Source: Candidatus Falkowbacteria bacterium
GTDB taxonomy: Bacteria > Patescibacteriota > Patescibacteriia > Patescibacteriales > GWE2-39-37
Assembly (NCBI GenBank): GCA_013336275.1
Contig: JAAXUA010000006.1
Coordinates: 1-56,770, forward strand
Length of the DNA: 56,770 nucleotides
Reading direction: 5' to 3'
The position numbers were made by a program, and so were the translations under genes. Below, one piece after another: positions 1 through 56,770 of this stretch; within the stretch, counting starts at the first letter, position 1, and each line of letters starts with the position of its first letter. The notes under the pieces were generated by a model. That model worked only from the letters and a program-made list of their open reading frames with translations. It was not told the DNA's origin and made no database searches.

Positions 1-3000
1 CGACGTAGGAGTCGGCCGCCTGGTCGGTGTCCCAGGCGATGTCGATGGTGGTGTTGCCCACGTTGGCGGTCGAGACCGAACCCGGGATGATGGCTGGGCC
101 GGCTTGGGTGGTGAATGAGTAGCCGTCATCGATACAAGTACTTGAGGCGACAAGGCTGCCAGCTGCGGAACGTACTTGATAATAATAGGTGGTATTAGGG
201 TTAAGTCCCAGAAGGGTGACCGTATGACCGCCGAAGTGGCTAAACTCGTCACGAAGAGTGGCGCTGCCAGCCGAGATAGCATCGGAAAAATCACAGCCAG
301 CGCTGGTCTTGTAATAAACCAATGAATCGGCCAGCTTCGTCGTCTCCCAATTGATAGTCGCCTGAGTAGTATAAACGGCCGTGTGGTTGATCGACCCGCC
401 CTTGATGGCTGGTGGCAACTCCTCGGTGCTGGAACCGAACGAACCGCCACCACCTTCGCCAAAATTCTGGTAGCCATCGGCTTGGGCCTGGATTATGGGT
501 GACACGAACGAGTCGTTGCCGCTCCCGTCCTTGGTAGTGACATAATAATAGGTGGGTTCGATCGACGGTGCGTTGTTGTCGGTAAAATAATTAATAGTCG
601 AGCTAGTGATAGTGCCGTAGTGATGGAATGTCGCCTGGCCGTCGGTCGAACGGTAGATGTTGTAGCTCGAAAAACTGCCAGAGGGCTGATTGACACTGAC
701 CACCTTCCAGGCGAAGAACAAGCGGAAGTCAGTCAAGCCATCCTTGATATTGGAAGTGTCCTGGATCATGAAGCTCTGTGGGGTTTCGGGAGTGGTGGCC
801 GACTGCACAGTCGAAACATTGCCGAACAAATCACGGAATTGAGCATAGATAGTCAGCGGATTGGTACTAAGTGAACTCGTGGCGCTGGCAGCATAATCAA
901 CCCACCCCGCATTGTTGCTCGGAGAGAAGCTGGCGTAATCAGTAGGATTGTCCGAATAGCGCATAGACACAGGCGAGTTGTCGGTGGTAGAGAAGCGGAA
1001 AATACGCGGACTGGACGAAGCGACAATGACTGGATAATTAGCGGCTGACACCGGGGCTCGGCTATCCAGAACGAAATCGGCTGAATCGCTAGAGCCGGAT
1101 GAACGCGCGGCCTCGCCATCATTAGCAATGACCCTGATGCGGGCATTGGCAATCTGATCAATGGTAACAGATTGCTTCGGGTCCCAAGAAAGTTGATATG
1201 CATTGAAGGTAGAAGTGGCCACGGCCTTGGTTGCAGTGGCCGCAACGGAAAGGCCGGCGGTAATCGGCGAATAGCTTGACCCGCCATTGGTCGAATATTC
1301 AAAAGAGGGGGTGATGTTGTCAGTGATAGTATCAATATCCCTGGCCTGATAACCGATAAAGACCTTGCCATAATCCGGATCAGTGGAAGTGGTAACCTGG
1401 TGGGCAGTAACGCCAGCAACTTCAGGAGGCTCATTGGCAACATAAACAATGGTAATTCCCTGATTAGCACCGCCAAGAAGGGTCGGGGTGTTCGCCCCGT
1501 CCGATTCTAGCGTAACTAAATAGCGAAACCATCTATTGTCAGAAGACGTAGCGTGGGCGGTGTTGATGGCCTGGCCGATCGCGGCGCCATTGACGGCAGA
1601 AGTGTAAAAAGTGCTAGCATCATCCGGACCGAGCCAAGCCGACCAAGTACCAGGCGTCCCCGGCGCGCCCGCATTGTCAGGTGCGGTCGAAATTTGGAAT
1701 TTTATGCCAGTGCCAGCTGCTAGATTCTGATACCACTGGATCTGGGCGATCATATTCGCGAAACTGCCCGTATCATAAGCATTGGAAATGAGAGTGCCGG
1801 AAGGCTGATATTGATTGTAGCCGAAGGTAATATTATCAAGAGACGGACTTTGCGCCGGATCGGCAGTTGAAAAAGCTGCCCGGTATTGGACAAAGCGATC
1901 ACCCGCACGGACGCAGCTATTGCCAGAAGAAATCGATGCGCCATTGCCGATGTCTGGGCAAGTGGTTATGTCGTCAGCGGCCCAGTTAATATCGTCAGGA
2001 TTGCCCACCGAAAGTTCATCCACGTTTAATACCAATTCTACAAAATCAGTATTAAGGGAGCGCCGAAGGGCTAGTTCCGTTTCGCTATTTTCTTGCGAGT
2101 TAAAAGTCAGTTCTTGGTTGGTTGGCTGAATATATTCTGACTCTGGGTTGGCAATTCCTAAGAATTCGCTCAAACCAGAAGCTAAACTTGAAATAATATT
2201 TAAAAATGATGAGCCCCCGATGATGCTAGCATACTCGGTTGACTGCCCAGACTGATCACTGAATGCAAGCAGCTGATAGTTGATAACGACCGAACCGTTT
2301 GTGTCAGAACCGCTGCCGCCGCCAGCCTGAGTCGATGAAGCATAGGTAGCGCCGCCACCTGGTCCACCGTCGCCTCCGCCAGTAAAATATTCATAGTTAC
2401 ATTCGCCATAATCATAGTCATCATAGTCATAACCGTAGCCGCCCTGACCGCCCTTAGCCTCAATCAAGCGTGTCGACCCTGAAACAACTGCGCTCGAACC
2501 GCCACCGCCACCGCTACCAGAGGCATAGCAATAATTATCGCCCCAACCATTCTGTGAATTATTACCGCCGGTGCCGTTCGCATAGCCGAAGCCTCCTGAA
2601 CCTCCGCCAGCGCCGTCATCTCCATTATAATATTGGCGCGACCCGCCAGCGCCACCGACATAAATTTTTAAGGTTGCTCCAGGGGTGACGGATAAAGTTG
2701 AAGAGGCCAAATCGCTGCTACCTCCAGAGGTGTCAGATGAGCCACCGCCACCGCCCCGAATAACCACACTGATTGAGGTAACTCCTGTCGGCACTATCCA
2801 ATTAACAAAAGCCCCAGTGTAGCCAAAAGAGGTGCTGCTGGCCACTCCGCCGCAGCCGTTGTTAGTACAGCTGGCAGAGCATGCCGCTGGGCAAGCTCCA
2901 TTGCCTCCGCCACTATCACACTGTTCCCCTGCCTCCTGCACTCCATTGCCGCAAACCGGGCCGATGCCAATAGAAAAATTAGAGCACGCCGAATAGTTTG

Positions 3001-6000
3001 ATTCAGGGGTGACTTGTGGTGAATTGCGACTCTTGATCCGCCAAGAATAACCGCCATCAGCTAATGAGCCCTTGTTCCAATCAGTAGCGCTGATCCAGCC
3101 ACTGTTGCTATCGAGGCTGCCGCAGCCGGCGCCATTATGGAATTCGACATAATATTCCTTGTCGCTATCACCATCCAAATCGTCATAAGCCGCCCAGGAC
3201 ATAGTGGCCGAGTTGCTGGTCGTTGCCACGCTGCGATTGGGACTGGCAGGTTCGTTCGGGGCGTAATTGTAGTGTCTGGAAGAAGCGGCAACATAGATAT
3301 ATCCGCTGCCGTCTATATACTCATCCAGGGCCGCAATTTTATTGCCCGTAAGGTCGCCAGCAGCAGCCAGATGACCAGTATCCAGCTCTTCCCAGCTACT
3401 ACCATTATTATTCCAAAGATATAGTCCGACATCATAACCGGCCTGCGCTTCGCCGTAACCGCGCCAATTTATAGTCAAACCCGTTGTCGAAGCAAGGGCG
3501 TAATTACTTTTCAACCGATAAATCTGATAGTCGTATTGATCATGTCCAGTTGTCAATTTCGTTTCCCAATATGAACTGTCTGAGGCGCTGGTCAAGTTCT
3601 TATTGCCGCCAGCCGGAGAGGTCAATGCCGAAACCAGCGGCAACGAAACACCTGCCGTCTCCCAAGCTTCACTGCCAGAAGTGCCTATGTTTATGTATTT
3701 GACCGTCGGCGCGATCGAACCGTTGCTGCGACCAGAGCGAACCTTTACAGAAAAAGGTTGGGCCACTGGGTTAGTCCACGCAAGGTTGTTCCAAGACGAT
3801 ACAGACCTACCCAAATCCACGAAACTCGAAGTAAAGGTACCGGACGGCAGATAGCTGCCAACATTGACACTGACGTTAGCGCTGTCGAGGGTTGGGTTTT
3901 GTGTTTGATCAGCCGATGCATTGAGGGTTGCCTGGTACCAAAGATATCGATTAGTGCTCGATGCACAAGTCGTGTTCAGAGTTGCCGTTCCATTCGATCC
4001 AGTAGCGGCTATATCACACGTTCCCGAGGCGAAACTTGGGGTCGTTGTTGAATTTGTTGCTTTTACTTTATAGCTAATAGTTGGCCCGACGGCCACAGAC
4101 GGCCCGGTTATCGTCAAGTTATCAATATAAGTTCCTGCTCCGCTTGATATATTGATCGTGTGTGAGCCGGCCGAAACAACTTTCGAGTTTGAGCATGAAT
4201 ACCAATTATTGATTGGTGATAGCGTGCAAGTAGCCGCGCCAGTGCCATCGACATTTGAACTAGCTGTTACCCCCCCGTTTGTCGTATACGCATTGTATGT
4301 CCAAGAAACCGTTCCTGCGCCCGAAGTAAACGCCTTTGAGATGCTCGGAGAAGCTCCCCCCATCGATACGCTGTTTGATGGATTTCCAAAAGCATTACCA
4401 CTAACAGTCCCGCTATTCACCGTCCACCCTGTGAAGCTAGTAAACGCATCGGAAAACAACGTTACATTAGCCGTTGGCACTGTCTCTGTCCAAGAAAAAT
4501 TATTCCAAATATTATTCAAGGCTGTGCCTGCGTCAAAATATGAAGTGTACGTTCCGCTAGCATAATAAGTATAAACCGTGCCGTATTTGGAAACGTAGGC
4601 TGTCGTGTTGTTTCTGCCCGAAAAATAAACATTACCGTTATTGTCCGAGGTTACGGCATAACCTTGTGTGACATTTGGAACGCTGAATGAACTTACTAGA
4701 GCAAAGCTTGAATTCAGTCTTGTGTGCATCGTCCCGCCATTTCCGGTCAAATAAATATACCCGGCCGAATCCACTGCCACCTGCATATTGGATCCTCCAT
4801 AACTATTGGTGGCACTTAAAAATGTACCGTCAGGAGCAAATTTTTGAACTCGTGTTGGGTAATCTGTAACATAAATATTCCCCGAGGAATCTAATGTTAC
4901 ATCTGCAGGCGAATAAAATTGACCATTTGCGGTGCCTTGAGCAGCCGTGCCACTGGTGTGCCATCCGTAACCGGAGCCGCCATCCCATCCCAACCACGCG
5001 ACGAAACCGCCATCGCTCGATCGGTATTTGTCAATTTTAAAACCCGAATCATTGGCGACATAGAGGTAGCCTGATTGGTCAATGGTGATACCCTTGCCAC
5101 CTGGATGGCTGATCGAATAGACAAAACCCCCGCTGGAATTATACTTTTTAAAAGATGGTATTCCTGACTTGGTTATAAAATAGAAATTTTGTGCGGAATC
5201 AACCGCGACATCATAGGCCCAAGCCACATTATCATTAGCACTGACAAAGCCTGTCTTATCAAGCAACAAGGTGCTGCCGTCTGGACTGTATTTCAAGATA
5301 TGCCCAGACGAGCTTTGTCCATCAACCAAATAGATATTGCCAGCGCTATCAATTGTCATGCCTCTTGTCAGGGTATATCTTCCGTCATTGAACTGAAAAG
5401 TGTTAGTAAACGATGAGTTTTGTACAGCTAGCTGGATGCTGGAGCTGGCTCCGGTCGAACCGTTGGCCACGACATTGGACATGCCACTGGCAGCCAAGCT
5501 GCGATTGTTGAAGCCGCCGGTCAAATTGCCAGGCCCGGGCGTAATCACCGAATCGGTTGTTTGAGACAAGCTGTAGTTCTGGCTGGTCTGTGCCAACTTG
5601 ACCGAGTTGCCGCCGACGGCCGTCGAAGAGGTGGCGCCGGCATTGAAATCCGCATCCGTGGTCTGGGTGGTTGAGCTAGCGGCAATATTCAAAGCGATAT
5701 TCTGACCGGACAAGTTAAGGGTCGAAGATGCAGCCAAATATCGATCCCAGCCGGTCATAGTTGCAAAGCCCGCCGAAACACCGTTGGACCAATCTATCTG
5801 CTTAAAATCCTTAGTCGCGGCCCAAGTCGGGAGCTTGCCGCCAAAAAGCAGGTTCGTGATAAGGGAGGACATGACTGAGACAGCCACGATTGCGGTTACG
5901 CCGGCGAGCGAGAATAATCTAACCCTGCCCTGAACCTTCTTGTAAGACGCATAGGAAAAGGGGCAGGAACGCAATTCTCTTTGTCGGAAAAATAGATTAA

Positions 6001-6211
6001 ATGAATTTCCTGGATCAGCGAAAAGTATAACTAAAAACTTGTACAGATCAGTCACCACCTGCCAGAACACCAAGTAGACATTCAAACCGATGATGCCGAA
6101 ATAAAAAATGCTCGAGGCATAGGGCTGATTCAGCCGTTGTTCGAGCTTCTGCGCCAATTTGAATTCTATCTGTTGTACCTTGCTTTGCAGCAAGTGAAAT
6201 ATTCTAAGCAT
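1..6211 (-). CDS. Giant multidomain surface protein, N-terminal 2070 residues (3' end outside window)
   Basis: One uninterrupted reading frame runs from ATG at 6211 to the left edge with no stop. Residues about 34-64 and 101-123 are hydrophobic membrane segments, so the rest is probably displayed outside. About 276-524 holds NHL-type beta-propeller repeats (VDSAGNIYL-like, about six). Later come Ser/Thr/Gly-rich beta domains, a fibronectin III-like stretch near 984-1064, a Myxococcus-type Cys motif CGNGVQEAGEQCDSG near 1087, and a Gly-rich domain near 1145-1313. Two more fibronectin III-like units follow near 1817-1900 and 1941-2017. It has its own promoter and lies behind the terminator of the tsaC operon. 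Inference: adhesin or host-contact protein. The domain reading is by eye, so exact borders are uncertain. Confidence 0.88.
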   Translation of the reverse strand, partial: MLRIFHLLQSKVQQIEFKLAQKLEQRLNQPYASSIFYFGIIGLNVYLVFWQVVTDLYKFLVILFADPGNSFNLFFRQRELRSCPFSYASYKKVQGRVRLFSLAGVTAIVAVSVMSSLITNLLFGGKLPTWAATKDFKQIDWSNGVSAGFATMTGWDRYLAASSTLNLSGQNIALNIAASSTTQTTDADFNAGATSSTAVGGNSVKLAQTSQNYSLSQTTDSVITPGPGNLTGGFNNRSLAASGMSNVVANGSTGASSSIQLAVQNSSFTNTFQFNDGRYTLTRGMTIDSAGNIYLVDGQSSSGHILKYSPDGSTLLLDKTGFVSANDNVAWAYDVAVDSAQNFYFITKSGIPSFKKYNSSGGFVYSISHPGGKGITIDQSGYLYVANDSGFKIDKYRSSDGGFVAWLGWDGGSGYGWHTSGTAAQGTANGQFYSPADVTLDSSGNIYVTDYPTRVQKFAPDGTFLSATNSYGGSNMQVAVDSAGYIYLTGNGGTMHTRLNSSFALVSSFSVPNVTQGYAVTSDNNGNVYFSGRNNTTAYVSKYGTVYTYYASGTYTSYFDAGTALNNIWNNFSWTETVPTANVTLFSDAFTSFTGWTVNSGTVSGNAFGNPSNSVSMGGASPSISKAFTSGAGTVSWTYNAYTTNGGVTASSNVDGTGAATCTLSPINNWYSCSNSKVVSAGSHTINISSGAGTYIDNLTITGPSVAVGPTISYKVKATNSTTTPSFASGTCDIAATGSNGTATLNTTCASSTNRYLWYQATLNASADQTQNPTLDSANVSVNVGSYLPSGTFTSSFVDLGRSVSSWNNLAWTNPVAQPFSVKVRSGRSNGSIAPTVKYINIGTSGSEAWETAGVSLPLVSALTSPAGGNKNLTSASDSSYWETKLTTGHDQYDYQIYRLKSNYALASTTGLTINWRGYGEAQAGYDVGLYLWNNNGSSWEELDTGHLAAAGDLTGNKIAALDEYIDGSGYIYVAASSRHYNYAPNEPASPNRSVATTSNSATMSWAAYDDLDGDSDKEYYVEFHNGAGCGSLDSNSGWISATDWNKGSLADGGYSWRIKSRNSPQVTPESNYSACSNFSIGIGPVCGNGVQEAGEQCDSGGGNGACPAACSASCTNNGCGGVASSTSFGYTGAFVNWIVPTGVTSISVVIRGGGGGSSDTSGGSSDLASSTLSVTPGATLKIYVGGAGGSRQYYNGDDGAGGGSGGFGYANGTGGNNSQNGWGDNYCYASGSGGGGGSSAVVSGSTRLIEAKGGQGGYGYDYDDYDYGECNYEYFTGGGDGGPGGGATYASSTQAGGGSGSDTNGSVVINYQLLAFSDQSGQSTEYASIIGGSSFLNIISSLASGLSEFLGIANPESEYIQPTNQELTFNSQENSETELALRRSLNTDFVELVLNVDELSVGNPDDINWAADDITTCPDIGNGASISSGNSCVRAGDRFVQYRAAFSTADPAQSPSLDNITFGYNQYQPSGTLISNAYDTGSFANMIAQIQWYQNLAAGTGIKFQISTAPDNAGAPGTPGTWSAWLGPDDASTFYTSAVNGAAIGQAINTAHATSSDNRWFRYLVTLESDGANTPTLLGGANQGITIVYVANEPPEVAGVTAHQVTTSTDPDYGKVFIGYQARDIDTITDNITPSFEYSTNGGSSYSPITAGLSVAATATKAVATSTFNAYQLSWDPKQSVTIDQIANARIRVIANDGEAARSSGSSDSADFVLDSRAPVSAANYPVIVASSSPRIFRFSTTDNSPVSMRYSDNPTDYASFSPSNNAGWVDYAASATSSLSTNPLTIYAQFRDLFGNVSTVQSATTPETPQSFMIQDTSNIKDGLTDFRLFFAWKVVSVNQPSGSFSSYNIYRSTDGQATFHHYGTITSSTINYFTDNNAPSIEPTYYYVTTKDGSGNDSFVSPIIQAQADGYQNFGEGGGGSFGSSTEELPPAIKGGSINHTAVYTTQATINWETTKLADSLVYYKTSAGCDFSDAISAGSATLRDEFSHFGGHTVTLLGLNPNTTYYYQVRSAAGSLVASSTCIDDGYSFTTQAGPAIIPGSVSTANVGNTTIDIAWDTDQAADSYV

Positions 6212-6242
6212 GGATAATAAAATACTCTTTGTGAGTAAGCTT

Positions 6243-6271
6243 ATTATAACATATTTTACAACATCCAAGAA
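6243..6271 (-). promoter_or_regulatory. Promoter of the giant surface protein gene
   Basis: On the minus strand a perfect -10 box TATAAT (6243-6248) lies 17 bases from a weak -35 TTCTTG (6266-6271). Transcription would start near 6236, giving a leader of about 25 bases before the ATG at 6211. Confidence 0.5.
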
Positions 6272-6280
6272 GTGAACTTA

Positions 6281-6317
6281 TAAAAAATAAATAAGGAGCT
6301 CTTGGCTCCTTATTTAT
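6281..6317 (-). terminator. Intrinsic terminator of the tsaC operon
   Basis: A 13-bp stem (6287-6299 with 6305-6317) with a 5-base loop is followed on the minus strand by TTTTTTA. It lies 24 bases after the tsaC stop and separates that operon from the giant gene. Confidence 0.8.
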
Positions 6318-6340
6318 CAATATCGAATCTGTAATTCTTG

Positions 6341-6952
6341 TTATATTTTCCCAATAATTTCAACTGCGCCTTGGCGGATTAACTTTATTTCACCAGAAGA
6401 GGCGTCAACTACAGTCGAGCCGAGGGATGGTTCAAGTGCTCCGCCGTCGGCCAGAGCCGCAATCATTCCAGCTTCATTTTTGAAGTAAGCCTGGACCTGC
6501 TCGCCGGAAAGCGCTGCAGGCTGACCGCTAGGGTTGGCGGAGGTTGAAATTATCGGTCGGCCCAGTCTTCGTGACAGGCTGGTTGCCATCCGATTGCTCG
6601 ACAAGCGGACGCCGACTTTTTCCTGGCCGAATACTCCCAAAAACTCCGGTCTTACAGGAAGAATCATGGACAAGGCGCCTGGCCAATACCTTCTTGCCAG
6701 GCGCCGCGACAACGCGTTGAACTCGAAATATTTTTCGGCCATCGCCCGACTCCCCACCAAGACCAGCAGCTGCTTGTTCTTATCCTTGCCCTTGATCGAA
6801 TAAATTTTTTCCACTGCTGCCTGGTTGGTTGCATCGCAACCTAGGCCATAAACGGTTTCGGTCGGATAGGCGATTACTTCGCCTTGTGCCAGAAGAGCAG
6901 CCAGCTTCTTCAACTTGGCTGCCGTATCGGTTTTCAGGTCCAAAATCATCAT
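6341..6952 (-). CDS. tsaC: Threonylcarbamoyl-AMP synthase (TsaC/Sua5/YrdC family)
   Basis: This 203-residue enzyme makes threonylcarbamoyl-AMP from threonine, bicarbonate and ATP, the first step of the t6A modification at position 37 of ANN-decoding tRNAs. The family signature is clear: YPTETVYGLGCDA near residue 30, a KGKDKNKQLLVLV segment near 54-66, and STSANPSGQPA near 137. The length fits the short TsaC form, without the extra C-terminal domain of Sua5. It is the last gene of a seven-gene minus-strand operon. Its ATG overlaps the stop of the cvpA-like gene by 4 bases, so translation is probably coupled. A terminator follows directly. Confidence 0.95.
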   Translation of the reverse strand: MMILDLKTDTAAKLKKLAALLAQGEVIAYPTETVYGLGCDATNQAAVEKIYSIKGKDKNKQLLVLVGSRAMAEKYFEFNALSRRLARRYWPGALSMILPVRPEFLGVFGQEKVGVRLSSNRMATSLSRRLGRPIISTSANPSGQPAALSGEQVQAYFKNEAGMIAALADGGALEPSLGSTVVDASSGEIKLIRQGAVEIIGKI

Positions 6953-7470
6953 ATGTTCAAAAGCGACTTGAGCACTTCGAGTACCTGCGGGAAAACCGGT
7001 TTGACGAACAGGATAAAATTAATGAAATAAGGCGCGGCCTCCGACTTGGCGAGAGAAGCTGTCACCCAGGTACCCACGATCGGTTGGCCCGAAATGGTAT
7101 AGAGCCCCAAGCCGATCAAGAAGAAGCCTTCGATCAGGCCGAAAACTGCGCCGGCCAAACGGTTGATCGTTTTCAGGAAAGGAATAATCGTCAGGATGTC
7201 GAAGACGTGATCTAAAAGATAGAAGCCGAGCGCGATCAAGCGGTTGATAAGGCCATAGAGCAGGAAGAAAACCGTCACCTTGCCCAAAACCTCGTGTCCC
7301 AAAAACCAGCCCGAAGCCCAATCGTAAGCCGGCTGGTAAAACCAGCTGGCCAAGAGCACGCCGCCTATGACGGCGATGAGCGAGCCGAGAGTCCGGATTA
7401 GCCCGAAGAATAGGCCATAGAAGATAAACCCGGCCAGGATGATCAGCAGTATCGCGTCAAAAATTGCCAT
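6949..7470 (-). CDS. CvpA-family membrane protein
   Basis: A 173-residue integral membrane protein with about four hydrophobic segments: 1-30 (FDAILLIILAGFIFYGLFFG), 31-50, 65-90 and 100-135. The layout matches the CvpA/colicin V production family, whose members are inner-membrane proteins of poorly defined role. The N-terminal pattern D-ILL..G...G...G-IR is typical. It lies 5 bases after the Kazal-type gene and overlaps tsaC by 4 bases, so it is an internal member of the operon. The family assignment rests on topology and the N-terminal motif. Confidence 0.75.
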   Translation of the reverse strand: MAIFDAILLIILAGFIFYGLFFGLIRTLGSLIAVIGGVLLASWFYQPAYDWASGWFLGHEVLGKVTVFFLLYGLINRLIALGFYLLDHVFDILTIIPFLKTINRLAGAVFGLIEGFFLIGLGLYTISGQPIVGTWVTASLAKSEAAPYFINFILFVKPVFPQVLEVLKSLLNI

Positions 7471-7475
7471 GCGGA

Positions 7476-8240
7476 TTATTCCTCACCCAGCAAAGCCCTC
7501 AGCTCCGCGATTTCACGCTGCTGGGCTTTGATGATGTCTTTCAGCCGCTTGTTCTCGGCCTGCAGTACGCCGACCCGTTTCTCCCAGTCCTTGGCCTTCT
7601 TGGCCAAGATATTATTCTCGACAGTCAGATTTCTTGGCTTGGCAGCTTCCTTCTTGCACTCGCCAGCATAGAGGAACTCGGCTTTAGCGGCGCTAAGCAT
7701 GCACTTGTTGGAGTAAGTGGTCTTGATCGGATCGCAGGGGGCCTTGATGCACACCACCTTCTTCTGGCCGCAGACCGGGTTATAATCCATGGTGCAAGCC
7801 ACCGGTTCCTTGTTCTCTTTTTTGATTATGGGTTCAGCCTTCTTGCCGGAACCGCTCAAGGTCATTTTGACCTGGTTCGAATAAAGACCACATTTGCCGC
7901 CGAGGTATTCGCAGACGCGGACGTAGTAGATGCCATCGCCGGAGAAAGCCTCGAGCGTATCGTTCGACTTGTTCGGCTCGGCATAATAATGATACTGGTC
8001 GCCGGAGCGGAGCGGGTAAGTCGGGTCGGGATTGAGCGACCAGGCGATCTTAAAGCCATTGACCGAATTGCCATTGGTCGACCAGCTGATCTGGTTGTCG
8101 CCTCCGGCGGTCAAAGTAATCGATTTGACCGTGCTGACCGGCTGGGACTCATTGGTATAGGTGGCCAAGACAGCGTTGGCACCCACGACGAAAGCGGCAA
8201 CTAGCAATAATACCAGGGCCGCAAGCGATTTCTTTTGCAT
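7476..8240 (-). CDS. Secreted protein with Kazal-type domain and C-terminal coiled coil
   Basis: 254 residues with a Sec signal peptide (MQKKSLAALVLLLVAAFVVGANA). Residues about 30-130 form a beta-rich Ig/fibronectin-like region. About 148-195 is a Kazal-like domain: CTMDYNPVCGQ, then TYSNKCMLSAAKAEF and a closing GEC, with an inserted VCIKAPC segment. The last 55 residues are a heptad-rich coiled coil. Kazal domains are classically serine-protease inhibitors, but in bacteria the function is mostly unproven. The gene sits between metG and cvpA in a housekeeping operon, an odd place for a secreted protein. Confidence 0.75.
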   Translation of the reverse strand: MQKKSLAALVLLLVAAFVVGANAVLATYTNESQPVSTVKSITLTAGGDNQISWSTNGNSVNGFKIAWSLNPDPTYPLRSGDQYHYYAEPNKSNDTLEAFSGDGIYYVRVCEYLGGKCGLYSNQVKMTLSGSGKKAEPIIKKENKEPVACTMDYNPVCGQKKVVCIKAPCDPIKTTYSNKCMLSAAKAEFLYAGECKKEAAKPRNLTVENNILAKKAKDWEKRVGVLQAENKRLKDIIKAQQREIAELRALLGEE

Positions 8241-8257
8241 GAGCTTATCGTTAGTAA

Positions 8258-9784
8258 TTAGATTCTCGGAAACAAGGATTCCGGCTTGGTTACCGTGGCG
8301 CCTGGAACGAGGCCGCCGAAACGTGCCGCCTCATGGAAATCATTCTGCGACTCGCCTTCACGGCCTAAAGCTTGCCAAATCGCTTCTGCGACCTTCGGCA
8401 TGAACGGCCAAGCCAGCCAAGCGATGACCCGCAGAGTCTCAAGCCAGATATAGAAAGAGTTGCGCATGGCAACCGTGTCGGCCTGCCCTTCCTTCAGCGC
8501 CTTCCAGGGTGTCAATTCCGAAATATTCTTATCCAGCAGTCCGACCAGCTTCATGATGCCGGACAGCTCGTTGGAAACCAGGACGTTGTCCATAGAGTTG
8601 CAATAGACGCTCAGCTGGTATTTGACCTCTTGGATCAACTGTCCGTGCGTCAACTCAGGCTGGGTCGGCTCCGGCACCTTGCCATCATAACCGTTCAAAG
8701 TCATGGTAATGAGCCGTGACACCAGATTGCCAAGACCATTGGCCAAGTCAGCGTTATATTTCTCATCCAAGAATTTCCAAGTGATATCGCCATCATTACC
8801 GAAAGGCGTCGCGCCCATCAGGAGATAGCGGGTGCCGTCGACGCCGTATTTCTTGACCAGATCTTCGGGGGCGATGACGTTGCCAAGAGACTTCGACATC
8901 TTCTGCCCTTCAGACAAGAAGAAACCGTGCACGAACAGCTCTTGCTGCACCGGCAAGCCGAGTGACAGAAGCATGGCTGGCCAGATCGTGGCGTGGACGC
9001 GCAAGATGTCCTTGCCGATCAGCTGGACGTTGGCTGGCCAGAACTCCGGCGCCTTGCCGGCCTCGCCATCCCAGCCCAAGCCGGTGAGATAATTCAAAAA
9101 GGCATCGGCCCAGACATAGATTGTCTGATTCTCATCCCAAGGCACGGGAATGCCCCACTTGACCTTGGCCCGGGAAAACGCCACATCATTCAAGCCGTTC
9201 TGCTCGATGAAGCTGACCATCTCGTTCTTACGCTCGAGCGGGCGGATCTTCAATTCATCGCGCTTGATCTTGTCCAAAAGTATATCCTGATAGCTTGAGA
9301 GCTTGAACATGTAGGCCTCCTCGCTCATCCATTGCGGTGCGACCTTGTGGTCGGGGCAGAGCCCGTCGACCAGATCTTTTTCGTTCTTGAACTGCTCGCA
9401 CCCTTGGCAATAAAGGCCCTCGTATTTGCTCTTGTAAACATCCCCTTTATCGTACATCTGCTGCAAGGCCCGCTGAACGGCCAGCTTGTGTGCCGGATCC
9501 GTGGTTCGGATGAAGTTATCATTGGAAATATCCAATTCATCCCAGGCCAGCTGGAACTTGGCCGCCACTTCGTCGACGAATTGCTGCGGCTCTTTGCCCT
9601 CCTCTTCCGCTTTTTGGGCGATCTTGGCGCCATGCTCGTCGGTACCGGTCAGAAAAAAAGTCTTGTCGCCGGTCATGCGGTGATAGCGCGCCAAGACATC
9701 GGCGGCAATAGTGGTATAGGTATGTCCTAGGTGCGGCTGAGCGTTGACGTAATAGATCGGCGTAGTGACGTAAAATTTATTCAT
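8258..9784 (-). CDS. metG: Methionyl-tRNA synthetase
   Basis: 508 residues; charges tRNA-Met with methionine in the cytoplasm. The class I HIGH motif is HLGH (about residue 18) after the typical TTPIYYVNAQP start, and the KMSKS motif appears intact as KMSKSLGN near residue 295. A knuckle with CQGC and a later CPDH can bind zinc. The C-terminal EMAP/tRNA-binding domain found in many bacterial MetG proteins is absent, so this is the short form. Its first codons overlap the end of the upstream PHP gene by 8 bases. There is no SD. Confidence 0.97.
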   Translation of the reverse strand: MNKFYVTTPIYYVNAQPHLGHTYTTIAADVLARYHRMTGDKTFFLTGTDEHGAKIAQKAEEEGKEPQQFVDEVAAKFQLAWDELDISNDNFIRTTDPAHKLAVQRALQQMYDKGDVYKSKYEGLYCQGCEQFKNEKDLVDGLCPDHKVAPQWMSEEAYMFKLSSYQDILLDKIKRDELKIRPLERKNEMVSFIEQNGLNDVAFSRAKVKWGIPVPWDENQTIYVWADAFLNYLTGLGWDGEAGKAPEFWPANVQLIGKDILRVHATIWPAMLLSLGLPVQQELFVHGFFLSEGQKMSKSLGNVIAPEDLVKKYGVDGTRYLLMGATPFGNDGDITWKFLDEKYNADLANGLGNLVSRLITMTLNGYDGKVPEPTQPELTHGQLIQEVKYQLSVYCNSMDNVLVSNELSGIMKLVGLLDKNISELTPWKALKEGQADTVAMRNSFYIWLETLRVIAWLAWPFMPKVAEAIWQALGREGESQNDFHEAARFGGLVPGATVTKPESLFPRI

Positions 9785-10499
9785 TATCGTATTTTAATAA
9801 TCGTAGCAATTCTTTAGGATAGTTATTGATAATCATCTCATCGTCCAATTTGATCTTGTGCCTGAGCTTCTCCAAAGGCGCATCATCGCCCAGCTCCCAG
9901 ATGGAGTGGGCATCGGAATTGACGATGATCTTCTGGCCGTGACGTTTGACTATGGCCAACATCTTTTCGATATTGTCGAGCGTGTCTTCGGTCAGCCGAT
10001 GCGAACGGAGATATGAAGTGTTAATCTCCAGAAGGACCTTGTGCTCACAGGCCGCCTCGGCCACTTTTTTTATGTCGACAGCGATTTCCTTAGTGACGAA
10101 CGGATGGGTGATGACATCGACTTTGCCCGAACGGATCGCCGCGACCATCGCCCGCGTGTTGGCTTCAATTCCGACATCCTTATAAGCCTCGCCATGGAAG
10201 CCGGCCATGACATAATCGAGCCGCGCGAGCAGGCGGTCGGCCAGATCAAGCTCTCCATCTAGGCCAATGACATTAGCCTCGATGCCTTTCAAAACCAGAA
10301 GACCATCGATCTTCTGCGGCACCCGTTTGAGGCCGCCGAAATAGTAATCATTAGTCGTGGCGCCATACATGGTCGGACCATGATCGCTGATACCGATGAT
10401 ATCCATCGACAGCTCTTTGGCGCGATTCACGTATTCAGCAATCGTGCTATGGGCATGGCCGCTGAATACCGTATGGATGTGCAGATCAATCTTCAGCAT
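9777..10499 (-). CDS. PHP-domain metal-dependent phosphoesterase (YcdX-like)
   Basis: 240 residues. The PHP metal-binding motifs are visible: DLHIHTVFSGHAHST at the start, GISDHGP near 36, a central H in AGFHGEA, THPF near 132 and NSDAH near 189. These bind a trinuclear zinc or manganese centre in PHP phosphoesterases. The order and spacing resemble YcdX/histidinol-phosphatase-like enzymes, but the substrate is unknown. I chose ATG 10499 because it lies 2 bases after the rsmI stop. A longer frame to 10661 exists only as a shadow inside rsmI. The gene overlaps metG. Confidence 0.85.
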   Translation of the reverse strand: MLKIDLHIHTVFSGHAHSTIAEYVNRAKELSMDIIGISDHGPTMYGATTNDYYFGGLKRVPQKIDGLLVLKGIEANVIGLDGELDLADRLLARLDYVMAGFHGEAYKDVGIEANTRAMVAAIRSGKVDVITHPFVTKEIAVDIKKVAEAACEHKVLLEINTSYLRSHRLTEDTLDNIEKMLAIVKRHGQKIIVNSDAHSIWELGDDAPLEKLRHKIKLDDEMIINNYPKELLRLLKYDNE

Positions 10500-10501
10500 A
10501 A

Positions 10502-11311
10502 CTACTTGGCGATAATCACTACGAACTCCCCCTTCTGATCGTCCTGATTGCTCTTTATCTTTTCGATTATCTTTTCCAATTCGCCGCGATAGACGGTCTC
10601 GTACATCTTGGACAGCTCGCGGCAGACCACGACCGAGGTCAGGTGCACGATTTTTTTGCACTCTGATTTCCTAGCTTTCTTATAATATTTCTTTTCTGCT
10701 TCTATTTCATAATCCTGGTTGCTGGCATTATCCTCATCTCCTTCTTGATCGGCTGCCTGCACGGCCTTGAGCTCATCGTTCAAGGCTTTGAGTTCTTCTA
10801 AAAACTTGATGATGCGATGCTTGGATTCATAAACCACTACCGGAAACTCGCTTTCGATGATTTTCATGATGAAAGTCTGCCGACCCTTCTTGTGGGGCGG
10901 AAAGCCGAGAAAGACGAACTTGTCAGCAGCGACGCCGGAAATGGACAGGGCGGCTGTGACCGCCGAAGCGCCCGGTACCGATTCGACCTTGACTTCGTCA
11001 TCGAATTTTTCCAAGACTGCCTGTACCAGCATGCCGCCCGGATCGGAAATCCCTGGCGTACCGGCGTCAGTGACTAGGGCTAGATTCTTGCCCTCTTCAA
11101 GCAAGGACAAAACACGATCGACCTTGTGCAGATTGGAGTGCTGATGATAGGAGATAGTCGGAGTCTTGATCTCGTAGTGAGCCAGCAGCTTGCCGGTCAC
11201 CCGGGTGTCTTCGCACAAAATAAAATCAACCTCCTTCAATATGCGGAGGGCGCGGAGTGTTAAATCTTCCAGGTTGCCGATGGGAGTGGCGACGATATAT
11301 AGGGTTGGCAT
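10502..11311 (-). CDS. rsmI: 16S rRNA (cytidine1402-2'-O)-methyltransferase
   Basis: 269 residues of the tetrapyrrole-methylase fold. RsmI adds the 2'-O-methyl group of m4Cm1402 in the ribosomal P site, using SAM. Diagnostic motifs are TLYIVATPIGNLEDLTLRA at the N-terminus, CEDTRVTGKLL near 35, LVTDAGTPGISDPG near 80 and PGASAV near 113. The segment near 184-225 is an unusual Asp/Glu/Lys-rich insert (DQEGDEDNASNQDYEIEAEK) just before the conserved VVCRELSKMYE motif. It sits second in the operon, 6 bases after a membrane protein. Confidence 0.93.
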   Translation of the reverse strand: MPTLYIVATPIGNLEDLTLRALRILKEVDFILCEDTRVTGKLLAHYEIKTPTISYHQHSNLHKVDRVLSLLEEGKNLALVTDAGTPGISDPGGMLVQAVLEKFDDEVKVESVPGASAVTAALSISGVAADKFVFLGFPPHKKGRQTFIMKIIESEFPVVVYESKHRIIKFLEELKALNDELKAVQAADQEGDEDNASNQDYEIEAEKKYYKKARKSECKKIVHLTSVVVCRELSKMYETVYRGELEKIIEKIKSNQDDQKGEFVVIIAK

Positions 11312-11317
11312 AATGTT

Positions 11318-12967
11318 TTATTGGCTGATATCTTCTTTGCGTTCACGGACATACTTGCCCCACTCCTCGGCGATTTCGACAAAGACCTTGAATGGCGCTT
11401 CGATGATGAAATCCAGAATGAAGACGAAGACGTTGATTTTGGAAAAATGCTGCGACAGCCATTTGCCGACAGCGATGACCGGGACATAGAAAAAGTCCGT
11501 GATGAAGCCGAAGATATTCTCTTTAGCATCGACTACCATCAGCTCGCGGACGCGTTTGCGGATGCGGATGCTGAAGAAGCTGATCAAAGCCAAGAAGAAT
11601 AAGAAAATGGTGATGCTGATGAAATTGAATCCGATCTGGGCCAAAAGATATATGACCGCACCGAAAGTGACCATGAAAGTAACGCCGTAAAGGAAGTTGA
11701 AAAAGGCGTTGCGAAAACCGCTGCGTTTGACCGGCGGCCGCAACCTCATCGGTTCCTGGCGGGCTTTCTCAGCGAAAGTCAGTTCCTCGATGCCAGCCAC
11801 GATCTTGGCCGTGTTGGCTTCTCCTGGCAAGCGGGTGAAAAGGATGATGAAAAATAGCAAAATCGGCGGCATGGCGACATTGACAGCCAAAGCGCCGAGG
11901 CTCGGATTCTCCTTCAAAAGCGTAGCCAAAGGAATTTCCAGGATGAATACCAAGAACATCTTGGTTACGAACAGGTAGATGATACTGCGGATGGCGGCAC
12001 GCCACAGCTTCGACTTGGTCTTCTTGTACCGCTTGGCGCAGACGCCTTTGATATTGCGCGGAAAAGCTTTGGGGTCTTTCTTGAAATCATCATAGACCGA
12101 AACCGGGTTTTCGGAGATCACTTCTTGGAGGATGCTGAAATAAACGGTGTAGCGATCGATGATGCGCCCGAGCTGCGGTGCCAGCGGATGTGCGATCTGC
12201 TGGTTGATCGCGCGGTAGAGACCGACCAAGTTGGCGGCCGTCTTATTCATGACCTCTTCTGATGGCTGCTGCCAATCGGAGACGTAAAATTTCAAGAGGA
12301 CATAGCTGACCATGTCGCGATCGGCCTTGAGATAACTGCGGTAAATCCCGGAAAAGATCTGGATTTCCTTGTCCTTATGATATGGCGAGTCGTCCGGGAA
12401 TTTGATGTCTTTGGCCAGGTTGGCATAAAGGATATTGATCGCCAGCTTGGTAATCGAATCTCGCTTGAGCTTCTCTTCGATCTCGCAAGCGGCCAAGGAA
12501 ATCAGCCAGCGGTTGATTTCTTTCTTCTCCTCATACTGAAGTTCATCCAGCCTGGGTGCAGCCAAGCGGCGCAAGATTATGTATTTATCGATAATCGCCC
12601 CTACTTCGGCGATGTTGCTCTCTGGCAGCTTATTGTTTGGCAGATAGCCGGCGCGGATCATCTCCGTCAGCAAGTGGGCGGCGACTTCCTGGCCGTTGCG
12701 CACCTGCTCGATCGAGATTTGGCGGCGGATGATGCGGTCGATGGCGTTCTTGTGCAGCAGATGATCTTCTTTGTCGTCGACCGAGTTACGGATCTTCTCG
12801 TAATAAAAAGCCATCTTGGAAATGATATCCGAAACCTTGATTTTCGGCTCATCAGTTTCGCGGGTCGATTGGCTTTGGGCGCGATAAGTCTCCTGAAAGA
12901 GTTTTTTGATCTCTTCAGTCACGGTTAGCCTAGTTTCTTCTTTTTTACTGAGGGTTGGGTTAAACAT
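11318..12967 (-). CDS. Large membrane protein of unknown function
   Basis: 549 residues, no family recognised. The first 330 residues are soluble, helical and rich in charged residues. After about 330 come five or six hydrophobic segments (for example SIIYLFVTKMFLVFILEI, AMPPILLFFIILF, FLYGVTFMVTFGAVIYLLA and ISITIFLFFLALISFFSI), then an amphipathic C-terminal region. It heads the seven-gene operon behind a good promoter. A GGAGG lies about 20 bases upstream of the ATG, too far to set the start. Role unknown; the long N-terminal part is probably cytoplasmic. Confidence 0.8.
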   Translation of the reverse strand: MFNPTLSKKEETRLTVTEEIKKLFQETYRAQSQSTRETDEPKIKVSDIISKMAFYYEKIRNSVDDKEDHLLHKNAIDRIIRRQISIEQVRNGQEVAAHLLTEMIRAGYLPNNKLPESNIAEVGAIIDKYIILRRLAAPRLDELQYEEKKEINRWLISLAACEIEEKLKRDSITKLAINILYANLAKDIKFPDDSPYHKDKEIQIFSGIYRSYLKADRDMVSYVLLKFYVSDWQQPSEEVMNKTAANLVGLYRAINQQIAHPLAPQLGRIIDRYTVYFSILQEVISENPVSVYDDFKKDPKAFPRNIKGVCAKRYKKTKSKLWRAAIRSIIYLFVTKMFLVFILEIPLATLLKENPSLGALAVNVAMPPILLFFIILFTRLPGEANTAKIVAGIEELTFAEKARQEPMRLRPPVKRSGFRNAFFNFLYGVTFMVTFGAVIYLLAQIGFNFISITIFLFFLALISFFSIRIRKRVRELMVVDAKENIFGFITDFFYVPVIAVGKWLSQHFSKINVFVFILDFIIEAPFKVFVEIAEEWGKYVRERKEDISQ

Positions 12968-13003
12968 AATAGAAAGCTAACGTTAATTACCTCCATTGTG
13001 TAT

Positions 13004-13032
13004 ATTGTAACACATTTTTCGGCTAAAATCAA
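13004..13032 (-). promoter_or_regulatory. Promoter of the rsmI-metG-tsaC operon
   Basis: Minus-strand TTGATT (13027-13032), a 17-base spacer and TACAAT (13004-13009). It begins just after the terminator of the upstream gene and gives a leader of about 30 bases. Confidence 0.6.
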
Positions 13033-13033
13033 G

Positions 13034-13060
13034 AAAAAAGCCGACACTCGAGGTGTCGGC
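13034..13060 (-). terminator. Intrinsic terminator after the 158-residue gene
   Basis: GCCGACAC (13040-13047), loop TCGAG, GTGTCGGC (13053-13060), then TTTTTT on the minus strand. It lies about 10 bases after the stop codon at 13071. Confidence 0.85.
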
Positions 13061-13070
13061 CGACAACCGC

Positions 13071-13547
13071 TCACTTGGCGGCATCATAGAATGGCCTACG
13101 GTGGTCGATAAGGACAAAGTGGTGCGAATTCGCTGCCAACATCTCCCGGACCTGCTCTTTGAGGCCGTTAAGCTCAGCTCGAGCCAAGTAATCCAGGAAT
13201 AACCGGTTGAGGCGCAATACCGCAGCCTCGCTTCCCTTGAAGCCGATGCAGCTGGTGACGTGCCAGCTGCCATTGTACCCGCGAATATCCATGTCGCAGG
13301 CCTGCAAGTTGATGAAGACCTGGCTGCCTTCGACATCCACGACGTAACTCGCGCCTTTGAAGGTCTCGCCGCACAAGTACTTGTCGGAGATGCCGTGTTC
13401 AGACTTGAACTCTGGGTTCTCCAGCCTTGAGATGAAGCCCGACTTTATCACTTCCAGAAGCAGCGCCAGGGCGCCATCAGAAAAACACTCCGTGTCAGTG
13501 ATCCGCTTGCGCAACGACTCCGCATCATGCAATATTGTCCGTTCCAT
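13071..13547 (-). CDS. Protein of unknown function, strong-SD class
   Basis: 158 residues, no family recognised. It is soluble, with no signal peptide or membrane segment. The central part is beta-rich (ASYVVDVEGSQVFINLQACDMDIRGYNG) and the flanks are helical. A GTG at 13553 is in frame, but the SD AGGAGG at 13555-13560 is only 1 base from it and 7 bases from ATG 13547, so ATG 13547 is the start. It is a single-gene unit between a hairpin repeat and its own terminator. Neighbouring core genes lack an SD. Confidence 0.7.
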   Translation of the reverse strand: MERTILHDAESLRKRITDTECFSDGALALLLEVIKSGFISRLENPEFKSEHGISDKYLCGETFKGASYVVDVEGSQVFINLQACDMDIRGYNGSWHVTSCIGFKGSEAAVLRLNRLFLDYLARAELNGLKEQVREMLAANSHHFVLIDHRRPFYDAAK

Positions 13548-13622
13548 GGGCACGCCTCCTTTATCGTTTGGCCATCATATTCGGCTTGGAATGAGCGATA
13601 AAAAATATTTGTAAAATCCTAT

Positions 13623-13704
13623 GGGTTTAGCCGGCTTTCGGCATCGTTTTTATCGCGCATACGTACTCGTCTAAGCAGGAAAAACGATGCCGAAAGCCGG
13701 ACCC
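13623..13704. repeat. Hairpin repeat family, copy A
   Basis: Perfect 21-bp inverted arms, 13631-13651 and 13680-13700, enclose a 28-base loop that starts ATCGCGCATACGTAC and ends TCGTCTAAGCAGG. GGG/CCC extend the stem outside a small bulge. The loop is identical to that of copy B (28204-28231), and the arms differ from copy B by paired changes. It lies between two minus-strand genes. There is no U-tract beside the stem in either direction, so it is not a plain terminator. Confidence 0.85.
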
Positions 13705-13760
13705 GCAAAAATTGTTTACCAATAAATTTCCCGAAGAGGCTAAAAAAAGAACAGTTATTG

Positions 13761-14216
13761 CTAACTGATCTTTTTGAATGAATCGATAATTTGTTTTTTC
13801 ATGGCGTCGGTCCACTTTTCTTTCCAGTCTTTGGGAATATTGTTCCAGAATAGGATATAATGGCTGCGATCCTCGGCGGAACCGATCAACTCGAAAGCCC
13901 TCTCTGGCTGATGTTCTTTATTGGTAACGACCCGGATAGTGACGACTTCGGCATAACCTGGTACGATTTGCGGAAAATCAGTATCACTGGTCGGAACGAA
14001 GATCTGCAAATCAGTGTAATCGCCCTTATTCTGCCGCTGCGTCTGAAAATATTGGAACTCCTTCGGTAAAGTCAGGCCGAAACCCAAGTCTTTGGCGGTG
14101 TAGACATAGCTGCCGTTTTCCCCCTGGCTGATCGGTACTTCTTTCTTGAAGCAGCCGGAGAGGATGAAGGGGAGAAAAATGATGATCAGGACGGAAAAAA
14201 ATTGTTTCTTGGTCAT
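13761..14216 (-). CDS. Lipoprotein of unknown function
   Basis: 151 residues with a clear lipoprotein signal: MTKKQFFSVLIIIFLPFILSGC, lipobox LSGC, lipidated Cys at about 22. The mature part reads YTAKDLGFGLTLPKEFQYFQTQ, a fold start common in secreted PsbP-like or DUF-type proteins of these bacteria, and ends with a helical tail. It should be anchored on the outer face of the membrane. A promoter lies upstream and no SD is visible. Function is unknown. Confidence 0.8.
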   Translation of the reverse strand: MTKKQFFSVLIIIFLPFILSGCFKKEVPISQGENGSYVYTAKDLGFGLTLPKEFQYFQTQRQNKGDYTDLQIFVPTSDTDFPQIVPGYAEVVTIRVVTNKEHQPERAFELIGSAEDRSHYILFWNNIPKDWKEKWTDAMKKQIIDSFKKIS

Positions 14217-14245
14217 AATAAACAGATGCTTAATCTTAAGTCCAT

Positions 14246-14274
14246 ATTGTAAACGCTCCTCCCCGGTTTGTAAA
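14246..14274 (-). promoter_or_regulatory. Promoter of the lipoprotein gene
   Basis: Minus-strand TTTACA (14269-14274), 17 bases, TACAAT (14246-14251). Confidence 0.55.
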
Positions 14275-14279
14275 GTAGC

Positions 14280-14510
14280 CTATTTTATCTTGAACAGCTG
14301 GTCCAATTCACGCTTCAGCCACCAGAACTTATCAGCTAAATAGATGAAGACCATGGCCATAAGGATAATCATGAAGCCGAAGACCAGACGGGTGAAAAAA
14401 TTGAAGAACACTACCAAGATGCCCAAAAGGATCATCATGGCGCCAGTCGTGGCTAAAGTCCAAGCCATACTGTCAAGTTTGCGACGCAATTTTTTCAGAA
14501 AATGATTCAT
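14280..14510 (-). CDS. Small two-helix membrane protein
   Basis: 76 residues: a basic N-terminus (MNHFLKKLRRKLDS), two adjacent hydrophobic helices (about 17-38 and 42-60) and a charged amphipathic end (WWLKRELDQLFKIK). No family recognised. It is divergent from the LCP gene, with about 210 bases between them. Confidence 0.65.
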   Translation of the reverse strand: MNHFLKKLRRKLDSMAWTLATTGAMMILLGILVVFFNFFTRLVFGFMIILMAMVFIYLADKFWWLKRELDQLFKIK

Positions 14511-14601
14511 AGGTTTGTTTTAGATTTTCAATATCTTAATAGTACCATATTGTGCCGATTTGGCCCAGCATCGGAAAGATCGGCTGTTTTTAGCCTAAGA
14601 C

Positions 14602-14630
14602 TTGCCAAATAAATAAAAACCAGTTATAAT
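14602..14630 (+). promoter_or_regulatory. Promoter of the LCP-der-pth operon
   Basis: TTGCCA (14602-14607), 17 bases, perfect TATAAT (14625-14630). The leader of about 85 bases can form a small interrupted hairpin (AAGG...CGGA with TCCG-CCTT). Confidence 0.7.
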
Positions 14631-14722
14631 CTTATCAAGATAAGGCAAACGGAAAAATAAATAAGTCCGCCTTGGGTATTTTTCTGTCTGTCTTATTTTT
14701 TATGTAATTTTAGAGAAATTAA

Positions 14723-16246
14723 ATGAAGGAATCCGACGTGATCGAGGTCAAGAAACTCGACGATATATATTTCGAAGAATCGGAAAAAGAGTCCAAACCG
14801 AAGAAAAAACGTTCTTTTTTCAAATTCTTCTTCAAATTCACTATTTTTTTCCTAATATTCGCGGGAATCGGCCTAGCCGCCTTTTCCGGCTTCAATGCTA
14901 GGAACAACAACTCGGCCAAAAACGGCGGGGTCGTTACCAGTTGGCTTGATAACCTGGGCTTAGTCGGCCAAATCACCCACTTGGCTGTCAGTTCTGACCG
15001 ACAGCTCAAAGGCGAAGAGCGTGACCGCATCAATATCCTCCTTTTGGGCGTCGGCGGCAAGAACCACGACGGCGGCTGGCTGACTGATACCATTATGCTA
15101 GTCAGCTTCCAGCCCTCCACCAAACGTGTTTCCATGATTTCCATACCTCGAGACCTGACCGTACCCGTCGAAAACATGGGCTGGCGCAAGATCAACGCCA
15201 TCGGCGCCTTCGCTGAAAAGGAAAATCCCGGCTCTGGCGGTTTGGCAGCTAGCCAAGCCATCAGCGAACTTTTCAAAGTGCCGATCGACTACTACCTGCG
15301 CGTTGACTTCCAAGGCTTCGCCAAGGTTATCGACGAGCTCGGTGGCATCGATGTCGAGGTCGAAAAGCAGCTTGACGATTACATGTACCCGATTCTCGGT
15401 CAAGAGGACAATCCGAACTATTACGCCCGCTACCAACACTTGAGCGTTGCTCCTGGCTTGCAACACATGGACGGCTCGTTGGCCCTGAAGTTCGCCCGCT
15501 CACGTCACGGCGTCAACGGCGAAGGCTCAGACTTCGCCCGCGCCAAACGGCAGCAGCTGGTCATCCAGGCCGTCAAAGACAAGCTCTTCTCCGCTTCGAA
15601 TATTTTCAAGCCGACACTGATCGGCAACCTGGTCGGCACCTACCAGGAACACGTCACCACCAACTTCCAGGTCTGGGAGATGGTCAAGATGTGGGACCTG
15701 TTCAAGAACGTGAAAAAGGAGCAGATCACCAACAAGGTCCTCGACAACAGTCCGGACGGCCTCCTGATGGACAGCCGTGGCGACGAGGGCGCATACATCC
15801 TAGTCCCCCGCTCGGGCGACTTCTCGCAGATCGAATATCTGATTGCCAACGTCTTCGCCGATGCCCCTGCTACGACCGTCGAAAAGGTGGTCAAAGAAAA
15901 GGTGCTGCTCGAAATCCGCAACGGCACCTGGATCAACGGTCTCGCCAGCAAGGTCTCGACCGACATGGAGAAATTCGGCTTCGACGTCACCAGCGTCGCC
16001 AACGCCAGCATGCGCAACTATCAGCGCTCGGTCATCTACGATTTGACCAACGGCGCCAAGCCGCAATCTCTTGAATTGCTCAAGGAAAAGGCCGGTGCCA
16101 ATCTCGGACTCGAACTGCCATCGTGGCTCACCACCGAACTCAACCAATCAGCTAAAGCCAATAAGAATTTCATCCAGCCAGACTTCGTCTTAGTTGTCGG
16201 CCAATCAGCCGACAATACCAAGAGCGGCCTAGTAAACCCGAATTAA
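14723..16246 (+). CDS. LytR-CpsA-Psr (LCP) family cell-wall transferase
   Basis: 507 residues. A charged cytoplasmic N-terminus of about 25 residues is followed by one transmembrane helix (about 34-52). The extracellular LCP domain covers about 90-310: DRINILLLGVGGKNHDGGWLTDTIMLVS, SIPRDLTVPV, then RVDFQGFAKVIDELGGIDVEV and LKFARSRHGVNGEGSDFARAKRQQ, with the conserved Arg/Asp residues. LCP enzymes move lipid-linked glycopolymers onto peptidoglycan. A LytR_C domain follows at about 390-470 (LLEIRNGTWINGLASKV). It leads an operon with der starting 1 base after its stop. Confidence 0.93.
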   Translation: MKESDVIEVKKLDDIYFEESEKESKPKKKRSFFKFFFKFTIFFLIFAGIGLAAFSGFNARNNNSAKNGGVVTSWLDNLGLVGQITHLAVSSDRQLKGEERDRINILLLGVGGKNHDGGWLTDTIMLVSFQPSTKRVSMISIPRDLTVPVENMGWRKINAIGAFAEKENPGSGGLAASQAISELFKVPIDYYLRVDFQGFAKVIDELGGIDVEVEKQLDDYMYPILGQEDNPNYYARYQHLSVAPGLQHMDGSLALKFARSRHGVNGEGSDFARAKRQQLVIQAVKDKLFSASNIFKPTLIGNLVGTYQEHVTTNFQVWEMVKMWDLFKNVKKEQITNKVLDNSPDGLLMDSRGDEGAYILVPRSGDFSQIEYLIANVFADAPATTVEKVVKEKVLLEIRNGTWINGLASKVSTDMEKFGFDVTSVANASMRNYQRSVIYDLTNGAKPQSLELLKEKAGANLGLELPSWLTTELNQSAKANKNFIQPDFVLVVGQSADNTKSGLVNPN

Positions 16247-16247
16247 C

Positions 16248-17705
16248 ATGAAAACTGCCAATCAAAATCTGCCCCAAGTCGTCATCTTCGGCCGCACCAA
16301 CGTCGGAAAATCGACCATCTTCAATTGCCTTCTGGAAAAGCAGCAGGCGATCGTTTCCGATATCGCCGGCACCACGCGCGACGCCAACGCCGGCGTGGTG
16401 GAATGGCGCGGCCGGCGCTTCGAGCTCATCGACACTGGCGGTATCATCAATCTTGATAATTTCCTCGGTACTGCCGGCCGGCGTGAACAGACCGACTTGA
16501 TCCAAAAGAAGATCGAAGAGCAGGCGCGCCTCCACTTGGAGCGCGCTGCTTTGATATTGTTCGTCGTCGACGCCAAAGACGGCATCTTGCCGGTCGATCG
16601 CCAGTTAGCCAACCTGCTTAAAAAAATCTTCCAGGACAAGACCGACAGCATCTTGCTCGTAACCAACAAAGTAGATAATTACCGCCGCCAAAAGGACCGA
16701 GTCGTGGAGTTCCACAAGCTGGCGTTAGGCGAGCCGCTCGCCCTCTCCGCTGCCACCGGCTCAGGCACCGGTGACTTGCTCGACGTCATCGTCGAGAAGC
16801 TGCCAGCCGAGATTGAAGCCGAGGAGACCGAAGTCGAAGAAATCAAAGCTGTCATCATCGGCAAACCGAACGTCGGCAAATCCAGCCTTTTGAACAGCCT
16901 CTTGGGTGAAGAACGGGTCATCGTCAGTCCGATAGCCCACACCACCCGCGAACCGCAAGACACCTTACTCATCTACAAAGACAAGACTATCCGCCTGATC
17001 GACACGGCCGGTATCAGCCGCAAAGGCCGCCAAGTCGGCTATAAGAAGAAGCACGACAGCCAGCTGGAAAAGATCGGCATCGAAAAATCATTGAAGAGCC
17101 TAGAGAAAGCTGACATCGCCATTTTAGTGCTCGATATCAGCGACGAAATCACCCACCAGGACGCTAAGATCGTCGAGGAAATCGTCGATCGCCAGAAAAG
17201 CTTGATCATTATCGGCAACAAATGGGACCTAATCGAGACCAAGGACGTCAAGAAGCACACCCGCGAAATCTTCAGCCACTTGCCTTTCGCCCAGTGGGCC
17301 CCGGTCCTTTTTCTTTCGGCCAAAACCGGCGCCAAAACCAAGCATGTTTTGGAGTCCGTTCTTAAGGTCGCTGAAGAGCGCCAAAAAGAAATAAGCGCTT
17401 CAGTCCTGAACACCTTCCTAATGAAGCTGGTCAAGCTCCATCGCCCGACCCGAGGCAAGGGCACGGTCAATCCGCGCATCCGCCGCTTCGAGCAATGCAA
17501 CGTCAACCCGCCGGCCTTCAAAGTCCGCATCGGCGCCAAAGAGAATCTTGATAAGTCCTACACCCACTTCATCGCCAATCGTCTGCGCGAGAAATTCGGC
17601 TTCACCGGCACCCCGATCCGCGTCTGGATCACCAAAGGACGCAAAGTGCACGGACGGCAAGAGCACGGTCGAGGCGAGACAGATATCATGGATGAAGAAA
17701 TATAG
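16248..17705 (+). CDS. der: Ribosome-assembly GTPase Der (EngA)
   Basis: 485 residues with two tandem G domains and a C-terminal KH-like domain, the layout unique to Der, which acts in 50S subunit maturation. First G domain: GRTNVGKS (about 14), DTGG, TNKVD. Second: GKPNVGKSS (about 205), DTAGISRKG, NKWD (about 325) and SAKTG. The KH-like end contains NPPAFKVRIGAKENLDKSY. The tail beyond is basic and ends in an acidic stretch. It is slightly longer than the usual 440-470 residues. It starts 1 base after the LCP stop. Confidence 0.96.
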   Translation: MKTANQNLPQVVIFGRTNVGKSTIFNCLLEKQQAIVSDIAGTTRDANAGVVEWRGRRFELIDTGGIINLDNFLGTAGRREQTDLIQKKIEEQARLHLERAALILFVVDAKDGILPVDRQLANLLKKIFQDKTDSILLVTNKVDNYRRQKDRVVEFHKLALGEPLALSAATGSGTGDLLDVIVEKLPAEIEAEETEVEEIKAVIIGKPNVGKSSLLNSLLGEERVIVSPIAHTTREPQDTLLIYKDKTIRLIDTAGISRKGRQVGYKKKHDSQLEKIGIEKSLKSLEKADIAILVLDISDEITHQDAKIVEEIVDRQKSLIIIGNKWDLIETKDVKKHTREIFSHLPFAQWAPVLFLSAKTGAKTKHVLESVLKVAEERQKEISASVLNTFLMKLVKLHRPTRGKGTVNPRIRRFEQCNVNPPAFKVRIGAKENLDKSYTHFIANRLREKFGFTGTPIRVWITKGRKVHGRQEHGRGETDIMDEEI

Positions 17706-17717
17706 CATTCAAAAAAT

Positions 17718-18245
17718 ATGAAATTGATTGTAGGTCTCGGCAACCCAGGAAAACCCTATGAACTCACCCGCCACAACGTCGGTTTCTTGGCGGTTGACGC
17801 GATCGCCGATGAATTCGGACTGACTTGGACCAAGTGGAAGGACAAATACAGTGCTCTAGTCTCCCGCTACAACGATATCATCCTGGTCAAGCCACAGGAT
17901 TTCATGAACATCTCCGGCCTGTCCGTCAGAAACATCTTCGATTACTACAAGATACCGGTCAAAGAGGACTTGGCCAGCATCCTGACCGTCATCCACGACG
18001 ACCTCGATGTCGATCTGGGGGCCTTCAAGGTGGCGACCGCCTCCCGAGCTGCCGGCCACAACGGCGTCCAATCGCTGATCGACCATCTGGGCACCAAAAA
18101 ATTCACCCGCTGTCGTGTCGGCATCCGCGTACCGAACCCCAGAAGGATCCCCGCTGAAAAATTCGTTTTGGAAAAATTCAAAAAAGAGGAGCTTGCAGCC
18201 ATCAAACAACAATTCCCTGAGATAAAAAAAATCGCCCTTGGTTAA
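17718..18245 (+). CDS. pth: Peptidyl-tRNA hydrolase
   Basis: 175 residues; cleaves peptidyl-tRNA released from stalled ribosomes. Catalytic residues fit the family: Asn in LGNPG (about 8-10), His20 in TRHNVGF, Asp in HDDLDVDLG (about 95) and Asn in AAGHNGVQS (about 114). KPQDFMNISG is present. It is a little shorter than the common 185-195 residues. It is the last gene of the operon, and its TAA stop codon is the loop of the terminator hairpin. Confidence 0.96.
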   Translation: MKLIVGLGNPGKPYELTRHNVGFLAVDAIADEFGLTWTKWKDKYSALVSRYNDIILVKPQDFMNISGLSVRNIFDYYKIPVKEDLASILTVIHDDLDVDLGAFKVATASRAAGHNGVQSLIDHLGTKKFTRCRVGIRVPNPRRIPAEKFVLEKFKKEELAAIKQQFPEIKKIALG

Positions 18246-18260
18246 ACCAAGGGCTTTTTT
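18234..18260. terminator. Bidirectional terminator sharing the pth stop codon
   Basis: Stem GCCCTTGGT (18234-18242) with ACCAAGGGC (18246-18254), three-base loop TAA (18243-18245), which is the pth stop. T6 follows on the plus strand and an A-run precedes it, so it can also end the minus-strand 5'-nucleotidase transcript. Confidence 0.85.
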
Positions 18261-18268
18261 GTTTCAGG

Positions 18269-19189
18269 TCACTTTTCATTCAAGCGGCCGAACGGGACAT
18301 GGACTAAAGGTACGCCGTCGACGCCTTCAAGATGCGCGATCTGGTCATCAAAATAAAGGTGCGGCCTCAGCTTTTCCAAGACCGGTTTCTTGGCCAGTCC
18401 GCCCAAGAAAAAAGCGTAATCGATCTCGATTCCCCAGGCACGCAAAGTAGTCGCAACCCGCTCGTGAGCCGGAGCGCACCTTGCCGTAATAATGGCAGTC
18501 TTGATAAAACGCCGATAAGTCCTGTCAGCGGCTTCAGCGGCCACTTCAAGCTGCCTGATCGCCATCAGTTGCCTGACCAAACGGGCTAACGGTCCTGATT
18601 CATGGGCCACGGCAGCCGACTTCTGTTCAGAGACTTGGAACTCGTCCAGGCCGCGCTCCTTGTAGACCTGCTCGGCTGCATCGTCTGCGATTACGCCATC
18701 GAAATCGAAGGCGATACGAAGCTCATCATCCCCAGCCGAATCATCGACTTTGCTGCCGATTACTAGCCCGGCCGGGTGTCCTCGCTTGATTGATTCGCGG
18801 ACATCATTCTCGTTCCCGGAAAGGAACAAGGAAACATTGAACACCGGCAGAAAATCATAGAATTCGCCTCCCGGGAAAAAGCTGCCTCGCGTGATATCGA
18901 GACCGTAGTGCCTAATCGAGCGAAAGACGCGCAAGCCGGTTTCCGGACTGTTGTGGGAAAATAGGATGACCTCCACCGGCTGCTGCTCAGGAAAAATCTG
19001 ATTCAGCCGCAAAAAGCGTCTGATGAATGGGAAGGCGACTCCGGGCTCGAGAACTTTGTCGATATGCCGCTCCTGATACCGCTTGTAGGCGGCTGGGCCC
19101 TTGCTGGTGAACACCGCATCTGAGGCGGCCAGGTCGAACAACGCGCTTGAAGCGATGCCGATAACGATCTTGCCATCTAATTTCTTCAC
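18269..19189 (-). CDS. Cytosolic 5'-nucleotidase (PF06189-type)
   Basis: 306 residues. The sequence follows the NT5C1-like bacterial 5'-nucleotidase pattern: SALFDLAASDAVF, YKRYQERHIDK, PGVAFPFIRR, VILFSHNSPETGLRVF, YGLDITRGSFFPGG, LRIAFDFDGVIADD, ITARCAPAHERV, LRAWGIEIDYAFFLGG and FFDDQ-like YFDDQ. It is a HAD-fold enzyme expected to dephosphorylate nucleoside monophosphates. The start is GTG 19189, fixed by SD AGGAGG at 19198-19203, 8 bases upstream. It is a single-gene unit convergent with pth and one of the strong-SD accessory genes. Confidence 0.88.
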   Translation of the reverse strand: MKKLDGKIVIGIASSALFDLAASDAVFTSKGPAAYKRYQERHIDKVLEPGVAFPFIRRFLRLNQIFPEQQPVEVILFSHNSPETGLRVFRSIRHYGLDITRGSFFPGGEFYDFLPVFNVSLFLSGNENDVRESIKRGHPAGLVIGSKVDDSAGDDELRIAFDFDGVIADDAAEQVYKERGLDEFQVSEQKSAAVAHESGPLARLVRQLMAIRQLEVAAEAADRTYRRFIKTAIITARCAPAHERVATTLRAWGIEIDYAFFLGGLAKKPVLEKLRPHLYFDDQIAHLEGVDGVPLVHVPFGRLNEK

Positions 19190-19260
19190 GATTCAATCCT
19201 CCTCTTTTATGTAATGAGCTTCTATACGGTTAAATTATTTTTCAAACCCATAAAGATGTC

Positions 19261-19344
19261 TGTCCCCTGGCAATCATTTTTGCGCATATGTACCCTGCCT
19301 GCCGGCAGGCAGGTCATCTAAGCAAAAATGATTGCCAGGGGACA
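19261..19344. repeat. Hairpin repeat family, copy C (with inserted palindrome)
   Basis: Perfect 23-bp arms, 19261-19283 and 19322-19344. The loop carries the same frame as copies A and B (GCGCATATGTAC ... TCATCTAAGC), interrupted between GTAC and TC by a 20-base palindrome CCTGCCTGCCGGCAGGCAGG (19294-19313). The arms retain only GGCA..C.TTTTT in common with A and B. Confidence 0.85.
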
Positions 19345-19390
19345 AACTAGCTGCGACTATGAATTTGCCAAATACAAAAGTGCAAATCGG

Positions 19391-19420
19391 GCACAAAAAA
19401 ACAGAGTAATCGCTCTGTTG
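19391..19420 (-). terminator. Intrinsic terminator of the putative small RNA
   Basis: Minus strand: AACAGAG (19413-19419), loop CGATTA, CTCTGTT (19400-19406), then an uninterrupted T-run. No minus-strand protein gene lies upstream of it within 300 bases, which points to an RNA gene. Confidence 0.75.
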
Positions 19421-19683
19421 CCATCTGACGTGGATGATTCTGCCTAGAAGCTAAGAGATAACCCTTATTAATCCGGCAAAATCAAAGGAGGGAAGATTTT
19501 GCCAAGATGACTCCTAGACAAAGCTATCAACGCCAAAATGAATATGTTACAATTGTGATATCCGTCTGCGTTAGCGATCAAGGCACTACTTGCCATAAGG
19601 GATATAAGCCACGCATATGGTCAAGGAGGAAAGCCATATGTCGCACCACACCCTTAAACAAGTAGTGCTTCAACCACTAACGA
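19396..19683 (-). ncRNA. Putative regulatory RNA with two anti-Shine-Dalgarno hairpin loops
   Basis: A transcript of about 288 bases is bounded by a TTGACA-N17-TAAGGT promoter and an intrinsic terminator. The 5' part folds into a long nested structure: CGTTAG with CTAACG, GCACTACTTG with CAAGTAGTGC, TAAGGG with CCCTTA, and CATATGG (19634-19640) with CCATATG (19614-19620), closing a loop CUUUCCUCCUUGA. A second perfect 9-bp hairpin (19475-19483 with 19495-19503) closes a loop UUCCCUCCUUU. Both loops contain CCUCCUU, the anti-SD tail of 16S rRNA. I could not match it to 6S, SRP, tmRNA or RNase P RNA. Inference: an sRNA that pairs with SD sequences. Confidence 0.5.
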
Positions 19684-19689
19684 TACCCT

Positions 19690-19718
19690 ACCTTATCACG
19701 AAATTTCTTTCCTGTCAA
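19690..19718 (-). promoter_or_regulatory. Promoter of the putative small RNA
   Basis: Minus-strand consensus TTGACA (19713-19718), 17 bases, TAAGGT (19690-19695). The predicted start near 19683 falls at the base of the first long hairpin. Confidence 0.55.
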
Positions 19719-19749
19719 TATCCAACTTATTAACCATTTTTGCACATAA

Positions 19750-20850
19750 ATGGCATCGGAATCGGTAACTTGGGCCGCAATCGGCTCTTTTTCTAAATTC
19801 GGGCCTGCCCGGCTGAGCCGGCTTGAGTCGCATTTCAAAGAACCGGATAGGGTCCTCAAGGCTTCAGCAAGCGAACTGGCCCATGCCGGTCTTGATCCGG
19901 CCTTAGCCCAAGAATTCGCCGCCTGGCGTCACGGGCTTGATTTAACCAAATTCAGCGACTGGTTGGAGCGTGAAAAAATAGACGTCATACTTCGGACTGA
20001 CCCTGGATACCCGGAATTGTTGGCCTCGATCTATCAGCCGCCATTCCTATTATATAGCAAAGGCGCGGCCGTCGGTAAAGAGCTCGCTTTAGCCGTAGTC
20101 GGGGCCAGGAAGTTCAGCATTTACGGCCGGCAAGCGGTCGAACAGCTTGTGGGTTCAATTGCAAGGAACATCACCGTTGTCAGCGGCCTGGCCCTGGGTA
20201 TCGATGCCCTAGCTCACCAAGCCGCCCTCGACGCAGGGGGCCGCACTATTGCCGTATTAGGCTCCGGTCTCGACAGGCAATCTATTTATCCTTCGAACAA
20301 CCGCTACCTAGCTGAAAAGATCATAGGAACCAGAGGGCAGCTGCTCTCGGAATTCGCTCCAGGCACTCCGCCGCTTAAACACCACTTCCCTTTGCGCAAC
20401 CGCATCATCTCTGGGATCAGCCAGGCCACTTTGGTGATTGAAGCCGCCCTCAAATCCGGATCGCTTATCACCGCCTACCAGGCACTGGAACAAGGGCGGG
20501 AGGTTTTTGCCGTGCCAGGAAGCATCTACTCACCCCTCTCCGCCGGAACCAACCAGCTGATCAAACAAGGGGCAACCAGCATCACTTCCAGCGAAGACAT
20601 CCTCTCCGCCCTTGACTTAACCGACCTAAGTCAGTATATTGGAAAGCATGCTAAGACAGATGCCTCCCTTTCGCTTGATCCGACCGAAGCGGCGATCATG
20701 TCGGCGCTGAGCCAAGAAGCCAAGCATATCGAGCTAATAATAGCCGAAACCGGCCTGACGGCGAGCCAAGCCAACGGCGCCCTGACTCTTCTGGAAATCA
20801 AAGGGCTGGCCCGGAATATCGGCGGCATGCAATATATAAGAAAAATTTAA
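19750..20850 (+). CDS. dprA: DNA-processing protein DprA
   Basis: 366 residues. DprA loads RecA onto incoming single-stranded DNA during natural transformation. A helical N-terminus (HhH/SAM-like, about 1-80) precedes the Rossmann-like DprA core: LALAVVGARKFSIYGRQAVEQL, VVSGLALGIDALAHQAALDAGGRTIAVLGSGLD, YPSNNRYLAEKI and FPLRNRIISGISQATLVIEAALKSGSLITAYQALEQGREVFAVPGS. The C-terminal about 60 residues are a winged-helix-like domain. No SD precedes the ATG. Its presence fits the DNA uptake seen widely in this radiation. Confidence 0.95.
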   Translation: MASESVTWAAIGSFSKFGPARLSRLESHFKEPDRVLKASASELAHAGLDPALAQEFAAWRHGLDLTKFSDWLEREKIDVILRTDPGYPELLASIYQPPFLLYSKGAAVGKELALAVVGARKFSIYGRQAVEQLVGSIARNITVVSGLALGIDALAHQAALDAGGRTIAVLGSGLDRQSIYPSNNRYLAEKIIGTRGQLLSEFAPGTPPLKHHFPLRNRIISGISQATLVIEAALKSGSLITAYQALEQGREVFAVPGSIYSPLSAGTNQLIKQGATSITSSEDILSALDLTDLSQYIGKHAKTDASLSLDPTEAAIMSALSQEAKHIELIIAETGLTASQANGALTLLEIKGLARNIGGMQYIRKI

Positions 20851-20854
20851 GAAT

Positions 20855-20926
20855 CAAAATTCAAAATGAAAAATTTATGCATGCTCAGCTGCGCTGAGCT
20901 CCAATAATTTTTCATTTTGAATTTTG
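20855..20926. repeat. Long AT-rich inverted repeat between dprA and topA
   Basis: Perfect 21-bp arms, 20855-20875 and 20906-20926, enclose a 30-base loop with an inner hairpin GCTCAG-CTGCG-CTGAGC. The architecture (long arms, GC-rich palindrome inside) recalls repeat C, but neither arms nor loop match that family. It may end dprA transcription, though no U-tract is evident. Confidence 0.7.
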
Positions 20927-20944
20927 CATTTTCAACTAACCATC

Positions 20945-23215
20945 ATGAACCTAATCATTGTCGAGTCACCGACCAAGGCCAAAACCATCGCCAAGTTCGT
21001 GGGCAAGGGTTTCAAGGTCGAATCATCATTCGGCCACATTCGCGATCTGCCTAAACGCGACCTCGGTGTCGACGTCGATAATGACTTTCAGCCGAAATAC
21101 GTCATTCCGACAGCTTCGCGCAAGACCGTCACCAAACTGAAAAAAGCAGCGGAAAAAGCCAAAAAAGTCATCCTCGCTTCGGATGAAGACCGCGAAGGAG
21201 AGGCCATCGCCTGGCATTTGTCGCAAGCGCTCGGCTTGGAGAATTCTCCGGAGCGGACCGAACGGATCGTCTTCCATGAAATCACCGAAAAGGCCATCAA
21301 GGAAGCTTTGGAGCACCCGCGCACCATCGACTTGAAAATGGTTGACGCCCAGCAGGCCCGCCGCGTTCTTGATCGCCTTGTCGGCTACAAACTCTCACCT
21401 TTCCTTTGGAAAAAAGTGGTCAAAGGCCTCTCGGCCGGCCGCGTCCAAAGCGTGGCCGTGCGTTTGGTTGTCGAGCGCGAACGCGAGATCCAGAAATTCC
21501 AAACTGAAGAATTCTGGACCATCGACGCCCTGCTCGACACCGAGAAGCAGGAAAGGATCGAGGCTCGCTTGGTCAAGATCGGCGGCGATACATTGGAAAA
21601 ATTTTCCATACCGACAGAGGACAAGGCGAAGGGCATCCTTGAGGATCTCGCTGGTGCCAACTATCGCGTCCTCGACATCAAGCAGCGCCAAGCCAAGCGT
21701 ACCGCCCCTAAGCCCTTTACCACCTCGACTCTGCAGCAGACCGCCAACCGCTGGCTCGGCTTCTCCGCCAAGCAGACTATGATGCTGGCGCAACAGCTCT
21801 ATGAAGGCATCGATCTGGCTGGTGAAGGACATGTCGGCTTGATCACCTATATGCGTACCGACTCACTGAACCTATCCGAAAAATTCCTAGGCGATGCCAA
21901 GGCTTATCTTCAGGAATCAGTCGGCGCTGCCTACGCTCTCGACAAGCCGAGATTGTTCAAGACTAAGAGCAAGGGCGCCCAAGAAGCCCACGAAGCCATC
22001 CGCCCGACGGAAGCCGCCCGCACGCCTGAAAGCGTCAAAGATTCTCTCAATCCCAACCAATACAAATTATACAAACTGATCTGGCAGCGGAGTGTTGCCA
22101 GCCAGATGCCCGACGCCCGCGTCCTCTCGACCGATATCGAAGTCGAGGCCAAGCGAGCCGGCAAAGAAGGCAACTGGCTCTTCAAATCGACCGGACAGGT
22201 GCTCGAATTCGACGGCTATCTCAAGATTTATCCGGAAAAAAGCACCGAGACCATCCTGCCTTCAGTCAAACCAGAAGAGCTCTTGGCCCTGGCCGAGCTC
22301 AAGCCGGAACAGCATTACACCAAGCCGCCGGCCCGCTATTCCGATGCCGGTCTGGTAAAGGTCCTGGAACGCTACGGCATCGGCCGTCCGTCGACCTATG
22401 CTCCGACTATCGCCACCATCGAAACCCGGCACTACGTTACCCGAGACGACGGCAAACGCTTGCAGCCGACCGATATCGCTTTCACAGTGAATGACCTTTT
22501 GGTCGAGCACTTTCCGGAAATCGTCGATTTCGAATTCACTGCCAAGATGGAAAACGATTTTGACAGCATCGCCGAAGGCAAACGGAACTGGCAGCCGGTC
22601 ATCAAGGATTTCTATGAGCCGTTCATGGCCAACCTGGACAATAAATATAAATCAATCAATAAGGAGGACATTATGCCTGAAGAAAAAACCGAGGAAATCT
22701 GCGATAAATGCGGTTCCCCGATGATCATCAAAGCCGGGCGTTACGGCAAATTCCTGGCCTGCTCCAACTTCCCCGATTGCCGCAACATCAAATCGCTGAA
22801 CGGCGGGGCCCCCGGCCAGCCAGGCGAAAAGAGTGAGAAAATCAAGGAGCTTGAAGAGAAATACAAAGACACGGTCTGTGAGAAATGCGGCTCGCCGATG
22901 GCCATCAAGACCGGCCGTTTCGGCCCGTTCTTGGCTTGCACCGGTTATCCGAAGTGCAAGAACATCAAAGGCATCGATAACCCGGCAGCCAACACCGGCA
23001 TCAAGTGTCCGGCCTGCGGCAAAGGCGAAATCGTGATGAAGCGCTCGAAGCGCGGCACCTTCTACGCTTGCAACAACTACCCGGACTGCAAGACCTCCTT
23101 TCCGGGCAAGCCGACCGGCGAGAAATGCCCTGACTGCGGCTCGCTCCTGATCGAAGACAAGGACAGCAGCGTCAAATGCAGCCAGAAAGGCTGCTCGTAC
23201 CAAGTGCAATTATAA
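20945..23215 (+). CDS. topA: DNA topoisomerase I with four C-terminal zinc ribbons
   Basis: 756 residues; relaxes negative supercoils as a type IA enzyme. The Toprim domain opens the protein (MNLIIVESPTKAKTIAKF, SDEDREGEAIAWH near 82). The active-site tyrosine lies in GLITYMRTDS near 300. QAHEAIRPT and GIGRPSTYAPTIATI follow. Four zinc ribbons end it: CDKCG...CSNFPDC, CEKCG...CTGYPKC, CPACG...CNNYPDC and CPDCG...CSQKGC. ATG 20945 is preferred over an upstream TTG (20924) that lies in the inverted repeat. An internal SD and in-frame ATG precede the zinc region. Confidence 0.96.
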   Translation: MNLIIVESPTKAKTIAKFVGKGFKVESSFGHIRDLPKRDLGVDVDNDFQPKYVIPTASRKTVTKLKKAAEKAKKVILASDEDREGEAIAWHLSQALGLENSPERTERIVFHEITEKAIKEALEHPRTIDLKMVDAQQARRVLDRLVGYKLSPFLWKKVVKGLSAGRVQSVAVRLVVEREREIQKFQTEEFWTIDALLDTEKQERIEARLVKIGGDTLEKFSIPTEDKAKGILEDLAGANYRVLDIKQRQAKRTAPKPFTTSTLQQTANRWLGFSAKQTMMLAQQLYEGIDLAGEGHVGLITYMRTDSLNLSEKFLGDAKAYLQESVGAAYALDKPRLFKTKSKGAQEAHEAIRPTEAARTPESVKDSLNPNQYKLYKLIWQRSVASQMPDARVLSTDIEVEAKRAGKEGNWLFKSTGQVLEFDGYLKIYPEKSTETILPSVKPEELLALAELKPEQHYTKPPARYSDAGLVKVLERYGIGRPSTYAPTIATIETRHYVTRDDGKRLQPTDIAFTVNDLLVEHFPEIVDFEFTAKMENDFDSIAEGKRNWQPVIKDFYEPFMANLDNKYKSINKEDIMPEEKTEEICDKCGSPMIIKAGRYGKFLACSNFPDCRNIKSLNGGAPGQPGEKSEKIKELEEKYKDTVCEKCGSPMAIKTGRFGPFLACTGYPKCKNIKGIDNPAANTGIKCPACGKGEIVMKRSKRGTFYACNNYPDCKTSFPGKPTGEKCPDCGSLLIEDKDSSVKCSQKGCSYQVQL
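22661..22675 (+). promoter_or_regulatory. Internal Shine-Dalgarno and ATG within topA
   Basis: AAGGAGG (22661-22667) followed by ATG (22673-22675) in the topA frame, exactly where the catalytic part ends and the zinc-ribbon region begins. Initiation here would give a free zinc-ribbon protein of 180 residues. topA itself has no SD at its start, so this one stands out. Confidence 0.4.
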
Positions 23216-23223
23216 TCAGATAC

Positions 23224-23258
23224 AAAAAAAACAGCGCTTACACAAGCGCTGTTTTTTT
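23224..23258. terminator. Bidirectional terminator after topA
   Basis: ACAGCGCTT (23231-23239), loop ACAC, AAGCGCTGT (23244-23252), with A7 before and T7 after. It serves topA on the plus strand and the small membrane protein gene at 23267 on the minus strand. Confidence 0.9.
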
Positions 23259-23266
23259 ATGGTGAA

Positions 23267-23554
23267 CTATTTCTTCTTTTTCGTCTTGTTATTGACCATG
23301 ATTTCGACCAGCTTCTTTACCCCCTCGCCGATCAGCAAGAGGTAAGAGGCGCTGTGCTCGATTTTGTCCTTGAGGGCGTCGATGACCGCTCCGACCCGCT
23401 CGATCTTCTCGTTGACGCCGTGCACCGCCTTGAACATTTCCCTGACCATCATCACCAGATAGAAGATGAACCAGCCGACCAGCACCGACAGAAGCAGGGC
23501 GCAAAAAGCCAAGGTCATATTGAGCACATCTTGGCTGGATTGGAAAAGATACAT
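23267..23554 (-). CDS. Small membrane protein with coiled coil
   Basis: 95 residues: one N-terminal transmembrane helix (about 13-37, LAFCALLLSVLVGWFIFYLVMM), then a charged heptad-like helix (NEKIERVGAVIDALKDKIEH) and a Lys-rich end (NNKTKKKK). This matches the shape of DUF948-like small anchors, but I cannot assign a family. It lies 17 bases after pheT as the last gene of the pheS-pheT operon and is followed by the bidirectional terminator. Confidence 0.7.
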   Translation of the reverse strand: MYLFQSSQDVLNMTLAFCALLLSVLVGWFIFYLVMMVREMFKAVHGVNEKIERVGAVIDALKDKIEHSASYLLLIGEGVKKLVEIMVNNKTKKKK

Positions 23555-23571
23555 ACTCCTTGATTTATGTA

Positions 23572-25992
23572 TTAAAAGTCTCGGAACTTGGCATCGAACC
23601 GCTCAGCCATGCGCTCAAGCAGCTTGGACTGCACTTTGTCCACCTCTTCGCCGGTCAGAGTACGATCGGCCTGATAGGTCACGTGGAAGGCCAGGCTCTT
23701 GTTCTCTTCGCCGAGCTTGCCGCCCTGGAAGACGTCGAACAGCTCGGCTTGCTTGATCAGCGGATTGAATTTCAGGATCTCCTGGCTGATTTCACTATAG
23801 AGTATTTTCTCGTTGACGACAAATGCCAGGTCTCGGACCAAGGGCGGGAACTTCTCGAATTCCTGATACAGGCCGTGGCCTCGCTTCTTGGCCAAATTCA
23901 GCAAGTGACGGAGTGAAAGCTCGGCCACGACGGCCGCCTTCTTGATGCCCAAGCTTTTGGCCACCTTGGCGTCGAGCTGACCGACCCAACCGATGACCTT
24001 GCCGTTAACGGCGATATCGGCGTAGCGGGTCTTGTCAGACCAATTCGGGGTAATCTCGTTCGGCTGCCAGGAAATATGCAGGTTTAGCGACTCGGTCAGA
24101 TGCTCCAACGCGCCTTTTACCCGACGCAGAAGCTCCGCGCCGTTATCGCTGGCCATGACGATGCCGAGACGCTTCTCCTGATACGGCAACGATTCGCCTG
24201 GCTGCCCGTCCTTGTTGACCTCACTGGGCAAGTCCAGATAGATGCTGCCGATCTCGAACAGGCCGAAATCTTTGTACCGCGGCTGATTGGTCTTGACTGC
24301 GTCAACCAGATTAGGCAAAAGGCTCTGGCGCATCATCGTCTGATGCGAAGCCATCGGATTGACCAAGCGCAGATGGGTGCTCGGATCGATGAACAGCTTC
24401 TTGAGCTGCTCCTCGCCGACGAATGAATAATTATAAACCTCGAACAAGCCGGCGCCGAAAGCCAGACGCTCGCGCACTTGGCGTTCCAGCTCGCGCTCTT
24501 CGTTCTTCTCCGGTGGCAGCATGGCTACCAGCGGCATTGTGGTCTTGATATTGTTAAAACCGTAAATGCGAGCGACTTCTTCAGCCAGGTCTTCGCGGAT
24601 CGAGACGTCCTTGGTGGCGCGCCAGGTCGGTACGGTCACAGTCAGCTCATCCTTTTCCTGTTTGACGCCGAAACCGAGGCTCGTGAGGATCGCGATTACC
24701 CGCTCAGCCTTGAAATCCTCGCCGATCATGGCATTGAGCCAGACCAGATCCAATTTGATAGTATTCAAATCTTTCTTTTTACCAGGGAAAACATCGATCA
24801 GCTCGGTCGCGACCTTGGCTTCGGGGCAGACCTTCAAGATCAGTTCGGTGGCGCGAGCGATCGCCGTCTCGGTCAGATATGGGTCAAGCGCCTTCTCGAA
24901 ACGCATCGATGACTCGGTGCGCAAAGCCAGCTTGCCGGAAGTCTTGCGGACCGAGACGAAGTCGAAATTGGCCGACTCGATCACGATATTCTTGGTGCTG
25001 CCGCTGATTTCGCTGTTGGCCCCGCCCATGATACCGGCCAAAGCTACTGGCTTGGACGAATCGGCGATGACCAGCATCTCGGCGGTCAGCTCGCGCTTCT
25101 GCCCGTCCAGCGTCTCCATCAGTTCGCCGTTCTTGGCACGACGGACCACGATGCGGTCGAGCTGTTCCTTATCGAAAGCATGCAGCGGCTGTCCCAGCTC
25201 GAGCATGACATAGTTAGTGATGTCGACGATATTATTGATCGGACGCGATCCGACGGCAATCAGCCGCTGCTGCAGCCAATCAGGCGACGGAGCGATGGTC
25301 ACGTTCTCGATTCCGACCGCCATATAACGCGGGCACAGCTGGCCGTCCTCGACTTTGACTTCGATCGAAAAACCCTTGGTCGGCTTGGCGAAGAGCTTGC
25401 TGTTCGGCTTGTACCCGTGGAATTTAGTCTCAAGGAAAGCGGAAATCTCGCGCGCCATACCCACATGACCCCAAAGATCGGGCCGGTTGGTCAGCGACTT
25501 GTTGTCGACTTCGAGCACGATATCGTCGAGTCCCAGATATTTGGCTAGGGCTTGGCCGACTTTGGCTTTGCCCTCGAGAATCAGGATGCCGGAATGGTCA
25601 TCGCCCAATCCGAGCTCGTCCGGCGCGCAGAGCATGCCCTCGGACACCTCGCCGCGGACTTCAGCCGCTTTGATCTCGAGGCCGTTCGGCAACAAAGCGC
25701 CGACTAAGGCTACTGGCACCAGCTGCTCAGGCGCGATATTCGGGGCTCCGCAGACGATGTGCAAAGGCTTTTTGCCGCCGACTTCCACTTCTGCCAGCTG
25801 CAGACGGTCGGCATTCGGATGCTTCTTCACTTCCAAAATGCGCCCGACCACCACTTTGTCGAACTTATCCGATTGCTTCTCGACCTTCTCCACCTCGACG
25901 GTGTGCAGGCTCAAGCGGGTCGCCAGGTCTTCAGCTGCCACGCCCTTGGGAATCTTCACGTAATCTTGTAACCAGTTCAAAGATAAATACAT
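23572..25992 (-). CDS. pheT: Phenylalanyl-tRNA synthetase beta subunit
   Basis: 806 residues, the usual bacterial length. Domain order is intact: an N-terminal EMAP/tRNA-binding domain (about 40-150, VVGRILEVKKHPNADRLQLAEV), B3/B4 editing region (about 210-370, RYMAVGIENVTIAPSPDWLQQRL), B5 (about 405-480), a catalytic-like core (about 490-690) and a C-terminal anticodon-binding domain (KFPPLVRDLAFVVNEKILYSEI). It forms the alpha2-beta2 enzyme with PheS, encoded 37 bases upstream. No SD. Confidence 0.97.
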   Translation of the reverse strand: MYLSLNWLQDYVKIPKGVAAEDLATRLSLHTVEVEKVEKQSDKFDKVVVGRILEVKKHPNADRLQLAEVEVGGKKPLHIVCGAPNIAPEQLVPVALVGALLPNGLEIKAAEVRGEVSEGMLCAPDELGLGDDHSGILILEGKAKVGQALAKYLGLDDIVLEVDNKSLTNRPDLWGHVGMAREISAFLETKFHGYKPNSKLFAKPTKGFSIEVKVEDGQLCPRYMAVGIENVTIAPSPDWLQQRLIAVGSRPINNIVDITNYVMLELGQPLHAFDKEQLDRIVVRRAKNGELMETLDGQKRELTAEMLVIADSSKPVALAGIMGGANSEISGSTKNIVIESANFDFVSVRKTSGKLALRTESSMRFEKALDPYLTETAIARATELILKVCPEAKVATELIDVFPGKKKDLNTIKLDLVWLNAMIGEDFKAERVIAILTSLGFGVKQEKDELTVTVPTWRATKDVSIREDLAEEVARIYGFNNIKTTMPLVAMLPPEKNEERELERQVRERLAFGAGLFEVYNYSFVGEEQLKKLFIDPSTHLRLVNPMASHQTMMRQSLLPNLVDAVKTNQPRYKDFGLFEIGSIYLDLPSEVNKDGQPGESLPYQEKRLGIVMASDNGAELLRRVKGALEHLTESLNLHISWQPNEITPNWSDKTRYADIAVNGKVIGWVGQLDAKVAKSLGIKKAAVVAELSLRHLLNLAKKRGHGLYQEFEKFPPLVRDLAFVVNEKILYSEISQEILKFNPLIKQAELFDVFQGGKLGEENKSLAFHVTYQADRTLTGEEVDKVQSKLLERMAERFDAKFRDF

Positions 25993-26029
25993 ATAGTTAT
26001 TTCATTCCGGAAAACCGGAATCCAGAATT

Positions 26030-27055
26030 TTAAAATTGCTCCAAAAAGCGCAGATCGTTCGACTGCAGCAGACGGATATCGCTGATGTTGTACTTCAGCA
26101 TCACCAAGCGGGTCAGGCCGAAGCCGAAGGCGAAACCCTGGTACTCCTTGGGATCGACGCCGCCGGCCTTGAGCACGTTCGGATGGACCATGCCGGAGCC
26201 GAAAACCTCGAGCCAACCGGTGTTCTTGCACAAACGGCAGCCTTGGCCTTTGCAGATGAAGCAAGTCACTTCGCCGTTGGCTCCCGGTTCGACGAACGGA
26301 TAGAACTTGGGGCGCATACGAATCTTGGTCTCAGGACCGTACAGCCGCTGAGCCACCGCCTCGAGGACGCCCCGCATATTGGCCAGACTGATATCCTTGC
26401 CGACCATCAGGCCCTCGAGCTGATAGAAAGTATGCTCATGGCGCACATCGGTGGCCTCGGAACGGAAACAGCGACCGGGGATGACCACGCGCAGCGGCGC
26501 GCCGTACTTCTGCATCGCCCGGACTTGCATCGGGGAGGTCTGCGTGCGCATCACCAGGTCGTATTCCCCGTTCTTGTTCTTCTTGTCGACATAGAAAGTG
26601 TCCTGCATATCGCGCGCCGGGTGGTGCTTCGGGATATTCAATGCTTCGAAATTATAATAATCGGATTCCAGCTCTGGACCATCGAGGACCATGAAGCCCA
26701 TCGAGGCGAAGAGCTCTTCCAGCTCCTGCGTGACGATCGTCATCGGGTGCAGGTGCCCCGTGGCCGGCTGGATGCCTGGCAGGGTCACGTCGACGCTGGC
26801 CTGCTCCTTGCCGCCTTCGAGCATCTCGGCCGCCTCCTTGAATTTGGCCGCCAATTCGAGCTTGATCTCGTTGGCCAACTGGCCCAATTCCTTGCGTTCC
26901 TCGATCGCCAAGTCAGGCAACTTCTTTAAAAGCTCGGTCAGTTCGCCCTTGCGGCCGAGGTATTTGGTTTCCAAATCCTGCACCAAAGGCAGCTCGCGCA
27001 ATTTCTGCAGCTGTTCGGTCGCCTCCTTCTTCAATTCCAATAATTTGCTTTTCAT
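26030..27055 (-). CDS. pheS: Phenylalanyl-tRNA synthetase alpha subunit
   Basis: 341 residues. A coiled-coil tRNA-binding N-terminus (about 1-90) precedes the class II catalytic domain. Motif 2 lies in VIPGRCFRSEATDVRHEHTFYQLEGLMV (about 192-220), and motif 3 in GFAFGFGLTRLVMLKYNISDIR near the end. KFYPFVEPGANGEV and a Cys cluster CFICKGQGCRLC (about 267-278) are present; the cluster resembles the zinc-like insert of some PheS proteins. It precedes pheT in the same operon. Confidence 0.97.
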   Translation of the reverse strand: MKSKLLELKKEATEQLQKLRELPLVQDLETKYLGRKGELTELLKKLPDLAIEERKELGQLANEIKLELAAKFKEAAEMLEGGKEQASVDVTLPGIQPATGHLHPMTIVTQELEELFASMGFMVLDGPELESDYYNFEALNIPKHHPARDMQDTFYVDKKNKNGEYDLVMRTQTSPMQVRAMQKYGAPLRVVIPGRCFRSEATDVRHEHTFYQLEGLMVGKDISLANMRGVLEAVAQRLYGPETKIRMRPKFYPFVEPGANGEVTCFICKGQGCRLCKNTGWLEVFGSGMVHPNVLKAGGVDPKEYQGFAFGFGLTRLVMLKYNISDIRLLQSNDLRFLEQF

Positions 27056-27064
27056 ATATCTATA

Positions 27065-27481
27065 TTAAGCTTGTTTACGATAGCTGATCAAAAAATATTC
27101 CAAGAGCGACAGAGCGATGACCAGAAAAGCGGCGTTGAGCCAGCTGAACAGGTTCTGGGACAAAAGATACAGCGCCACCACCATCATCAGGGCAAAAAGG
27201 AAAGATTGGCGGAAGGCGTCTTTGACCTGGCGGAAGACCAACTCATGTTTCAAGGCGATGAAACGCACCAAAAAGCCGATGATGGCCGCCGTGCCGGTCA
27301 GGGCCAAAAATAGGGAGAGGTAGAATAGCAGGAAACCCAGCCAATTCGTCGATGTCGGATCGACCGTGACCAAGACGTAAATCCAGCCCAGCCAGGAGAT
27401 TGCCGAGGTGGCAGCCATCGTGCCCAAATATCCGCGTAAAGTCATAAAAAATAATAATATTAGCCAATTAAAGACTAACAT
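27065..27481 (-). CDS. Four-helix membrane protein of unknown function
   Basis: 138 residues with four hydrophobic segments: about 2-22 (FNWLILLFFMTLRGYLGTM), 33-48, 53-78 and 100-130. No family recognised. I use ATG 27481; an upstream TTG at 27511 would add ten charged residues. It is the first gene of the operon with pheS and pheT, behind a long leader that contains an attenuator-like hairpin. Homologues of unknown role in front of pheST would support a link. Confidence 0.65.
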   Translation of the reverse strand: MLVFNWLILLFFMTLRGYLGTMAATSAISWLGWIYVLVTVDPTSTNWLGFLLFYLSLFLALTGTAAIIGFLVRFIALKHELVFRQVKDAFRQSFLFALMMVVALYLLSQNLFSWLNAAFLVIALSLLEYFLISYRKQA

Positions 27482-27518
27482 TACATTACCATCTTTCCCC
27501 TTATTTTTCAAGACCCGA

Positions 27519-27562
27519 GACCTTGATCAAATAAAATACCGGCATGATTTTGCCGGCAAGGT
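27519..27562 (-). promoter_or_regulatory. Attenuator-like structure in the pheST operon leader
   Basis: In the RNA, ACCUUG is followed directly by CCGGCA-AAAUCA-UGCCGG, then UAUUUUAUUU and a distal CAAGGU that can pair with the first ACCUUG. The GC hairpin plus U-rich run resembles a terminator, and the outer pairing could compete with or extend it. No T-box motif and no Phe-rich leader peptide were found. Confidence 0.4.
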
Positions 27563-27602
27563 TTTACGCTCCTAAATGTCTGATTTTGAGCCACTTATTT
27601 AA

Positions 27603-27631
27603 ATTATAGCACGATATAGCCCCAAAGTCAA
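27603..27631 (-). promoter_or_regulatory. Promoter of the pheST operon
   Basis: Minus-strand TTGACT (27626-27631), 17 bases, perfect TATAAT (27603-27608). The leader to ATG 27481 is about 115 bases. Confidence 0.7.
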
Positions 27632-27675
27632 TATTAAATATTGATTTTTTGGCTAAAATTAAATAATATTTTTTA

Positions 27676-27704
27676 TTGACAAATAGGTGTAATAATGGTA
27701 ATTT
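27676..27704 (+). promoter_or_regulatory. Promoter of the 128-residue gene
   Basis: Consensus TTGACA (27676-27681), 17 bases, TAATTT (27699-27704). It is back to back with the pheST promoter. Confidence 0.6.
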
Positions 27705-27736
27705 TCAAGCAAATCGCACTTTAGAAGGAGGTCTCC

Positions 27737-28123
27737 ATGACCCAAGACTCGCAACCGGCCCCGAAATTCCATATCCTCTGTCCCGACCTGCCCACCCTCG
27801 AAGGCTTCCGTTTCTCCAGCCGCCTCTTCCTAGCACTCCAGTGGCACACCCCGCACGCCACGACTTTCGGCAAAGGCCTGACCTCGGAAGAGTTCGAAAG
27901 GATGGACGCGAACGACCACATTTTCTGCTTCTTCCCCCTGACCAAGTCGGACCGACTTCTCGAATACTACGTCGGCCTCATGGTCGACGGTAAAGACAGA
28001 AACATCGACTGTTACGTCTTTACCTACACCTTCGGCGGCTTCGAGACCTACGAATCGATGATCGATTGGCTGACCGACCTGATCCTCGTCGAGCTCCCTG
28101 GCATCTATGACCAGGAAAGCTAA
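27737..28123 (+). CDS. Protein of unknown function, strong-SD class
   Basis: 128 residues, no family recognised. It is soluble and alternates beta and alpha (KFHILCPDLPTLEGFRFSSRLFLAL, DHIFCFFPLTKSDRLLEYYVGLMVDG, DCYVFTYTFGGFETYESMIDWL). The pattern could be a small Rossmann-like or TIR/STING-like nucleotide-handling fold, but this is only a shape impression. The SD GAAGGAGG lies 6-7 bases before ATG 27737. It forms a single-gene unit with its own promoter and terminator. Confidence 0.72.
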   Translation: MTQDSQPAPKFHILCPDLPTLEGFRFSSRLFLALQWHTPHATTFGKGLTSEEFERMDANDHIFCFFPLTKSDRLLEYYVGLMVDGKDRNIDCYVFTYTFGGFETYESMIDWLTDLILVELPGIYDQES

Positions 28124-28163
28124 AAGCGACATGCGCTCCTATTGCATGCCGCTTCTTTTTTTA
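28124..28163 (+). terminator. Terminator of the 128-residue gene
   Basis: AAGCG-A-CATGC with GCATG-C-CGCTT (28124-28134 with 28144-28154), then CT8. It begins right at the stop codon. Confidence 0.85.
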
Positions 28164-28181
28164 GAAAATTCTATGGGCTTG

Positions 28182-28253
28182 TCCGGTTTGCGGCATGGTT
28201 TTTATCGCGCATACGTACTCGTCTAAGCAGGAAAAACCATGCCGCAAATCGGA
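28182..28253. repeat. Hairpin repeat family, copy B
   Basis: 22-base arms (28182-28203 and 28232-28253) pair fully, with one G-U wobble. The 28-base loop 28204-28231 is identical to that of copy A. It lies between the convergent 128-residue gene and recQ. Against copy A, three base pairs of the stem are changed on both sides. Confidence 0.87.
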
Positions 28254-28286
28254 CTCACGAAGCTTGAAAAATCCTTTTTATAAATC

Positions 28287-30431
<2,145 letters not shown>

Positions 30432-30440
30432 TCGGTGGGG

Positions 30441-30471
30441 TAAAAAATAAAATTCCCCCATTCGAGGGGGA
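30441..30471 (-). terminator. Terminator of the HD hydrolase gene
   Basis: Minus strand: TCCCCC (30466-30471), loop TCGAAT, GGGGGA (30454-30459), then ATTTTATTTTTTA. It ends the gene at 30501 just before recQ. Confidence 0.8.
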
Positions 30472-30500
30472 GGCTGGCAGGCGGACGCGCGATGCTCCGT

Positions 30501-31088
30501 CTAGAGCTTGCGCAGATTTTCCGCTACGCCCCGCAGATCGTCCGCCAAAGGGCTTTCCGGCCAGCGCTTTATCAAGGCCTCTATGGCCAAAAGATAATGG
30601 TTGAGCGAATCGGCCTTCGAGGCGCTGAAACGCTCAAAGACCTCGTCGCCGTAACGGGCGAAGTCATCGACGATTTCTGAGGTATTGGACAGGACATCGG
30701 CCGACTTGACCAAAAGAGAGTCGATGGAGAAATCCGCGATATGCTCCCGCGCTTCCCGCTTGCGGTCGGCCCAAGGCAGGCTCTGGTCGGCCTCGGTCAC
30801 GCTCACCACCAATTCGGCCACATGGTCGCCGAAGCGGTCCTTAATCATGGCCGCGTCGACTTTCTTGTGGTCCGGGCTATCCTCGATCGTATCATGCAAA
30901 ATACCAGCCACGATCACGTCCTCGCTCGCCCCGGCCTGCGACAAAATCAGACCCACCGTCAAAGGATGAGTGATGTAGGCGATATCTTTGCCCTTACGCT
31001 TCTGCTTCTGGTAGACCTCGTGCGTCTTGACCGAGAATTTGATGGCCCGTTGGATTTTTTGCGTATATTTCATATCCGTAGAATTCAT
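30501..31088 (-). CDS. HD-domain hydrolase, SpoT/Mesh1-like small alarmone hydrolase candidate
   Basis: 195 residues. The HD metal site follows the RelA/SpoT hydrolase order: AIKFSVKTHEVYQKQKRKGKDIAYITHPLTV (about 15-45), ILHDTIEDS (about 63-71), and DVLSNTSEI with the later Asp near 131. There is no synthetase domain, so it would be a stand-alone ppGpp hydrolase or a related HD phosphohydrolase. The substrate is inferred. The promoter places the transcript start at or next to the ATG, so the mRNA may be leaderless. An internal ATG at 31073 is an alternative start. Confidence 0.82.
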   Translation of the reverse strand: MNSTDMKYTQKIQRAIKFSVKTHEVYQKQKRKGKDIAYITHPLTVGLILSQAGASEDVIVAGILHDTIEDSPDHKKVDAAMIKDRFGDHVAELVVSVTEADQSLPWADRKREAREHIADFSIDSLLVKSADVLSNTSEIVDDFARYGDEVFERFSASKADSLNHYLLAIEALIKRWPESPLADDLRGVAENLRKL

Positions 31089-31094
31089 ACTCCA

Positions 31095-31123
31095 ATCTTA
31101 GACCATATAACTTTTTGAGTCAA
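31095..31123 (-). promoter_or_regulatory. Promoter of the HD hydrolase gene
   Basis: Minus-strand TTGACT (31118-31123), 17 bases, TAAGAT (31095-31100). The predicted start coincides with ATG 31088. Confidence 0.6.
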
Positions 31124-31126
31124 AAG

Positions 31127-31162
31127 ACAGAAAAACGAAAGCCGCCCCCATGAGGGTGCGGC
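31127..31162 (-). terminator. Terminator of the flavodoxin/membrane operon
   Basis: Minus strand: GCCGC-A-CCC, loop TCAT, GGG-G-GCGGC (31141-31162), followed by TTTCGTTTTTCTG. It lies 21 bases after the second-frame stop at 31184 and 134 bases after the first-frame stop at 31297, which suggests that coding once reached 31184. Confidence 0.65.
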
Positions 31163-31183
31163 TTGATATATCGTGATAATGGC

Positions 31184-31299
31184 TTATTGGGCCGCGACCT
31201 GTTTGTCCGGATCAATTACATACCAGACGCCGCCGACGGCCTGGCCAGTCTTGCTGCCCCGAGCCGTATTTTTGACGTAATTCGATAAGTATTTTGTCA
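31184..31299 (-). pseudogene. Out-of-frame C-terminal tail of the membrane-anchored Cys-motif protein
   Basis: After the stop at 31297 the next frame stays open for 39 codons and reads like protein (LTKYLSNYVKNTARG, VGGVWYVIDPDKQVAAQ), ending next to the terminator. It has no start codon or SD of its own. The change of frame falls at a CCCC run: one extra C would join ...LSLKDLP to LTKYLSN. This is either a genuine frameshift or a sequence error. Confidence 0.45.
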
Positions 31300-31965
31300 G
31301 GGGAGATCCTTGAGGCTTAAAACTACCGTAGCGGCCAGAGTATCGGGGTTGAAAGTTCGGTACTCCTGTTCGCAGGCGGTTTTTTCCGGATCGCTGTAAT
31401 TGGCACACTGCGGCGCCCGCAGGGTGAATTCCACCGAGATCACTCGGCCAGCCTTGGTTGCGGAATAGCCGTAACTCGTATAAACACTACCGGCAGCCGC
31501 CCCGACGCTTTCTTTGACGCAATATTGCCGGCCATCGATCAGGCGTTCCTTGGCCGTAACCTCCGTCGTGCTGGTACTGGCCGGTTCGCCCGTGCAGCTC
31601 CATGGCGTGCTCGTAACTGTTACTATCGGCGGCCAATCCTGCGGCTGGATATATACGGTCGGCAACTTTTCCGTATACCTGTAGGCGACGCCCTGCCTGC
31701 TATCAATCTTGGTCACCAAGCCGGCCAGGTCTTCGCCGCAACCGTCTGGCGAGTCACAAGTCGGAGTCGCCGGGCAAGGCGAAAATTCGCACTTCGGTCC
31801 GGTCCGGCCGACGAATGAGCCGTCAGGACACTCCATCGCTTCCTGGGTACAGAAAACCGGTTCAGGAATTCTGGAAAGCCTGAACCAAAGCATAACGGCC
31901 GCACCGACGAAGACGATGGCCGCCGCCGCGATTAATAAATCAAGATTTGATCTTAAGGATTGCAT
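31297..31965 (-). CDS. Membrane-anchored secreted protein with CPDGS cysteine motif
   Basis: 222 residues: an N-terminal membrane helix (about 9-29, LLIAAAAIVFVGAAVMLWF), then FCTQEAMECPDGSFVGRTGPKCEFSPCP (about 38-65), a six-cysteine motif seen in many secreted proteins of this radiation. A larger beta-rich domain follows, with paired cysteines (WSCTG, QYCVK, PQCAN, TACEQ) that suggest disulfides outside the cell. Function unknown. The C-terminus appears cut by a -1 frame change at a CCCC run near 31300. It is the last gene of the flavodoxin operon. Confidence 0.7.
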   Translation of the reverse strand: MQSLRSNLDLLIAAAAIVFVGAAVMLWFRLSRIPEPVFCTQEAMECPDGSFVGRTGPKCEFSPCPATPTCDSPDGCGEDLAGLVTKIDSRQGVAYRYTEKLPTVYIQPQDWPPIVTVTSTPWSCTGEPASTSTTEVTAKERLIDGRQYCVKESVGAAAGSVYTSYGYSATKAGRVISVEFTLRAPQCANYSDPEKTACEQEYRTFNPDTLAATVVLSLKDLP

Positions 31966-32005
31966 ATCAATAATTTAGCACATCGATGCGACCCCAGACA
32001 ACCGC

Positions 32006-32314
32006 CTAGAATGCCACGGCCTGCTGGCCAGAAAAATATGAATAGACTAGATAGACCAAGGCGGCGTTCTGAATGATCAGGAGCGGGATGCCGATGATAA
32101 AGTACCACTTCCGCGTCTTGTGGCGGAAAGCGAACATCCCGGCGTAGACCCCGAGGCTGCCGAAAGCGGCGGCCATGAAGAAAAGCGTCCCTTCCGAGAT
32201 GCGCTCCGTTCCCTGGTTGCGCGACTTAATCTTGTCGACCAGCATTATCAGAAAAGCAATGATGTTGATCGCTAAGAATATCGACAAGGAATAGAGTTGC
32301 AAATTATCTATCAT
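32006..32314 (-). CDS. DUF1294 membrane protein
   Basis: 102 residues with three or four membrane helices. The DUF1294 signature is visible: NIIAFLIMLVDKIKS, R-ISEGTLFFMAAAFGSLGVYAGMFAFRHKTRKWYF. The role of the family is not known to me. It overlaps the upstream membrane protein gene by 4 bases (ATGA), so the two are probably translated together. Confidence 0.85.
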   Translation of the reverse strand: MIDNLQLYSLSIFLAINIIAFLIMLVDKIKSRNQGTERISEGTLFFMAAAFGSLGVYAGMFAFRHKTRKWYFIIGIPLLIIQNAALVYLVYSYFSGQQAVAF

Positions 32315-32679
32315 CGGTTTTTTGCTTCAATCTTTCTTAAGCCGACCGCGATCGGCAACACAAACATGAGAACGTAATAGGCGTAGACATCGAGCTTGTA
32401 ATACCCGTCAGCTGGCTTGAAAATCAGGACCAAGAAAAAGTAGTCAAAGACGACGGCGATTGCCGTCCAGATAGCGGCCAAAGACAGATAATGCGAGAAT
32501 TCCGCGCTGTCGATCTTTCTGAACAAGACGCCAAGCGTCAGCACGATGCCGATGGGCATAATAATCCAGCCGATCGCCCACCCTGGCACGAACGGGAAGA
32601 GCGCGATGCCGATAACATAGCCGACCAACCACAGCAGGAATCCCCAGCCGAAGCCGTCCCTCACGATTTGCTTAGTCAT
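32311..32679 (-). CDS. Four-helix membrane protein
   Basis: 122 residues, four predicted helices: about 12-30 (GFLLWLVGYVIGIALFPFV), 34-52, 66-88 and 98-114. No family recognised. It is placed between flavodoxin (11 bases) and the DUF1294 gene (4-base overlap), so the three are one transcription unit. Confidence 0.7.
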   Translation of the reverse strand: MTKQIVRDGFGWGFLLWLVGYVIGIALFPFVPGWAIGWIIMPIGIVLTLGVLFRKIDSAEFSHYLSLAAIWTAIAVVFDYFFLVLIFKPADGYYKLDVYAYYVLMFVLPIAVGLRKIEAKNR

Positions 32680-32690
32680 ACGCTTATCGA

Positions 32691-33182
32691 TTAGTTCCCC
32701 TCCTGCTTCTGCAAGAGTAGGTTATTGATTTTCTCTCCCCAGCTTTGCGCCCGTTCGAGCTCGCCCTCGCGGAGCGGTCCTTCTTTGTCATTGACGATGA
32801 AGCCCTCGGGCTCGAGCAGCAGCCGGCCGCCTTTGCCTGCCAGGCCTTTGGCCATTTTCGGTGCGGCAAAATCGATCAGCTTCATGACGAGCTTGAGCCA
32901 CCATGACTGATCGGCTGCCGCGATTCTGGTGTCGAAGGCCGCGACTTGGACGTTAGCCAATATCCCCTTAGAGAGCTGCTTCAAGAAGGTTTGGGTCGGA
33001 ATCGAAGCGCGGCCGCCATGGGTCGGCGAACCGACGATCAGCAATCCGGCGGCTTGCACTTCCTGCGGCTTGGCCTCTTTGACGTGGCAAAGCACGCACT
33101 CGCCGCCGATCTTGCTGGCGACGGCTTCGGCCACCTTCTGGGTGTTGCCGAACATGGAATCATAGACGATGACGGTTTTCAT
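32691..33182 (-). CDS. Flavodoxin-like protein
   Basis: 163 residues. The flavodoxin FMN loop is present at the N-terminus: KTVIVYDSMFGNTQKVAEAVASKI. A second loop follows: LLIVGSPTHGGRASIPTQTFL. The middle (AAFDTRIAAADQSWWLKLV) and end match long flavodoxin-family/MIOC-type proteins. It probably binds FMN and carries electrons, or acts as a small quinone reductase. ATG 33182 starts the FMN motif directly; an upstream frame start at 33209 is less likely. It heads a four-gene operon. Confidence 0.85.
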   Translation of the reverse strand: MKTVIVYDSMFGNTQKVAEAVASKIGGECVLCHVKEAKPQEVQAAGLLIVGSPTHGGRASIPTQTFLKQLSKGILANVQVAAFDTRIAAADQSWWLKLVMKLIDFAAPKMAKGLAGKGGRLLLEPEGFIVNDKEGPLREGELERAQSWGEKINNLLLQKQEGN

Positions 33183-33317
33183 ATGATTAGAGCTTATTTG
33201 CGATACCATTGTCCCCGGGCATCATTAAAAATAGATTAAGCTGCGGGCCGATTCATTAATTGCCTGAAAAGAAGTATCGCAATCCAGCGCTCTATGAATA
33301 AAAAAGTATGCCCTGTT

Positions 33318-34163
33318 TTAGGCCGCACCCAGAACGGCGGTGTCATAGCCGATTTCGCCACGCAGATAATCGAGGCGTTTCCGCTGGCGCGCCTTGACCT
33401 CTTCCTGGTTCCGCTCGGGATGGCTGATCAGATGCGGATCCAAAAGCAGTAGGCGTTCCTCGTCGCCGGCTTTGACGATCGACAGGTTGCGATTGCCGAG
33501 CAGGTCGACCATGTTGCCGGTCTCGGCCGCCATCGCCTCGGTAATGCGGATGAAATTGACCATCTCCGCCTTGAGCCGCGGATTCTTCTCCAATAGCTTC
33601 GGCAGGTTCTCGCGCATCATCAACTTGAAGATGTCGCGGATTTCGGTTCCATAATATTGCTGGATCGTAGCGATGGCCGGCTTGCCGTTGCGCGGACTCT
33701 CCATAATGAGGGAAAATTCCTCCGGCACCAGGTCTGGTAGTTCCTTGAACCGCTCCTTGACCTGCTCGTATTCCTTCTTGATCTCCACCGCCCGGGCTAC
33801 CAGCTGGTCGACATTGCCGCCATCCATGTGGTTCATTTTCAGAACCATCGACGGGGCGCCGTCTACTTTCGATTCCAGAAGATAGACGTCATTTTCGCCG
33901 CCGCGCCCGATCGTCCCCTCTTTGAATTCGTATCGCTCAGGGTTGATCGGCAGATGCTCGGTCTTGTAATCATATTTCAAATTCACCGGCACCAGCGTGC
34001 GCATAATACTCAGCATCGCCACTGTCCGGTCGAACTTGCTCTCCTCCGCTCCGAAAATCGTGGACAGGTGCTCGGTCATCTTGCGATTCTTGACCTGCTC
34101 GTCGACGAAAGCCGTCTCAGTCGCGCGGGAAAATTGTTTTTGATAATGCTCGAAGCTTTGCAT
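33318..34163 (-). CDS. Degenerate protein-kinase-like protein
   Basis: 281 residues. Residues 80-110 read EGTIGRGGENDVYLLES..PSMVLKM, like a kinase glycine loop and VAIK lysine (K109). Near 220 NMVDLLGNRNLSIV resembles a catalytic loop (D-x-x-x-N) and LLLLDPHL the DFG metal site. The canonical HRD and DFG are not intact. The arrangement is reminiscent of YrbL/PhoP-regulatory or bacterial pseudokinase families. Substrate and activity are unknown. It is followed by no clear terminator; upstream is a GNAT gene 13 bases away, so they are probably one operon. Confidence 0.55.
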   Translation of the reverse strand: MQSFEHYQKQFSRATETAFVDEQVKNRKMTEHLSTIFGAEESKFDRTVAMLSIMRTLVPVNLKYDYKTEHLPINPERYEFKEGTIGRGGENDVYLLESKVDGAPSMVLKMNHMDGGNVDQLVARAVEIKKEYEQVKERFKELPDLVPEEFSLIMESPRNGKPAIATIQQYYGTEIRDIFKLMMRENLPKLLEKNPRLKAEMVNFIRITEAMAAETGNMVDLLGNRNLSIVKAGDEERLLLLDPHLISHPERNQEEVKARQRKRLDYLRGEIGYDTAVLGAA

Positions 34164-34176
34164 GTCTTTGTATTGG

Positions 34177-34644
34177 TTAACTAGCTAGATTCTTGATCAT
34201 CAGAAGGCAAGGATTGTCCTTACCCCAGATATCCAGCTCGCAGAGCGGCAAAAAGCCGACCCGCTTGTAGAACTGGCGCGTCTTGTCGTATTGCTCGTCG
34301 GGCCTTCGCTCGCTCAAAGTCTTCACCAAGAGATATTTCTTGCCTTGGCGAGCCAGCTCCTCCTCGGCCAAGGCCAGAAGCTCCCGCCCGGCGCCCTGCC
34401 GATGGAAATCGCGCTTGACGCCCATGACGTAAATCTCGCTGGCGTGCTCATTGATATCTTCAACCGAAATGAAGCCGATCGGCTCGTTTTCTGCGACGGC
34501 CGCCAAAAAGAGCCGGTCACCGACCTTTTCGATATATTCCGCTACGGCTGACTCAACCTCGAACCATTCCTTGAGATCGGCCAAGACCGCCTCGCAAATG
34601 CGGCTTTTCTCCGCCCTGTCCTCGATTACTCTTATTTCTGCCAT
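34177..34644 (-). CDS. GNAT-family N-acetyltransferase
   Basis: 155 residues with the GNAT acetyl-CoA fold: AVAENEPIGFISVEDINEHASEIYVMGVKRDFHRQGAGRELLALAEEELARQG, with the pyrophosphate loop R-QGAGREL near 94. The C-terminal beta strand FYKRVGFLPLCELDIWG is typical. The acceptor is unknown. It starts after the first copy of the duplicated terminator cassette and leads into the kinase-like gene. Confidence 0.9.
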   Translation of the reverse strand: MAEIRVIEDRAEKSRICEAVLADLKEWFEVESAVAEYIEKVGDRLFLAAVAENEPIGFISVEDINEHASEIYVMGVKRDFHRQGAGRELLALAEEELARQGKKYLLVKTLSERRPDEQYDKTRQFYKRVGFLPLCELDIWGKDNPCLLMIKNLAS

Positions 34645-34672
34645 ATATCACAATATTTATTAATATATGCTT

Positions 34673-34716
34673 TAATATTACCACCAAAACAAAAAAGCGT
34701 CTAAACGACGCTTTTT
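34673..34716 (-). terminator. Terminator cassette, copy 1
   Basis: AAAAAGCGTC (34692-34701) pairs with GACGCTTTTT (34707-34716), followed on the minus strand by TTTTTTGTTTTGG. It ends the gene at 34733. The whole 44-base stretch including flanking TAATATTACCA is almost identical to 42781-42824. Confidence 0.85.
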
Positions 34717-34732
34717 CATATATCCCTTCAGA

Positions 34733-35362
34733 TTAATCGCAGATTTCGCACTCATCATCATCGCAGTGATGGTGGTGCCCGCAGTCATCGCCGCAGCAAT
34801 CCTCAACCTCCTCATCAAAGAGGAAATCATAGTGCTCGAAATGCCGAGCCTCGATACCGCCTTTGTAGCGCGGAACGGTAATCATCCGCTTAGCCGCTGC
34901 GACCCAGGCTTTTTCGTATTCCAAATCATCCTCGATCGCTTTCAAGTTGCCTAGCTCGGCCTGGCGCAGGTCGTCGGACATGCGCGATGCCCAGGCTTTC
35001 TGCTTATCCTTGTGCTTGGCCAGAACCAGCTCATGCACCTTTTTCTCCAAAGCCAGTTTGTCCAGTTCCAATTCCGACTGACCAGCCTCTTCTTCCAATT
35101 CGGAAATCTCCCGCTCGCGCATGGAGATCAGCTTGCAGAGGATGAACTCCTGCTCCTCCTTGGAGCTTCGCGGCTCGTAGTATTGCGCTTCGCAGGCGGC
35201 CAAAGCCCGCTGCGCCAGCTCGCGCTTCTCTTCGTCCTTCTCTGACTTAATATACTGCTTGATCGTCGCCTGAGCCTCTTTGGTTCCCAGCTCGACCAAA
35301 CGATCCAGCTCCGCCTCGGACAGCAGCTTCACTTCTTTCGCATTCTTCACGATTTTAGCCAT
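34733..35362 (-). CDS. Coiled-coil protein with His/Cys/Asp metal-binding tail
   Basis: 209 residues, almost all helical and highly charged (about 1-160, heptad patterns such as ISELEEEAGQSELELDKLALEKKVHEL). The C-terminus ends in a metal-ligand-dense tail: EVEDCCGDDCGHHHH then CDDDECEICD, with six Cys and four consecutive His in about 25 residues. No family recognised. The tail could bind nickel, copper or zinc. A single-gene unit ended by terminator cassette copy 1. Confidence 0.7.
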   Translation of the reverse strand: MAKIVKNAKEVKLLSEAELDRLVELGTKEAQATIKQYIKSEKDEEKRELAQRALAACEAQYYEPRSSKEEQEFILCKLISMREREISELEEEAGQSELELDKLALEKKVHELVLAKHKDKQKAWASRMSDDLRQAELGNLKAIEDDLEYEKAWVAAAKRMITVPRYKGGIEARHFEHYDFLFDEEVEDCCGDDCGHHHHCDDDECEICD

Positions 35363-35445
35363 GTGATTATTTTAATATTAATTATTATCGATTCACCATA
35401 TGATAGGGCATTTTCTCAAAAAACGCCAGCAACTGAGGCATGGTA

Positions 35446-35616
35446 TCAATTCGCCCAAACATGCTTGTCGCCAAACGGCGATTTCTTCTTGAGCGGCTTC
35501 ACCTCCGGCAGCCTAGCCGCTTTCGGAAAAGCCGCTGGTTGAGCAGCCTTCACCGCTTTGACCGCTTTCTTCTTCCCTTTTGCCTTAGGCAAATATTTCG
35601 GATCTGGCACTGCCAT
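35446..35616 (-). CDS. Small Lys/Ala/Pro-rich basic protein
   Basis: A 56-codon frame from ATG 35616 to TGA 35446: MAVPDPKYLPKAKGKKKA, then an AVKAVKAAQPAAFPKAARL stretch and FGDKHVWAN. About a quarter of residues are Lys, with histone-H1-like K/A/P composition, so nucleic-acid binding is possible. There is no clear SD. It fits between two minus-strand genes with no other coding sequence. Moderate confidence because it is short and of biased composition. Confidence 0.45.
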   Translation of the reverse strand: MAVPDPKYLPKAKGKKKAVKAVKAAQPAAFPKAARLPEVKPLKKKSPFGDKHVWAN

Positions 35617-35646
35617 AATTTTATAGTTTATTCTTCGTTAAAGTCC

Positions 35647-35922
35647 TTATTTACCGCCCATTCTCCGATCGATCCACCAGCGCTTCACCGCCGGCAATGA
35701 CTGCGTCGACAAGAGATACCCCACCACCGGCACCAAAGCATTGAGATAAAAATTAGCCGAGCCGATCAAGAACATCACAATAGACGCAACAACATAGGTA
35801 ATTCCCGCAATCGACAAGACACGAAACAAACTAGTCTCCCAAGCCTTATCCGCTTCAACGCGCAAATTACGCTCACGAATTTCCCGAAGTTCCTCCTCGA
35901 TTTTTAATGTTCTTTCTTCCAT
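35647..35922 (-). CDS. Small membrane protein with N-terminal coiled coil
   Basis: 91 residues: a charged helix MEERTLKIEEELREIRERN-like (about 1-28), two hydrophobic segments (about 34-55 SLFRVLSIAGITYVVASIVMFL and 58-75), then a basic end. No family recognised. It lies 15 bases after the DUF2075 gene on the same strand, so it may be read through from that module, but its base composition is less AT-rich. Confidence 0.65.
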   Translation of the reverse strand: MEERTLKIEEELREIRERNLRVEADKAWETSLFRVLSIAGITYVVASIVMFLIGSANFYLNALVPVVGYLLSTQSLPAVKRWWIDRRMGGK

Positions 35923-35937
35923 AAAATCATAACAACA

Positions 35938-37788
35938 TTAATTAACTAATCTACTTTTAAAATATTTTTCAACATTTTTGTCCACAAAATACACGTAGCA
36001 GCCTTTCATTCCTCGTGTCATCAGTATTTTGTATATATTACGCACCAATCTATTCAATTCTTCTGGTTCATTTTTTAGGTTGCGCTTTCCCTGTGTATCC
36101 TTATACTCCTTTACACACGTGCTATATGTCAACGTTTCATAATCAAACGATATGTCTGCCCCAACAATCACACCAACATAATCAAACTCTAATCCTTGTG
36201 AGGTGTGAATGCACCCAGCCTGATTAATTCCACTCGAGTCAATTGCCCATGTTGTTCCTACTTTACGAGAATTCCACGGCATGCAAAAATCAAAATCCGG
36301 AATTTCTACGTCACCAACCTCACCGTTGGGGTTACCGTCATCTGCGCTCGTCCATTTCCATGCGTACCCAGCAAGCACTCGCGCCGCAAACCCCTCTTCG
36401 TGTCTAGACAGAATTGCTTTACGCAATTCATTTGGATCATCAAATATCTTAAATTCATAATTACCATTGTCCCAGCCATCAAAATTTGCAGTTTCCTTAA
36501 TGTGTAAAACATTGTTTATCCAATTAATATAGCCCTCCGCGCCTGAACAACGAAACTGAGCAACAAGCTCAATTTCAACAATTTCAGCACCGTAACTTGT
36601 TGCCAGTCTAGTAACTTCACTAACCGAGCCAATATCCTCGGCACGGATAGCTTGGTCGTCATCAATAAAAAAAATTGATATTTTACTTGCCCTGATTATA
36701 TCCTCAACTTGATTGGTGCCCTTATACATATATGCTCCCCTTTTTTTGAGTCTATGAGCCTCATCTACAACTAAAACATCAAATTCATTCGGTTCAGCCT
36801 CCACAAACCCTGCAGACCCTTTAAAAATATTATTTATTCTTACTGCCGAGTGTTCCTGGGCTAACCGTTTTTTTAGTACATCGCGAAATGATGAATTTGG
36901 CGCGACGAATGCTGTGTTTAGGCCATTTTTTAAAAGTTGCCCTAAAAGATTTACAGAAATCACAGATTTTCCCGTGCCTGGACCACCTTTAATTATTACT
37001 ACGGTTTTTTTTAAACTACTATTTGCCACACTCAGAGCTTTTTCATACGCAACTTTTTGTTCATCTAAAAGAGTAAAATGATTATTGCCTTCAAACAACG
37101 CAGAAACGTGTTCTATTAATTTTTTTGTCGGCTTAACCTTGCCTGACTCAATTTGATATAAAATATCCGCCCCTCTTCCCTTATTAACATATTTTGATAA
37201 AAATTTTTCTAGTTTTTCTTGATCGTCTCTGAAATATATCGGAGCCTCATTTATAAAATCATCATATCTGCTATCCATTAACGGTTCCGGAGCGGTTTTG
37301 GCATAGTTATGCAAACAAGCACATGCATAAGCACCAATACTGCCGTCAGATATTTTTTCATTAAAATCAGAAAGGAAAACCTTATACGAATATGCTTGAT
37401 AGCTAGGGTGGGTTGTTTCCCTCACTCTGCCACCCAAAAAAGTTTTAACAACACCGCTACTTGTGGTTGCTTGGGCCGTTTGCCATTGCTTAAGCTCAAC
37501 AATAACAAAATTTTTATTTCCTAATTCGTCCTCACCAGAAACTATAAAATCAATTCTGCTTGATGTTAGTGGAATTACATATTCAACAAGAATGCCACAA
37601 TCATCAGATATCCCAGACCTACGCACAACACGCCCCATATACGGGAGTGAATTTGTATATGCACCAACTTCAGCTTTGGGTATTGCTCTTCCAAGTTTTT
37701 CTTTAAAAACTTTTTCGAGAATAGGAATTATTTGATTTGTCTCAATTATTTCAACAAATTCCCTTGCCGTTCCTTGATACAAAATCAT
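35938..37788 (-). CDS. DUF2075-type nuclease-helicase
   Basis: 616 residues. The N-terminal about 130 residues look like a PD-(D/E)xK nuclease: D80 in SRIDFIVS and E98-x-K100 in VIVELKQW. An SF1-type ATPase follows: Walker A GGPGTGKS (268-275), Walker B VVDEAH (341-345), DDDQAIRAED, QFRCSGAEGY, IHTSQGLEFDYVGVI and MTRGMKGCYVY. This is the DUF2075 (PF09848, Schlafen group-3-like) layout. The gene is strikingly AT-rich (about 28-35% GC on lines I counted, against about 58% in uvrD-recB), suggesting transfer. It lies 2 bases after the MazG-like gene. A nucleic-acid-targeting defence role is inferred. Confidence 0.85.
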   Translation of the reverse strand: MILYQGTAREFVEIIETNQIIPILEKVFKEKLGRAIPKAEVGAYTNSLPYMGRVVRRSGISDDCGILVEYVIPLTSSRIDFIVSGEDELGNKNFVIVELKQWQTAQATTSSGVVKTFLGGRVRETTHPSYQAYSYKVFLSDFNEKISDGSIGAYACACLHNYAKTAPEPLMDSRYDDFINEAPIYFRDDQEKLEKFLSKYVNKGRGADILYQIESGKVKPTKKLIEHVSALFEGNNHFTLLDEQKVAYEKALSVANSSLKKTVVIIKGGPGTGKSVISVNLLGQLLKNGLNTAFVAPNSSFRDVLKKRLAQEHSAVRINNIFKGSAGFVEAEPNEFDVLVVDEAHRLKKRGAYMYKGTNQVEDIIRASKISIFFIDDDQAIRAEDIGSVSEVTRLATSYGAEIVEIELVAQFRCSGAEGYINWINNVLHIKETANFDGWDNGNYEFKIFDDPNELRKAILSRHEEGFAARVLAGYAWKWTSADDGNPNGEVGDVEIPDFDFCMPWNSRKVGTTWAIDSSGINQAGCIHTSQGLEFDYVGVIVGADISFDYETLTYSTCVKEYKDTQGKRNLKNEPEELNRLVRNIYKILMTRGMKGCYVYFVDKNVEKYFKSRLVN

Positions 37789-37790
37789 AA

Positions 37791-38138
37791 TTATAGTTTG
37801 TTATATTTAGTCGCTACACCTCTTGCTTTTTCTACAGGGTATTTAACCATGTTCTTATCAATTTTTTTATCTGCTGCCTTAATTAAGTCAATCCCAAAAT
37901 CATTTGCCATAATAAGTATATAATTCAATACGTCACCTAGCTCATCACCAATTTCTTCTTTATTTTTTTTTATATACTCTAATGCCTCGATTTCATTCTT
38001 CCACTGAAAATGTTCAAGAACTTCAGATGCTTCAAGTGAAAGCGAAATTGCCAAATCTTTCGGGTTGTGAAACTGGCCCCATTCACGGTCATTTCTAAAT
38101 TTTATTATTTTTTCAGTTAACCTAGTGAGTTCTGACAT
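37791..38138 (-). CDS. MazG-like nucleotide pyrophosphohydrolase
   Basis: 115 residues of the all-alpha NTP-PPase fold. The metal site is visible as E-A-S-E-V-L-E-H (about 33-40, SLEASEVLEHFQW) and, after EEIG, DELGDVLNYILIMAND (about 63-78), the E-x-x-E ... E-x-x-D pattern. These enzymes cleave (d)NTPs to NMP and pyrophosphate. It is short, like RS21-C6/dCTPase-type members. It is AT-rich like the DUF2075 gene 2 bases downstream, and both use the promoter at 38159-38187. Confidence 0.9.
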   Translation of the reverse strand: MSELTRLTEKIIKFRNDREWGQFHNPKDLAISLSLEASEVLEHFQWKNEIEALEYIKKNKEEIGDELGDVLNYILIMANDFGIDLIKAADKKIDKNMVKYPVEKARGVATKYNKL

Positions 38139-38158
38139 ATATTTTATTTATTACCATA

Positions 38159-38187
38159 ATCTTACGCCGTAATTATCAATTAAGCAA
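38159..38187 (-). promoter_or_regulatory. Promoter of the MazG-DUF2075 module
   Basis: Minus-strand TTGCTT (38182-38187), 17 bases, TAAGAT (38159-38164). The leader is only about 14 bases. Confidence 0.5.
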
Positions 38188-38246
38188 CCTGTTTCTGTGC
38201 TCATTTTGTTAAACATTAGTAAAATTACCAACTCGTAATTCATGAT

Positions 38247-38274
38247 AAAAAGGCGAGCCGTTGGCGGCTCGCCT
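38247..38274 (-). terminator. Terminator of the Cys-rich microprotein gene
   Basis: Perfect AGGCGAGCCG / CGGCTCGCCT stem (38251-38260 with 38265-38274), loop CCAA on the minus strand, followed by TTTTT. It also marks the right border of the AT-rich island. Confidence 0.9.
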
Positions 38275-38292
38275 AGCGAATCCTTGGCGGAT

Positions 38293-38463
38293 TCAGGTTT
38301 TGGTCCTGCACTGGGCGCAGGGGTTGGGATTGGAGCAATGCCGTTCTCCGGACTTGGTGCCGGAGGGGCAGGCGGCGCAACGCTCGCTTTCGACCCTCTT
38401 CTCGTTCGGGTCGGCCAGTTCCTTGCTTCTTTTGCGGCAGATGATGACTCGGCAATCGCACAT
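38293..38463 (-). CDS. Cys-rich microprotein, putative zinc binder
   Basis: 56 residues: MCDCRVIICRKRSKELADP..., then CAACPSGTKSGERHCSNPNPCAQC. Eight Cys residues (C2, C4, C9 and a C-xx-C...C...C-xx-C cluster) suggest a small metal-binding fold. ATG 38463 is set by AAAGGAG about 8 bases upstream; a longer frame start at 38511 lacks an SD. It has a promoter at 38665-38693, a leader of about 195 bases with two hairpins and a strong terminator, so it is an independent transcription unit. No family recognised. Confidence 0.72.
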   Translation of the reverse strand: MCDCRVIICRKRSKELADPNEKRVESERCAACPSGTKSGERHCSNPNPCAQCRTKT

Positions 38464-38540
38464 GGTAATTCTCCTTTCCTTGTGTTGGTTAAAGAACGTT
38501 TCAGACGACAAAAAAACCGGCCGCGGGGCCGATTTGCAGA

Positions 38541-38644
38541 CGTTGAGTTATGGTTCGAAACCTAAGTCAACGATACGAAAAGCAGCTCACGCGCGGAAGC
38601 GGCGCAAGCGCAACACATTGCTGATTTTTCGTATGAATATCTTG
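38541..38644 (-). promoter_or_regulatory. Two adjacent hairpins in the leader of the Cys-rich microprotein gene
   Basis: Hairpin 1 (38541-38572) pairs CGTTGA with TCAACG, TTA with TAA and GGTT with AACC around a CGA loop. Hairpin 2 (38573-38644) pairs ATACGAAAA with TTTTCGTAT and CAGC with GCTG around a GC-rich loop. Both fall between the predicted transcript start and the SD, so a folded leader is likely. Confidence 0.5.
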
Positions 38645-38664
38645 TCATATGCGTATGATAACAA

Positions 38665-38693
38665 ACAATAACTTGGACGTCAAACGAAAGCGC
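38665..38693 (-). promoter_or_regulatory. Promoter of the Cys-rich microprotein gene
   Basis: Minus-strand TTGACG (38688-38693), 17 bases, TATCAT (38665-38670), directly after the methyltransferase stop. Confidence 0.6.
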
Positions 38694-38694
38694 A

Positions 38695-39336
38695 TTAACT
38701 CTTTTTCACTCTTCCGATAAACCGGATTAAGCTATTGATTTTTTCCTTGTACCCGCCGCCCTTGTTATCCATGACAAGCGGTTCGAACAGGTCCTTGGTT
38801 ACGCTCTCGATATAATCGACGGAAAAATATCTCTTCAACACTCCGTCCGGCGATAGATAGTAATCTTTTTCTACTCTTTTAAAATTCTCATCCGACGTTT
38901 CTGGGTCCTCGACCGTATTGAACATGCAGGCCAACACACCGCCGGGCTTCAATATTCTTTTTATCTCCCGGAATATTTCCCTGGTCTTTTCGTCGGTAAA
39001 ATAATGCAGAGCCAAATGGGAATAAACGACGTCGAAGGTGCCGTCTTCAAGCGGCAGCTTGTCGGCAATATCCAGTTCCATAAATTTAATATGCAGTCCT
39101 TCTTTTTCCGCCTTGCGTCTCGACATTTCCAGAGCAACGTCGCTGTAATCTGACGAAGTTACATCAAAGCCATGCTGCGCAAAATATCTAGAATCCTGCC
39201 CTTGGCCGGCGCCTAAATCTAAGAGGCTGCCTGCCCCGGGAAAATAGCTTATCGAGAACTGCGCAAACACCGTAGGTTTATTGATCCACTCCTCAGTAGA
39301 ATACTTCTGATGTTTTTTCTGCCAAAAATCTTTCAT
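38695..39336 (-). CDS. Class I SAM-dependent methyltransferase
   Basis: 213 residues. Motif I is LLDLGAGQGQDSRYFA (about 38-53), motif II TSSDYSDVALEMSRR, then ELDIADKLPLEDGTFDVVYSHLALHYF and LKPGGVLACMFN (post-II/III). Small Tellurite-resistance/UbiE-like fold; the substrate is unknown. ATG 39336 overlaps the TGA of the hydrolase gene (ATGA). A six-residue-longer start at 39354 lies inside the hydrolase gene and is less likely. Confidence 0.88.
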   Translation of the reverse strand: MKDFWQKKHQKYSTEEWINKPTVFAQFSISYFPGAGSLLDLGAGQGQDSRYFAQHGFDVTSSDYSDVALEMSRRKAEKEGLHIKFMELDIADKLPLEDGTFDVVYSHLALHYFTDEKTREIFREIKRILKPGGVLACMFNTVEDPETSDENFKRVEKDYYLSPDGVLKRYFSVDYIESVTKDLFEPLVMDNKGGGYKEKINSLIRFIGRVKKS

Positions 39337-40103
39337 AAATATTTTTCTATCCAAGCCGAAGTTATTTTCCTTATCTCCTCCAGATGCTCTGGTTTGATAA
39401 AGGTGTGCTCCGCTCCCTTGATGATGTGCAATTCTTTCTTTGCGGGCAGGGCGTCGAACAGCGCCTGCTGGTGCGGCAATGGCGTGCGGGTGTCATTTTC
39501 ACCGACCATCAAAAGTACTGGCATCGTCAATCTGTCAGCCTGGGCCAACAAATCGTATTTGAGCCGGTCTTCATAGAACGCCCACTTCAATTTCTTGGTC
39601 ACCCCCGGCTGCGAAACGCTCGGCTTGATGAGATAGCCCGTCTCTTTCCAGGATTTCACCTCGTCCTCGGTATAGACGTCGGCGATGAACCTGTTCGACA
39701 CCACGGTCGAGATCGGCGCCAGCGCCTTGATCTTTTCCGGGTGCCTCTCAGCGAACAGGGCCGTGCAGATCCCGCCCAAGCTGTGGCCTTCGAGCCAGAA
39801 CGGCTCTTGATACCACGGCTGCGTGGCGGCCCAGCCGATCACGTCCTCCAAGTCTTCGTAATAGTTAGTGATGGTCGCATCCTCGTAACTGCCATCGCTT
39901 TCGCCAAAAGTATTCGTGGTGTCGAATCGCACCACCGTAAAGCCCTTCTCGCGGTAAGCGTTGGCGAAAGTCTCGATGTGCGGCTGGCGCATGTGTCCGC
40001 CGAGGCCGTGCATGATGAAAACAAGTCCGACGGCGTCAGGCTGTTCCTCCAAAATCACAGCAATATTTTGACTTTTTTTATTCTTTATTATTAACTTTCC
40101 CAT
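39333..40103 (-). CDS. Alpha/beta hydrolase (esterase-like)
   Basis: 256 residues. The oxyanion region IMHGLGGHMRQPHIETFA, nucleophile elbow GHSLGG (Ser about 108), acid in VGENDTRTPLP (Asp about 203) and His in GAEHTF (about 232) complete the catalytic triad. It resembles serine aminopeptidase/BAAT-like or feruloyl-esterase-like hydrolases (Hydrolase_4). The substrate is unknown. It is translationally coupled to the methyltransferase by a 4-base overlap. Confidence 0.88.
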   Translation of the reverse strand: MGKLIIKNKKSQNIAVILEEQPDAVGLVFIMHGLGGHMRQPHIETFANAYREKGFTVVRFDTTNTFGESDGSYEDATITNYYEDLEDVIGWAATQPWYQEPFWLEGHSLGGICTALFAERHPEKIKALAPISTVVSNRFIADVYTEDEVKSWKETGYLIKPSVSQPGVTKKLKWAFYEDRLKYDLLAQADRLTMPVLLMVGENDTRTPLPHQQALFDALPAKKELHIIKGAEHTFIKPEHLEEIRKITSAWIEKYL

Positions 40104-40182
40104 TTTGTTAACCTAATTATGACACCTTTTTGTTGAGTGGCTACATCAACTATAATCTGACCATCGCCTGAATTCGCAGATG

Positions 40183-41976
40183 CTATTTGATCACTTTCCC
40201 ATCGGGCATATACCTCTTGGCCTCGGGCTGCTCGCCGTCGGCAGCGCCGAAGTCGACATCAAAAATCGGTTTGCCCTGGTCGTTGAATGTCACTTTGATT
40301 TCCTTGACGTAGGCCGGGATGTTCGGCGCGATAGTAGAGAAGCCGAGCTCGTTGGTGACTGTCTGGGCAAAGCCGCCTTCGGCCCCGGTGCTGCAGGAAA
40401 CGAAGACGATCTGGGCGTTCTCGTCGAACCACTTGCCGGCCGCGCGCCGAATGCCCTTGCCTCCGCCGTCCTTTAGGTCGTCTATGAGCACGTCTTTCCT
40501 CATTCGCTGCTCTTGGCCATGTCGATTATTCCAGGCTTCCAATATTTCTTGATACTCTTGGGGTGAGAGTTCCGGGGTCTGGATCGGTGGCGGAGTCTGC
40601 TTTTTTTCGCCGAGCTGGATCGATTCCGGCTGGCCGTGCCCGCCGATAACCAGATAATCCATCTTATTGCCGGCGCCGGAGTACTGCTGATGCATCCGCG
40701 ACAGGCGGCGTGCCAGCTCATACTGGGAGGCGGCTTCGATGAAGCGCGTCTCTTGGCCGCCGCTCATCAGATCACCCCGCAACTTTTCCAGCAGGTAGCG
40801 TTTCTGCAGAAAAGCGCCGTTGTGGTCAGCCTCGGGCAGGGCGACCACGCCGTATGGCAGGTCCTGGTCAGCCTTTTTGAGCTGTTCCAACAGGGCATAA
40901 AGCGGGTAGCGGGCGAAGTTGGCGATGCCGAACTTCTCAAAGATCTCTTTGGCCGCTCCAGGCTGCTTGCTTTCGAGCTGGGTAACGGCATCGATGTTCT
41001 CGAGATGGCTTTCACGGTACTGGTCCAAGCCGTCCTCATCTTTGCCGAGCGACTTCTTGGCCTTTTGCCATTTCTCTGCCATTTTTTCTGCCGTTTCACG
41101 ATCCAGCCCGGCTCGCTCGGCCAAGAAGGTGGCAACCATCTTCCGATTCTCGGCATATACCTGATGTTGCGCGTCATACAACAGCTCTTTCAGATCGGAG
41201 GGATCACCAAAAGAGCCACGCTCCTCGTCCGCCGCCAATTCCAGACAGGCGGCAACGAGCTCCTTGTCATTCGAACGGGAAATGATGTTCGTCAAAGTAT
41301 ATTCGGTAATACAATCGGTGGTGTCCTTTGCCGGTTTATACGGCCGCGCAGCACTCTTGAGTAGGTCGAAGTTTTTCTTGAACCACTGATTCACGGCCAA
41401 ACGGTCTGATTCCTCGACGTGGTCAAGCGATTCGCTGGCGACGAACATGGCATTAGCACGGAAACGCAACCTATCGGTCAATTCCTTATTCTCATAGTCA
41501 TTTCGCTTAACGTCGCCCGGGTCATTCTGCCGAAGCTGCTTCTCCAGCTCAGGCAAGGCGAAACGGACATCCTCGAGAATCAAACCGTAAGTCCATTTGT
41601 TGTCCTCACGTGCCTTTTTGGTGTCGAGTTCAAAGACATAGGCTTGGCGCAAAGCTTCAAGCATGAGCGGAGCAGCACCCGAATCACCCAAGTAAGTCGT
41701 AACTAAATCTTCATTGTTTTTAAACGGTTGGATAAACTTTTTTAAAGGAGCCAGCGCCTTCTTGGTAAAACCCTTCTTCCCAAAACCGCCGATCAAGGCC
41801 TTTTCATGGGCATCCAAGAACTTCTGGACTTTTTTCTGCAGCTTCTCGGAGCTAGGCCGTTCCGGCTCTTCGTGGCGCCGGGATATTTCTTCAGCCTCCC
41901 CCACGGCAACCGTGCCGTCATAGTCATCGATATTGATTCCCTCGGGCTGCATATTCGATTGTTCGAGTTTTTTCAT
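40183..41976 (-). CDS. Caspase-like cysteine protease candidate with long helical N-terminus
   Basis: 597 residues. The first about 430 are helical and charged, with no membrane segment. The C-terminal about 160 have the clan CD look: a hydrophobic strand then Gly-His (YLVIGGHGQPE, His447) and, after a second hydrophobic strand, the Cys (IVFVSCSTGAEGGFAQ, Cys528), followed by TIAPNIPAYVKEI. His and Cys are spaced as in caspase/CHAT/clostripain-type proteases. It follows the HNH gene by 10 bases from ATG 41976; an alternative ATG 41997 overlaps it. A cleavage target is not known. Protease assignment is by motif only. Confidence 0.65.
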   Translation of the reverse strand: MKKLEQSNMQPEGINIDDYDGTVAVGEAEEISRRHEEPERPSSEKLQKKVQKFLDAHEKALIGGFGKKGFTKKALAPLKKFIQPFKNNEDLVTTYLGDSGAAPLMLEALRQAYVFELDTKKAREDNKWTYGLILEDVRFALPELEKQLRQNDPGDVKRNDYENKELTDRLRFRANAMFVASESLDHVEESDRLAVNQWFKKNFDLLKSAARPYKPAKDTTDCITEYTLTNIISRSNDKELVAACLELAADEERGSFGDPSDLKELLYDAQHQVYAENRKMVATFLAERAGLDRETAEKMAEKWQKAKKSLGKDEDGLDQYRESHLENIDAVTQLESKQPGAAKEIFEKFGIANFARYPLYALLEQLKKADQDLPYGVVALPEADHNGAFLQKRYLLEKLRGDLMSGGQETRFIEAASQYELARRLSRMHQQYSGAGNKMDYLVIGGHGQPESIQLGEKKQTPPPIQTPELSPQEYQEILEAWNNRHGQEQRMRKDVLIDDLKDGGGKGIRRAAGKWFDENAQIVFVSCSTGAEGGFAQTVTNELGFSTIAPNIPAYVKEIKVTFNDQGKPIFDVDFGAADGEQPEAKRYMPDGKVIK

Positions 41977-41986
41977 ATATGCGCGG

Positions 41987-42757
41987 CTATTTGTCATTTT
42001 TTTCAATAATCCTTGCCAACTCATCCATTCCAAGCCAGGGACGGCGGCGGTGCAGGATGCGGTGGCAGTTGGAGCAGACGAGGGCCATGTCTTTCGTCCT
42101 GGAAACGTGCCCCTCTTCCATGACACTTACCGGCAAGGTGTGGTGCGCTTCGATATAATCCCTGCCGATATCACCATACTTGCTTTCGAAATCGAAGCCG
42201 CAAGCTTGGCAAAACAGCTTCTTGTGCCTTGCCTTGAATTCCTGTTTGGTTTTTTCAATCAATTTAGCGTTCCGTTCCCGGCGCAAGTGCAGCAGTTCCA
42301 GCGGCTTGCCTTCAGGAAATTCCGAATCGTCATCACTGGCGAGCATCTGTTTCCCTTCCTGCTTTTCAACGCTGTCAACTTCGCTATTCAACAGCCAATA
42401 CTTCCGCTTCTGCTTGCCAGGAAGAGCGCCGTGCCCACCCAAATAATCGCCATAGGCTTCTTCCAGGCTTTTTGACTGCAATGGGTCCTTTTTGAATATC
42501 TTACGAATGGCCAGATTGGTCACGCGCCCATCCTTGTCTTCGTTCTGAGCGTGCAAAGCTAACGTATTGTTTCGGTAACCGATGAAACGGCTTGGATAAA
42601 AAAAGAATTTGCTGCCTATTTTTTTGACTACAAAACACAAGCCGCGCTGGATCAGCTCCCGGGCTGCTTTGCCGTCTTGGCCGCCAGCAAGCTTGTCGAA
42701 ATATGCGATATTATTTTCTAGCTCTTCAAGACTGGCAATCAGCGCTATTGGGACCAT
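41987..42757 (-). CDS. HNH endonuclease, McrA-like, with N-terminal recognition-type domain
   Basis: 256 residues. The C-terminus is an HNH/zinc nuclease: CQAC (183-186), YIEAHHTLPV (His205/His206), LVCSNCHRILHR (Cys228, Cys231, His232). The form 'FCQACGFDF..YG..G..YIEAHH' is typical of modification-dependent restriction HNH proteins. Residues 40-125 form a separate domain (FFFYPSRFIGYRNN, DGRVTNLAIRKIF, YWLL), a candidate DNA-recognition module. It is followed within 10 bases by the caspase-like gene. It starts just after terminator cassette copy 2. Confidence 0.83.
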   Translation of the reverse strand: MVPIALIASLEELENNIAYFDKLAGGQDGKAARELIQRGLCFVVKKIGSKFFFYPSRFIGYRNNTLALHAQNEDKDGRVTNLAIRKIFKKDPLQSKSLEEAYGDYLGGHGALPGKQKRKYWLLNSEVDSVEKQEGKQMLASDDDSEFPEGKPLELLHLRRERNAKLIEKTKQEFKARHKKLFCQACGFDFESKYGDIGRDYIEAHHTLPVSVMEEGHVSRTKDMALVCSNCHRILHRRRPWLGMDELARIIEKNDK

Positions 42758-42780
42758 ATTTTCTTTATCATTGATATTGA

Positions 42781-42825
42781 TAATATTACCATCAAAACAA
42801 AAAAGCGTCTAAATAACGCTTTTTT
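42781..42825 (-). terminator. Terminator cassette, copy 2
   Basis: AAAAAAGCGT (42799-42808) pairs with ACGCTTTTTT (42816-42825), loop of 7. It ends the rmuC-to-uvrD operon. The left flank TAATATTACCATCAAAAC matches copy 1. Confidence 0.85.
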
Positions 42826-42849
42826 GAGATATGGGTTAATTATTTGGCT

Positions 42850-45800
42850 TTAGCCCTGCCGAAATTCGCAGATCTGGTAGAAGTCGCAATATTTGCAGAG
42901 CGGGCTCGGGCATGGCGGGAACTGGCCTTTTTGGATGTCGACGATGGTGTCGACGATCTTGGTCTGGATCTTTTCCAACTCCTCGGGCGTGCCCAAGAAT
43001 TCCTGCTCGGTGTTGTTGTCCAAATAGTGGAAGGCTAGGGATGAGACCTCGTCGCGGAAAAGTTCGACTGCCGCCAATTGATAGATTAGGAGCTGCTCCT
43101 TTTCTTCGAAGGTCAGCTTGTCCTTGGGGTTACCGGTTTTGTAGTCGATGATTTTCAGCTTGCCGCCGATGTTGTCGACGCGATCGATCTTGCCCCGGAC
43201 GGTGCAGGTCACGCCGTTAGCTTTGACCTTCAAGTTGAAGCCGGTCTCGGTATAGCGGTTATCTGGCCAATCATTTTTGTTCTGTTCATAGAACTCCTTG
43301 AGGATCGTCTCGCCTTTGGCGCGATATTCTTCTTTCTGCATCTTCGAAGCATACCAATCATCAATCCAGCTTTCGCGATAGAGTTCGTTGACCTCGTCCC
43401 AGGTGATGGTCGGATTCTCCTCGACCTTGGCGGCGCCGAACAGGTCGCCCTGGCCCAAGCCCCGGCGCTCGCGCACCAACTCGAAGAGCTTCTGCAAGGT
43501 GTTGTGCATGGTCGAGCCAAAGGAGAAGACGCCCTTGCCACGCATGGGGATGCGCAGAATGTGGGCGAAATAATATTGATACGGGCAGTTCTGGAAAGCG
43601 GCCAGCTGGGTGTAGGAAAAATAGTTAGGCGAACGGTAGGCCGCCGGCTTGGCGCCCTCAGCTGCCGGGACTTTTTCTTTTTTGACCTCGACGATGTCAT
43701 CATTGGGCATCTCTTTCAGATCCAAAAGACCGGCTTCCGGCAGGAAACGGGATGGCTTCTTTTTGCGCAGTCCGCCGTAATCCGGCGCCCAGGAAAAATA
43801 GACGCCGTCACGGGCGCGGGTGATGGCCACGTAAAACAGGCGGCGCTCCTCCTCGAGGTGGGTGTCGCCCTCGGGCACGATTTCCTTGACCAGAGCGCTC
43901 GGCACGGCAATGGCCTCGCGGCGTTCGATGGCCGGAAAGCGCTTGTCCACCATGCCGACGATGAAGACGTGCTTGAACTCAAGCCCCTTGGAGCCGTGGA
44001 CGGTCATGACTTTGACCGTCTCCGGACCGTACTCGAGGTCTGGGGTGATCGAGCCGGACTCGCCGGCCTCGAGTTCCATATTGAATTCTTCCAGGAACGA
44101 TTTGACGCTGCGGTCGTCCGAGTTAGCCTCGAAGGCCTGGACCCGCTTGGCGAACTGGTTCAAGTAGCCCAGCTGCTCGCGGGCCTGCTGCTCGGGCAAC
44201 TTGCTCAAATGGGCCAAATAGCCCGAATCGGTCAGGAAGGCGATGATGATCTCGGTCGCCCCCTTGTCGCGCACCATCTGCACGTGACTCGAGAGCAATG
44301 TCAGGACTTTGTAGATTTTCTTGTCGGTCTCGGCGCCCAAATGGAGCTGGCCGGACTGGCGCATCGTTTCGAAAAGCGACCAGCTCTTCTTGTAGGCGTG
44401 GAAATTCAGGTCCACGATTTCCTTGTGGCTGAAACCGAACATTGGCAAGTTGAGGATGCGATAGAGCGCCCGGCTCTCGTGGTAATCGTCGAGAAGCTTG
44501 AGATAGGAAATGATATCGAGGATGACCGGCTTGGTATAGAGTCCTCGTGAAGCCATGAAAAGATAGGGGATCTCCTGCTTGTCCAGGGCGGCGCAGAATT
44601 CCTTGGCCGTGTCGTTGGCACGGACCAGGACGGCGAAGTCGTTCCAGCCGAGCGTCTCGTCGTCGGCCTTGATGTCGACGATCTTCTGCAAAACCTGCTG
44701 GATCTCATTGTTCAGATCAGAGCCACGGATGACCTCGATCCGGCCCGCTCCATCATTCGAAGCCTTGAGCTGCTTCGAGAGGATGCACTGCGATTTGTCT
44801 TTGCCGTCGTTCAGCTGGCACTCGAGGCGGTTGGGGTTGTTCAATTTGATGAATTCGTAGGCCAGGTCGAGGATGTTCTGGCGGCTGCGATAGTTCTCGG
44901 TCAGCACCACCTGTTCGGCCTTGGGGTAGTCGCTGCGGAACTGGAGAATGTTGCTCATCGAGGCGCCGCGAAAGGCGTAAATCGACTGATCGTCATCGCC
45001 GACCACAATCAGGTTGTTCTTGGGAGCGGCCAAAAGTTTTACCAGCTCGTACTGGGCCCAGTTGGTGTCCTGAAACTCATCGACCAGGATATATTTGAAC
45101 TGCTGACGATATTGCTCGAGCAAGAGCGGCCGCTCTTTGAACAGCTTCAGGCAGTAATTGATGAGGTCGCCGAAGTCCAGGCAGCCGTTTTCCAAAAGCA
45201 GCTGCTGGTATGTATGATAGGCGTTTGCCACTTCGGAGAGGCGCGCCACTTCCTGTTCAATGATTTCGGGCGAGACCTCTTCGAGGTCCAGATCTTCGTA
45301 GAATCGCTTGAGTGCGCCATCAAGCTTGCCGGTCTTGCTTTTACTCTTCTTGGCCTTAGCCGGAGCTTTGCCGCCGAGCTTCTTGTCGAAATTCTGTTCC
45401 AGTTCCTCGACGTAGGCCAGATAATCGGCTGGGGCGATCTCCTCGTCCTTCAAACGGGAAAAATGCCTGACCAGCGCTTGGATGAACTTGGTCGGATTGC
45501 CAGCCGGACGATAGTATTTGAGATTCAAACGTGGCAGGTTCTTGTTAATCAGGATCCATTGCTCGAATTCGTTCAACAGCTTGAAGTCTGTCGGCAAGCC
45601 GATCTCGAGCCCATGCTGCTTGATGATCCGTTCGGCGAAGCCGTGGAAGGTATTGATCCACAAATCCAGATAGCCCATGGGCAGAAGCTTGTCGACCCGC
45701 TCTTCCATCTCGCCGGCCGCCTTCTCGGTGAAGGTCAGGGCCAGGATCTGGTCCGATTTGGCCCAGCCCTGCTCGATGATGTAGCCGATCTTCTGGGTTA

Positions 45801-45909
45801 GAAGGTGGGTCTTGCCCGTCCCGGCGCCAGCTACGATCAAAAGCGGCCCCTCCTTATGCAGGACGGCCTTGAGCTGCTCCGGATTCAATTGTTCCATCAG
45901 ATTAGACAT
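42850..45909 (-). CDS. UvrD-type helicase fused to RecB-like nuclease with Fe-S cysteines
   Basis: 1019 residues. SF1 helicase motifs: LNPEQLKAV, Walker A AGAGTGKT (about 27-34), LALTFTEKAAGEM, INTFHGFAER, VDEFQDTNWAQYE (about 275), GDDDQSIYAFRGA, VLTENYRSR, VMTVHGSKGLEF and VAITRARDG. The last about 250 residues are a PD-(D/E)xK domain (TVRGKIDRVD, LKIIDYKTG). It is flanked by cysteines NCPYQ (near 780) and C1005, C1008, C1014, the pattern of AddB/Cas4-type 4Fe-4S nucleases. It should process double-strand ends. It is the last gene of a seven-gene operon. Confidence 0.93.
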   Translation of the reverse strand: MSNLMEQLNPEQLKAVLHKEGPLLIVAGAGTGKTHLLTQKIGYIIEQGWAKSDQILALTFTEKAAGEMEERVDKLLPMGYLDLWINTFHGFAERIIKQHGLEIGLPTDFKLLNEFEQWILINKNLPRLNLKYYRPAGNPTKFIQALVRHFSRLKDEEIAPADYLAYVEELEQNFDKKLGGKAPAKAKKSKSKTGKLDGALKRFYEDLDLEEVSPEIIEQEVARLSEVANAYHTYQQLLLENGCLDFGDLINYCLKLFKERPLLLEQYRQQFKYILVDEFQDTNWAQYELVKLLAAPKNNLIVVGDDDQSIYAFRGASMSNILQFRSDYPKAEQVVLTENYRSRQNILDLAYEFIKLNNPNRLECQLNDGKDKSQCILSKQLKASNDGAGRIEVIRGSDLNNEIQQVLQKIVDIKADDETLGWNDFAVLVRANDTAKEFCAALDKQEIPYLFMASRGLYTKPVILDIISYLKLLDDYHESRALYRILNLPMFGFSHKEIVDLNFHAYKKSWSLFETMRQSGQLHLGAETDKKIYKVLTLLSSHVQMVRDKGATEIIIAFLTDSGYLAHLSKLPEQQAREQLGYLNQFAKRVQAFEANSDDRSVKSFLEEFNMELEAGESGSITPDLEYGPETVKVMTVHGSKGLEFKHVFIVGMVDKRFPAIERREAIAVPSALVKEIVPEGDTHLEEERRLFYVAITRARDGVYFSWAPDYGGLRKKKPSRFLPEAGLLDLKEMPNDDIVEVKKEKVPAAEGAKPAAYRSPNYFSYTQLAAFQNCPYQYYFAHILRIPMRGKGVFSFGSTMHNTLQKLFELVRERRGLGQGDLFGAAKVEENPTITWDEVNELYRESWIDDWYASKMQKEEYRAKGETILKEFYEQNKNDWPDNRYTETGFNLKVKANGVTCTVRGKIDRVDNIGGKLKIIDYKTGNPKDKLTFEEKEQLLIYQLAAVELFRDEVSSLAFHYLDNNTEQEFLGTPEELEKIQTKIVDTIVDIQKGQFPPCPSPLCKYCDFYQICEFRQG

Positions 45910-45911
45910 CT

Positions 45912-46613
45912 TTATTTGAGGCCGATGTAGGCGGCCATGGCTTCCAGCCTGGCCGGCTTGTCCCGGCGGTATGAGAAATATTTATTATCTTCGCAAAAGG
46001 TGCACTCCGGGCTGAGGCTGATGTTTTCCTCCCTGACCCCGGCGGCTGCTAACTGCTTCAAAATGACGGCCGACAGGTCGATATAGGTCTTGTCGTCCCT
46101 CGATTCCATACTATCACCAAAATCGGCAAACTGGCTAGCCACGTCCTCCTGGACTTCGAAATGGCATTTGCGGATGTGCGGACCGACCAGGACCATGATA
46201 TCCGCCGACTGCGAGCCGAACTCGGATCGCAGTCTGGCGACAGTTTCCCCGCCGATATTGCCGACGACGCCTTTCCAGCCGGCATGGGCCAAGCCCACGG
46301 CTTGGCGCTTCGGGTCATAAAAATAGAGCGGGGCGCAGTCGGCCACGGTCAGGGACAGGACCAAGCCTTTCCGGTCAGTAACCAGGGCGTCGGTTTCGGC
46401 AATCACCGGAACCAGGGCGTCCTTGATCGCGGCCACCCTGTTCGAATGCACCAATCCGGCCGAGACGATATTTTCCGGAGCTAGGCCGAGCTGGCCGAAA
46501 AAACGGCCGCGGTTCTCCCTGGCCTCTTCATCGCTGGTTTCCAACATTTTCATCCGGCCATCCCCTTTCCCAGAGATGCCCCAGACGATATTTTGCGACT
46601 CTTCTAATTTCAT
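45912..46613 (-). CDS. pgeF: Purine nucleoside phosphorylase / laccase-domain protein PgeF (YfiH)
   Basis: 233 residues. Family motifs: AGLVHSNRVAAI (His), ALVTDRKGLVLSLTVADCAPLYFYDP, VGLAHAGWKGVVGNIGGETV and VGPHIRKCHFEV. These are the His/Cys/His zinc ligands of the multi-copper-oxidase-like PgeF fold, which acts on purine nucleosides and removes a mis-made UDP-MurNAc-serine in some bacteria. CTFCEDNKYFSYRR near the end is typical. Start and stop are 2-13 bases from its neighbours in the operon. Confidence 0.93.
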   Translation of the reverse strand: MKLEESQNIVWGISGKGDGRMKMLETSDEEARENRGRFFGQLGLAPENIVSAGLVHSNRVAAIKDALVPVIAETDALVTDRKGLVLSLTVADCAPLYFYDPKRQAVGLAHAGWKGVVGNIGGETVARLRSEFGSQSADIMVLVGPHIRKCHFEVQEDVASQFADFGDSMESRDDKTYIDLSAVILKQLAAAGVREENISLSPECTFCEDNKYFSYRRDKPARLEAMAAYIGLK

Positions 46614-46626
46614 GGCTGATTCAAGC

Positions 46627-47250
46627 TTATGCCAGCGCCTCGGCCACCATCAGGCTATAGATTGATCTGATCCGGGCCAAGATCTCCTGGTCATCGTTCA
46701 AGGCTTTGGCCTGCTCGATTATTTTTGCGATGGATTCCCGGCCGATGCCGAAAACATCGAAAACCTTGCGATAATCATCTATCTTGCATGCCCGCTTATC
46801 CAGATATAATTCCCTGACCGCCTGATTGTATCGCATGATCTTGGCCAAGTCCTCGCCGTTAGGGTTGGCGGCGAAATCCAAGGCCGGCAGGCAGCCCTGC
46901 AGATTGAAACGCGGCATGTCGTCGATATCCTGGACCAATTTGAGCGCCGTGGAGAGGATCCAGTCATCACGGCCACCAGAGTCAAGAAAGGTCAGTTCTG
47001 GTAGAACGGTCCGTTTAACCTTGTCATATATCACGTCGCACAGGAAATGGCTCTGCCAGCCCTTCTTGAAATCGGTGTCAGCGAACGACGCCTCCAAAAC
47101 GCTTGGATTATGGGTCAGCTCGCGTTCGATTTTGGCAACATAGCGGCTGTCGGGGTAGACGGCGCCGCTCAGATACTGGGCCATGTCCTTGATTTCGTAC
47201 TTGCCGATAACATCCAGGGCAAATCTTATGTGTGTTGCCTCCAATGACAT
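46627..47250 (-). CDS. Zinc-dependent phospholipase C-like helical protein
   Basis: 207 residues, all helical. THIRFALDV near the N-terminus, SGAVYPDSRYVAKIERELTHN (about 28-48) and DFKKGWQSHFLCDVIYDK (about 60-77) resemble the His/Asp ligand spacing of the Zn_dep_PLPC (PF00882) family (PD..R...TH, F..G...H...D). No signal peptide is seen, so any activity would be cytoplasmic. It lies 1 base after the M16 peptidase stop and 13 bases before pgeF. Substrate unknown; the family is tentative. Confidence 0.55.
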   Translation of the reverse strand: MSLEATHIRFALDVIGKYEIKDMAQYLSGAVYPDSRYVAKIERELTHNPSVLEASFADTDFKKGWQSHFLCDVIYDKVKRTVLPELTFLDSGGRDDWILSTALKLVQDIDDMPRFNLQGCLPALDFAANPNGEDLAKIMRYNQAVRELYLDKRACKIDDYRKVFDVFGIGRESIAKIIEQAKALNDDQEILARIRSIYSLMVAEALA

Positions 47251-47251
47251 A

Positions 47252-48559
47252 TCAGAACTTCAATAATTTCTTGAACTCGGCCTCGTTCTTGTAGGGGCCG
47301 ATGATGGCCAAATTCAGCTTGTCGGCCACGAAGACGCTCTTGGCCACGCGCTTGATATCGGCGGCGGTCACCGCGTCGATCTTCTTGAAAAATTCTTCAG
47401 GAGAATAAAGCTTGGCACGCGAGACTTGCCCCGTGCGCTCCTGGGTCAGCTTCATCACCGCTTGGCGGGCATACCACTCGCCCAGGTCATCGGACGACTC
47501 CAAAGCCAACGGTATGCGGCCCTTGATCAAATCCTTGACGCGAGCCAGTTCCTTGGCCGGGACCGGGGTCTTCGCCATCTTGGCGTATTCGGCCAGAGTC
47601 ACTTTAATCACTTCTTTCATCGCCTCGACGCGAACGCCGCCCTGGGTAGTCAAATAGCCGCAATCGGTGTAGCTCTCGGCGCTGGTGCGGACATAGTAGG
47701 CCAAACCGCGCTTCTCGCGTATCTCGTTGAACAGGCGCGAACTCATCGAGCCGCCAAGGATTACCGCCATGACTTTCAGGATCGTCTCATCCGGATGGCC
47801 GTGCGGCAGGGCGTGAACGCCGAGCGAGAAGTGGGCCTGGTCGGTCTGTTTGAACTTTATCTTGAGCTGCGGCGCCTTCTGGCTGACGGCTACGGCCGCT
47901 TTTTCTTTGAAATTCTTCTCTTGATGCTTGGAGGCGAAAGCTTCGAAGGTTTTTTCGGCTTTCGCGGCGAACGATTTGCTGAAATTGCCGGCCAGACAGA
48001 CGATGGTGTTGTGCGGCTGGTACTGGGCCGAGAAATAGCGGACAATATCCTCGCGGGTCAGGGCCGAAACCGTCTCCTTGCTGCCCGAAGTCTCGCGTCC
48101 GGCCGGGGTGTCGCCGTAAAGGCACTCCTCGAGCACGTCTTCGATGCTCATCATCGGATTATCCTCGTACATATTGATCTCCTCGATGATGACGCCGCGC
48201 TCCTTGGCCATCTCGGCCGCATCGAACTTGGAATTCAAGAGCATCTCCGCGACCATAGCCAAAGCCGTCTCGGCCTTGGCGCTCGCGACTTTCATATAAT
48301 AACCGGTGAATTCCTTGCTGGTAAAAGCGTTCGATTCGCCGCCGATGGCATCGATCGCGCTCGATAGCGCCATGGGGTTCGGATACTTCTTGGTGCCCTT
48401 GAAGAAAAGATGTTCCAAAAAATGTGAGACGCCGCTCTCGCGCTTATCTTCGTATTTGGCGCCGGTGCCGATCAGGACCAGGACCGTCACGGTCTTAGCG
48501 CCCGGCATCGGCACGGTCAGGAACGATAGGTCGTTCCGATTCTTTTTCAATGTATGCAT
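47252..48559 (-). CDS. M16-family zinc peptidase (pitrilysin-like)
   Basis: 435 residues. The inverted zinc motif HFLEH (about 46-50) is followed by the downstream Glu in ERGVIIEEINMYEDNP (about 125). The second half has the inactive-lobe signature SSRLFNEIREKRGLAYYV (about 280). This is the 45-50 kDa one-chain form (YmxG/processing-peptidase type), expected to degrade small peptides in or outside the cell; no signal peptide is seen. I use ATG 48559 rather than an upstream GTG at 48583. Confidence 0.94.
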   Translation of the reverse strand: MHTLKKNRNDLSFLTVPMPGAKTVTVLVLIGTGAKYEDKRESGVSHFLEHLFFKGTKKYPNPMALSSAIDAIGGESNAFTSKEFTGYYMKVASAKAETALAMVAEMLLNSKFDAAEMAKERGVIIEEINMYEDNPMMSIEDVLEECLYGDTPAGRETSGSKETVSALTREDIVRYFSAQYQPHNTIVCLAGNFSKSFAAKAEKTFEAFASKHQEKNFKEKAAVAVSQKAPQLKIKFKQTDQAHFSLGVHALPHGHPDETILKVMAVILGGSMSSRLFNEIREKRGLAYYVRTSAESYTDCGYLTTQGGVRVEAMKEVIKVTLAEYAKMAKTPVPAKELARVKDLIKGRIPLALESSDDLGEWYARQAVMKLTQERTGQVSRAKLYSPEEFFKKIDAVTAADIKRVAKSVFVADKLNLAIIGPYKNEAEFKKLLKF

Positions 48560-48607
48560 ATGGTTTTTTCGCTTTATTATCACCTTACTATAGCCTAAAC
48601 GACACGA

Positions 48608-49978
48608 TTATTCAACCGTTTTCTTCGGCAAAGCGGCCAAGGAAACGATAGCCCAGAAGAGGAAGACGCCGAAATGCAGGCTCCACCACCAGTGGTCGAA
48701 CAGCATCATCGTGCCGATCGAAACCGTCGCCGCGGTGATTGACAGATCGAAGCGTCCGTAGTCTTCGATCAGCTTCCTGATCTTCAGCTGCTCCTTGGAG
48801 AGCTGAATGAATGGCGGCAACTGATCCTTGAAGACGAAGGTTCCGAGGATAAGAATAATCATCAATAAGCCAACCAACCCGAATTCGGACAACAGCAACA
48901 AAAAAGTATTGTGGACCGGCTGGTAGTACCAAGCCGGTTGGCTCGGCTCAGTTCGCTCAAGCGCTGGCACATAGTTGCCCAAACCAACTCCTGCCAACCA
49001 ATGTCCCTTGAGTAGAGCGGACGCCTGCCTATAGCTGCCCAGCCGTTCGCTCGTCGATTTGAGCTCAAGCCGGTCTTGTGCGGTGAAGCGGCTGGTTGCC
49101 AGGTCGCGAAATGGCACCATGAAGAAGGCGAAGATGGCCGCGATGACCGCTACGCCGACCAGCCAAGGTCGCAGCTCCCGCCAGCGCTTGAGCCAGACGG
49201 TTATCAACAAAGAGATGGCCGTACCCAAAAAGAGGCCGAGCCAAGCTCCGCGGCTGAAGCTGACGAACAGCCCGGCCGACAAGCTGGCGATGATCACATA
49301 AAGCAACAGGCGCAAGTTATCTTTTTCTTTACTATAATACCACTCGGCCAAGAGCCACAAAGCGAAAATCAAACCGACGGCCATAGCTCCTCCGAGAATG
49401 TTCGGGTGATCGAAGCTACCATAGGCCCGGAGCCAGCGCTCCGGCAGCTGGCCGAGCGGATACCGCTCAATTACCGAGGTGCCTGGTTCGGCGGCGATAT
49501 GCCGAGTCAGCCCGAGCCATTTATTCGCAAAAGTGCTCTGAGTCAGGAACTGCCAGACGGCCAGCCAAGCCGGCAGCACCAGCCCGGCGGCCAGCCAGAA
49601 AGCGGCTCTGGTTTTCTCGGCAAAAACCAAGGACAACCGCACCATGGCGATAGCCAAGGCCAAACGCAAGGCAACGAACTCGGCCAAGGCGCGATCAGGC
49701 GCTTGGGCGATCGAAAAAGCGAAATAAGCGCCGGCGCAAGCGGCAATGATGCCTTTGACACGGTCAGCCCGACGGCCAAACCCGCGCAAACGCCAGAAAT
49801 AGAGGCCGGCCAAAAGCAGCAAGGCTAAGGCGATGACATCGCTGCCATACAAGCTGTAATTAAGATACTCTGAGGTTCCGCCTTGGATAATCCCAGCATG
49901 AAAAATCCAGCGCGTCTGCCACGGCAATATGAATAAGAATAGGTATGAGCCGTATTCGATGATTTTTTTCAAAGTCAT
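48608..49978 (-). CDS. O-antigen ligase-like membrane protein (Wzy_C/WaaL family)
   Basis: 456 residues with about 11 membrane helices from residue 10 to 440. The central extracellular loop carries RHIAAEPGTSVIERYPLGQLPERWLRAYGSFDHPNILGGAMAVG, the conserved region of O-antigen ligase/polymerase proteins with the functional Arg and His (SFDHPN). It probably transfers or polymerises a surface glycan. With the adjacent nucleotidyltransferase-like gene and the LCP gene at 14723, it points to a decorated cell surface. Confidence 0.88.
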   Translation of the reverse strand: MTLKKIIEYGSYLFLFILPWQTRWIFHAGIIQGGTSEYLNYSLYGSDVIALALLLLAGLYFWRLRGFGRRADRVKGIIAACAGAYFAFSIAQAPDRALAEFVALRLALAIAMVRLSLVFAEKTRAAFWLAAGLVLPAWLAVWQFLTQSTFANKWLGLTRHIAAEPGTSVIERYPLGQLPERWLRAYGSFDHPNILGGAMAVGLIFALWLLAEWYYSKEKDNLRLLLYVIIASLSAGLFVSFSRGAWLGLFLGTAISLLITVWLKRWRELRPWLVGVAVIAAIFAFFMVPFRDLATSRFTAQDRLELKSTSERLGSYRQASALLKGHWLAGVGLGNYVPALERTEPSQPAWYYQPVHNTFLLLLSEFGLVGLLMIILILGTFVFKDQLPPFIQLSKEQLKIRKLIEDYGRFDLSITAATVSIGTMMLFDHWWWSLHFGVFLFWAIVSLAALPKKTVE

Positions 49979-49989
49979 ACTTATGGAAA

Positions 49990-50922
49990 TTATGAAATTC
50001 CTTGCAATTTTTCTGCCAATCTTCTGCGGTACTCTTCCCGCCGGTCATTGGCATGGAACTTCAGCACGCAGTCGTTGACCACCACCCGGGTGTCCTGATT
50101 AGCCAAACGCTTAAGTTCCGGCGACATCAGCCTGAGCTGGATCTTTCTGGCCAGTTTTTCGGACCAGCCGAAAAGCCGATCGAAGACAGCGGCCGCCAAG
50201 AGACCGATCCGACCGCCCACCCGGCGCCAACGGACCGTCGCTTTGGGCGACCATCGAGGCAGTTCCTGAGCGAGCCAAGAATTGGCTGCAATCAACTTAT
50301 CGTAGACGCTATCGTTATCGTAAATCGGGTACAACCCGGCCAGCCAATAGCGGAAATAGGGGTCGCCGCCCGGCAGCCTGAAACCTGAAAAGTCCAAGCC
50401 TTCTTCGCTGGCCCAAAAACTCAGGCAGATCTTATCTTGGTTGTTGCCCGCTTGCGGACGCCAGCCGAGAAATTTGGTAATCGTGGTCACCAGCAAGCGA
50501 CTTGCCCACAGCCGACCCTTGGCTGTCACGATCAAGAGGTCGATATCGCTTTCGCGGCGCAAGTTGTGGCCGCCGATCAGGTTGCCCACGGTAATCAGCT
50601 TGATCCAGGGCAGCCAGCGGAAAAGCCGGGCGGCCCGCAGGGCATACTTGAACTTTTCGGACGTGATGTTATAGCGCTCGTGCCGGATAGTTACCAGCTC
50701 CTCGCGCCCGGGCAAGAAATAAAACGCCTGCGCCTGCGCCAGCCGCTTCTCGGACACCAAGGCGTCTAGCTCCTGCAGTGTCTCGTCATATCCGGCAGCC
50801 AAGCCAAAGGCCGACTGCCAGACTTCACGGGCGGTCAAGGGATAATTGAACAAGTCAAAAAAAGCAATCGTCGCCATTACCGATTGCCTTGTCTGCTGTA
50901 TTGTCTCAGAGGTTGCCGTCAT
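49990..50922 (-). CDS. Nucleotidyltransferase-fold protein with N-terminal winged helix
   Basis: 310 residues. About 15-80 resembles a winged helix (IAFFDLFNYPLTAREVWQSAF, LVSEKRLAQAQAFYFLPGRE). About 105-135 has the nucleotidyltransferase signature NLIGGHNLRRESDIDLLIV, with D-x-D metal ligands. C-terminal helices and basic residues follow. Such proteins are seen repeatedly in this radiation, next to glycan genes, but the reaction is unknown. ATG 50922 follows the rmuC stop by 4 bases; a TTG at 50937 overlaps it. Confidence 0.7.
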   Translation of the reverse strand: MTATSETIQQTRQSVMATIAFFDLFNYPLTAREVWQSAFGLAAGYDETLQELDALVSEKRLAQAQAFYFLPGREELVTIRHERYNITSEKFKYALRAARLFRWLPWIKLITVGNLIGGHNLRRESDIDLLIVTAKGRLWASRLLVTTITKFLGWRPQAGNNQDKICLSFWASEEGLDFSGFRLPGGDPYFRYWLAGLYPIYDNDSVYDKLIAANSWLAQELPRWSPKATVRWRRVGGRIGLLAAAVFDRLFGWSEKLARKIQLRLMSPELKRLANQDTRVVVNDCVLKFHANDRREEYRRRLAEKLQGIS

Positions 50923-50926
50923 TGTC

Positions 50927-52045
50927 TTAGTCTTCAAGCTGAGGCCGATTCAAAGCCAGGGCCTCGATTTTCGATTCGCTGCCCGCGATCTTGATCACGT
51001 CCTTGTCGATCTTCTTGAACTCCTTATAAGCATTGTTGTAATGATTGACCGTGGTAGAGAGGCTGCCGCCGAGCTTCTTCAAAAAATCATCGTAGGACAG
51101 GATGTGCTTACCCAGCTTCTCGACATTGGCTTTGATTTCCTTGGCGCTCTCCTCGATCTGCATGGCGCGAAGGCCTTGCAGCACCGTCTGGAGGTAGGCC
51201 AGGAACGATGTCGGCGAGACGATGATGACGTGTTTGTCCTTGAAAGCGTAATCGATCAAGTCGCGAGTGTTGATCTGGGCCGCACCGACCTTGTTGATCA
51301 GCAAATCATAATAGATCGCTTCCGACGGAATGAACATGAAGGCGAAGTCCATCGTCTTCTCGGATGGCTTGACGTATTTAGAGGTCTCATCGATGCGGTT
51401 TTTCAAATCCTGCTTGAACAGTTTCTCAAATTTCTCACGGGTTTCGCTGTCAGTCGCGGTCAGGATGCGTTCATAATTCTCCAAAGAAAATTTCGAGTCG
51501 ACCGGAATGACCTTGTCCTTGACGAAGACGACCGCATCGACGATCGTGCCGTCCTTGAATGGGTATTGCATCTGGTACGAGTTGGGCGGCAAGACATTTT
51601 TCAAGGTCTCTTCAAGGAAATATTCGCCCAGGACGCCGCGTTGCTTCGGATTCTTCAAAATGTCCTGCAGATTCTGCAGCTGAGCCGAAAAGTTGACCAC
51701 TTGCTTGTTGGTCTCGTCGAGCTTGGTCAGTTTTTCCGTGACGTCGGATATCAGCTTGGCCGATTGGCCGGTGATTCCTTGGATAATTCTGGTGGTATGC
51801 CCGTACTGTTCCTGATGGGCCTGATGGGTCTCGGAGAGCTTCTGATCGAGTATCTGGCGCATCTCTTTCTGTTCTTCGCGCTGCTGGACTCGAAGCTCCT
51901 GATTCTCCCGGCGCAGCTGCTCGATCATCATGATCAGCTTTTCCGACTCGAGCGAACCTTCTTTCTTGCGCAAAAGCAGAAAAACAACCAGCCCTAGGCC
52001 GGCAATCAGTAATATTAGCAAAAAAATAATAAGAATATTGGTCAT
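50927..52045 (-). CDS. rmuC: RmuC-like DNA recombination protein
   Basis: 372 residues. An N-terminal membrane helix (about 3-24, ILIIFLLILLIAGLGLVVFLLL) is followed by a coiled coil (about 35-140), and then the RmuC nuclease-like domain: RGVLGEYFLEETLKNVLPPNSYQMQY, AVVFVKDKVIPVDSKFSLENYERI, DFAFMFIPSEAIYYDLL and DKHVIIVSPTSFLAYLQTV. RmuC limits recombination at inverted repeats in other bacteria. It is the first gene of a seven-gene minus-strand operon that also ends in a DNA-repair gene. Confidence 0.93.
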   Translation of the reverse strand: MTNILIIFLLILLIAGLGLVVFLLLRKKEGSLESEKLIMMIEQLRRENQELRVQQREEQKEMRQILDQKLSETHQAHQEQYGHTTRIIQGITGQSAKLISDVTEKLTKLDETNKQVVNFSAQLQNLQDILKNPKQRGVLGEYFLEETLKNVLPPNSYQMQYPFKDGTIVDAVVFVKDKVIPVDSKFSLENYERILTATDSETREKFEKLFKQDLKNRIDETSKYVKPSEKTMDFAFMFIPSEAIYYDLLINKVGAAQINTRDLIDYAFKDKHVIIVSPTSFLAYLQTVLQGLRAMQIEESAKEIKANVEKLGKHILSYDDFLKKLGGSLSTTVNHYNNAYKEFKKIDKDVIKIAGSESKIEALALNRPQLED

Positions 52046-52137
52046 AGTGTTTGTTTATAGCTTCAGTGTATCAGTCCTCGGGCCAATCTGCAACCTTCGG
52101 CGCTAGGGCCGAATATCCTATTTTTTTGCTATGGTTG

Positions 52138-52166
52138 TTGATTTTTCAGCCCGGCGATGCTAATAT
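52138..52166 (+). promoter_or_regulatory. Promoter of the HAD phosphatase operon
   Basis: TTGATT (52138-52143), 17 bases, TAATAT (52161-52166). It diverges from the rmuC operon. Confidence 0.5.
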
Positions 52167-52221
52167 GCGATGTGCTGTTTGAAAACCAAAAACGCAAAAA
52201 ACCATAGCCAAGGGAGGCCAA

Positions 52222-52911
52222 ATGAACGGACAGAACATTTTGCAAGGAGCGGAGGCAATCATCTTCGATATGGACGGCGTCATCGTCGATTCCGAATCGA
52301 TCCACGTGGAAGCCGAAAAGGCTGCTTGCCAGCATTTCGGCATCGAGATTCCCTTTTCCGAATGGGACGGATTCAAAGGCAAGACGGCGATCGATATCGC
52401 CTGCCACATCCTGAACACCTATTCCAAGGGCGGCGTTTCGCCCCAGCAGTTCGTCGAATGCAAAACCAGGCTCTATCTCGAGCTAGCCGCAACCGGCCTG
52501 CAGGAAATCGAAGGCGCTATCCGCTTCATCAAAGGAGCGCAATCGCTCTTCGGACTGTGTGCACTGACCACCTCGAGCAACCGAGCCATCCAAGAGCTCG
52601 TGTTCGACCGGTTCGATCTCGAACGCTACTTCGACGAAGTCCTTACCGGCGATGAGGTGGCCAACGGCAAGCCGCACCCCGAGCCTTACCTGAAGACCGC
52701 CCTGAAATTGGGCGTCCGGCCAAGCCATTGCATCGTCATCGAAGACTCTGACAATGGCGTTACCAGCGCCAAAAGCGCTGGCTGCCGCACTATCGGCATC
52801 ACCACCTCCTATCCATCGCCTCGGCTTTATAACTGCGGCGCCGACCTGGTCGTCGAGAGCTTCGCTGAACTTGCCGCGATTTTCGCTGGCTGCGCAAAGG
52901 AGGGAGTATGA
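52222..52911 (+). CDS. HAD-family phosphatase, beta-phosphoglucomutase-like
   Basis: 229 residues. HAD motif I is IIFDMDGVIVDSE (about 13-25) with both Asp residues, motif II TTSS (about 115), motif III KPHPEPYLKTALKLG (about 150) and motif IV VIEDSDNGVTSAKSAGC (about 172). A helical cap lies at about 27-95. Phosphoglycolate-, GMP- or sugar-phosphate phosphatase/mutase activity is possible. The SD GGGAGG lies 6 bases before ATG 52222. It overlaps the next gene by 4 bases. Confidence 0.92.
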   Translation: MNGQNILQGAEAIIFDMDGVIVDSESIHVEAEKAACQHFGIEIPFSEWDGFKGKTAIDIACHILNTYSKGGVSPQQFVECKTRLYLELAATGLQEIEGAIRFIKGAQSLFGLCALTTSSNRAIQELVFDRFDLERYFDEVLTGDEVANGKPHPEPYLKTALKLGVRPSHCIVIEDSDNGVTSAKSAGCRTIGITTSYPSPRLYNCGADLVVESFAELAAIFAGCAKEGV

Positions 52912-53195
52912 GAATCGAATACATCACCTGGCCCCTGCTGGCCGTCATGATGGGCGGCTGGGCCTGGATGCAGTACCGCAAAGGCGAACTGTCCGACCGG
53001 CACTACCTCTGGTTCTCAGCCATGATGGTCGGCGGCCAAATCGGCGGCTCCATCGATTGCTACGCCAAAGACAACATAGGCATGGTTTTTGTCCAGATTT
53101 ATTTCATGCTCTTTACCCTGTGGGGCGCCTTCCAGCGCTACCGCGACATCCGCTCGAGACTTTCGACAGAAACCTGCCAAGGAGGTGGCACATGA
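52908..53195 (+). CDS. Small membrane protein, strong-SD class
   Basis: 95 residues with about three hydrophobic segments: 5-22 (YITWPLLAVMMGGWAWMQ), 34-50 and 57-75. No family recognised. AAAGGAGGGAGT precedes ATG 52908, and the ATG overlaps the HAD stop (ATGA). The ATG of the next gene overlaps its stop in the same way, so the three genes are translationally coupled. Confidence 0.72.
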   Translation: MRIEYITWPLLAVMMGGWAWMQYRKGELSDRHYLWFSAMMVGGQIGGSIDCYAKDNIGMVFVQIYFMLFTLWGAFQRYRDIRSRLSTETCQGGGT

Positions 53196-53602
53196 CTTTT
53201 GACGACGCCCTCAACTCGCTTGCCACTCTGCTGAACCGGCCGATCGCCAAAAGCAGCGATGTCCTTTTCTGGGTCATCGTCGTCATGGCGATCTACTGCT
53301 CCTTCATATTCCTACTTCTCCCCGCCCTGAACTGCCGACCGAAGCGCAAAGCGGCAGTTCCTTGCCCAGAATCTGAAATCATCGTCATGGGCGAACACGA
53401 ACACAATTACTCCGCTCCGCACTTGATCGAATATGCACCGGTCGGCGGAGGACACCACACCAATTACAGCGTCATGGTCTGCAATGGCTGCATGACGGCC
53501 ATCACCTTCCCTCAGGACAATTTCCTATTGACCATACCGGAACACCAAGAATGGCTCAAATCCGGCCTCGTCGATATGGGCATCACTCTCGTTTTGGAAT
53601 AA
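53192..53602 (+). CDS. Membrane-anchored protein with His/Cys motif, strong-SD class
   Basis: 136 residues. A helix at about 24-47 (VLFWVIVVMAIYCSFIFLLLP) anchors a small domain with GEHEHNYSAPHL, GGGHHTNYSV and VCNGCMTAITFP, a possible metal-binding set. No family recognised. AAGGAGG (53179-53185) and ATG 53192 fix the start; a much longer frame upstream is a shadow of the two preceding genes. A terminator follows. Confidence 0.75.
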   Translation: MTFDDALNSLATLLNRPIAKSSDVLFWVIVVMAIYCSFIFLLLPALNCRPKRKAAVPCPESEIIVMGEHEHNYSAPHLIEYAPVGGGHHTNYSVMVCNGCMTAITFPQDNFLLTIPEHQEWLKSGLVDMGITLVLE

Positions 53603-53628
53603 CCGAAACGTTCGGCTAACATCAGCCA

Positions 53629-53656
53629 AACCCGTCTCTTACCAGGCGGGTTTTTT
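53629..53656 (+). terminator. Terminator of the HAD phosphatase operon
   Basis: AACCCG (53629-53634) with CGGGTT (53647-53652), loop of 12, then TTTT. Confidence 0.7.
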
Positions 53657-53672
53657 CATTCGGCCGATACCC

Positions 53673-53701
53673 TTGCCAAAACCCTTTTTTTCCAGTACAA
53701 T
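53673..53701 (+). promoter_or_regulatory. Promoter of uvrA
   Basis: TTGCCA (53673-53678), 17 bases, TACAAT (53696-53701). The -35 is the same TTGCCA as at the LCP operon. No LexA-like box was evident nearby. Confidence 0.6.
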
Positions 53702-53757
53702 AAGTTGCGATTTAAATAAATCTCCTTAGACCGAGTCTCGGGTTTAAATTTCCTTCC

Positions 53758-56700
53758 ATGGCCCAACAAAATGCCATCGTCATCAAGGGTGCCCGCGTGC
53801 ACAATTTAAAGAATATCGATGTCACCATCCCGCGTGACAAATTCGTCGTGATTACCGGCCTGTCCGGCTCCGGCAAGTCCAGCCTGGCGTTCGACACCAT
53901 CTACGCCGAAGGCCAGCGCCGCTATGTCGAGTCGCTTTCAGCCTACGCCCGGCAATTCATCGGCCTGATGGATAAGCCTGACGTCGATTCGATCGAAGGG
54001 CTCTCCCCTGCCATCTCCATCGACCAGAAGACCGCCTCGCATAATCCTCGTTCGACCGTCGGCACCGTTACCGAAATCTACGATTACCTGCGCCTGCTTT
54101 ACGCCCGCATCGGCGTGCCTCATTGCCCGCAATGCGGCCAGAAGGTCAAACCATATACCGTCGACGAGATCGTCAATCGCGTCACCAAGGGCTGCACTGC
54201 CAAAGAAGTAGTGCTCTTGGCTCCGATCATCAAAGACAAGAAAGGTGAACATAAGAGCGTGCTGATCGCCATCGCCAAAGCCGGCTACAGCCGTGTCCTG
54301 TTCGACAACACCATCTATTCGCTTGAGGAGGCCGAAGACCTGGCCGTCGACAAGCAGAAGAAACACAGCCTAGCCATCGTCATCGACCGCTTGACCGTTA
54401 CGACCAATAAATCCGACCTCTCCCGTTTGAGCGAGAGCGTCGAGAAAGCCCTGGACCTAGGCAGCGATGTCGTCGAAGTCATGACCGCCGACGGACAGGA
54501 ACGTGTGACCTATTCCCGCAAATTCGCTTGTCCGGATTGCGGCATCAGCCTGCCCGAACTCGAGCCGCGCAATTTCTCTTTCAACTCCCCCCACGGCGCT
54601 TGCCCTGACTGTACCGGTCTCGGCACCAAGCTGGAGATCGATCCCGTCCTGATCCTCAACAAGAACCTGACCATCGCCCAAGGCGCCATCAAGCCATGGT
54701 CGCACGGCAATACGCCGGGCCAGACTTGGCTGATGCGGATTCTCGGCACGGTCGCCGAGAAAAACGGCTTCGATCTCAACACTGCCATCAAGGACCTGAC
54801 CAAGAAACAGCTGGATATCGTCCTCTACGGCTCCGGTGACAAGAACTACCAGGTCGAATATGAAAGCGCCCGTTTCACCGGCGAGCTGACCACCGAATTC
54901 GAAGGCGTCATCCCTAATCTTGAACGCCGCTACCAACAGACCGAATCCGACTACATCCGCAAGGAAATCGAGAGCTTCATGCGCGTCCTAATCTGCCCGA
55001 CCTGCCACGGCAAACGCCTGAAGCCGGAAATGCTGGCTGTCACCATCGCCGATCTCTCGATCCAAGACGTCACCACCAAGCCGATCGACGCCTGCAAGGC
55101 CTTCTTCATCCAGCTTGAAGGCGGTTCGACCCTGACCGAGCGCGAAAAGAAAATATCCAAACTGATCTTCAAGGAAATACGTTCCCGCCTGGAGTTCCTC
55201 TCCAACGTCGGGCTTGATTACCTAACCCTCGACCGCTCGGCCAATACCCTTTCCGGCGGCGAAGCCCAGCGCATTCGCCTGGCCACCCAGATCGGGTCGG
55301 CCCTAGTCGGCGTGCTCTACGTCCTCGACGAGCCGTCGATCGGCCTGCACCAGCGCGACAACGACAAGCTGATCGAGACCCTGAAAGAGCTCCGCGATAT
55401 CGGTAACTCGGTCATCGTCATCGAACACGACGAAGCTACCATGCTAGCCGCTGACTGGCTGATCGATGTCGGCCCTGGTGCCGGCGAGCACGGCGGACAG
55501 ATCGTGGCCCAAGGCACGCCTGACCAGGTTAAAAAAGCCAAATCCCTGACCGGCGAATACCTCTCGGGCAAGAAGTCCATCGCCATTCCGGCTAAATACC
55601 GCGCGGGCAGCGGCAATTCGATCAAAATCCTCGGAGCCGAAGAGAACAATCTGAAAAATATCGATGTCGAGATTCCTTTAGGCAAATTCGTCGCCATCAC
55701 CGGCGTCTCCGGCTCCGGCAAATCGACCCTGATGATCGATATTCTGGCCACTGCCCTGAACCAGAAATTCTATCGGGCCAAAGAAATGCCTGGCAAACAC
55801 AAGCTGATCGAAGGCCTTTCCCATATCGACAAAGTCATCCATATCGACCAATCGCCGATCGGCCGCACCCCGCGTTCCAATCCGGCCACTTATACCGGCG
55901 TCTTCACTCCGATCCGCGACCTGTTCGCGAATATGCCCGAAGCCAAGATCCGCGGCTACAAGGCCGGACGCTTTTCCTTCAATGTCGTCGGCGGCCGCTG
56001 TGAAGCCTGCTCAGGCGACGGTATGGTCAAGATCGAGATGCAATTCCTGCCCGACGTCTACGTCGAATGCGAAGTCTGCCACGGCAAGCGCTACAACAAG
56101 GAAGCGCTCGAAGTCCACTACAAGGAAAAGAACATTGCCGATATCCTAGCCATGACCGTAGAAGAAGCGACCAAGTTCTTCAAAAATATCCCAGCTGTCC
56201 ATCAGAAGCTTTCGACCCTCTGTGATGTCGGTCTCGGCTATATCAAGCTCGGGCAATCGGCCACCACCTTGTCTGGCGGCGAAGCCCAGCGCATCAAACT
56301 GGCCTCGGAACTTTCGCGCCGCGCTACCGGCAAGACCTTATACATCCTGGACGAGCCGACAACAGGTCTGCACTTCGACGATATCAAGCGCCTGCTCCAT
56401 GTCTTGAACCGCTTGGTCGACAAGAACAACACCGTCCTGATCATCGAGCACAACCTCGACGTCATCAAATCGGTCGACCACATTATCGACCTCGGTCCCG
56501 AGGGCGGCGACAAGGGCGGCGAGATCGTGGCCCAAGGCACACCGAAAGAAGTAGCGAAAGTCAAAAAGAGCCTCACCGGACAATATCTAGCCAAGATCAT
56601 CAAAAAGAAAAAGCCCCGCGGAAGCGGGGCTGTTACATATGAACAAAAACGCCTCTTCCGTGAAGAAGAGGCTGCGAGTGAAGATAAGAACGTACCTCTG

Positions 56701-56766
56701 GCCCTAGAATCAGGGACAGTCCAAGCTTCGGTGGGCTTGTGCGCATGTAAGCCGCTTAAACCTTAG
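53758..56766 (+). CDS. uvrA: Excinuclease ABC subunit A
   Basis: 1002 residues; the damage-recognising ATPase of nucleotide excision repair. Two ABC modules are intact: Walker A GLSGSGKSS (about 34-42) and GVSGSGKST (about 650), signatures LSGGEAQRIRLA (about 500) and LSGGEAQRIKLA (about 840), and Walker B regions YVLDEPSIGLHQRD and YILDEPTTGLHFDD. Zinc modules CPDCG..CPDC and CEAC..CEVCHG are present. After the normal end LAKIIKKKKP the frame runs on for about 60 residues (RGSGAVTYEQKRLFREEE...) over two minus-strand terminator hairpins. That tail may not be conserved. No SD. Confidence 0.95.
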   Translation: MAQQNAIVIKGARVHNLKNIDVTIPRDKFVVITGLSGSGKSSLAFDTIYAEGQRRYVESLSAYARQFIGLMDKPDVDSIEGLSPAISIDQKTASHNPRSTVGTVTEIYDYLRLLYARIGVPHCPQCGQKVKPYTVDEIVNRVTKGCTAKEVVLLAPIIKDKKGEHKSVLIAIAKAGYSRVLFDNTIYSLEEAEDLAVDKQKKHSLAIVIDRLTVTTNKSDLSRLSESVEKALDLGSDVVEVMTADGQERVTYSRKFACPDCGISLPELEPRNFSFNSPHGACPDCTGLGTKLEIDPVLILNKNLTIAQGAIKPWSHGNTPGQTWLMRILGTVAEKNGFDLNTAIKDLTKKQLDIVLYGSGDKNYQVEYESARFTGELTTEFEGVIPNLERRYQQTESDYIRKEIESFMRVLICPTCHGKRLKPEMLAVTIADLSIQDVTTKPIDACKAFFIQLEGGSTLTEREKKISKLIFKEIRSRLEFLSNVGLDYLTLDRSANTLSGGEAQRIRLATQIGSALVGVLYVLDEPSIGLHQRDNDKLIETLKELRDIGNSVIVIEHDEATMLAADWLIDVGPGAGEHGGQIVAQGTPDQVKKAKSLTGEYLSGKKSIAIPAKYRAGSGNSIKILGAEENNLKNIDVEIPLGKFVAITGVSGSGKSTLMIDILATALNQKFYRAKEMPGKHKLIEGLSHIDKVIHIDQSPIGRTPRSNPATYTGVFTPIRDLFANMPEAKIRGYKAGRFSFNVVGGRCEACSGDGMVKIEMQFLPDVYVECEVCHGKRYNKEALEVHYKEKNIADILAMTVEEATKFFKNIPAVHQKLSTLCDVGLGYIKLGQSATTLSGGEAQRIKLASELSRRATGKTLYILDEPTTGLHFDDIKRLLHVLNRLVDKNNTVLIIEHNLDVIKSVDHIIDLGPEGGDKGGEIVAQGTPKEVAKVKKSLTGQYLAKIIKKKKPRGSGAVTYEQKRLFREEEAASEDKNVPLALESGTVQASVGLCACKPLKP
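56606..56672 (-). terminator. Two tandem minus-strand terminators inside the uvrA 3' end
   Basis: Minus strand: GCCTCTTC (56665-56672) with GAAGAGGC (56651-56658), then GTTTTTG; and GCCCCGC (56624-56630) with GCGGGGC (56613-56619), loop TTCC, then TTTTTCTTTTTG. They would end a convergent transcript coming from beyond the right edge. Confidence 0.65.
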
Positions 56767-56770
56767 CTGT

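Follow-up and report, generated by a model that had tools for sequence, protein, structure and literature searches.

A predicted small RNA gene with anti-Shine-Dalgarno loops beside dprA and pth in a Falkowbacterium, and its relatives in Patescibacteria

Upstream of dprA in a contig of a Candidatus Falkowbacteria bacterium (JAAXUA010000006.1; the whole 56,770 nucleotides analysed are referred to below as the window) lies a minus-strand unit, 19718-19393, in which two structured domains are framed by a promoter and a terminator, and whose hairpin loops resemble the 3' end of 16S rRNA. Is this the gene of an RNA, and, if so, what might such loops do in the cell? Judged from sequence and its conservation, the locus is a predicted free-standing small RNA gene of ~290 nt and one member of a family of the Patescibacteria (CPR).

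The elements that the initial annotation had named are all in place (Table 1). These include the minus-strand promoter TTGACA-N17-TAAGGT and the intrinsic terminator, as well as CCTCCTT at 19629-19623 and 19491-19485 of the same strand. The two perfect hairpins are likewise present, with CAUAUGG/CCAUAUG (7 bp) and GGCAAAAUC/GAUUUUGCC (9 bp) as their stems, but they cap far larger folds, namely a hairpin of ~45 pairs and a three-way junction. For the RNA as a whole, the folding energy is -113 kcal/mol, compared with -77.8 ± 4.6 kcal/mol for shuffled sequences (z -7.65; none of 100 shuffles reached the native value), and CCUCC is unpaired in the ensemble with a probability of ~0.93-1.0 in both loops. 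Since the 7-mer CCTCCTT is not rare in the window when taken alone (14 observed vs 8 expected), chance had to be judged against relatives, and the evidence beyond chance for an RNA is the structural covariation and conservation found among them.

Table 1. Features of the RNA gene and its neighbours in the window
Feature	Position	Strand	Basis
Promoter TTGACA-N17-TAAGGT	19690..19718	(-)	direct sequence; TTGACA from 19718, TAAGGT to 19690, 17-nt spacer
Domain 1 (H1), long hairpin, 44 modelled pairs	19570..19681	(-)	R1/R2 covariance models
Domain 1 apical anti-SD loop CCUCCUU	19623..19629	(-)	column identity and ensemble unpairedness
Domain 2 (D2), three-way junction (closing helix, anti-SD hairpin, small hairpin)	19434..19527	(-)	R3 model
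Domain 2 anti-SD loop CCCUCCUU	19485..19492	(-)	loop conservation and ensemble unpairedness
Intrinsic terminator AACAGAGCGATTACTCTGTT-T7	19393..19419	(-)	stem 19419-19400, then T-run
dprA, divergent neighbour	19750..20850	(+)	alignment with relatives' DprA
pth (peptidyl-tRNA hydrolase), convergent neighbour	17718..18245	(+)	tblastn match onto ORF

A plain DNA search of 60 relatives returned similar stretches in five, each adjoining dprA and/or pth and each with the same anti-SD loop. A covariance model of domain 1 built from six sequences (R1) matched 48 of the 111 genomes of the order at E <= 1e-3, the E-values of our covariance models being rough because of short calibration; a second R1 place in one genome (G060:C6) was weak and without the CTCCTT loop, and was discarded as spurious. 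Across 42 aligned relatives, compensatory changes were observed in 41 of the 44 pairs of domain 1 and 90.4% of cells pair, with 0/500 shuffles reaching the observed value, and each of the seven columns of the loop CCUCCUU was identical in at least 41 of the 42 sequences. The stems thus covary while the loop stays anti-SD. Moreover, most members scored 60-100 bits with a second model (R2), against ~30 at threshold, so the loop was not required for detection and its invariance in domain 1 is not a search effect. A sigma-70-type promoter on the RNA strand (TTGACN-N16-18-TNNNNT) was found upstream in 39 of 48 relatives.

The domain 1 alignment also indicates the strand. Its cells contain 235 G-U pairs vs 48 A-C mismatches, an excess which identifies the minus strand as the RNA, and the model score is higher there, at 106 bits vs 28 on the other strand. 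The only competing reading that the initial annotation had put forward was a short plus-strand ORF with AAGGAGG as its SD, and in the window an ATG 8 nt after AAGGAGG does open 31 codons; however, an ATG followed by at least 20 codons is kept in only 2 of 48 relatives, and the G-U/A-C asymmetry, the promoters and the model scores all favour the minus strand. We rejected this ORF, already refuted by its non-conservation, and leave it practically no chance, whereas the proposed RNA gene on the minus strand of a CPR bacterium is borne out by the covariation, the asymmetry and the promoters.

A second structured domain follows domain 1 in 33 of the 48 members; it is a three-way junction whose loop reads CCCUCCU. 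Because these 33 had been chosen by the motif, a separate model (R3) was built and the genomes were searched anew, which yielded matches in 48 of the 111 genomes of the order, at one locus each. In domain 2, compensatory changes occur in 21 of 29 pairs, a value that 0/500 shuffles reach, and CCCUCC is invariant in all 23 aligned sequences, though these were selected with that motif and the invariance of this loop is partly built into the R3 model. The RNA was detected by R3 alone in 17 genomes. For ten of these the DNA upstream was inspected, and in most of the ten a TTGAC-type promoter stands a short way ahead of domain 2 and no domain-1 hairpin with the loop is seen. The distribution of R2 and R3 matches hence defines three architectures: domain 1 alone (as in G002, where a T-run directly follows it), both domains, and domain 2 alone. 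The anti-SD loop is the element common to all of them. R2 and R3 between them match 67 of the order's 111 genomes; the remaining genomes gave no match, which counts against the mechanism proposed below. As a separate observation, the 5' strand of the domain 2 closing helix keeps CUAGGAG within the order, and its partner is sometimes C and sometimes U (e.g., G-C 10, G-U 9); this AGGAG might base-pair with the CUCCU in the loops of the RNA itself, as a possible self-inhibiting switch.

In a sample of 381 genomes from the class, R3 matched 40, of which 25 belong to other orders; in a sample of 380 from the phylum it matched 11, of which 9 belong to other classes, and the E-values of the phylum-level matches are modest (8.8e-12 to 3.4e-4). 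A domain-2-like core is accordingly not confined to this order: further orders of the class have it, and so, with lower scores, do further classes of Patescibacteria. Promoters and neighbours, features absent from the model, support these distant matches: in 18 of 26 distant loci, dprA and/or pth lie next to the RNA, oriented as in the window. In the wider core (28 aligned sequences), compensatory changes affect 34 of 36 pairs (0/500 shuffles reach this), each base of the loop CCCUCCU is found in at least 27 of the 28, and the unpaired junction bases GAA, AGUA and AAG as well as a C are conserved. The covariance search of related CPR genomes that the initial annotation had suggested thus revealed a family extending far beyond one genome, with a conserved junction in addition to the loops and stems.

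The genomic setting is equally recurrent. Of 101 loci, 57 have dprA upstream and divergent and pth downstream and convergent, 22 have one of the two genes, and 22 have neither within ~1.5 kb; no other orientation of dprA or pth relative to the RNA occurs among the 101. When R2 was run over 80 named dprA loci, only two matched, both identical over 400-base stretches to genomes of the window's order (Candidatus Falkowbacteria and relatives). In six other named CPR dprA loci (Daviesbacteria, Azambacteria, Kerfeldbacteria and others), the search gave no RNA of this kind beside dprA, so the RNA is not universal there, and the dprA loci of Chloroflexi and other bacteria, which served as negatives, gave no match with R2 or, in the seven tried, with R3. 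In a genome of another order (G154, L068, 1501-1641), the RNA is divergent from a putative smpB ORF instead of dprA; SmpB is the tmRNA-binding protein.

In the window, a 5'-nucleotidase gene (PF06189, E 6e-114; 18269-19189), with a GAGGAGG SD and a GTG start, lies between pth and the RNA gene, and in many relatives pth itself takes that position directly beside the RNA gene. Just downstream of the RNA there is a long, near-perfect inverted repeat at 19257-19349 (TGTCCCCTGGCAATCATTTTTGC...GCAAAAATGATTGCCAGGGGACA), which resembles a small mobile or repetitive element; a 48-nt piece on contig C2 (L185:9635-9682) is 94% similar to it. Rfam matches at 19257-19349 (microRNA families, WsnRNA46) were dismissed as artefacts of this repeat.

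The 16S rRNA of the same genome ends GGAUCACCUCCUUUCU, and the match of its end to CCUCCUU is exact over 7 nt, just as had been claimed for the loops; they carry the SD-pairing core, not the 16S flanks. Duplexes of the loops with AAGGAGGU are predicted at -10.6 to -10.9 kcal/mol, nearly as stable as that of the 16S tail at -11.6 kcal/mol. In 457 kb of this genome, GGAGG stands before 13.5% of the genes of at least 150 aa, and per candidate start GGAGG exceeds intragenic starts ~3-fold and AAGGAGG ~9-fold; only a distinct minority of its genes has a strong SD. SDs are rare before the RNA's neighbours (pth 0/61, dprA 5/60), and any SD target must therefore be in trans.

We consider a trans-acting antisense RNA that occludes strong SDs, as in NfeR1, to be the best explanation and a reasonably probable one, the mRNA step being what we infer. 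The loops of the RNA, as copies of the 16S anti-SD, would base-pair in trans with the AGGAGG SD sites of the strong-SD mRNA minority, and an SD paired in this way would exclude the 30S subunit, so that translation of those mRNAs would be lowered. The RNA probably controls, in this manner, which messages get translated. The likely role of the junction bases GAA, AGUA and AAG is to stabilise the fold or to contact a protein or the ribosome. A look at the Pfam content of ~20 strong-SD genes showed no clear regulon, with a mixture of NAD salvage, radical SAM, Ig-like and 5'-nucleotidase functions. Strong-SD genes do cluster at ~16973-39176 of contig C1 of G000 (L184, L193), where they include NUDIX, nicotinate phosphoribosyltransferase and NAD synthase genes; this run may represent an acquired cluster for NAD salvage and be a candidate regulon.

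The conserved, unpaired junction bases exceed the needs of an antisense RNA and fit a ribonucleoprotein or ribosome-bound RNA, which speaks against an antisense-only view and suggests a protein or ribosome partner as well. Given this, the loop might, in the main rival reading, mimic the 16S 3' end for a protein (a factor in 16S maturation or in initiation) or for the 30S subunit, so that the RNA titrates a factor or regulates ribosomes instead of pairing with mRNA. Identity of the loop to the 16S core CCUCCU(U), sequence conservation of GAA, AGUA and AAG over several classes, and a single-copy, ancient locus reminiscent of housekeeping RNAs would all suit such a mimic. We nevertheless regard it as unlikely, as the flanks of CCUCC differ (UCA precedes it in 16S rRNA, mostly UUU or an extra C in the RNA), which means that only the SD-pairing core of the 16S tail has been copied. 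It is also conceivable, if on the whole doubtful, that the RNA is of an ancestral, ribonucleoprotein type found throughout Patescibacteria, which copies the anti-SD and controls initiation generally, for instance the balance of SD-led and SD-less messages, or acts via the 30S subunit.

The likeness to the anti-SD could even be secondary, the loop of a structured RNA pairing with some other RNA or serving an unknown ribonucleoprotein. The extra C of CCCUCCU, the commonest loop of the wider family (16S rRNA has ACCUCCU), would agree with this; however, at least six contiguous, near-invariant bases match the SD-pairing core in all architectures, and we think this reading quite improbable. A cis-acting antisense or insulating element of the pth-dprA region could account for the 79 of 101 loci with divergent dprA, convergent pth or both, always in constant orientation. 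We give this very little credence, since 22 of the 101 loci lie elsewhere, the loops do not suit two genes that so rarely have an SD, and the RNA has its own promoter and, in the window, its own terminator. Weighed against these readings, trans-acting occlusion of strong SDs remains our preferred account. The RNA is old enough to have kept its dprA/pth site in several classes, and its sequence and structure are well defined; it suggests that initiation is controlled post-transcriptionally in cells that can be cultured only with great difficulty, and makes the regulation of translation in CPR bacteria, together with the purpose of their minority of strong SDs, a testable question.

How does this RNA relate to known systems? 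The expectation that it would match no housekeeping RNA held: at the gathering score, Rfam has no match in the window, none of its families (Rfam 15, including 6S, 6C, SRP, tmRNA and RNase P) lies over the RNA at E <= 10, and none lies over the RNA in the loci of 20 relatives at E <= 0.05. A divergent tmRNA or RNase P RNA was rejected, as the genome has both elsewhere. In the open-access papers searched, we found no CPR small RNA family of such a kind, and within that literature the gene is previously undescribed. The actinobacterial 6C RNA, known as B11 in mycobacteria, has two conserved hairpins with C-rich loops, whereas the CPR loops are not six-C runs, and 6C is among the families without a match. 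Closer in principle are the alphaproteobacterial cuckoo / alpha-r14 RNAs (SmelA075/SmelA099, NfeR1), in which stems vary strongly, each loop holds a constant anti-SD and the number of hairpins is modular (PMC3927594); NfeR1, with loops of the same kind, pairs with mRNAs at their translation initiation regions and thereby silences them (PMC10746234). The CPR RNA shares with them the unpaired anti-SD in hairpin loops and the variable stems. However, their motif is CCUCCUCCC instead of CCUCCUU/CCCUCCU, they have three or four hairpins where the CPR RNA has one or two larger domains, and they occur in several copies per genome whereas R3 finds one locus per genome. Moreover, unlike the cuckoo RNAs, the CPR RNA has a three-way junction with conserved unpaired bases and a conserved dprA/pth site in Patescibacteria. 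By motif, copy number and hairpin number, it is not a member of the cuckoo family, and the likeness to C/U-loop sRNAs that the initial annotation had drawn holds as a working principle but not as family membership. The same applies to sX13 of Xanthomonas, whose C-rich apical loops act on G-rich motifs near start codons (PMC3771888), and to RNAIII/RsaE-type sRNAs: the C-rich apical loops are shared, but theirs are CCCC/CCCCC loops from other phyla, and the CPR RNA has neither structure nor an Rfam match in common with them. Hence, it would work like a known kind of RNA but belongs to a separate and apparently ancient family.
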